A stretch of 28,118 nt of DNA. Origin: a virus. The translations under genes were made by a program, and so were the position numbers. The notes beneath the pieces were generated by a model that worked only from the letters and a program-made list of their open reading frames with translations, did no database searches and had not been told where the DNA came from. Shown in pieces: positions 1 to 28,118 of this stretch (position 1 is its first letter; every line of letters begins with the position of its first letter). The stretch covers positions 1 to 28,118 of the IMG/VR virus record IMGVR_UViG_3300042549_006589, one strand, 5' to 3'.

Positions 1-59
1 GTGTCTATCGTCTAAAACAAGCGTAAATATACCCCGTACCCGATAGTGCCACGGGGGGG

Positions 60-356
60 TTATTTGTCCGATTTGCGTGAATTGCACCTTCTGCATAAAA
101 CCTGAACATTGGACCACACAGACAGGCCGCCATCGGCAAGGGGGCGAATATGATCTGCGGTTAAATCTTTTGTGCTTTTACAAATAGAACACCAAGGCTG
201 AGCCTCTCGCGCTGCCTTAGATAACTTGCGCCACTCGGCATCGTAACCACGATCTAATCTTGATGGTCGCTTGCGCTCCCGCACCCTGGCACAAATAACA
301 CATCGAGCAGCTCTAACAACAACACCGCAATCAACGCAAGGTCTAGGTAGCATCAT
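60..356 (-). CDS. HNH endonuclease
   Basis: A 98-aa HNH nuclease, expected to nick or cut DNA. An N-terminal knuckle (C7, C10, C19, C22) precedes the HNH fold: a CSIC pair (C56/C59), the ADHI core (D68, H69), N83 and a CRRC pair (C88/C91). In many HK97-type phages a small HNH protein next to the terminase genes helps DNA packaging, and the terminase would lie just beyond the left edge in reading direction, so a packaging role is plausible (inference). Two ATG codons in tandem (356 and 353) make the exact start uncertain. It overlaps the endonuclease VII gene by 14 bp. A weak hairpin (ccccg 32-36 with cgggg 52-56) follows the stop. Confidence 0.88.
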   Translation of the reverse strand: MMLPRPCVDCGVVVRAARCVICARVRERKRPSRLDRGYDAEWRKLSKAAREAQPWCSICKSTKDLTADHIRPLADGGLSVWSNVQVLCRRCNSRKSDK

Positions 357-717
357 CTGTTCTCAGTAAATAGTTAACGGCTTCATTCAAGCTGTTGATG
401 TTATCTTTGAAGTAACCAAGGCCAACATTGCATCTAACGCATAACAACCCACGCACTTGATCTGTTGCGTGGTTATGGTCAACTGCTAATCCGTTCTTGC
501 TTTCCTCAGCATTGACACCACAGATAGCGCACGAATAGTTCTGCGCTTGTAGTAACGCTTCATAGCGTTCTTTCGGAATATCAGTAATGTTGCGATGCTT
601 ACTACGACAATCCCGGCAAACATCGTAACGACCATCAGGAGTGCGCTTATCATTGTGGAAAGCATCTAAGCTCTTTTTCTCTTTACAGTTGCGGCAACTC
701 TTTGTTTTATTCGTCAT
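343..717 (-). CDS. Recombination endonuclease VII-like nuclease
   Basis: A 124-aa protein of the phage endonuclease VII family, which cuts branched DNA such as Holliday junctions and so clears replication intermediates before packaging. Visible parts are an N-terminal zinc knuckle (C8, C11, C34, C37), a CAIC pair (C63/C66), the DHNH active-site core (D80-H83) and a CVRC pair (C93/C96). The open frame extends further upstream, but the ATG at 717 is preferred: the residues before it are not family-like, and that ATG overlaps the stop of the small upstream gene by 11 bp, suggesting translational coupling. T4 gp49 is longer (157 aa), but short phage forms are common. Confidence 0.88.
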   Translation of the reverse strand: MTNKTKSCRNCKEKKSLDAFHNDKRTPDGRYDVCRDCRSKHRNITDIPKERYEALLQAQNYSCAICGVNAEESKNGLAVDHNHATDQVRGLLCVRCNVGLGYFKDNINSLNEAVNYLLRTDDAT

Positions 718-886
718 CCCGATCAAAGTCACCAATAGGTTCAGGCATTGAGGAATAGAGTGCGTAAGCGTTAAGAGATGATGTTGAAGCGCGTGATAGC
801 AATGTTTCAATAGCATCAAATGAGATTGCTTGGTCAGTGCTTACTTCAGTGCATACATCACCGATTGAAACGCTAATCATTATCAT
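707..886 (-). CDS. Small hypothetical protein (59 aa)
   Basis: A 59-aa ORF with no recognised domain. It is acidic, ending in GDFDRDDE, and rich in Ser and Thr. Support comes from layout: its ATG shares an ATGA overlap with the stop of the preceding ORF (883-886), and its stop overlaps the start of the endonuclease VII gene by 11 bp, so it fills the gap exactly and is probably co-translated. Function unknown. Confidence 0.55.
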   Translation of the reverse strand: MIMISVSIGDVCTEVSTDQAISFDAIETLLSRASTSSLNAYALYSSMPEPIGDFDRDDE

Positions 887-1032
887 TTGCTTAACTCCAA
901 TCGGCTATCAAGTAAATCATCAATAAACTTATTCACAAGATGTTTCTTGCTATCAATTGTTGTTTTGCGTGAGGCAATGGCGTGAGCTAAGGCTTCATCA
1001 ATCTCTTCAATAGTTTCGGTGTCGTTATCCAT
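883..1032 (-). CDS. Small hypothetical protein (49 aa)
   Basis: A 49-aa charged, probably all-helical protein beginning MDNDTETIEEIDEALAHAIA. An AGGA ribosome-binding site lies about five bases before the ATG at 1032, and the stop overlaps the next start as ATGA. It is the first gene after the 1049-1155 intergenic region and so probably heads the transcript carrying the two nucleases. No family recognised. Confidence 0.6.
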   Translation of the reverse strand: MDNDTETIEEIDEALAHAIASRKTTIDSKKHLVNKFIDDLLDSRLELSK

Positions 1033-1048
1033 ATCATTCCTGTAAATG

Positions 1049-1079
1049 AAAAAACCTCACCTGTTGGATAACGGTGAGG
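1049..1079 (-). terminator. Rho-independent terminator or attenuator
   Basis: On the minus strand, CCTCACC and GGTGAGG form a perfect 7-bp stem (1073-1079 with 1055-1061) around an 11-nt loop, followed at once by six U (1054-1049). It lies after the zinc-finger/HTH gene and before the small-ORF/nuclease group. It may end the replication operon, or act as an attenuator if the promoter-like site at 1112-1143 is used. Confidence 0.8.
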
Positions 1080-1103
1080 GTAGTGATTAGATAGCGATTC
1101 CTG

Positions 1104-1143
1104 TTACACATAGTGTAAGGCATATTTTTGAACCAACTGTCAA
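1104..1143 (-). promoter_or_regulatory. Candidate promoter with palindromic operator
   Basis: On the minus strand a perfect TTGACA (1143-1138) is followed 20 nt later by TACACT (1117-1112), a longer spacer than ideal. The -10 candidate lies in a perfect 15-bp palindrome, TTACAC-TAT-GTGTAA (1118-1104), of the kind a dimeric repressor binds. It lies upstream of the small-ORF/nuclease genes with a terminator hairpin between. The palindrome is certain; promoter function is inference. Confidence 0.4.
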
Positions 1144-1155
1144 GTTTAGTTGGTT
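1131..1155. repeat. 8-bp inverted repeat over a stop codon
   Basis: aaccaact (1131-1138) and agttggtt (1148-1155) are perfect reverse complements around a 9-nt loop, covering the stop codon of the zinc-finger/HTH gene. On the plus strand the hairpin is followed by T residues; on the minus strand it is not a clear terminator. It could be an RNA hairpin protecting the 3' end, or part of the adjacent operator. Confidence 0.5.
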
Positions 1156-1907
1156 TTATCTCGCATCTTAATAATCGCTGCTAAGTCAAACAACTTACCC
1201 TTTTGCGGTATCTGATTGCCCTTGATGATCTTATACACCGCCCGTTGCGTGATGCCAAGCCATAGGGCAATTGCCTCAATGTCTAAATAGAACCGCCGAT
1301 TGGGATTGCTCATCGCAAGGGCAATCAATCTAATAACACTCCAAGAGTTCTTGCAGCCGTGACAGGTAACGCCCTTCTCTAAGTTCTCAACATCAATCAC
1401 CACGAACTTTCGGCAATCATCAGTTGGACAAGGGATACGCCTTGGTTGTTCCTTAAATTGTTGTGCCGCTGCCATTCCTTTTGAATGTAGCTCTTTAACT
1501 TCATCGGCAAAGTCTTTAGCCCAATCCTGATTGACAATCCAATCAAGGTGGGCAATATGAAATTGGCAGGTTGCCTCAACTTCTTTGGCAGTTGTTGATT
1601 CCTTAACCATCAGTGCCGGTGGTGTGAGTCTGCGCTCTGATCTAATGATCTGTTCCCACCCGTGAAGGATGGCTATAAGTTCAGTTGCCATTGAGAAATC
1701 CAAGGCACTTACATTGATGCCAATTGAACGCTCTGTTGATGGTGAGCCTGAACCTGATCGACCTGGCATTAGGTATTCACTCGCTTTGACCTGAAGGGCA
1801 GGCAATTCAATCAATTGACTTTGTAAGTTAAATCGGCAGGTGAAACAGGCACCCTCATTGCGAGATGGTCGAAGGCAAATGTTGCAGGTTAGTTGCTCGG
1901 TTTCCAC
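1146..1907 (-). CDS. Zinc-finger and helix-turn-helix DNA-binding protein
   Basis: A 253-aa protein with two cysteine zinc modules and a C-terminal helix-turn-helix. The first module is C8/C11 with C21/C24; the second is C160/C165 with C182/C185. Residues about 206-242 (DIEAIALWLGITQRAVYKII) look like an excisionase/MerR-type HTH with a WLGITQRAVYK recognition region. Similar zinc-plus-HTH proteins occur in actinophages without firm function; a role in replication or regulation is inferred from position after the primase-helicase. The GTG at 1907 is chosen because it shares TAGTG with the upstream stop; the frame is open further upstream but that part is a shadow of the neighbour. Confidence 0.7.
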   Translation of the reverse strand: METEQLTCNICLRPSRNEGACFTCRFNLQSQLIELPALQVKASEYLMPGRSGSGSPSTERSIGINVSALDFSMATELIAILHGWEQIIRSERRLTPPALMVKESTTAKEVEATCQFHIAHLDWIVNQDWAKDFADEVKELHSKGMAAAQQFKEQPRRIPCPTDDCRKFVVIDVENLEKGVTCHGCKNSWSVIRLIALAMSNPNRRFYLDIEAIALWLGITQRAVYKIIKGNQIPQKGKLFDLAAIIKMRDKTN

Positions 1908-2257
1908 TAGAACGGTATCCCATCGGTTGAAGTAGTTGATTTGGGTGGAAGTCCACCATTGCCAAAGTAATCGGGCATCTCTTGGGCAAATAGCCCGAAG
2001 TCGCGGCATTGATGTTCGGCAAGCACAATGGGATTCTTTGCCCACATCCTTGCCCCGACCCTTGGCGTTGCCTCAAAGGTTCGCCCTAACCGGTGGATTT
2101 GGTAGGTTCGCAACCCGCCAACCTTGGCTGTAATCTCTGCCAACAAGTTGAGTGGGGTTGGGTCAAGTTTCGTTGGAACTGCGGTAGAGCTGTATCCAAA
2201 CCAAATGAGGTTCCCGCAGTTTCGGCAATCAATGGCAGAAAATAGATATTGGCTCAT
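1907..2257 (-). CDS. Hypothetical protein with CxxC zinc motif
   Basis: A 116-aa protein that opens with a CRNC pair (C11/C14) and later has TYQIHRLGRTFEATPR followed by a VLAEHQC stretch. The Cys/Cys...His/Cys spacing suggests one zinc site. I believe related small proteins are widespread in actinophages but know no function. The ATG at 2257 has an AGGA site eight bases upstream. Its stop overlaps the GTG of the next gene, so the pair is likely co-expressed. It is the first gene after the GGAAC repeat region. Confidence 0.65.
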   Translation of the reverse strand: MSQYLFSAIDCRNCGNLIWFGYSSTAVPTKLDPTPLNLLAEITAKVGGLRTYQIHRLGRTFEATPRVGARMWAKNPIVLAEHQCRDFGLFAQEMPDYFGNGGLPPKSTTSTDGIPF

Positions 2258-2263
2258 TTAGTC

Positions 2264-2398
2264 GTTCCTGTACCGATAATGATGGTGTTCCTCTTTCCGT
2301 ATATATACATATACGGAACGGAACGAACACCGATCACGCTCATTTCTGCCTGTGTTCCCTTTTTGAAAAAGGAACACAAAAGGAACGGAACGAACACC
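2264..2398. repeat. GTTCC/GGAAC repeat region (candidate origin or operator)
   Basis: The gap after the primase-helicase gene holds eight GTTCC/GGAAC pentamers: 2264, 2287, 2315, 2320, 2354, 2371, 2382 and 2387. A 17-bp sequence starting GGAACGG is repeated exactly at 2315-2331 and 2382-2398. The first copy is the right arm of a large imperfect palindrome (2284-2331) centred on ccgtatat-atac-atatacgg (2297-2316), an AT-rich core. A second hairpin has tgtgttcc and ggaacaca arms (2351-2358, 2371-2378). Repeats plus an AT-rich palindrome beside a replication gene suggest an origin with iterons; a repressor-operator array or 3'-end hairpins are alternatives. Confidence 0.6.
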
Positions 2399-4521
2399 TA
2401 GTTTGCCCCCAAGTAAGAGATTTTGGCATCAACAAAGCTGAAATGATCTTTGCCGATCTCTGAAAGATAGAGAACAAATGACCTGTCATTGCCCCTGTTT
2501 TCAATCCATCCACCTGCGACCAAATCGCCAATGATGTTGCCAATGGACTCCTTGGAACCCGCAACCCCATCCTGAACCATTCGGCGGGTACTGCCAGGGT
2601 GATTGTGAATGAACTCAGCTACCTCTTTGAGTTTCTTAAACTCGCGGTTGGCATCTGCCTCATCCTCGCGCAATGGCACACCAATCACATATTCCATTTG
2701 CGGGCGAGTCGAATCAATGGTGAAGATAGCGGCTTCCTGCATACGATCTTTGCCCTTTTGCGCCCCTGCCTTTCGGCGTACATCACCGGGACGGTCTTTG
2801 GTCACTCGCATTGATATTGTGCCGATCTTGCCGGGGGCTAACAATTCAATTGGCTCACATAGGTAGGCAGCGCCATCAATTGTTGCCAACTTACTCTGCC
2901 CGCCGATGGCAAACCGCCCGCGTGTTTCTGCGTTCTTAGTAATGTGATCAATCAGCACAACGGCAGCGCCCGAGGCGGTGGCAACTGTTCTTGGAAAAAT
3001 TCGCATCCAACGGGTGATTTCGTCATTGTCTTTGGTCTGCCCGCCCCACATTGTCAGGGCTTCGGTGACTCCATCAATTATGACTAGAACGGCGCGGTCA
3101 GGTTCAAGAATATCTTGCCAATATGTGTCATTTACATCTCTTGGGCCGTCAGGTCGAATATATGAGAAGTATTGCAAGAGGTTGGCGCGACTCACGCCTA
3201 GCACCTTGAGGCGGTTTACGATGTCAATGGCATCGGATTCAAAGTCAATATAGATAACCTTTTGGTCAATCTTGAGTAATTCAGCGGTGGCAATTTGAGC
3301 AATCCAAGACTTTCCCGACTCAGATTCACCATAAAATGAGTGAACCTTGCCAGGATAAATCAACCCTGCGCCGTCACTTCGCTTCAAGATGGTGGCACTT
3401 GGAGTTTGGAATAGCCCATCAAAGTAATCCTTTAGGGCAATTGGCTTCCAACTTGACTCATCATCGCTTAAATCGGCGGTGGTGACTTGTGAAGGGGCTT
3501 CAATGGCATTTGTTGCCAATAAATTATTTGTGGGTTGTAGCTCTTTGAGTTCTGTTGCCCCGTAGCCAAGATTTCTTAATTGTAAGGCAGCCTGCTTGAA
3601 ATCCCCTGAGGTGTTAAGGTGAGCGTAAGCGGCAAACTTAGAATAAGAACTTTCAGCTTCAAAGATGGTTGAGGTTGAGAAAACAAATAGTTTGTCATTT
3701 CCGTTGAAATTGGTGGTCGCGCTGATGCCTTCATTTTTATTCGGTCTGCGCCAAACTGTTGCCTCACCCTTTTGATAAACCTTTGACCAACCAAGGGGCA
3801 AAAGGATTTCATCCCAAGTAGTGCGGGCATTGTAATCGTCACCGGGGCTTAAAGTGCCATCGTGCTTGGCAACGACATCTGCCTGAATTACTTGCGCCTT
3901 TGGCATCTCATCAAACATCGCAAAAATTTGATGAAGTGCTGCTCTTTCGTACATTGTAATCTTTGGGATTGACTCAATTGAACCGCCAATTAGTGTCCAA
4001 TTGCCACCGTTAGGGTGAGTTGAACCGCCTGATGGCGCGGTGATGGTGAACCCGCCTTCGCTTCGCGTTTCGGCAAACACATCCACGCCGCCGTTTTCGC
4101 CTGGCTTTCGCGCTAACTTGGTGTTGCCAGGGATTTCGCCGTCAATGACTCGGTAAAGCCAATGCAACCCGCCTGATGGTGTTATCTCAACATATCCCGC
4201 ATTTAGGCGCTGCCAAAGTTCGCCTAACCCTGAGTTGTTGGCAATCTCAGCAATATCAAGGTGCATCTTTTGCGATACTGCTCGACCTTCAAGCTCTAGC
4301 ATCTCAAGGTTGCCCGACACTTTGCCGGTGATTACACCAATGCCATCAACATCGTGCTTAAACCAAAGCAATAATTCATCGGCAGTTGGCAGTTGCTCTT
4401 GGTATTTCTGCCAAGATAAAGCGGGGCGCTTGCTTCCGTCATTTGCGACAGGAACAACGCTAATGCCTTCAGCTAAGAAGCGAAGTGCGGTGGTTAGCGT
4501 TGCGTTATTCAATCGGCTCAC
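2398..4521 (-). CDS. Bifunctional primase-polymerase / RecA-fold helicase
   Basis: A 707-aa fused replication protein. Residues 1-200 resemble the archaeo-eukaryotic prim-pol domain: KRPALSW near 31-37, an acidic LELEG motif at 75-79 where the metal-binding aspartates usually lie, SGGLH at 116-120 and GVDVFAE at 145-151. A linker (about 225-325) leads to a RecA-like ATPase with Walker A GESESGKS (398-405), Walker B VLVIIDG (478-484) and IGGQSKLATIDGAA (539-552), as in RepA/DnaB-type helicases. The C-terminus (625-690) looks like a winged helix. It probably primes and unwinds DNA at the phage fork. Start is GTG at 4521, overlapping the upstream ORF by 17 bp. Active-site Glu in place of Asp is unusual and should be compared with relatives. 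Confidence 0.88.
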   Translation of the reverse strand: MSRLNNATLTTALRFLAEGISVVPVANDGSKRPALSWQKYQEQLPTADELLLWFKHDVDGIGVITGKVSGNLEMLELEGRAVSQKMHLDIAEIANNSGLGELWQRLNAGYVEITPSGGLHWLYRVIDGEIPGNTKLARKPGENGGVDVFAETRSEGGFTITAPSGGSTHPNGGNWTLIGGSIESIPKITMYERAALHQIFAMFDEMPKAQVIQADVVAKHDGTLSPGDDYNARTTWDEILLPLGWSKVYQKGEATVWRRPNKNEGISATTNFNGNDKLFVFSTSTIFEAESSYSKFAAYAHLNTSGDFKQAALQLRNLGYGATELKELQPTNNLLATNAIEAPSQVTTADLSDDESSWKPIALKDYFDGLFQTPSATILKRSDGAGLIYPGKVHSFYGESESGKSWIAQIATAELLKIDQKVIYIDFESDAIDIVNRLKVLGVSRANLLQYFSYIRPDGPRDVNDTYWQDILEPDRAVLVIIDGVTEALTMWGGQTKDNDEITRWMRIFPRTVATASGAAVVLIDHITKNAETRGRFAIGGQSKLATIDGAAYLCEPIELLAPGKIGTISMRVTKDRPGDVRRKAGAQKGKDRMQEAAIFTIDSTRPQMEYVIGVPLREDEADANREFKKLKEVAEFIHNHPGSTRRMVQDGVAGSKESIGNIIGDLVAGGWIENRGNDRSFVLYLSEIGKDHFSFVDAKISYLGAN

Positions 4522-4810
4522 CGTTTAACTGAGCAACCATTCTAGTAATAATCCATTCAACTACCGGCACGGCTACCGCGTTGCCCGTTTGTTTGTATCT
4601 TGTCAAATCTGAATGACCTGATGTCCAATCGTCAGGGAAACCCTGTAATCGTTCGGTTTCAACAGGTGTCAATTTTCTTAATAAATTTTCTTCAATAATG
4701 ATGTGAGTGTGAAATTTCATTGGGGGTGAATTTTTCTTTGTTGTATAAACCCTCATTGCCTCACCCATTTCAGCCCAAGGTGTTAGACAATCAACACTTG
4801 GTTCAAGCAC
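4505..4810 (-). CDS. C-terminal module of a cytosine-C5 methyltransferase (second copy)
   Basis: A 101-aa ORF with only the C-terminal part of a C5 methyltransferase. Residues 47-66 carry motif IX (LTPVETERLQGFPDDWTSG) and 72-85 motif X (RYKQTGNAVAVPVV). The first 40 residues, including DCLTPW, differ wholly from the preceding ORF and may be a remnant or alternative target-recognition domain. Motifs I-VIII are absent, so it cannot methylate alone. Over 50 residues it matches the C-terminus of the beta ORF at 41 positions by eye, so the two arose by duplication. It starts at GTG 4810, overlapping the beta stop, and runs into the primase-helicase gene. It is either a decaying copy or an exchangeable partner for the alpha ORF. 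Confidence 0.65.
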   Translation of the reverse strand: MLEPSVDCLTPWAEMGEAMRVYTTKKNSPPMKFHTHIIIEENLLRKLTPVETERLQGFPDDWTSGHSDLTRYKQTGNAVAVPVVEWIITRMVAQLNGEPIE

Positions 4811-5438
4811 TTATTTGCCCAACCATTCTAGTAATAATCCATTCGACCACTGGTACCGCTACCGCGTTACCCATTTGCTTATAGCGGTTTGAATCTGCTT
4901 GCCCCGATGTCCAATCGTCAGGAAATCCTTGTAGGCGTTCACATTCAACGGGTGTTAAACGGCGAACGGTTTGTTCTGTTGCTACTCCGTGACCACTCAC
5001 ACGATCAAGTGTAAACATTGGTGAGCCATCATCACTAAAACCTTTACCTTGTGGCCCTGATGTGTCAGCTCTACCAATCACTGTTCCCTGAATTGGGATT
5101 GCTACCGCTTGACCGCCTGTTGTGTCTAGTGTGTAAGCCGGTGCATTTTCATCACCAATTCCTAAACCATTTTGATTCTTTTCCATTTCTCGCCCATCTT
5201 GAATCGGAAAAATCATTGGCACATTCCCCCCGCCCGTTCCATATCTCGAAATTACTGTTGGCATAATGCCATCTTCATAAACTCGCACATCGTTAACGCG
5301 AGTTCCATCAATAATCAAAACTGTTGCTCTTGTTTCGCTTGCGTTATCAAATACATTCAAAGTTGGTACTACCCCCCCAAAAATCCAAGTTTCGTAATCA
5401 TCAACATTTTGCGCCCGGCGCGATTTAGTCCACCACAT
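4803..5438 (-). CDS. Cytosine-C5 methyltransferase, beta part (TRD, motifs IX-X)
   Basis: A 211-aa ORF with the target-recognition region and C-terminus of a C5 methyltransferase, in the +1 frame relative to the alpha ORF. KSRRAQNVDDYETW...GGVVPTLNVFDN near the N-terminus and repeated TLDTTGG / TLDRVSG segments are typical of phage Dcm recognition regions. Motif IX (RRLTPVECERLQGFPDDWT) and motif X (RYKQMGNAVAVPVVEWI) end it. ATG 5438 has an AGG six bases upstream and overlaps the alpha stop by 14 bp. The split between motif VIII and the TRD matches the known two-subunit enzyme M.AquI. A single-base error in the sequence, or a +1 frameshift making one protein, remain alternatives. Confidence 0.72.
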   Translation of the reverse strand: MWWTKSRRAQNVDDYETWIFGGVVPTLNVFDNASETRATVLIIDGTRVNDVRVYEDGIMPTVISRYGTGGGNVPMIFPIQDGREMEKNQNGLGIGDENAPAYTLDTTGGQAVAIPIQGTVIGRADTSGPQGKGFSDDGSPMFTLDRVSGHGVATEQTVRRLTPVECERLQGFPDDWTSGQADSNRYKQMGNAVAVPVVEWIITRMVGQISA

Positions 5439-6180
5439 CAACAACCTGCAATAAACCTGAGTTAACGGCTTGGTTTGAACCCATCCCTTTTGTTAAATCT
5501 GAAACTGTTAGGGCATCAATTATTTTTCCTGCTCGGCTACCTTTTCCAACGCTGTCTGAAGTTGTAGAGGCAGAACCTTTCCGCGTTTGTTTGCTCGCCT
5601 CAAGATACCTTGCGCGGCCTTCGCTGAGAGCGAGTATTTCTGCAGGTGTTCCCCCTGTACCTCTAAGACATCCGACAATGAACACTCTACGGCGGCGTTG
5701 GGGAACTCCGAAGTGTTGAGCATCAAGCACTCGCCACCCGACATCAAACCCGATGCCATCCAACGCTGTGATGACTGTTGCCATATCTCTTCCGTCATTT
5801 GAGGATAATAAACCAGGCACATTTTCGAGAATGAAGTTTTCCGCTTTGGTTTCGGTAAGGAGTCTGACGATTTCCCAAAATAATCCTGATCTACTTCCTT
5901 GAAGTCCTGCTCGTTTTCCTGCAACTGACAAATCCTGACAAGGGAAACCACCGGTGATGATTCCTCGCTTTGGGTTAAATCCTGCTTGAATAAGTTGTTC
6001 ACCTGTTACCCCCGTGACATCGCCAAAGATTGTTGAGTTCGGGAAGTGTCGGCGCAACACATCCTGAGCTTTCTTGTCTATTTCTACACTTGCAACCACT
6101 TTTACACCTTGGCGTTCAAGTGCTAAATCGAATCCACCGACACCCGCAAAGAGTGAAACGGCGGTGATCTCGCCTACCAT
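5425..6180 (-). CDS. Cytosine-C5 DNA methyltransferase, alpha part (motifs I-VIII)
   Basis: A 251-aa protein with the S-adenosylmethionine-binding and catalytic half of a C5 methyltransferase. Motif I is SLFAGVGGFDLALE (9-22), motif IV GGFPCQDLSVAG with nucleophile C81, motif VI ENVPG (119-123) and motif VIII QRRRRVFIVG (161-170). Motifs IX and X are missing; they are in the next ORF in another frame. A phage methyltransferase would mark its DNA against host restriction; no endonuclease gene is adjacent. Chosen start is ATG 6180, which overlaps the stop of the 45-aa ORF (ATGGTAG); an in-frame TTG exists at 6195. The acidic linker after residue 190 is low in complexity. Confidence 0.88.
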   Translation of the reverse strand: MVGEITAVSLFAGVGGFDLALERQGVKVVASVEIDKKAQDVLRRHFPNSTIFGDVTGVTGEQLIQAGFNPKRGIITGGFPCQDLSVAGKRAGLQGSRSGLFWEIVRLLTETKAENFILENVPGLLSSNDGRDMATVITALDGIGFDVGWRVLDAQHFGVPQRRRRVFIVGCLRGTGGTPAEILALSEGRARYLEASKQTRKGSASTTSDSVGKGSRAGKIIDALTVSDLTKGMGSNQAVNSGLLQVVDVVD

Positions 6181-6311
6181 TCCAACGCCATCCAAAAGAT
6201 GCCCAAATCAATTGATAATGTCCACTTATCAATTACGATTCCTAAGCCGAATCCTTTACGCGTTCCAAATGACATAAACAAGCCATCTTTGATTCTGATT
6301 TCTTTGACCAT
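6174..6311 (-). CDS. Small hypothetical protein (45 aa)
   Basis: A 45-aa ORF (MVKEIRIKDG...GIFWMALEW) with a basic GTRKGFGLGI centre and alternating hydrophobic residues, suggesting a small beta structure. Both junctions are tight: its ATG shares TAATG with the FmdB-like gene and its stop overlaps the methyltransferase start. I recall similar sequences in other actinophages but no function. Confidence 0.6.
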   Translation of the reverse strand: MVKEIRIKDGLFMSFGTRKGFGLGIVIDKWTLSIDLGIFWMALEW

Positions 6312-6481
6312 TAGTCTTTCCCCCAACCCGTTCCCTTAAAATGAACGGCAGGTGCCGCCCAAACCCGTTCCATCGCTATCTCGCAATTGCTGCATTTGTA
6401 ATCAATCTCAGCTTCATCAACCTTGCGAAAGATTGGCATTACCACTTCGCACTTTGGGCATTTGTAATCAATGATTGGCAA
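6311..6481 (-). CDS. FmdB-family zinc-ribbon protein
   Basis: A 56-aa zinc ribbon. It begins with PIIDYKCPKC (C8/C11), has a second pair CSNC (C30/C33) and ends with the family signature APAVHFKGTGW. FmdB-type proteins are putative regulators found beside amidase or metabolic genes and in many phages; their action is unclear. Start is TTG 6481, with AAGG five bases upstream; the usual MP.. start of the family supports it. It overlaps the preceding ORF by 14 bp and shares TAATG with the next gene. Confidence 0.78.
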   Translation of the reverse strand: MPIIDYKCPKCEVVMPIFRKVDEAEIDYKCSNCEIAMERVWAAPAVHFKGTGWGKD

Positions 6482-6608
6482 TGTAACCTTCTTTCCTTAA
6501 TATCGCAGCGATCACCTTTGCCATTCGCCAAGGCGTATCAGGCAAAGATTCTTCATAAGATTTCCAAAGCGCAAAGGCAATGGCACCCTCAAGACTATCG
6601 CGGCTCAA
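6468..6608 (-). CDS. Small hypothetical protein (46 aa)
   Basis: A 46-aa probably helical protein (LEGAIAFALWKSYEESLPDT...). The start is TTG 6608, seven bases after a strong AGGGGGAG ribosome-binding site; the ATG between them opens a frame that stops after six codons. It overlaps the FmdB-like gene by 14 bp. No family recognised; reality rests on the ribosome-binding site and on filling an otherwise empty stretch. Confidence 0.5.
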   Translation of the reverse strand: MSRDSLEGAIAFALWKSYEESLPDTPWRMAKVIAAILRKEGYIANH

Positions 6609-6642
6609 AGTTCATCTCCCCCTTGTGAATTGCTGTTCTTGT

Positions 6643-6704
6643 GAAATGGTTGGAATCGAACCAACTGAAGGCGCTTCCCCCCGCCAACGCAAACCTGCCA
6701 TTTC
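6643..6704 (-). other. tRNA T-arm-like element in a 133-bp gap
   Basis: The gap 6609-6741 has no gene. On the minus strand it contains a perfect T-arm, GTTGG-TTCGATT-CCAAC (6666-6650 region), followed by CATTTC that pairs with GAAATG 62 nt away (6704-6699), as an acceptor stem would. The middle is about ten bases too short for D and anticodon arms and shows no good anticodon stem, so it is not a normal tRNA. It could be a degraded tRNA or phage attachment-site homology to the 3' end of a host tRNA. Nearby are a direct repeat (ccccgccaacg at 6679 and 6708) and a tccccg/cgggga hairpin (6707-6733). Confidence 0.35.
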
Positions 6705-6741
6705 GTTCCCCGCCAACGACATTGAAACGGGGAGATTTAGT

Positions 6742-7188
6742 TTATTGCTTTTGTGCGCCTAATTGTGCCAACAATGCGGCAACTTCAGGTGTAATCCCCG
6801 CAGGTGAATCAACCACCGCAGGGGCAGGGGTATTCGCCTCACCAATAAAAGCATTTGCTTTCGCAACTGCTGCGACATCGCCTGTTGCATCTAGCAGTAT
6901 CCAGGGGGCCGACTTTCCCGGTTTTGCCACCCCGCTGGAAATACGGGCTAAAACTTTCTGCCCAACCTTTGCCTTGAGTGCGTTCTTTAGTGCGACATTG
7001 AAGAACAAAACATTGTTGTAAGTTTTGCTGTTGTCAAGATCAACAAGGTTCACTTCAATTGCATCGGTTTCGCCGTGAACTGTTTGAATACCAACTTTGT
7101 ATTCAATTGGTTCGATGATTAGTAAAAATCCTGCTAAGTCTGCGACCTTAACACTTTCGGTGGAGCTACTTGGTGCGCTGAATGTCAT
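6742..7188 (-). CDS. Putative OB-fold single-strand DNA-binding-like protein
   Basis: A 148-aa protein with a beta-rich core (residues 18-100: LLIIEPIEYKVGIQTVHG...AIEVNLVDLD...VGQKVLARI) and a low-complexity tail rich in Ala and Pro ending EVAALLAQLGAQKQ. Related actinophage proteins sit in the same place, after the Cas4-like nuclease, and a single-strand binding role fits core length, neighbours and tail, but no aromatic DNA-binding motif proves it. The ATG at 7188 has GGGGGA seven bases upstream and shares ATGA with the preceding stop. Confidence 0.55.
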   Translation of the reverse strand: MTFSAPSSSTESVKVADLAGFLLIIEPIEYKVGIQTVHGETDAIEVNLVDLDNSKTYNNVLFFNVALKNALKAKVGQKVLARISSGVAKPGKSAPWILLDATGDVAAVAKANAFIGEANTPAPAVVDSPAGITPEVAALLAQLGAQKQ

Positions 7189-7331
7189 TTGACATCCCCC
7201 GTTTCTGTTTGGGTGTTGCTTGGTTGTTGGTTTTCCAACTCTATTGGTGGATTTAACTCAGCCAATTCCTTGGCTATGTCATTGATCGTTTTGGCAGGCA
7301 TCCCGCAGGCGCATCCATCGGTGCAGCACAT
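7185..7331 (-). CDS. Small cysteine-rich protein (48 aa)
   Basis: A 48-aa protein starting MCCTDGCACGMPAK, with four cysteines in the first nine residues that could bind a metal, then a helix and a polar tail. The start at 7331 shares TAATG with the previous gene; the stop shares ATGA with the OB-fold-like gene. No function known. Confidence 0.65.
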   Translation of the reverse strand: MCCTDGCACGMPAKTINDIAKELAELNPPIELENQQPSNTQTETGDVK

Positions 7332-7534
7332 TAGGCTCTCATTCCTTGTTTTACTGCTTCGATTGTTGAGCAAGGATAAACCCAACCATCACACTCATCA
7401 CAATTTAATCCAAAAGAACCATCAGGTAAAGTAATTTCGTGCGGTTCGTGTAGCTCAATAACTTCTTTGAGTGCATTTTCCTGTTGGGAACAAGTCAAGG
7501 TTTTAATTGTGGCTAAAAAATCATCATATTTCAT
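7331..7534 (-). CDS. Hypothetical protein with CDECDGWVYPC motif
   Basis: A 67-aa protein: a helical N-terminus (MKYDDFLATIKTLTCSQQEN) and a compact Cys motif (NCDECDGWVYPCSTIEA) that also ends many short actinobacterial and actinophage hypotheticals and may bind zinc. The ATG at 7534 is chosen over the longer frame because it shares ATGA with the nuclease stop. Function unknown. Confidence 0.68.
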   Translation of the reverse strand: MKYDDFLATIKTLTCSQQENALKEVIELHEPHEITLPDGSFGLNCDECDGWVYPCSTIEAVKQGMRA

Positions 7535-8274
7535 TTTGCTTCCGTATCTCCATTGCAGGCAACCGATAGATCGGTGCTGAATGGTCTGAAGTACGGGCAA
7601 TAATTACAATTCCGCGATGGCACCGCAGGAATAACTGCCCACATTGTAGGTGACTTCTCAACATCAACTGTTGATAAAAGCTCATAAACATTATCTAGGC
7701 GCTGGAGTGCGCCTACGGCAATTTTCTCATCATAAGGATGAAGTTCAAGAAACATATCGGATATTTGGCCGCCAGTTGGGAGAAAGGCAAGCCCAACTTG
7801 CTTAACATCGTGGCCTTCTTGCGCCTTGCCGTAGGCGTACAACATAACCTGAATTATCTGTTGTTGGCTCGCACCGCTATTGCGCTTCTCCTTGACATTA
7901 GCGGGTGAGGTTGTTTTCCAATCAATGACAATTCCGTTTTCCTTATCGTAGAGGTCAACTGTCCCGGAAAGGTTGGCACGAATCTTAACCTTGCTCTCGA
8001 CCTCAAAACGATCAGGAAACTTTGCGAAGATACCTTCTAAGTGAGAGTGAATGGCAGTTCCAACTTGAGCTGCCCAATTGCCCCCACTTGATTCATTCAC
8101 CTTTGCCCAATCAAGTAATTTATAGGCTAACTTGCGGGTGCATTCTTGCCCCACTTCACTTGGGCCAATATAAACCTGCTGCGAACGGGGCGAGAAAATA
8201 CCCGCTTGAGTAATAATCTCGCCCAATTCGATTGCAAGCGCCTTACTTGGAGTGTTCAAAGGTGTAAAGGTCAT
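7531..8274 (-). CDS. Cas4/RecB-like PD-(D/E)XK exonuclease
   Basis: A 247-aa nuclease of the Cas4/RecB type. Residues 71-80 (VGTAIHSHLE) carry the leading His, D107 lies in SGTVDLYD, DWK (118-120) gives the catalytic Asp and Lys, and QVMLYAYG (142-149) is the QxxxY motif. One cysteine at C45 and three near the end (C223, C226, C240) match the four ligands of the Cas4 iron-sulfur cluster. No CRISPR array or other cas gene is present, so this is a phage recombination or end-processing nuclease. Followed, with ATGA overlaps, by two small Cys-rich genes and the OB-fold-like gene, which suggests a recombination group. Confidence 0.85.
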   Translation of the reverse strand: MTFTPLNTPSKALAIELGEIITQAGIFSPRSQQVYIGPSEVGQECTRKLAYKLLDWAKVNESSGGNWAAQVGTAIHSHLEGIFAKFPDRFEVESKVKIRANLSGTVDLYDKENGIVIDWKTTSPANVKEKRNSGASQQQIIQVMLYAYGKAQEGHDVKQVGLAFLPTGGQISDMFLELHPYDEKIAVGALQRLDNVYELLSTVDVEKSPTMWAVIPAVPSRNCNYCPYFRPFSTDLSVACNGDTEAK

Positions 8275-8277
8275 TGC

Positions 8278-8622
8278 TTATTCATCATCTCTTACAACGG
8301 TGAATCGGCGGGTGGTTGAAACAACTTCAAGCAAGTCAATCACTTGGGCAGGCAGGATTTCTCGCGCCCGCTTAGTATCAAATCGCTTGCTCTCAACAAC
8401 CGACCATCGAACGACAGGGCGATTGCCAAACATCCCAACTTGAGAATCGCCAAGGGCAGATTCTAAATGTGAACGGGCAATGTCAGCTACCTCTTGCCAT
8501 TCTTTAATCTTTGCTAACGCTGACTTGTATTGTTCAAGCCACGCATTTGCATCGGCATCAAAATCAACGATGCCTTTCTCAATTTCAACGGTCACTTTAA
8601 CCCCCAAAGTTTTTAGTACCAT
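8278..8622 (-). CDS. Conserved protein preceding the Cas4-like nuclease
   Basis: A 114-aa protein: a helical middle (LEQYKSALAKIKEWQEVADIAR) and a conserved-looking C-terminus, VVRWSVVESKRFDTKRARE then LPAQVIDLLEVVSTTRRFTV. This signature recurs, as I recall, in phage proteins beside YqaJ/Cas4-like nucleases, so it may be an accessory of that nuclease. Start is uncertain: ATG 8622 overlaps the upstream stop by 10 bp but lacks a good ribosome-binding site; GTG 8595 has GGGGG five bases upstream. The downstream nuclease starts 4 bp after its stop. Confidence 0.6.
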   Translation of the reverse strand: MVLKTLGVKVTVEIEKGIVDFDADANAWLEQYKSALAKIKEWQEVADIARSHLESALGDSQVGMFGNRPVVRWSVVESKRFDTKRAREILPAQVIDLLEVVSTTRRFTVVRDDE

Positions 8623-8999
8623 TTGTCTTTTTTGAACTTTGCCCAGGCAGCGCAGGGGCCACCCGAACCATATTTTCTGCCAATGTAAGCAAGGGCAGCA
8701 ACGGTTTGGGCAACTTCAGATGAACTCCGCTTTAGCCCAAGGTTTCTATAAGTTGAATCTAACAATTGCCCAACACCTGATGCTGAACTTGTTGGATTCT
8801 TTTTATCTTTCCAAGCGGATTCCTTACCCATAAGGGCTGTGAAACACTTGAAATCTTTTTTAGTAAGTAGCTCGCGGGCGAGTTCCTTGTGATTAACCTG
8901 CATCAAAATCGGCAATTCTTTGTAAATGACCGATTGAGGAATTGCAGGTGTTGGATTTACTGCTTGAACCAATAGTGAAGTCACTGTGCTAACCACCAA
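8613..8999 (-). CDS. Exported lytic-transglycosylase-like protein
   Basis: A 128-aa protein whose residues 52-128 resemble the SLT/lysozyme-like fold used by actinobacterial cell-wall enzymes: CFTALMGKESAW with candidate catalytic E59, NPTSSASGVGQLLDSTY, then IGRKYGSGGPCAAWAKF. It probably cuts peptidoglycan. The listed start is the in-frame TTG 8999, which has no ribosome-binding site and cuts into a hydrophobic segment. Extending upstream gives a basic stretch (KPNTKRVINR) followed by IALILVVSTVTSLLVQA, a convincing signal peptide or anchor; the only good ribosome-binding site, GAGAAGGAG (9060-9052), lies seven bases before an ATC codon at 9044. The true start is therefore probably 9044. 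It overlaps the whiB-like gene. Confidence 0.7.
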   Translation of the reverse strand: MVVSTVTSLLVQAVNPTPAIPQSVIYKELPILMQVNHKELARELLTKKDFKCFTALMGKESAWKDKKNPTSSASGVGQLLDSTYRNLGLKRSSSEVAQTVAALAYIGRKYGSGGPCAAWAKFKKDKWY

Positions 9000-9451
9000 T
9001 ATAAGGGCGATTCGGTTGATGACTCTTTTTGTGTTTGGTTTGATTGGATTGCTCCTTCTCTAGCTGCCTTCGCAAGTTGTGCCGAAACCTTGTAAACATA
9101 TTGGCTCGAACATTCAACTGTGATGGCAATTTCGTTGGCGCTTTTGTTTTCCCATAACATCTGATGAATCATAATTGCTTTCTTAGATATTACAGTTCGC
9201 CGGCTTTTGCGGTTGATACTTTGCCGTTGATCGGCGGTGTAACCACCCCAAAATCCGTAAACAATTCGCTTGTCAAGTGCGTACTCCAAACATTCCTCTC
9301 TATGAATACAACTCCCGCAGATTTGCTTGAGTCGGGGCAGGCGTTCTGCCTCATCGTGCTTTGTATCTGGAAAGAAATAATCTTTATCCTCAACTTTTGC
9401 ACATTGGGCTTCTCGGAACTTGGGTGAATCGCTGAAAATGTCAAAGTTCAT
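8981..9451 (-). CDS. WhiB-family transcriptional regulator with HTH extension
   Basis: A 156-aa WhiB-like protein. The four iron-sulfur ligands are C17, C45, C48 and C54 (C..CxxCxxxxxC) and GFWGG (66-70) is the family turn. WhiB proteins bind sigma factor region 4 and alter promoter choice; phage versions can redirect or block host transcription. Usual WhiB proteins end soon after the basic RKSRR region (81-85); here residues 91-128 (AIMIHQMLWENKSANEIAI...SSQYVYKV) look like an added helix-turn-helix. ATG 9451 shares ATGA with the previous stop. AAGGAG lies directly against the ATG, an odd spacing, so coupling to upstream translation is likely. Confidence 0.92.
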   Translation of the reverse strand: MNFDIFSDSPKFREAQCAKVEDKDYFFPDTKHDEAERLPRLKQICGSCIHREECLEYALDKRIVYGFWGGYTADQRQSINRKSRRTVISKKAIMIHQMLWENKSANEIAITVECSSQYVYKVSAQLAKAAREGAIQSNQTQKESSTESPLYWWLAQ

Positions 9452-9801
9452 CTCCTTGTTCCGTAGCCCGCATCTCTAAGTAAATTAGTGATTTGTTCAA
9501 GCGACATAATCGCCCACCAATTCGCGGTGTTAGCAGTTCCAACACCATTAGGTTTTACAACCAAAACGCCAAAGTCTGCTTTAGCGTTCTTTGTTTCCAA
9601 CTCGATTTCTTTTAACCAAGCAGGAATTTTATAGGTTTTGTGATTCTTAACTTCCCAAGCCAAGGCAGGGGTGCCTGTTATATCGCCAAGATCAAGTGCG
9701 CCATTTAGCGCACGGCGTTCGGCGTAGGGAAAACCGTTATCAATTAAGAATTTGACAACGGCAGTTTCCGCTGAGGTTCCCTTTGCTTTGGCTTTAGACA
9801 T
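9448..9801 (-). CDS. Holliday-junction-resolvase-like PD-(D/E)XK nuclease
   Basis: A 117-aa nuclease-fold protein. KGTSAETAVVKFLIDNG (8-24) holds the leading Glu, GALDLGDITG (34-43) the metal-binding Asp and WEVKNH (49-54) the E-x-K active site. This resembles Hjc and RecU-like resolvases, which cut four-way junctions. With endonuclease VII also present, the phage has two candidate junction-cleaving enzymes. ATG 9801 is chosen, sharing TGATG with the small upstream ORF; a TTG lies one codon earlier. Confidence 0.8.
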   Translation of the reverse strand: MSKAKAKGTSAETAVVKFLIDNGFPYAERRALNGALDLGDITGTPALAWEVKNHKTYKIPAWLKEIELETKNAKADFGVLVVKPNGVGTANTANWWAIMSLEQITNLLRDAGYGTRR

Positions 9802-9884
9802 CAAATCTCGCCGTTACTTCGAGCAAAAATTCCAACAACTGAAATCACGCAAATAATCATTACAATTAGAGCTAACCAAAACAT
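9801..9884 (-). CDS. Tiny membrane protein (27 aa)
   Basis: A 27-aa ORF, MFWLALIVMIICVISVVGIF followed by ARSNGEI: one hydrophobic segment with a short polar tail. AAGGA lies about nine bases before the ATG at 9884 and the stop overlaps the resolvase start as TGATG. The rest of the gap (9885-9952) has no ORF. Function unknown. Confidence 0.5.
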   Translation of the reverse strand: MFWLALIVMIICVISVVGIFARSNGEI

Positions 9885-9952
9885 TTGGCGTTTTCCTTTC
9901 CGTTCAAGGTCAAGGGTGACACACGCTACACCATAAACCCTGCCGCGACACG

Positions 9953-10525
9953 CTAGCGGTTAAATTGAATCTCAACCTGAAATGGTGGCGAAGTGTTCAC
10001 ATCAAACTTAGCTGAGATTTCAAGGGCAGTTTTGATGGCGTTGGTGGCGGTGTCAATGTTTAGTGTTTCTCCTGTTGCTTCGCCGTAAACATCAGCCATT
10101 GAAGTTAGGTAGCCAATGGCGTACGCGCTACCCGACCCGATGCCGTAGGTGAAGTCTATTGATTGCGAGATGCCTAGATCATTGCCAATTTCAAAGATGT
10201 TGCCATTAAAGGCGAGCAAATAGGCAAAGCTCGCGCCTTCTTTTTGGTAATCGTAGCCATTGTCTTTGAACGCCTTGATAATGCTTGGAATCACCTTTCG
10301 ACCCATAAACCCAACAGGGTCGGTGCCATCGTATAGGGGCGGTTTCCAGTTATACATAAGCACATCACCGGGGCGGCAATCTCCGCAGACTCCCAAAAGG
10401 TACTTGCCAACCTTTACGATTTTGGGCGTTGAAGGCGAAATGATGCGTTTGTCACCATCGGTGATTTGGCTGTCAGCTCCAAGGATGGCAAAGCCTTTGC
10501 CCTGGTAGCCTGCGATTGTGGTCAT
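9953..10525 (-). CDS. Proteasome-beta/HslV-like Ntn hydrolase
   Basis: A 190-aa protein of the N-terminal-nucleophile fold of proteasome beta and HslV subunits. Removal of Met1 exposes Thr2 in TTIAGYQGKG, the nucleophile position. D18 (GADSQ) and K35 (TPKIVKV) fit catalytic Asp17 and Lys33/34, and GIGSGSAYAIGYL (128-140) matches the conserved glycine/serine turn. There is almost no propeptide, as in HslV. No ATPase ring partner is visible, so it may form its own chamber, use the host unfoldase, or act on small substrates. It heads the left operon, divergent from the plus-strand cassette. The ATG at 10525 has no ribosome-binding site; TAGAAT (10539-10534) just before it suggests a leaderless transcript. 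The frame upstream of 10525 is non-coding. Confidence 0.82.
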   Translation of the reverse strand: MTTIAGYQGKGFAILGADSQITDGDKRIISPSTPKIVKVGKYLLGVCGDCRPGDVLMYNWKPPLYDGTDPVGFMGRKVIPSIIKAFKDNGYDYQKEGASFAYLLAFNGNIFEIGNDLGISQSIDFTYGIGSGSAYAIGYLTSMADVYGEATGETLNIDTATNAIKTALEISAKFDVNTSPPFQVEIQFNR

Positions 10526-10533
10526 AGGGGTCA

Positions 10534-10539
10534 ATTCTA
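10534..10539 (-). promoter_or_regulatory. Candidate -10 element of the leftward operon
   Basis: TAGAAT on the minus strand ends nine bases before the A of the Ntn-hydrolase ATG, and no ribosome-binding site intervenes, the arrangement of a leaderless actinobacterial transcript. No good -35 is seen. Low confidence. Confidence 0.3.
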
Positions 10540-10607
10540 CCCTTTTGAGGGGTATATGTGGGGTGGGTAACAGGCGGAAAATTAGCCTCATTTGCCTTGG
10601 GCGTGTC

Positions 10608-10637
10608 TTGACACTCTGTCGTGACAAATGCTAAGGT
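10608..10637 (+). promoter_or_regulatory. Promoter of the plus-strand cassette
   Basis: A perfect -35 TTGACA (10608-10613) and TAAGGT (10632-10637, fitting the actinobacterial TAnnnT -10) are 18 bp apart. Transcription would begin near 10643-10645, about 40 bases before the first ATG at 10684. It lies in the 158-bp divergent region 10526-10683. Confidence 0.65.
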
Positions 10638-10642
10638 TGGCT

Positions 10643-10669
10643 TATTGGAAAACGAACGGGTTTCCAATA
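10643..10669. promoter_or_regulatory. Inverted repeat at the cassette transcription start (operator or leader hairpin)
   Basis: tattggaaa (10643-10651) and tttccaata (10661-10669) are perfect inverted repeats with a 9-nt spacer, directly at the predicted start of transcription. A third copy, tattggaaa, occurs at 10711-10719 inside the first gene. This looks like a repressor site, perhaps for the ribbon-helix-helix protein at the end of the same operon (inference); a leader hairpin is the alternative. Confidence 0.55.
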
Positions 10670-10683
10670 GAACGGAAAAACAA

Positions 10684-10890
10684 ATGAGCAAAAAATGTTG
10701 TGAGATTGTTTATTGGAAACACGATGATGGTTGGGATGTTTATCCGCAAAGCGAATGTCGCAAAGTAGATGGGCGTTGGATTCCAAATTGGTTTGATCAC
10801 CCATCTGTAATTGTTGAAGATGCACGAACAAAGAAAGATGCCATTAACGCAATCAACGAACTTCACATCTTGGGGGTGTGTTTAGTATGA
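10684..10890 (+). CDS. Hypothetical protein, first gene of the plus cassette
   Basis: A 68-aa soluble protein, MSKKCCEIVYWKHDDGWDVY..., rich in Trp and Asp and ending ELHILGVCLV. No family recognised. ATG 10684 lies behind GGAA at a suitable distance and downstream of the predicted promoter; the frame is open further upstream, but that part would precede the transcription start. It shares ATGA with the next gene. Confidence 0.7.
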   Translation: MSKKCCEIVYWKHDDGWDVYPQSECRKVDGRWIPNWFDHPSVIVEDARTKKDAINAINELHILGVCLV

Positions 10891-11093
10891 CAACACAACT
10901 TTGGATTCAAGACACAACAGGTGAAGTCACCTGTAAAGATCACGCAGGAACTTATTTGAAGTCAGCAATTGTTGCTAACCCAAAACGCATCAGTTATTGG
11001 ACAGAACTTGGCACTTGGGATTCTTACTACACCCACCTTCTTGGTGGCGAAAATCTACGATGCGAAACCTGTAAAGAAATGGAGAACAAATAA
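10887..11093 (+). CDS. Hypothetical protein with CxxH/CxxC zinc motif
   Basis: A 68-aa protein with TCKDH near the start (C19, H22) and CETC near the end (C62, C65), a possible zinc site. The ATG at 10887 overlaps the upstream stop as ATGA, with GGGGGT upstream. The stop shares TAATG with the following gene. Function unknown. Confidence 0.7.
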   Translation: MTTQLWIQDTTGEVTCKDHAGTYLKSAIVANPKRISYWTELGTWDSYYTHLLGGENLRCETCKEMENK

Positions 11094-11257
11094 TGAAGTG
11101 CGTGACTTGCGATGGAAACAGTTATTTGGGATTGAATTTACTTAACGGCAAACACATTTGTTATTTATGTGTTGAAGAAATCAAAAAATTTCAATACTTC
11201 GCGCCAAACCCATACCAAGAGCAACCGGGTAATTACTTTCCGAAAATAGGTGCGTAA
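11093..11257 (+). CDS. Small zinc-ribbon protein (54 aa)
   Basis: A 54-aa zinc ribbon: MKCVTCDGN (C3/C6) and ICYLCVEEI (C23/C26), then a polar tail with YFAPNPYQEQPGNYF. GGAG lies eight bases before the start; both junctions are TAATG overlaps. Such proteins in phages often bind host proteins or nucleic acid, but no specific role can be given. Confidence 0.65.
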   Translation: MKCVTCDGNSYLGLNLLNGKHICYLCVEEIKKFQYFAPNPYQEQPGNYFPKIGA

Positions 11258-11391
11258 TGGCTACTTACTACTGCATTTTTTGCGATAACAAGGTTGCTGA
11301 TCGCATCTGCCTGAACTGCAACGAATACAAAGGCGTTGTCACCGAAGCCGAATTCAATCAATTCCAACTAGATTATCCGCGTGCAATATGA
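11257..11391 (+). CDS. Small zinc-ribbon protein (44 aa)
   Basis: A 44-aa protein with CIFC (C6/C9) and CLNC (C18/C21), forming a second zinc ribbon right after the first, then a short helical end. AGG lies six bases upstream of the ATG at 11257, which shares TAATG with the previous gene. Function unknown. Confidence 0.62.
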   Translation: MATYYCIFCDNKVADRICLNCNEYKGVVTEAEFNQFQLDYPRAI

Positions 11392-11573
11392 GCGCAATGA
11401 AATCGCTTTACCTTGACCTAACAACAGGCGTTGCCGAAGTAAGCCAAACCCTTGAAGAAGGATTTGATTTGCAAAATGCCACCTTTGAAACAATAGATTT
11501 GGCACTTTGCCAATCAATCATCAAGTTATCTGAAATGCGCAACACTCTAAAAGAATTGGGAGCAGTAAAATGA
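11388..11573 (+). CDS. Small helical hypothetical protein (61 aa)
   Basis: A 61-aa mainly helical protein (LEEGFDLQNATFETIDLALC, then IIKLSEMRNTLKELGAVK) that could form a coiled coil. It is linked on both sides by ATGA overlaps and has no clear ribosome-binding site of its own, so it probably depends on translation of its neighbour. No family recognised. Confidence 0.6.
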   Translation: MSAMKSLYLDLTTGVAEVSQTLEEGFDLQNATFETIDLALCQSIIKLSEMRNTLKELGAVK

Positions 11574-11716
11574 GAATGACCCGCAAATGGCGTTTAGTTA
11601 GAACCGCCTTCATCATCGTAGGCATTTGGTTAGTAATTGAGATCGCGCAAAACCTTTGGTGGACTTCGGAAGGCTACTGTTGGGGCGATGCCGTCAAGTG
11701 TGTGGGTGGTTTGTAA
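11570..11716 (+). CDS. Small single-pass membrane protein (48 aa)
   Basis: A 48-aa protein with a basic N-terminus (MRMTRKWRLVR), one hydrophobic segment (TAFIIVGIWLVIEIA) and an outer tail with two cysteines (GYCWGDAVKCVGGL). By the positive-inside rule the tail is outside, where the cysteines could form a disulfide. GGGAG lies seven bases before the ATG. A membrane-acting phage protein, for instance in superinfection exclusion or host inhibition, is possible but unproven. Confidence 0.62.
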   Translation: MRMTRKWRLVRTAFIIVGIWLVIEIAQNLWWTSEGYCWGDAVKCVGGL

Positions 11717-11841
11717 TGGTTACCCCGCAACGCTCGATTCGAATCAATGAAGAACTATGGCGCAAAGCCAAAGAGAAAGCTGAAAGCGAAGGCAAGAACA
11801 TAAGCGAAGTGATTGTTGCTTACTTGAAAGATTACGCCTAG
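11716..11841 (+). CDS. Ribbon-helix-helix DNA-binding protein
   Basis: A 41-aa protein of CopG/Arc type: a beta strand (RSIRINEEL), helix A (WRKAKEKAESEG) and helix B (NISEVIVAYLKDYA) separated by the usual GKN-IS turn. Dimers bind palindromic operators through the strand. It starts at ATG 11716 (TAATG overlap) and is the last gene of the cassette, before the strong terminator. It may repress the cassette promoter through the tattggaaa repeats. Confidence 0.78.
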   Translation: MVTPQRSIRINEELWRKAKEKAESEGKNISEVIVAYLKDYA

Positions 11842-11850
11842 TTAAAAGGC

Positions 11851-11890
11851 GAAAGAACCCCCGACAGGAACGGCTGTCGGGGGTTCTTTC
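11851..11890. terminator. Strong bidirectional terminator
   Basis: gaaagaacccccgaca (11851-11866) pairs perfectly over 16 bp with 11875-11890 around an 8-nt loop; the outer stem is A/T rich so each strand ends in a T-rich run. It lies between the end of the plus cassette (11841) and the end of the leftward tail/glycosyltransferase operon (11911), and stops both. Confidence 0.92.
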
Positions 11891-11910
11891 TTGGGGGTGC
11901 GGTGAACGCA

Positions 11911-12177
11911 CTAAATCTCTGTTATGGCAAAAATCTGTTCGTAGGTGTCAGCAAAAAGTTTTTGATACCTTGGCAATGAGTCGGACAAATTACCTGTTCG
12001 GTTCTTGTCCAATATGTAGCTGACATCGGCATCATCATAGGCGTTACGCATTGAATTGTTGGCATCTAGGATAAACAACAAGTCATAATCATCAGGCAAC
12101 AAGTTAAACATCTCTTGCAACGCCGCCGCCTGTTGAGGTTGCCCCTGTGAGGCAACTAAGAAAAGAATCTTATTCAC
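11911..12177 (-). CDS. Probable truncated GT-A glycosyltransferase-like protein
   Basis: An 88-aa protein starting VNKILFLVASQGQPQQAAAL and containing DLLFILDANNS and a DKNRTGNLSDSL stretch. This order resembles the first third of phage GT-A glycosyltransferases (a nucleotide-binding strand, then an acidic D-x-D-like site), but the chain ends where the rest of the catalytic domain should begin, next to the terminator. It is either a remnant or a small protein of other function. The start is GTG 12177, overlapping the stop of the DUF6378 gene; the in-frame upstream ATG would overlap that gene much more. Confidence 0.5.
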   Translation of the reverse strand: MNKILFLVASQGQPQQAAALQEMFNLLPDDYDLLFILDANNSMRNAYDDADVSYILDKNRTGNLSDSLPRYQKLFADTYEQIFAITEI

Positions 12178-12436
12178 GATGGGCAATCTCCCCGGCAATG
12201 GCGAAGTAGGCGGCGCCATCAATGAAACTATCAAGATGATCGGGTGACTCAATTAACCTGGCAACCTTGACCAACGCCAAACAGATTGCGGCTTGGGCGG
12301 GAGTAATTTCAGTTTCAAGATATACCGACCAAAGCGCCGCAATTCGTTGATGATTTGTTAGCGGGTCACCATAATTTTTATTTCGATCACCGTGCGTGAG
12401 GCGTGAAGCCTCTTGAAGAATATCCCCCCGGAGCAT
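12170..12436 (-). CDS. DUF6378-like protein
   Basis: An 88-aa helical protein: LTHGDRNKNYGDPLTNHQRIAAL, then ICLALVKVARLIESPDHLDSFIDGAAY. The GDR..YGDP and SPDH.DS..D signatures match a family common in phages (DUF6378 as I recall). The acidic helical pattern is reminiscent of all-alpha nucleotide pyrophosphatases such as MazG, but that is only a suggestion. AGGA lies seven bases before ATG 12436. Confidence 0.72.
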   Translation of the reverse strand: MLRGDILQEASRLTHGDRNKNYGDPLTNHQRIAALWSVYLETEITPAQAAICLALVKVARLIESPDHLDSFIDGAAYFAIAGEIAHRE

Positions 12437-12444
12437 TTGTTTTC

Positions 12445-13509
12445 CTATTCTGTCGGTTCTTGGCTTGCGCTTAATTTGTAAAACTTAACATTTTCTTTAA
12501 GCCTGTCAATCCACGGCGCTAAAGCTACTGCCCTTTCACCGTGTTCAAGTGCCTCTTTTGGTTTGCCTAGGTTGTGGCACGCAATCGCAATTAGATCGTG
12601 TGGCAGGTATCCCCAAGCATCTGACTCTACAAGATACTCTAGCGGTTGCTGCGTTATTCTCAATGCGGCGTGGGCGGTGGCATAAGAATCCAGCCATAAG
12701 CCCTTTGAATAGTAATGTTGGGCGAGATCAACCCTTGGCTCTCGACTATTGGGGGATTCTGCAATGGCTTTAAGTAGCCAAGATTCGCGTTCGGATTCAT
12801 CCATTTTGGCTAAATAGCGCATTGAGGCAGCCCGTTCAGGTTTCCATACTGCCTTGGGCAACTCTAAATGGCGTTTGAACTCTTGTATTGCCTCTGTGTA
12901 TTTATTGTGAAAGAACAGTTCTCTTGCGTTGTAAAAGCAATTTCTATCATCTGTTGAATCTTCAAGCACCGATTGGGCAAGCAGTTCAAAATACTGACCC
13001 CTTGATTTTGTATCATCAGGGTGATGATGGATTTCAAGCTTTGTCCAGGCTTGAACTTCGTTTGCTTTACAAGTCAAAACTTCGTGAACAGGGTGCTTCC
13101 ACCTGTAATTCTTGCGGGAGTGAATCTTATCCCCGCCATAAACTAGACCGGGCGAGCCATCAGGGTTCCAACTCCAAGTGTATTTATACCTTGGGCGGGT
13201 AACTTGTGCTTCCAAAGACTCTAACTCTTGGCGCCAGCCTGGTTGAAGTTGCTCATCCATATCAAGAGCAATGCAGTAGTCAATGTCAAGCGGGATTGCG
13301 GCTAAGGATGCGTTGCGGGCATCGTCAAAGCGCCACGGGCTAATGCCAATGTTGATTACGTTGATGCCAAGGGCAGTTGCCAGTTCAACGGTTTTATCTG
13401 TCGAGCCAGTGTCGGCAATTAGCAAGAAATCCGCATCCTTAGCTGAATCAAACCAACGCTGAACAAATTGTTCTTCGTTAAGCGCAATTGTGTAGATTGC
13501 TATTTTCAC
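12445..13509 (-). CDS. Family 2 glycosyltransferase with TPR-like tail
   Basis: A 354-aa enzyme. The N-terminal GT-A domain has YTIALNEEQFVQRW, DTGSTDKT (33-40) for the nucleotide and DMDE (83-86) for the metal. KHPVHEVL (about 138-145) belongs to the acceptor side. Residues about 200-345 are helical repeats like TPRs (YNARELFFHNKYTEAIQEF, then LGKPKEALEHGERAVALAP). This is the build of SunS/beta-1,4-glucosyltransferase-like enzymes that modify proteins. Placed after the fibre genes it may glycosylate tail or capsid proteins (inference). It starts at GTG 13509 behind GGGGGAA. Confidence 0.87.
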   Translation of the reverse strand: MKIAIYTIALNEEQFVQRWFDSAKDADFLLIADTGSTDKTVELATALGINVINIGISPWRFDDARNASLAAIPLDIDYCIALDMDEQLQPGWRQELESLEAQVTRPRYKYTWSWNPDGSPGLVYGGDKIHSRKNYRWKHPVHEVLTCKANEVQAWTKLEIHHHPDDTKSRGQYFELLAQSVLEDSTDDRNCFYNARELFFHNKYTEAIQEFKRHLELPKAVWKPERAASMRYLAKMDESERESWLLKAIAESPNSREPRVDLAQHYYSKGLWLDSYATAHAALRITQQPLEYLVESDAWGYLPHDLIAIACHNLGKPKEALEHGERAVALAPWIDRLKENVKFYKLSASQEPTE

Positions 13510-13530
13510 TTGCTTCCCCCTTGGTGTTGC

Positions 13531-13659
13531 TTAAAGTATTGGCGTTACCGTGTTGGCTTGCTGTTCGTCATAAGTTGATTTCAAACCTGACCAAGTTGAG
13601 CCATCATCGTTAACAACGATCACACATTCAATGCCATCAAGGTTTATGTAAGTTTCCAT
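13531..13659 (-). CDS. Small fibre-associated protein, copy 2 (42 aa)
   Basis: A 42-aa protein (METYINLDGIECVIVVNDDG...GLKSTYDEQQ) similar in plan to the 48-aa protein at 14709-14855: a short beta pair followed by LKSTYDE. Each copy follows a fibre gene. The ATG at 13659 directly follows the stop of the second fibre gene. Probably a small virion or assembly protein linked to the fibres. Confidence 0.65.
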   Translation of the reverse strand: METYINLDGIECVIVVNDDGSTWSGLKSTYDEQQANTVTPIL

Positions 13660-14712
13660 CTATAACTCACATCCTGTAAAGAGTATTTGCCCTGAACTTG
13701 AATTTATTTGCATTGTTGTTCCATTTCCCGCAACCATTCCACTATTGCCACCAGTTAAAACAGAACCCATAGTTAACGAAGCGTTATTGAAAACAAGGGT
13801 TGCTGGAACTTGAGGCGCTCCAGCAGATGTTCTGATTTGGAAATGCGAAGCACTTGAAATTGTTGCCCCTGTTGGCTGAACTCTAGGTTGCACCGCAAAA
13901 GGAATTTGAATAAATCCTTGAGTGGTGCTGATGCAATATCCATTTCCAATTTCTGATGTTGAAGATCCAAAATTAACCGCAGGCAAATACCGCTGACAAG
14001 CAGCGAGTTCACCCTGAATAGTGCCAGTGGCAGTTGTGAACGGGGTGGCTACGTTGCCTGCTTCTAGTTGTACGCCCGTGATTTCAACATAGTCATTTGC
14101 GCCAGCAGTGCCAGATGGAGTGTAAAAAAAGTTTATGCCAATTTCTGTCACATTTGACGCAAGTGTTGCGGTACCAGTAAATCTTTGCCAAGTAGTTGTT
14201 AAAGTAGAGGTTAGAGATATTGCGTTAGTGGAACCTGTGTAACCAACAGAGCCTAAATTTTGATCTGTTCCTGTACCTGTGACAACTTGTGCGCTCAAAA
14301 CATTTGAAGCAGACGAATAATTAGCGCCCGCCCTAGCATAATAAGAAAGAGTTACGGTTTTTCCCTGTAAAGGAATTGAATTAGAAGTTTCAATGCTTTG
14401 ATACCAAACAAGCGCTTGTGTCGAAGTATCGCCAGAGTTGCGTTGGAACCTTCCGCAATACTGAATGCCAGGAAGGTTTGTAGTATCTCCTGTGAGTTGA
14501 CGGCTTACTGTCATTCCTGTAACTAAAAAGTTACGATAACTCTGCCAACGATCTGCTCCGTAAGTGAATGTTGTTCCAGTAGCAACACTAGTTCCACGTT
14601 GCCAAATACTAAAATTGCTGTTTAAGACCGCCGCGTTCTTACCCGCAACAAATGGCGCTACGCCGCCGCCGTTGTTCTCTTGTGTGTCAGCAACATCTCT
14701 TGCTCTTGTCAT
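13660..14712 (-). CDS. Tail fibre / receptor-binding protein
   Basis: A 350-aa protein with a short leader (MTRARDVADTQENNG) and NAAVLNSNFSIWQRGTS, a start common in phage tail appendages that carry a beta-sandwich carbohydrate-binding module. It contains WYQSIE, TVTLSYYARAG and WQRFTGTATL, then VQLEAGNVATPFTTATGT and [11 protein letters not shown], a segment also found in the large collagen-like fibre. The last 110 residues are a beta-rich head with no clear family. It likely binds the host surface. ATG 14712 shares ATGA with the small gene before it. Confidence 0.8.
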   Translation of the reverse strand: MTRARDVADTQENNGGGVAPFVAGKNAAVLNSNFSIWQRGTSVATGTTFTYGADRWQSYRNFLVTGMTVSRQLTGDTTNLPGIQYCGRFQRNSGDTSTQALVWYQSIETSNSIPLQGKTVTLSYYARAGANYSSASNVLSAQVVTGTGTDQNLGSVGYTGSTNAISLTSTLTTTWQRFTGTATLASNVTEIGINFFYTPSGTAGANDYVEITGVQLEAGNVATPFTTATGTIQGELAACQRYLPAVNFGSSTSEIGNGYCISTTQGFIQIPFAVQPRVQPTGATISSASHFQIRTSAGAPQVPATLVFNNASLTMGSVLTGGNSGMVAGNGTTMQINSSSGQILFTGCEL

Positions 14713-14855
14713 AGGGTCACCTCTGGTTGATTGGCAATCATTTCGTCATAGGTAGATTTGAGCATTGAAGTAAATTCACCGTTGCCTCGGTCAATAATGG
14801 CGTGGGTTTGTACGCCGCCCAATGTTTCAATTTCAATAAAAGTTACATTATCCAT
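14709..14855 (-). CDS. Small fibre-associated protein, copy 1 (48 aa)
   Basis: A 48-aa protein (MDNVTFIEIETLGGVQTHAI... MLKSTYDEMIANQPEVTL) related to 13531-13659 by the LKSTYDE segment. Its ATG is one base after the stop of the collagen-like fibre and its stop overlaps the next fibre's start. The frame extends 60 bases upstream inside the fibre gene, but ATG 14855 fits the homology with copy 2. Confidence 0.72.
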   Translation of the reverse strand: MDNVTFIEIETLGGVQTHAIIDRGNGEFTSMLKSTYDEMIANQPEVTL

Positions 14856-14856
14856 T

Positions 14857-17800
14857 TTACAACTCCGCACTAAAGCCGACATAAGAGCCACTAGCTCCAG
14901 CAGCAATAATTTCATAAGGTCTATACTGAGTTAGACCCGCACCAACGCCACCAATGGTAAATTCAGGTTGTTGTGTTGATGCTATTACCAAGCTCACTGA
15001 AGTTGCCGCTGAAGATTGTGTTTGCTGATCGTAAGCCGTCAAGCCTGATGAATCAATTGAGGTTGGGTTGGCTCGCATTGTTACCTTTAATGGATAAAGT
15101 GCCGCAACAATGTTGTTAGTTGCTGCCATTCCAAATGCGAATCTTTCAAAAGATACTGTTTGGGTATGTCGGAAATAATACCGCTGGCAAGCAGCAAGTT
15201 CGCCTTGAACAGTTCCAGTGGCAGTCGTAAAGGCTGTTGCTACTGAGCCAGTTTCAAGTTGAGCTTGAGCCAATTCCCAATATGCACCTGATGGACCAAC
15301 GGCGGCTTCAGCTACTTGAAAACGAATTCCTGCCGCAGTACCATCATTAGGAATTGTGAAAGTAGTGCTTAACTTAAGCCAATTAGACGAACTTGTTCCT
15401 GTTGGGATACTTGCTGCGGAAATGCCAGCAGTTGCAATTTGTGTCCAAGTTCCGCTAAGGGTATTTGGTGTTGAATTTTTTGAAATTATCATATTCAAAC
15501 TTTGACCTGAAATTGCAGCCCAAGTTGCATTTGCGCGAACCAAAACAGAAGCAGTCACAGTTTGACCTACTAAGGGAGCCACCATTCCCGCTTCAAGAGC
15601 TTGAAACATATTACAAAAACTAGAAGCAGCATTATAGGCAACACGAGCAAAATATTGGGAACCGATAGGCGCGCCCGTAGTTTGTTGACTTACTGTTACG
15701 GTTCCACCAGGACCTGCGTACCATCTATCTAGTGAATAATTTCCCGCTGTTTGTGACGCAAACGAAGTGCGTTGGAACACATCAAAATTTCCATTGATAA
15801 TTTTGTTCTTGCCGGCAAATAAAGCAGTAGTATTTAACGGATACCGCGCATCGGATTGTGTTTGAGTATAAACATTTGCCACATTGAAAGTACCATAAGC
15901 AACAACCGCCAATGAATCGCCAACGACTGCGCCACTTGCTAGAACAATTGAGGTTCCATTAGTAGCTGTGTAATCGCTAGTACGTACTAGACGTACACCG
16001 TTTAAGTAAACCTGTTCAGCGCCTACTGTGTAGGCAAGAGTAAGTGAGTTTAGGTCGGCACCGGTAAATGTTGTTTGTCCAGCGGTGGCAGTGTAAACAT
16101 AAGTGATAGCGGCAGTTGAACCTGCAGCACCCGTAGCACCTGTCGGTCCAGTAGCACCATTTGTTCCATTAGCGCCAGTCGGACCTGTTGGACCTGTAGC
16201 GCCATTTGTTCCGTTGGCACCTGTCGGTCCAGTTGGACCAGTCGCGCCATCAATTCCGTTAGCACCTGTTGGACCAGTTACACCCTGAATTCCTTGAATA
16301 CCTTGCGCACCTGTAGGTCCTGTTGCGCCGTCTGCTCCATTAGCACCTGTTGGTCCTGTTGCGCCATCTGCTCCATTAGCACCTGTCGGTCCAGTAACAC
16401 CTTGAATTCCTTGTGAACCAGTTGGACCTGTTGGACCAACCTCACCCTGAATACCTTGCGCACCAGTCGGTCCAGTTACGCCCTGAATTCCCTGCGCACC
16501 AGTTGGACCTGTAGCGCCAACTTCACCTTGGATTCCTTGCGCACCTGTAGGTCCAGTCGCACCCGTTGCCCCTGTCGGTCCAGTAGCTCCAACGGCGCCA
16601 GTATCACCTTGGATTCCCTGGACACCTTGGATTCCTTGGATACCTTGCGCACCTGTAGCACCTGTTGGACCTGCGACACCTTGAGCGCCTGTAGGTCCTG
16701 TGGCACCTACGGCGCCTGCTGCGCCTGTTGGTCCAGTTGCGCCATCAATTCCCGCAGCGCCAGTGGCACCTGTCGGACCTTGTGCGCCTTGCGCACCTGT
16801 TGGACCCGTTGCCCCGGCGGTGCCTGTTGGACCTGTAGCACCTGTTGGACCTGTTGCGCCTTGTGGACCCGTAGCTCCTGTTAAGCCAACTGCGATTGTG
16901 ATAAGCGAAAGAAGTTGAAAGTTCGTAAAGTTGGTTGTGCCAGTGCCGCCTGATGAATCAAGCACAACTGAAAGTTCAACATAACCAGTTAGCAGTGTTG
17001 GGGCTGCGGTAATTTTGAACTTTTGAAAGTTGTTGTTGACATCTCGATCTTGAATAATAATAAAATCATCTGTTTTAAGTAACGCAAGCAAGAAGTCAAT
17101 ATCCTCGCCCAAATCGTCAATGTGATCAATGTTGATGCGTGTTGAGTTAATCTGTGTGGCATTACCCCAACGAATATCTCCCGAACCAGGCTTGCCTGTA
17201 GTTGATGATGTATCTGCGGAGTAATTGAAAATTGAAGCTGAGCCACCATTGGCACCTGCGGGTCCTGTCGCACCTGTTGGGCCTGTTGGACCTGTAACTG
17301 TTGAGGCAGCGCCAGTAGCACCAGTTGGACCTGTTGGGCCAGTAGCACCTTCAGATGCGGCTGCTCCCGTTGGACCTGTTGGGCCTTCAATTCCTTGTGC
17401 GCCCGTAGCACCTGTCGCACCAGTTGGGCCTGTAATTGTTGAGGCAGCACCTGTGGCTCCTGTAGCACCTGTTGGGCCAACAATACCTTGTGGACCCGTT
17501 GGGCCAACTTCGCCTTGAATACCTTGAACACCTTGAATACCTTGAGCGCCTGTTGCGCCAACTGCACCCGTAGGTCCAGTTTCACCTTGGATACCTTGAG
17601 CGCCTGTAGGTCCAGTTACGCCTTGAATTCCTTGTGAACCCGTAGGTCCAGTTTCACCTTGAATACCTTGTGCGCCCGTTGGACCTGTTACGCCTTGAAT
17701 TCCTTGGGCGCCTGTTGGCCCCGTAACACCTTGAATTCCTTGTGAACCTGTAGGTCCAGTTTCACCTTGAATACCTTGGGCGCCAGTAGCACCAGTTGCG

Positions 17801-17973
17801 CCGGTGGCACCTGTAGCGCCTGTGGCACCTTGGATTCCTTGTGAACCTGTTGGGCCTGTTGCCCCTGGCGGACCTTGTGGGCCTTGAAGATTTGAAATAA
17901 TAACTTCGGCAGGTGAGGCAATTTCAGCAATTACATCGGTTGTGCTTGAGGATACATAAATGATTGAACTCAT
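14857..17973 (-). CDS. Collagen-like tail fibre
   Basis: A 1038-aa fibre. After a 29-residue lead-in it has Gly-X-Y repeats ([19 protein letters not shown]), broken near residues 240-365 by a globular insert ([20 protein letters not shown]...[11 protein letters not shown]), then a second collagen block to about 630. Next is a short beta module ([15 protein letters not shown]), typical of phage fibres, and a C-terminal domain starting [12 protein letters not shown] with the [16 protein letters not shown] segment shared with the next fibre. Collagen blocks form thin triple helices, so this is a long trimeric fibre with a receptor-binding tip. The repeats make its length prone to assembly error. 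ATG 17973 shares ATGA with the previous gene. Confidence 0.9.
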
Positions 17974-18317
17974 CGAGTCACCTCTGCGCTAATAGCAAGC
18001 TCACCTTGAACTAAGCGGGTTACGGTTGCGTTGGCAGCAATTAGTTCAAGGTCATAAACATAAGTGCCCGCAGGCAAAAGTGTTGTTTGTGTGGCTGTTT
18101 GATCTAAGCTGATTGTGCCAGCAGCGCCGCCAAGTGTGATTCCACCGTTGGTAGTTGTTAAAGTTAAAATTGTTTCAGTATCTTCAACATCAACCCGTGC
18201 TTGTAGGCGGGCAGTGTAATTAGTTAGATTGACTGCGACATTGTTAATTTTCCAAGTCAAAAGAAGGTTAAAAGTTGCCCCTTGCTCAATGCTAAAATCT
18301 AAGATACCTGCTGCCAT
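17970..18317 (-). CDS. Beta-sandwich tail/baseplate protein
   Basis: A 115-aa beta-rich protein: [63 protein letters not shown]. This pattern is common in phage tail modules upstream of fibres and fits an immunoglobulin-like or BppU-N-type domain that anchors a fibre. GGAG lies seven bases before ATG 18317; the stop overlaps the collagen-like fibre start. A 27-bp gap with no feature separates it from the membrane protein at 18345. Confidence 0.68.
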
Positions 18318-18344
18318 TTGATTACTCCAAAAACTAGGGGTGGG

Positions 18345-18530
18345 TTACTTTGAGCCTCTGCCGAAATCTGCGGCTGAATTATCTAGCCACTTGAGGATTG
18401 GACCAGCAGCGCCAGCAAGGGCGGCATATCCAAGAGTCTTAAAATCTGTTTCTCCGGCAAGGTAAAGAGCTACTGCAGATGCAGCGGCAGCGCGAAACCA
18501 AGTTAATGAGATTTGCTTAAATTGTTCCAT
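18345..18530 (-). CDS. Putative holin-like membrane protein
   Basis: A 61-aa protein with two weakly hydrophobic helices, FRAAAASAVALYLAG and LGYAALAGAAGPILKWL. It follows the endolysin gene and overlaps it by 14 bp, with AAGGGAG seven bases before its ATG. Size and position suit a holin, which would open the membrane for the peptidase; an alternative is that the protein at 19038 is the holin and this one its antagonist. Confidence 0.6.
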   Translation of the reverse strand: MEQFKQISLTWFRAAAASAVALYLAGETDFKTLGYAALAGAAGPILKWLDNSAADFGRGSK

Positions 18531-19041
18531 TTGATTGCTCCCTTATTTTTTTGTCGTGTAGTTTACAACAGGTGCAGACTTCGGCTTTGTCAACTTTTTT
18601 AGCAGGAATTGGTACAATTTTAGCACCAAGTTGTGCAATTATTTTAGGCTGATTCATCCACCAAAACCAAGGTGATGTGTCTTTTGAAAGTTCCTCTTTA
18701 ATTGAAATGTGAAGATGCTTGGTGTGTTGGTTTGAGCCTGTGTATTTGCGGTTGCCTTCTTTAGCTCTTGCCTTTGACCAAATCTTGCCGTTAAAAATTA
18801 AGTATTCAACGCGCTTATCATCTTTTAACTGCTCAAATATGTCAGCGCAATCAATGCCGTGTTTAGGGTCGTGGGTGAGGTCAACGGCTAAACCTGTGTT
18901 GTGATCTGAAGTTGGGTTTTGCTTTTGATGGGCAGCCGATGGTAATAACCCATCAGATGCCTTCTTGCGTGATGGCTTCAGGGCAGTTGCTTGGCGTAGC
19001 ACTGCCAACGCCGCTGGTGTTGCTCTTTTTGCTAGTTTCAT
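18517..19041 (-). CDS. M15-family peptidase endolysin
   Basis: A 174-aa peptidoglycan peptidase of the D-Ala-D-Ala carboxypeptidase/L-alanyl-D-glutamate (M15, VanY-like) type. SDHNTGLAVDLTHD supplies zinc ligands H47 and D54, and HTKHLHISI (106-114) the HxH end motif. The C-terminal 45 residues, basic and with CTCC (156-159) near the end, are not part of the peptidase and may bind wall or metal. There is no signal peptide, so it needs a holin. It lies between two small membrane proteins with overlaps of 4 and 14 bp. Confidence 0.85.
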   Translation of the reverse strand: MKLAKRATPAALAVLRQATALKPSRKKASDGLLPSAAHQKQNPTSDHNTGLAVDLTHDPKHGIDCADIFEQLKDDKRVEYLIFNGKIWSKARAKEGNRKYTGSNQHTKHLHISIKEELSKDTSPWFWWMNQPKIIAQLGAKIVPIPAKKVDKAEVCTCCKLHDKKIREQSNGTI

Positions 19042-19229
19042 TTTTTCACCAACTCTAGAATTAGTTCCATTTGGGCTTCAAGTCTGTTAATTGAATCGCG
19101 CATTGAACTGCCACCGTTGGGCTTAAGCTCTGCTAGGTAATGCTTTACAAGCCATCTTACCGCACCTGCAAATGCGCTTACAATTGCGATTACAGATACG
19201 ATCAAGCCTGCCCAGTTTGCTGGTGTCAT
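19038..19229 (-). CDS. Small membrane protein with coiled-coil tail (holin-type)
   Basis: A 63-aa protein with one membrane segment (WAGLIVSVIAIVSAFAGAVRWL) and a charged helix (SMRDSINRLEAQMELILELVKK) likely to form a coiled coil. Such proteins next to endolysin genes in actinophages are taken as holins. It precedes the endolysin with an ATGA overlap. Confidence 0.62.
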   Translation of the reverse strand: MTPANWAGLIVSVIAIVSAFAGAVRWLVKHYLAELKPNGGSSMRDSINRLEAQMELILELVKK

Positions 19230-19247
19230 TTGCGCGGTTTCCCGTTC

Positions 19248-19364
19248 TTAGTTAGCGGTTGGATTTGAAATTTGTGCTTTAAGGATTGCGTTTTCCTGGG
19301 CAAGTGCGCCGATAGTTTCACGCATATTTTTTAAGATTTCCTGAATGTCAACTTCTTGTTCCAT
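19248..19364 (-). CDS. Small coiled-coil protein (38 aa)
   Basis: A 38-aa helical protein (MEQEVDIQEILKNMRETIGA...ENAILKAQI) with heptad spacing of hydrophobic residues. The ATG directly follows the stop of the S74 fibre gene and GGGGGA lies a few bases upstream. It fills the space before the lysis genes; no function known. Confidence 0.62.
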   Translation of the reverse strand: MEQEVDIQEILKNMRETIGALAQENAILKAQISNPTAN

Positions 19365-21116
19365 TTATTCCCCCTCTAGTGCTTCGATTCTTAGGATTGC
19401 TTCTTTTAATGCGCCAGTTAGATATGGAATCAAGTTAGTTGCCAAGATTGACTGATAAGCGGGGTTGCCATCTTCATCAATGGCATCTTTCTCGCCCATA
19501 ACTAAGGCTGGCAATACCTCTGCCAATTCGTGAGCAATAAAGCCAACTTGAGGTTCTTCAGGGTCTTTAATGAATTCAAAAGAACGCAAGTTGATTTGCT
19601 TTACTATGGAAGCGGCAGAATCGTAACTTTGGATGTTTTGCTTTAATCTGTAATCCGATGCGTTTCTAAATGCGGGTACACCACCTGATGTGGTTGTGAT
19701 GCCGCCAGCATCTGCGCCGTTGTAAATTAAGCGAATTAGTTCTGAAGTGCCGCTGGCGTTGTACCTATGAGCAAAGAGTGCAATTTGGTTATCTCGGCGG
19801 CCAATAACTGCCCCCGTTGAGGACAAGAAAACACCCGTGGTTTGGCTTGTGCTTGAAGAGGTATTTGTGCCAGCAGTAATTGTGCCAGCACTTGAAGCAA
19901 TATCGCCAGCGTTAATGGTTGCCATTGTTGATGTGCCTGAAATGCTAAGTGTGCCAGTTGAAATAAGAGTTTGAGTAGTAATTGTGCCAGTGCTGGCTGA
20001 GATTGTTCCCCCACTTGCGGTGATATTTCCACCGCCAGTTAAAATGTTGGCTCCGTTAATAAATGAAAGACCTGTTGTGCCAGATGCAGCTCGAATTGAA
20101 ATGTTGTTAGTAATCAGCGCGCCGCTGACAGAATTCCACTGATTTCCAGTTCCGTCAGAATTGCTTGCGATAAACCCGCCGCCGAAATACCAAGGGCCAA
20201 TTTGCGCACCTGAAGCGGTAAGGAATCCAGTAGTTGAAATTGAAAACGCAGCACCGACAGTAAAAGAGCCGCCTGTAATGGTCGCATTTGTTGATGTAAT
20301 GGTGCCCGTAAAAACGCCATCTGTTGCGGTAAGCACACCCAAGCTAGTAACTGAAAACTTTGAGCCGATGGTAAGGGTGCCGCCAGTAACCGTAATGTTG
20401 TTTGTGGTAATGGTGCCAGTAATTGTTGCCCCTGTTGCGGTTAGCAATCCCGCAGCATCAATAATGGCGTTTCCGCCAATGTTCATTGTTGAGGCGGTAA
20501 TTGTTGCGCCGGTAACGCTGCCTGAAAAAACCGCTGCGCCTGTTGTGGCGCTAACTGAGAAAGTTGCGCTTCCAGCGCTGTTAAAACCCGCAAGCCCGGT
20601 GGAATTGAGAACAACGCGGGCGCCGGATGTTGATGAAGCACCTGAATAAACCGTTAGGCCCGTTGCATCAATTGCCGTTAATTGCTTGGTAGTCGGATTT
20701 TGAATTGCGTACGCGCTCGGCTGTAAAGAGTTTTGAGCAGTAGTGTAGGCAATCGCGGCATTAGCAAGAGCAGTGTTAGCAGTGTTTTGAGCCGCTACGC
20801 CTACGGCATTGGCAGCAGCAGCATTAGCAAGAGCAGTGTTAGCCGCTGATTGCGCGGTTGCGATTGAACCATCTTGAGCTGAAACCCAAACGCCCGACCG
20901 AAAAACATAAGGTTTGTTGCCGTCATCTGTGTCATACCATAAATCATTTTCTGTAACATTTGCGCCAACTGGGGCAGTTGTTTGATAATAAATTTCAGCC
21001 TTTGCATTCACCTGAGTTGTTGTCGCAGGCACTACTGGCAAAACGCTAGAAACCGTGAAGTCCGCATTTTGAACAACTGTAATTGGTGTGTTAGTAATTT
21101 GCGGGCAAAGTGGCAT
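19365..21116 (-). CDS. Tail fibre/spike with S74 intramolecular chaperone
   Basis: A 583-aa fibre. The N-terminus has a short YQTTAPVGANVTENDLWYDTDDGNKPY segment (about 48-75) typical of tail attachment regions, then an Ala/Asn-rich helix (ANTALANAAAANAVG). The centre (about 200-330) is a run of beta-repeats of the form TGATITASTMNIGG, TGTITTNNITVTGG. The last 97 residues are the S74 endosialidase-type chaperone: SDYRLKQNI with the self-cleavage serine near 487, VGFIAHELAEVLP, and a closing LIPYLTGALKEAILRIEALEGE-type helix. The chaperone folds the trimer and then cuts itself off. GGGGGA precedes ATG 21116. Confidence 0.88.
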   Translation of the reverse strand: MPLCPQITNTPITVVQNADFTVSSVLPVVPATTTQVNAKAEIYYQTTAPVGANVTENDLWYDTDDGNKPYVFRSGVWVSAQDGSIATAQSAANTALANAAAANAVGVAAQNTANTALANAAIAYTTAQNSLQPSAYAIQNPTTKQLTAIDATGLTVYSGASSTSGARVVLNSTGLAGFNSAGSATFSVSATTGAAVFSGSVTGATITASTMNIGGNAIIDAAGLLTATGATITGTITTNNITVTGGTLTIGSKFSVTSLGVLTATDGVFTGTITSTNATITGGSFTVGAAFSISTTGFLTASGAQIGPWYFGGGFIASNSDGTGNQWNSVSGALITNNISIRAASGTTGLSFINGANILTGGGNITASGGTISASTGTITTQTLISTGTLSISGTSTMATINAGDIASSAGTITAGTNTSSSTSQTTGVFLSSTGAVIGRRDNQIALFAHRYNASGTSELIRLIYNGADAGGITTTSGGVPAFRNASDYRLKQNIQSYDSAASIVKQINLRSFEFIKDPEEPQVGFIAHELAEVLPALVMGEKDAIDEDGNPAYQSILATNLIPYLTGALKEAILRIEALEGE

Positions 21117-21124
21117 TGTTCCCC

Positions 21125-22273
21125 CTAGATTGTAATGCTATAAGGGTTGATGTCGGATGTATTAAATGAAACAATCCAATTGTTTTGGGTGATAGTGTGC
21201 TTCATACCTTCAACCACAAGGTTCCATTGTAAAGGTCGGCCATCGTAGGTTGTGCGCTGAACGCTTACTTGATCGGCTAACTCTGTTGACAAGAAATCAG
21301 GGTAGAGTAAACCATTTTGAGCCACAACAAGGCCGTTAAATTCAATGCGCTCAACATAAGTATCAGGTGTGGCAAGTTTGCGTGATTCATATAAAGCTAG
21401 ATTTGTTGCGCTTGTGTCGGTATTTACTGGCGCAAAGATTTCCTTTTTCACCACACCATAAGCGGCAACACTTGGGTTATATGTTGATGTAACTTGGTTG
21501 TTATCGCCACGCATAATAATTGCTTGATTCACCACATACTTTGTGCCTGGATTGGTTATCAAATCAGAATATGTAACAGTGTTAGATGCGTTTGAATCGC
21601 TAAAAAGCAATTGTGTTGGGCGGCTAAACTTATCGGCTAACGGCACTAAAGTTGCCACGCCTGATTTTGAAATGTAAAAGCGGCCAGCGATAGCATTAAC
21701 GCACTCTGTAATTGCTTGCATACACCCGCGGTTTTGAACTGTTGCCAACATAACAACTGAACCCGTCAATGAACGTGAAAATCCATTGGCAGTTGTCCAA
21801 CCAGCAATGTCTAACATTCTGCCTGCTCGAACTGCTGCTGTTTCTGAGTTGGCGGCAACGGCTAAAGCCGGTGCGAAGCCATCGGCAATATAGCCAATGC
21901 CATCGTAGAAAGTCATTGTGACATTTGGCAAGAAACCTTGATTGGTAAAATTGTTTTCAAGAAAGCCATTAAACAATGGGTAAGTTACGGAATTCCAAGT
22001 GGCCATAATGCGCATTTGTAAACCGTCACGCAAGATGCTTGCGCCGCCAACAACCCAAGGGCTTGAAACGCTTGTGTTGTCAGGGTCATAAATGCCACTG
22101 GTGTTGTTAAATACAATGCTGGCAAAGCCTGCTTCATCGCGCAAATCTGCGCGTTCGCGACCACGGCGAAAATCTATTTGAACAACATCGCTAATTGTTG
22201 CCGAAGTCCAAGTTCCGCTTTTAAGAAACTGAACTGCGATGCTAGGCGAAGTTACTCCGTCAAATGCTGGCAT
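21125..22273 (-). CDS. Minor tail / tail hub protein
   Basis: A 382-aa protein following the tape measure. The opening FDGVTSPSIAVQFLKSGTW, VVQIDFRRGRERAD and NNTSGIYDPDNTSS-like segment is common in actinophage minor tail proteins, with DGIGYIADG and RFYISKSGVATLVPL further on. These form the hub or distal tail that links tube to fibres. ATG 22273 shares TAATG with the tape measure stop. Evidence is position plus sequence style rather than a catalytic motif. Confidence 0.72.
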   Translation of the reverse strand: MPAFDGVTSPSIAVQFLKSGTWTSATISDVVQIDFRRGRERADLRDEAGFASIVFNNTSGIYDPDNTSVSSPWVVGGASILRDGLQMRIMATWNSVTYPLFNGFLENNFTNQGFLPNVTMTFYDGIGYIADGFAPALAVAANSETAAVRAGRMLDIAGWTTANGFSRSLTGSVVMLATVQNRGCMQAITECVNAIAGRFYISKSGVATLVPLADKFSRPTQLLFSDSNASNTVTYSDLITNPGTKYVVNQAIIMRGDNNQVTSTYNPSVAAYGVVKKEIFAPVNTDTSATNLALYESRKLATPDTYVERIEFNGLVVAQNGLLYPDFLSTELADQVSVQRTTYDGRPLQWNLVVEGMKHTITQNNWIVSFNTSDINPYSITI

Positions 22274-23862
22274 TAGGCAATCAAGAATCCTGGTGCGAGC
22301 GCACCCCTAGGAACACCGTTACGGCGGCCTGTGGCTTCAAGGCCGTTTTGAACAACCTCAATAAGAGCATCAGCTGAACCAACAACATTGCCTGCGTAAA
22401 CATTAACATCAATCTTACCCTGATCATTGCGAGTGCTGTAAATCTTACTGCCGCCACCGATGGCGATTGAAGAGCCACCTGAAAGTGCTTTTTGGCGTGT
22501 TGCTAATTCTTTCATTGCGTTTGCTGTGGCAATATCCATTATTGACTTGGTGTTTTTATTGAGAGCAAATGTATTCTTAAATAATGCGGTAACAACAGGG
22601 TCTTTAGTTGGCTTGACTGCGCCAATACCAGCAAGGCGAGCAGCGTTCTGAGAATCAGTAAAGCCGCCGCCGCCTGTTGTGCTGCCTTTTGCGGGAGCTT
22701 TACCGTTAGCCATATCAAAAAGATTCTTGGTAGTGAGTCCAAGTGCGGCTACGCCAGCAAGAGCAGTCAAAGCAGTTCCTATGCTTACGCCACCTGTCGC
22801 AAAGGCTGTGGCAACTGCGGCACCGGCGGCTGTAGTTCGCAAAAGCGCCATTGCGCTTGTAAGTGTTCCTAGCATAATAATAAATGCTGAAATACGCCCC
22901 GCAACAAACATTCCCGCAATAATTACTGCCAATGTTTTTACTGCAAACGTGTTGTTTGAAACCCAATCGCCAAAAGCAATTGCTACATTCAGAAACTTAA
23001 CGGCAAACTCTGCGGCAACGGCAAAAGATGCTGCTAATTGATTTTTGTTAGCATTAACAAATTGCTCAATCTGTGGCAAAACTTTTGTAATTAGAACTGC
23101 GGCAAACTTTTCCATAACCGGCAACAGTGCTGAGCCTAAACTTGCCTTCATATTTTCATATGTTGCGTTTACTCGCTGAAGTTGCGCGGCGAATGTGTCA
23201 TATTCACGGCGGGATTGCCCCTGGGCTGCCGTGGTTTTTGCCAAAATAAGTGCATACGCCTCTTGCGCTTCAGCAGCTTTGAGTGCGTCACCCGTTAGTT
23301 TGCCCAATCCCTTTGCGGCAACGCGGGCGGTGATGTCAGATTTACGAATGGCAACACCGTAACGCTCAATTGGGTTGTATTCACCCTTGAATGTAGAGCT
23401 AAGAGCCGCAACTGCATCGGCAGTTGTTCCACCGTAAGTTGCTGCTAAATCTGCGGCAAGAATCTGTAGTTTTTGTGTGCGTGCAATAGCATCTTGCTCT
23501 TCAAGCCCTAAACCTTTAAGTTGAGTGCCAAGCAAAGCGGCATATCGAGCAGCATCAGCGGTTGATAAACCGTAATCAACCATTGACTTTGAAAATGTCT
23601 TTAATTGCTCAGAGTTTGAACCAAAAACGGCATCTAATGCGCCAAACTGCTGAGATAAATCAGAGGCAGCCATAATTGAGTCTTTGCTGATCTTGGCAAG
23701 TGCTGCTGCTGATGCTAAGGCTGCTAAGCCAAAGGCTCTTGCGGATTTTTTAGCAAAAAAATCAATGTTTTTGCCAAGTTTGGCAATGTCTTTTTGAGCA
23801 GCCTTTGAACCTTTGTCTGAATACTGTGTGAGGATGCGAGCTACAATTGCGCCAACTGCCAT
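22273..23862 (-). CDS. Tail tape measure protein
   Basis: A 529-aa, mainly helical, Ala-rich protein. Residues 1-60 (KAAQKDIAKLGKNIDFFAKK) and the DLSQQFGALDAVFGSNSEQLKTF / TADAVAALSSTFKGEYNPIERYG region are typical of tape measure proteins. Hydrophobic stretches near 285-345 (FAVKTLAVIIAGMFVAG; AFIIMLGTLTSAMALL) would insert into the host membrane during DNA entry. At about 1.5 A per residue the tail would be roughly 80 nm, short for a siphovirus. GAGG precedes ATG 23862. Confidence 0.88.
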   Translation of the reverse strand: MAVGAIVARILTQYSDKGSKAAQKDIAKLGKNIDFFAKKSARAFGLAALASAAALAKISKDSIMAASDLSQQFGALDAVFGSNSEQLKTFSKSMVDYGLSTADAARYAALLGTQLKGLGLEEQDAIARTQKLQILAADLAATYGGTTADAVAALSSTFKGEYNPIERYGVAIRKSDITARVAAKGLGKLTGDALKAAEAQEAYALILAKTTAAQGQSRREYDTFAAQLQRVNATYENMKASLGSALLPVMEKFAAVLITKVLPQIEQFVNANKNQLAASFAVAAEFAVKFLNVAIAFGDWVSNNTFAVKTLAVIIAGMFVAGRISAFIIMLGTLTSAMALLRTTAAGAAVATAFATGGVSIGTALTALAGVAALGLTTKNLFDMANGKAPAKGSTTGGGGFTDSQNAARLAGIGAVKPTKDPVVTALFKNTFALNKNTKSIMDIATANAMKELATRQKALSGGSSIAIGGGSKIYSTRNDQGKIDVNVYAGNVVGSADALIEVVQNGLEATGRRNGVPRGALAPGFLIA

Positions 23863-23865
23863 TTG

Positions 23866-24420
23866 TTATCCTCGCTCTTTGTTTAAGTATCTTTGTAGCT
23901 GAGCCTTGGCATCATTAAGAGCCTGCTCAACATTTTTTTCAATTTTTGTTTTATCTTTATCAACAACACGCCATACTACACGCGATGCAGCGCCAAATCT
24001 GTTTCCTAAAGTACGCAGGAATTGGGCAGAACTACCGCGACCAGCGGTACTTTTAGTTTTACGGCCAGCAACTTCAAAGATTGAACCCGCTGCAGATTTA
24101 TTGAGCAAAGCGCCCGCGCTAGTGGTGTAATCCTTACGAACTTTGCCTTCGGCTTTTGTCTTTGTGATCTTTGACTTAATCTCGCCGGCGTTCCAACCTG
24201 GCCAACCAGCACCACCGCGAGTGCGGCCTGTGGCAGCATCTGCCCTGCGCCAGCCACTCATCGGCGGTTGTTCGCTAATTAACCCTTTGGCATCTTTTTC
24301 AGCGCCAGCAAGTTCACTATTGATAACTTTGTTAAAACGCTTGACTGCATCCTTATCAAATTCTTTCAATGCAGTAAGCGTTTCCTTAACGCCGTTAAGA
24401 ACAATTACTTCATCAGCCAT
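23866..24420 (-). CDS. gp10-like tail-completion / minor tail protein
   Basis: A 184-aa basic protein: a helical start (VKETLTALKEFDKDAVKRFNKVI), a Gly/Arg-rich middle (GRTRGGAGWPGWNAGEIKSK) and a helical end. This plan resembles HK97 gp10-like proteins that join the tail tube to the head, though here it lies between the chaperone and tape measure genes. Its ATG overlaps the end of the chaperone -1 frame extension by 8 bp; its stop is just before the tape measure start. Confidence 0.6.
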   Translation of the reverse strand: MADEVIVLNGVKETLTALKEFDKDAVKRFNKVINSELAGAEKDAKGLISEQPPMSGWRRADAATGRTRGGAGWPGWNAGEIKSKITKTKAEGKVRKDYTTSAGALLNKSAAGSIFEVAGRKTKSTAGRGSSAQFLRTLGNRFGAASRVVWRVVDKDKTKIEKNVEQALNDAKAQLQRYLNKERG

Positions 24421-24561
24421 TAGATTTAGCTCGTTCCTTTAAGTAAATCGTCATTGCTTCAAAAATACCTTCAGGGGCATCAAGTAATTCATTGGGTGAA
24501 ATACCCGTTTCGCAGGCCACCGCAGCAACCGTATATGTCAGGCTGTTGCGGTGGATTCGAA
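24413..24561 (-). CDS. Tail assembly chaperone, -1 frame extension (T part)
   Basis: An open frame, -1 to the chaperone ORF, that begins after a TAG near 24562 and ends at 24413. It has no ATG, GTG or TTG start at a useful place and encodes TYTVAAVACETGISPNELLD... EAMTIYLKERAKSNG, the A..TG.SP.ELL...YL.ER pattern of the C-terminal part of phage tail assembly chaperones. In most siphophages this is made only as a frameshift fusion. Ribosomes would slip in the 20-base window before the TGA at 24540; T-TTC (24562-24559) allows Phe-tRNA re-pairing, but no classic XXXYYYZ heptamer is present. Coordinates show the open frame, not a free-standing protein. Confidence 0.65.
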
Positions 24562-24831
24562 AGAACTATCAGCATCCAATTCGGCGCTAACAATAGAATC
24601 TAAATACTCAGGACCGAAAAGTTTTACGGGTGTTCCACCATTATTTTGAGCATCAACTTGCTGGCATTTCCAAGCCAACCAATAGATATGCTCAATTTTC
24701 TGTTGTTCCCCAAGCAACTTAGGCATTCCTGCACCAAAGTTTTGTTCAAACGCAACAATTATGCGCGGTGTTAACTTATATGACTTTTCAACACCATCAA
24801 TTGTTTTTACCTTAACTGCTAATCCATCCAT
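24538..24831 (-). CDS. Tail assembly chaperone (G part)
   Basis: A 97-aa protein: VKTIDGVEKSYKLTPRIIVAFEQNFG, HIYWLAWKCQQV and FGPEYLDSIVSAEL are typical of actinophage tail assembly chaperones, which hold the tape measure during tail formation. It lies between the tail tube genes and the tape measure, as expected. AAGGGGGA precedes ATG 24831. The frame continues by -1 frameshift in 24413-24561. Confidence 0.82.
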   Translation of the reverse strand: MDGLAVKVKTIDGVEKSYKLTPRIIVAFEQNFGAGMPKLLGEQQKIEHIYWLAWKCQQVDAQNNGGTPVKLFGPEYLDSIVSAELDADSSFESTATA

Positions 24832-24849
24832 CTTTTCCCCCTTAGTTGA

Positions 24850-25284
24850 TTACGGTGTAATTGATTTTGTAATTTGACCTGAGATAGGCCAAGTTGCCGA
24901 AACCGTGGCCAGTTCGCCCACGGCGCCTGAAACTGCTTGCCATTCTGCCACAAGCGCGTTAAAGGTATATTTCGGATTGCTTGCGCTGACTGTTGTGTTA
25001 ACTGGGCGAATCTCCATTGCCGCAACTAAACCAACAGTTCCATTTGTTGTTGTTGTGCCATTGATTAGTTCTTCAAGGGCATTGTCTGCGTAATCTTGAT
25101 TGAACTCAATTGTGATTGAGTTATCAGCAAGGCCAGCAACGCGGGTGCGAGCTGCGCCTGTAGTTGAAATTCCTGTAGTGTCAATAACATCATAGCTTGT
25201 GCTTAAACTTATTGAAGTCACATATTGAGAGATGTCGTTGCTTGCGAACACCACATAGGCATTTGTTAAAACTAAGCGTGGCAT
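24850..25284 (-). CDS. Major tail (tube) protein, paralogue 2
   Basis: A 144-aa beta-rich tail tube protein. It shares with its upstream neighbour a start of the MxRxVLT type, then ISQYVTSISLSTSYDVIDTT, RTRVAGLADNSITIEFNQDY and AVSGAVGELATVSATWPISG. Tube proteins stack as hexamers. It lacks a clear ribosome-binding site, so translation may be coupled to paralogue 1, whose stop is 3 bp away. The loop between residues 78 and 98 differs most between the two. Confidence 0.82.
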   Translation of the reverse strand: MPRLVLTNAYVVFASNDISQYVTSISLSTSYDVIDTTGISTTGAARTRVAGLADNSITIEFNQDYADNALEELINGTTTTNGTVGLVAAMEIRPVNTTVSASNPKYTFNALVAEWQAVSGAVGELATVSATWPISGQITKSITP

Positions 25285-25287
25285 ATA

Positions 25288-25707
25288 TTAAACCGCCTTC
25301 GTGATTACGCCTGAGATAGGCCAAGTTGCACTAATTGTTGCAAGTTCGCCCACGGCACCTGAAAGGGCTTGCCATTCGGCTACAACGGCTGAGAATGTGT
25401 AGCTAGGATTGCTCGCACCAACTGCTGCTGATGTTGGCTTTACAACACAAGTTACATTTGTTCCAACAAGTGATGAACCAACTGCGTTAATTGTTGCTTC
25501 AGGCGCAGATGTTGCAAAATCTTGATTGAACTCAAAGGTAACTGAATTGTCAGCAAGTCCTGATTGGCGCGTGCGCGCTCCAGCAGAACCCATCCCGGTA
25601 GTGTCAACCACATCTTCGCTTGTGCTAAGAGCTACGCTCGTAATAAATTCAGAAAGATTGATGCCGTTGATTACAACTGAAGCATCTGTTAAGACTATAC
25701 GGGCCAT
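25288..25707 (-). CDS. Major tail (tube) protein, paralogue 1
   Basis: A 139-aa tail tube protein, paralogous to 24850-25284 along its whole length (LSEFITSVALSTSEDVVDTT; LADNSVTFEFNQDF; ALSGAVGELATISATWPISG). One copy may be the tube and the other a tip, terminator-side or decorated variant, or both may alternate in the tube; sequence alone cannot decide. ATG 25707 adjoins the stop of the 55-aa gene. Confidence 0.82.
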   Translation of the reverse strand: MARIVLTDASVVINGINLSEFITSVALSTSEDVVDTTGMGSAGARTRQSGLADNSVTFEFNQDFATSAPEATINAVGSSLVGTNVTCVVKPTSAAVGASNPSYTFSAVVAEWQALSGAVGELATISATWPISGVITKAV

Positions 25708-25875
25708 TTATTTTGTTTCCTCTACTGTTGCGGGTTTAGTTGTTACGGTTTTCTTGAGATGTTCACTCGCAACTAAAGCATCAATGTTCAACTCTAGTTC
25801 AAGTAATTCTTTTTCAGTAATTGATTCATTTTTTTTCTTTGCCTCGAAATTGTCCGAGATAACTATGTAGCTCAT
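25708..25875 (-). CDS. Small hypothetical protein (55 aa)
   Basis: A 55-aa charged helical protein (MSYIVISDNFEAKKKNESIT...LLELELNIDALVASEHLKK) between the tail terminator and tail tube genes. ATG 25875 is chosen because AAGGAG lies at correct spacing upstream; a longer TTG start at 25893 would place this site inside the gene. Role unknown, possibly in tail assembly by position. Confidence 0.68.
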   Translation of the reverse strand: MSYIVISDNFEAKKKNESITEKELLELELNIDALVASEHLKKTVTTKPATVEETK

Positions 25876-25883
25876 TTTTCTCC

Positions 25884-26282
25884 TTATCCCCAAACGGTAA
25901 TTCGGTAACGGTATGAAAGAAATTCCATATCTCCAGCGGTATAACTTCCCGCTTCGGCTGATGTGACACGCAAAGTGTTACAAGCCCCGCCAAGAGTTAG
26001 ATCAGCTTCAATTGCTGCCTTGATTGAGAAATCCCCGCTGCCCGCAAGGTACTTATCAAGTTCATTTTGGCCTGAACGCTCTGTGAAGCGTTGAACCAAA
26101 ACAACAACATCTAGGTTTGCCTGGTCAAGTCCACGGGCATTGTTTAAGTCAAATGTAAAGTCCAACTGGCCAACGATGGCTGCTGGGGCAACTGGCACCG
26201 TAGGAATTAGCTCGTAAGTACGCATCCCTTTGATTGCCTCTAGGTTGGCTTTTAAGCCGTTTCTAACCTCACTTGGTAACAT
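25884..26282 (-). CDS. Tail terminator protein
   Basis: A 132-aa protein: LPSEVRNGLKANLEAIKGMRTYELIP, PAAIVGQL, LDVVVLVQRF and GSGDFSIKAAIEADLTLGGA match the usual pattern of actinophage tail terminators, which cap the tube and join it to the head. It is between head-tail adaptor and tail tube genes, the expected place. ATG 26282 shares TAATG with the adaptor stop. Confidence 0.75.
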   Translation of the reverse strand: MLPSEVRNGLKANLEAIKGMRTYELIPTVPVAPAAIVGQLDFTFDLNNARGLDQANLDVVVLVQRFTERSGQNELDKYLAGSGDFSIKAAIEADLTLGGACNTLRVTSAEAGSYTAGDMEFLSYRYRITVWG

Positions 26283-26890
26283 TAGACCGCCAAGCCGTTG
26301 TTCTTGCGTAGAGGGCGTAGCAGTGCCTCTACATCGGCATCTAATTTGGCAGCCAAACGCACTGTTCCTAAATCTGTATTTCCAGCGATTCCAAATGGTG
26401 ACTGGTTACGAAGGAACAGGCGAGAGGCTTGAATTTTTGCTGCGGTCTTTACTTCGTATGGCACCGCTGACCATCCAAAAACACCCTTAACCCGTATTGA
26501 TTGAGGCAGGTTAAATGGGAAAACATAAGAGCCTACTGCTAACAGGCGGCTCATTGGCCACCCGCGGGAAGGGTTGTTGACTGGTTCAAACATCGCATCG
26601 TCTGCAGTCCACACTGTAAGGTACAAGCGGTCAAAGTTGTCATCGGTTGCGATCTCGCTGATGCTAATAAAATCATCAACAGGTTGAATGTAATAATCGG
26701 TTGGCGTGTAATAGCGGGTTGCTGGCAATAACTCGGTGCCATCCTTGTAAAAGAAACGGCCACAATAATCATCTATTTGGCGTGAAGCGGTAGCAATTGC
26801 CATTTCAAGAGCTGCGTTATCAATCGAATCTTCAAGATTGAGTGCATCCTTAACTTCATTCAGGGTTACATACCCGTTAGTGATCGCCAC
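26282..26890 (-). CDS. Head-tail adaptor (gp6/gp15-like connector)
   Basis: A 202-aa protein of the phage connector type: YVTLNEVKDALNLEDSIDNAALEMAIATASRQIDDYCGR forms the helical hairpin with the typical D.. .L...I..AS..ID.YC.R signature, followed by beta segments (DFISISEIATD; IRVKGVFGWSAVPYEVKTAA). It makes the ring under the portal. Start is GTG 26890, overlapping the small basic ORF by 14 bp; no strong ribosome-binding site. Confidence 0.82.
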   Translation of the reverse strand: MAITNGYVTLNEVKDALNLEDSIDNAALEMAIATASRQIDDYCGRFFYKDGTELLPATRYYTPTDYYIQPVDDFISISEIATDDNFDRLYLTVWTADDAMFEPVNNPSRGWPMSRLLAVGSYVFPFNLPQSIRVKGVFGWSAVPYEVKTAAKIQASRLFLRNQSPFGIAGNTDLGTVRLAAKLDADVEALLRPLRKNNGLAV

Positions 26891-27002
26891 GCGTGGTTCT
26901 CGTTTCTACTTTGGGAAGCATTGCGCGTTCCAATTGCGGAACGGCGGTAGCGGTTTCCTTTAATTTTACCTTAATTCTTAAAATTCTTTTTATGCGTTCC
27001 AT
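26877..27002 (-). CDS. Small basic hypothetical protein (41 aa)
   Basis: A 41-aa ORF (MERIKRILRIKVKLKETATA... KVETRTTRGDH) that fills the gap between the head-module glycosyltransferase and the adaptor, overlapping both by 13-14 bp. It is strongly basic. No clear ribosome-binding site, so translation would be coupled. Coding nature is supported by layout only. Confidence 0.45.
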   Translation of the reverse strand: MERIKRILRIKVKLKETATAVPQLERAMLPKVETRTTRGDH

Positions 27003-27667
27003 ATATCGTGCTGCCTATCATCTAACCAATAGCTCTTTGAGTGAGGCAGTATCGCGCCCGTGTGAACATAGATTGGAAAACCAAGTGAACGAACACGGCG
27101 GCAAAATTGTAAATCCTCGCCAATCCATTCACCGTTGATAGGTCCATCCCAAAACCAACACCAATCCTGCCCTTGGTGAGGGTCGGCATCTGCTCTAATT
27201 GCTTCCAACACGCTGCGGTGGATTAGTAAACATCCAGTGCCTGCGGCATCTACTTGGAAAACTGAATCTTTATCGTACTTGTTAAGTGGCAAAAAGCCTT
27301 CAGGAGCATCTTGAAAAATTGTTGGCACTGGTTGCGGGTATGGATAACCTGTTTCAAAACTAGCAAATACCAACCCTGCTACAACTGGGCGTTCTTTATC
27401 GTGTGCGGTTTCAACTAACTTATCAAATGCTTCAACAGATAGTTGCTCATCTGAATCCATCATTAGTAACCAATCGGATTTAGTTTCCAAAAATTGCTTA
27501 ACTAAACGATTGCGTTGCTTTGAAAGTAAACCTGAACCCTTGATGCGTATAAATGGACCAAGGCGTGCTGATCGTGATTGAGCAACTTGAATTAGGCTAA
27601 ATGCGAACCCGCCGTTAACGGTTCCTGGGTCGCAACTGCCAATTGAAACTTTATGTGCTGATTTCAT
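26990..27667 (-). CDS. GT-A glycosyltransferase within the head module
   Basis: A 225-aa enzyme of GT-A fold. RNRLVKQFLETKSDWLLMMDSDE ends in the DSDE metal motif (71-74); VDAAGTGCLLIHRSVLEAI and GEWIGEDLQFCRRVRSLGF are the acceptor-side motifs of phage and bacterial family 2 enzymes. Its place between the capsid gene and the connector suggests it modifies a virion protein, such as the capsid (inference). GGGGGA precedes ATG 27667. Confidence 0.85.
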   Translation of the reverse strand: MKSAHKVSIGSCDPGTVNGGFAFSLIQVAQSRSARLGPFIRIKGSGLLSKQRNRLVKQFLETKSDWLLMMDSDEQLSVEAFDKLVETAHDKERPVVAGLVFASFETGYPYPQPVPTIFQDAPEGFLPLNKYDKDSVFQVDAAGTGCLLIHRSVLEAIRADADPHQGQDWCWFWDGPINGEWIGEDLQFCRRVRSLGFPIYVHTGAILPHSKSYWLDDRQHDIWNA

Positions 27668-27691
27668 AGATTCCCCCGAATCATTTAAGAA

Positions 27692-27733
27692 GTAAGAGGC
27701 GGGTTAGCCGGGGGAGAAAAACCCGCCTCTTAC
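27692..27733 (-). terminator. Hairpin after the capsid gene
   Basis: A perfect 14-bp stem (27692-27705 with 27720-27733) around a 14-nt loop, 17 bases after the capsid stop on the minus strand, followed by TTCTT. The U-run is modest, so it probably acts as a partial terminator that keeps capsid transcripts more abundant than downstream ones, or protects their 3' end. Confidence 0.75.
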
Positions 27734-27750
27734 AATTTGTTAACTTTGGA

Positions 27751-28118
27751 TTAGAAAGTTGGAGCTACTAAACCAGTACCGCTAATGATTGAAGCGGCTT
27801 TTGGATAACGCTCTGCAGAGAAAGCACCAAATCCGTAAACAACGGACTTGATTGTGAGAGTTGAGGCACCTGTTGCATCAAATGACAATGCAAATGGTGA
27901 ACCTGGTTGCTCCCATAGGTGCATTTCAGGTGCTGCTACGCAATAGATTTCATCCTGATTTGTTGCTGCGCCGTAAGCGGTTCCAACATTTGCATCAGAA
28001 ATGATAGGCAAGCCCATCATTGAGTAACCTGAGTTTGCATACGCTGCTGCGCCTGCGCCTGCTGCTGAACCGTTCATTGGTCCTTGTGCGTTTGGCACTA
28101 CTAATGGGCGGCCTGTTG
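27751..28118 (-). CDS. Major capsid protein, C-terminal part (cut by window edge)
   Basis: The last 122 or so residues of an HK97-fold major capsid protein; the start lies beyond the right edge. GRPLVVPNAQGPMN, GLPIISDANV, DEIYCVAAPEMHLWEQPG and YGFGAFSAERYPKAASIISGTGLV are typical of the C-terminal A-domain and end of actinophage capsid proteins. An internal GTG at 28098 is not the start because the family pattern continues upstream. Confidence 0.85.
   Translation of the reverse strand, partial: TGRPLVVPNAQGPMNGSAAGAGAAAYANSGYSMMGLPIISDANVGTAYGAATNQDEIYCVAAPEMHLWEQPGSPFALSFDATGASTLTIKSVVYGFGAFSAERYPKAASIISGTGLVAPTF

Follow-up and report, generated by a model that had tools for sequence, protein, structure and literature searches.

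The window analysed here, a stretch of 28,118 nucleotides of viral DNA, carries a leftward operon headed by a gene for a proteasome-like protein (Table 1). Translation of this gene gave a product with the N-terminus MTTI and the sequence MTTIAGYQGKGFAILGADSQITDGDKRIISPSTPK...GSGSAYA..., in which the GSGSAYA motif occupies residues 130-136. Counted with Thr2 as residue 1, the aspartate and the lysine of the catalytic set fall at 17 and 34, just as the preliminary description had read them together with the motif, while canonical proteasome and HslV numbering gives 17 and 33. One additional residue precedes Lys35 of the phage protein, and Lys35 still aligned with HslV Lys33. The reading frame is open further upstream, to a TTG at 10627. 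Threonine directly follows the start codon in 284 of 286 homologous genes among the matches listed, and since the homologues start Met-Thr at this point the ATG at 10525 was taken as the correct start.

Table 1. Features of the protease gene and the leftward operon in the window
Feature	Coordinates	Strand	Remarks
Putative leaderless promoter	10526..10554	(-)	-10-like box TAGAAT ending 8 nt before the ATG; palindrome TACCC-N7-GGGTA overlapping the box
Proteasome-like (group I, HslV/BPH-related) N-terminal-threonine hydrolase gene	9953..10525	(-)	190 aa; Thr2 (predicted nucleophile), Asp18, Lys35, Gly130-Ser131-Gly132
PHROG 244, annotated 'RusA-like Holliday junction resolvase'	9448..9804	(-)	next gene of the operon; at +712 bp (median) in 21/22 close relatives
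WhiB-family transcription factor	8981..9451	(-)	Pfam Whib E 6e-14; two genes downstream of the protease
Rest of the leftward operon	2398..8999	(-)	transglycosylase-like, RecE-like fragment, PD-(D/E)XK/Cas4-like exonuclease, DNA methyltransferase pieces, polymerase/primase

Family membership was evaluated with profile searches and a set of homologues drawn from 34 GenBank phage records and four IMG/VR scans, which added hundreds more matches (up to 80 per scan among the matches listed). The protein matched PHROG 1040, 'peptidase HslV family', with an E value of 1.3e-23 and the Pfam Proteasome family (PF00227) with an E value of 9e-7 and 29.1 bits against a gathering score of 22.4. PF00227 also matched 53 of 99 relatives at E <= 1e-3. 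Among the matches listed, Asp18 and Lys35 were present in all 226 distinct phage homologues, Thr2 in 225 with a serine in the remaining one, and Gly130 in 225, and the loss of Thr2, Asp18 or Lys35 in homologues that the preliminary description had raised was therefore not observed. Judged from the PHROG 1040 and Pfam matches and the conserved triad, similarity to the proteasome/HslV family is far beyond chance. Three residues outside the triad were conserved specifically in this family among the matches listed, R51 (206/226), P62 (207/226) and P63 (221/226). The median dN/dS was 0.08 over 205 pairs from the window's own clade. The gene is under purifying selection and its active site is under strict selection, which argues for catalysis and against a decoy.

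The fold was predicted with AlphaFold2 using 99 relatives as input and the resulting model had a pLDDT of 94.5 and a pTM of 0.89. HslV and BPH were the top Foldseek matches of this model (E about 1e-10), and a family profile searched against solved chains likewise returned HslV and BPH first with E values down to 7e-15. VIA-align gave Z scores of 18.5-19.6 to 20S beta, HslV and BPH over 151-174 residues (rmsd 2.6-3.3) and did not separate the three; the score to 20S beta was about 19, with 18.6 for Mycobacterium tuberculosis 3mi0 and 18.5 for 5lzp. In the model, then, the phage protein has the proteasome-type Ntn sandwich fold, which bears out the proteasome-beta/HslV-type fold proposed earlier, and no other fold was indicated. 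The modelled chain has helices at 50-59 and 70-88 and a final strand at 183-188, after which it ends without an S12/H5 element. Absence of S12/H5 and a Met-Thr start, which means no propeptide, are the traits of group I. Because an Ntn fold is predicted, the triad is conserved and the dN/dS is 0.08, the protein is very probably an active threonine peptidase.

The label 'proteasome-beta/HslV-like' held for an Ntn hydrolase with an intact catalytic set but not for HslV proper. Fold, Thr/Asp/Lys, a GSGG-type motif and the N-terminal threonine are common to HslV (ClpQ) and the phage protein, whereas HslV has the WRTDxxLRxLEA stretch and its partner HslU and the phage protein has neither. Curated HslV models scored 16.7 bits against a cut-off of 137 and 13.8 bits against a cut-off of 157.75, and an alignment with 12 HslV sequences showed WRTDxxLRxLEA with the basic pore cluster R86/R89/K90 to be absent. 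Mutation of this cluster severely lowers HslV activity (PMC5777263). In the tree, HslV sequences also grouped as a clade of their own, joined by a long branch; near-root support values are uncertain after re-rooting.

Phage proteasome homologues have been described before, in the groups PPH and AAH of Fuchs, Alva and Lupas 2021 (PMC8665760), so the idea of such a phage protease is not new. The phage family (PHROG 1040; PPH, AAH) is known already and functionally uncharacterised, and the window gene is a further member. Our literature search found no experimental paper on any phage HslV-like protein. PPH proteins resemble the window protein in being phage-borne, in the Met-Thr start, in the common catalytic set and in the PHROG 1040 match, although this PHROG is broad and also matches HslV in most proteobacterial genomes. 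They are, however, about 140 residues long and lack helix H2 (PMC8665760), and PPH membership was rejected for the window protein on its length of 190 residues and its two helices. A PPH-like bacterial protein found in our searches (L290) has 148 residues. Together with HslV, BPH (PDB 5ovs, 5ovu) is among the closest characterised relatives; its subunits build double rings, epoxomicin binds to its Thr1, and no unfoldase is known for it (PMC5777263). BPH and the phage protein agree in fold, active site, group I type and the lack of an unfoldase, but identity is only about 20% and BPH is a bacterial chromosomal gene. The pore loop is strongly acidic in BPH and near neutral in the phage protein, where it reads KDNGYDYQKEGA; the family's net charge there has a median of -1 and the long acidic loop of the BPH type was not found. 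As HslV and PPH are excluded, we consider the protein a putative AAH-like group I homologue, an assignment made by exclusion, size and host range. It shares with AAH the group I type, a compact subunit that lacks the C-terminal helix H5, occurrence in phages and actinobacteria and the lack of an AAA+ partner. The difference lies in the hosts, as the 2021 survey could not find an Actinobacteria-specific phage with an AAH (PMC8665760) whereas such genes occur here in WhiB-carrying and isolated actinophages.

Isolated actinophages with a homologue included Hum25 and Pitbull, both from Arthrobacter, and Microbacterium phage Pumpernickel; Actinomycetia phage DSL-LC01 has one as well, and the homologues in these Arthrobacter and Microbacterium phages and in DSL-LC01 are annotated 'protease' or 'ATP-dependent protease subunit'. 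Related genes are also widespread in phages infecting other hosts, Vibrio and Aeromonas among them. No chromosomal homologue was confirmed in an initial scan covering 84,980 genomes, and a second genome scan returned a single one, on a gammaproteobacterial MAG contig that is possibly phage. Plasmids yielded two distant rhizobial/burkholderial copies whose neighbours had no informative content. Searching 299 proteobacterial genomes with phrog_1040 returned mostly HslV plus a few PPH-like proteins. Aeromonas phage 2L372X carries two adjacent proteasome-like genes (L056:4001-4552 and from L056:4570), one of the long type and one short and PPH-like, both with Thr/Asp/Lys; the pair is possibly a two-subunit enzyme.

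The region upstream of the gene was compared between relatives. A TANNNT box lay 5-9 nt upstream of the start in 22 of 22 genes of the window's clade and 65 of 65 of its sister clade, against a background of 4.6% at random positions, and a Shine-Dalgarno-like site was found in none of these 87. By contrast, the gene set collected with the A3 alignment had such a site in 48 of 79 cases. Since the box is close to the start in 87/87 genes and Shine-Dalgarno-like sites occur in 0/87, the transcript is probably leaderless, and the sequence supports an arrangement in which the promoter abuts the start codon. The proposal that this is the first and possibly leaderless gene of its operon gains support from these counts and from its position at the operon head. 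The palindrome (10538-10554) overlaps the -10-like box, is conserved in the close relatives of the window clade and occurs once in the window, where 0.22 occurrences would be expected with one mismatch allowed. It is a candidate operator, although this is suggestive only.

Downstream of the protease the order protease, (resolvase), WhiB, transglycosylase-like, exonuclease and polymerase/primase is conserved, and the main genes of the rest of the operon also lie downstream of the protease in relatives. Conservation of the transglycosylase-like neighbour fails in other lineages. WhiB was found in 20 of 22 close and 56 of 65 sister-clade loci and is encoded by 18 of 22 related records. In the DSL-LC01-like lineage, which is distinct from that of the window, it adjoins the protease gene in five of eight records (L044:8001-8954, L213, L255, L281, L221); no WhiB match was obtained in the remaining three, which include fragments. 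In freshwater phages WhiB is taken to indicate an actinobacterial host (PMC6802176), and its presence in the operon marks the host of this virus as actinobacterial. From the content of the operon, the protease gene would be expressed early. The DNA methyltransferase of the operon is in pieces: 5425-6195 (-) encodes its N-terminal part, and there are two tandem copies of its C-terminal part (4505-4810 and 4803-5444, (-)), which have 68% identity over 65 aa. Elsewhere in the window, two adjacent major-tail-protein-like genes (24850-25284 and 25288-25707, (-)) are 57% identical.

Other phages place the gene differently. It adjoins thymidylate synthase in Pantoea, Geobacillus and Microbacterium phages and lies near terminase or portal in others. 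At least one record has a proteasome-like gene near portal or terminase plus a separate head-maturation protease (L177:3190-3714 and 4497-5201). A role as head-maturation protease was rejected for the window, where the gene heads a replication operon. Because gene positions differ this much among phages, genomic context points to no single process, and the contexts suggest that phages of very different kinds benefit from a function not tied to head assembly. The Vibrio phages V6Aob and 2.058.O each encode a polypeptide deformylase (L053:3283-3771, L054:2498-2995), a few genes upstream of the HslV-like gene. Phage deformylases are common, and a nearby deformylase may suit exposure of the N-terminal threonine or may be a coincidence.

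The window was also searched for an unfoldase. Neither Pfam AAA nor AAA_2 was found in it, in agreement with the preliminary description. AAA_2, the type of the HslU partner, was likewise absent from 20 related records, many of which may be incomplete or fragments, and AAA was absent from the window-clade relatives, whose records may also be incomplete. AAA matches were limited to ct2KA10-like, DSL-LC01 and Pumpernickel records and none adjoined the protease gene.

Together we consider it fairly probable that the gene product is a threonine peptidase of proteasome fold, made as the leaderless first product of the replication operon and assembled as a BPH-like ring without a dedicated unfoldase. 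A leaderless mRNA would yield the protease as the first product of this operon, and Met1 would be deformylated and cleaved off, presumably by the host deformylase and methionine aminopeptidase, to expose Thr2. The Thr2 hydroxyl would then attack peptide bonds assisted by Asp18 and Lys35. By analogy with BPH the subunits would most likely form a homo-oligomeric ring or double ring. As there is no phage ATPase, the substrates during host takeover would probably be unfolded or accessible proteins, or proteins that a host chaperone or unfoldase brings in. Three points count against this reading. The H3-H4 loop of the window's own clade is longer than that of HslV, and in proteasomes H3/H4 make the ring-ring contact (PMC8665760); connectase is a proteasome homologue that can be monomeric and a ligase (PMC8665760); and the contexts of the gene are varied.

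The connectase precedent also raises an alternative: as a monomer or small oligomer, the protein could be a specific peptidase or transpeptidase of low turnover with one or few host or phage targets, and it might, for instance, inactivate a regulatory or defence protein. In its favour, no AAA or AAA_2 unfoldase was found in the window and the window-clade relatives, and the conserved R51 and P62-P63 could form a dedicated site. We consider this unlikely, as the model lacks the two-helix insertion of connectase between S3 and S4, the ring-forming HslV and BPH are the nearest relatives in both sequence and fold, and PADLOC models, which cover defence and not counter-defence, gave no match to the protein. 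The protein could instead be a viral replacement core docking onto a host AAA+ unfoldase of the Mpa/ARC or ClpX/ClpC type. The proteasome and HslV operate in this way and, with no phage ATPase, the partner would have to be the host's, but the absence of the WRTDxxLRxLEA stretch with R86/R89/K90 makes this docking quite improbable.

Two further readings were considered. Its fold is similar to bacterial 20S beta, including the two M. tuberculosis structures, and many actinobacteria have a proteasome, so that it could be a decoy or dominant-negative subunit disturbing the host 20S proteasome. A strictly conserved catalytic triad is unexpected for a decoy, however, and related genes are widespread in phages of Vibrio, Aeromonas and similar hosts, which have HslV and are not known to have a 20S proteasome, making this very unlikely. 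The Ntn fold serves many amide bonds and a transglycosylase-like gene lies within the operon, as would fit a non-proteolytic amidohydrolase whose substrate is a small molecule or an amide of the cell wall. The similarity is specific to proteasome-type Ntn proteins, however, and the transglycosylase-like neighbour is not kept in other lineages, leaving this reading with hardly any likelihood.

The strictly conserved active site, the fixed operon-head position, a mappable promoter and culturable phages with a related gene (Hum25, Pitbull, Pumpernickel) provide good handles for study of this lineage. The lineage fills the gap stated in PMC8665760, AAH in actinobacterial phages, as many carry an AAH-like gene here, named isolates included. 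More tentatively, and with considerable doubt on our part, actinophages may carry an ATPase-independent proteasome-like chamber that is made first, from a leaderless and often WhiB-linked gene, and that clears or processes host proteins at takeover. If true, this would be a viral proteasome core with a function of its own.
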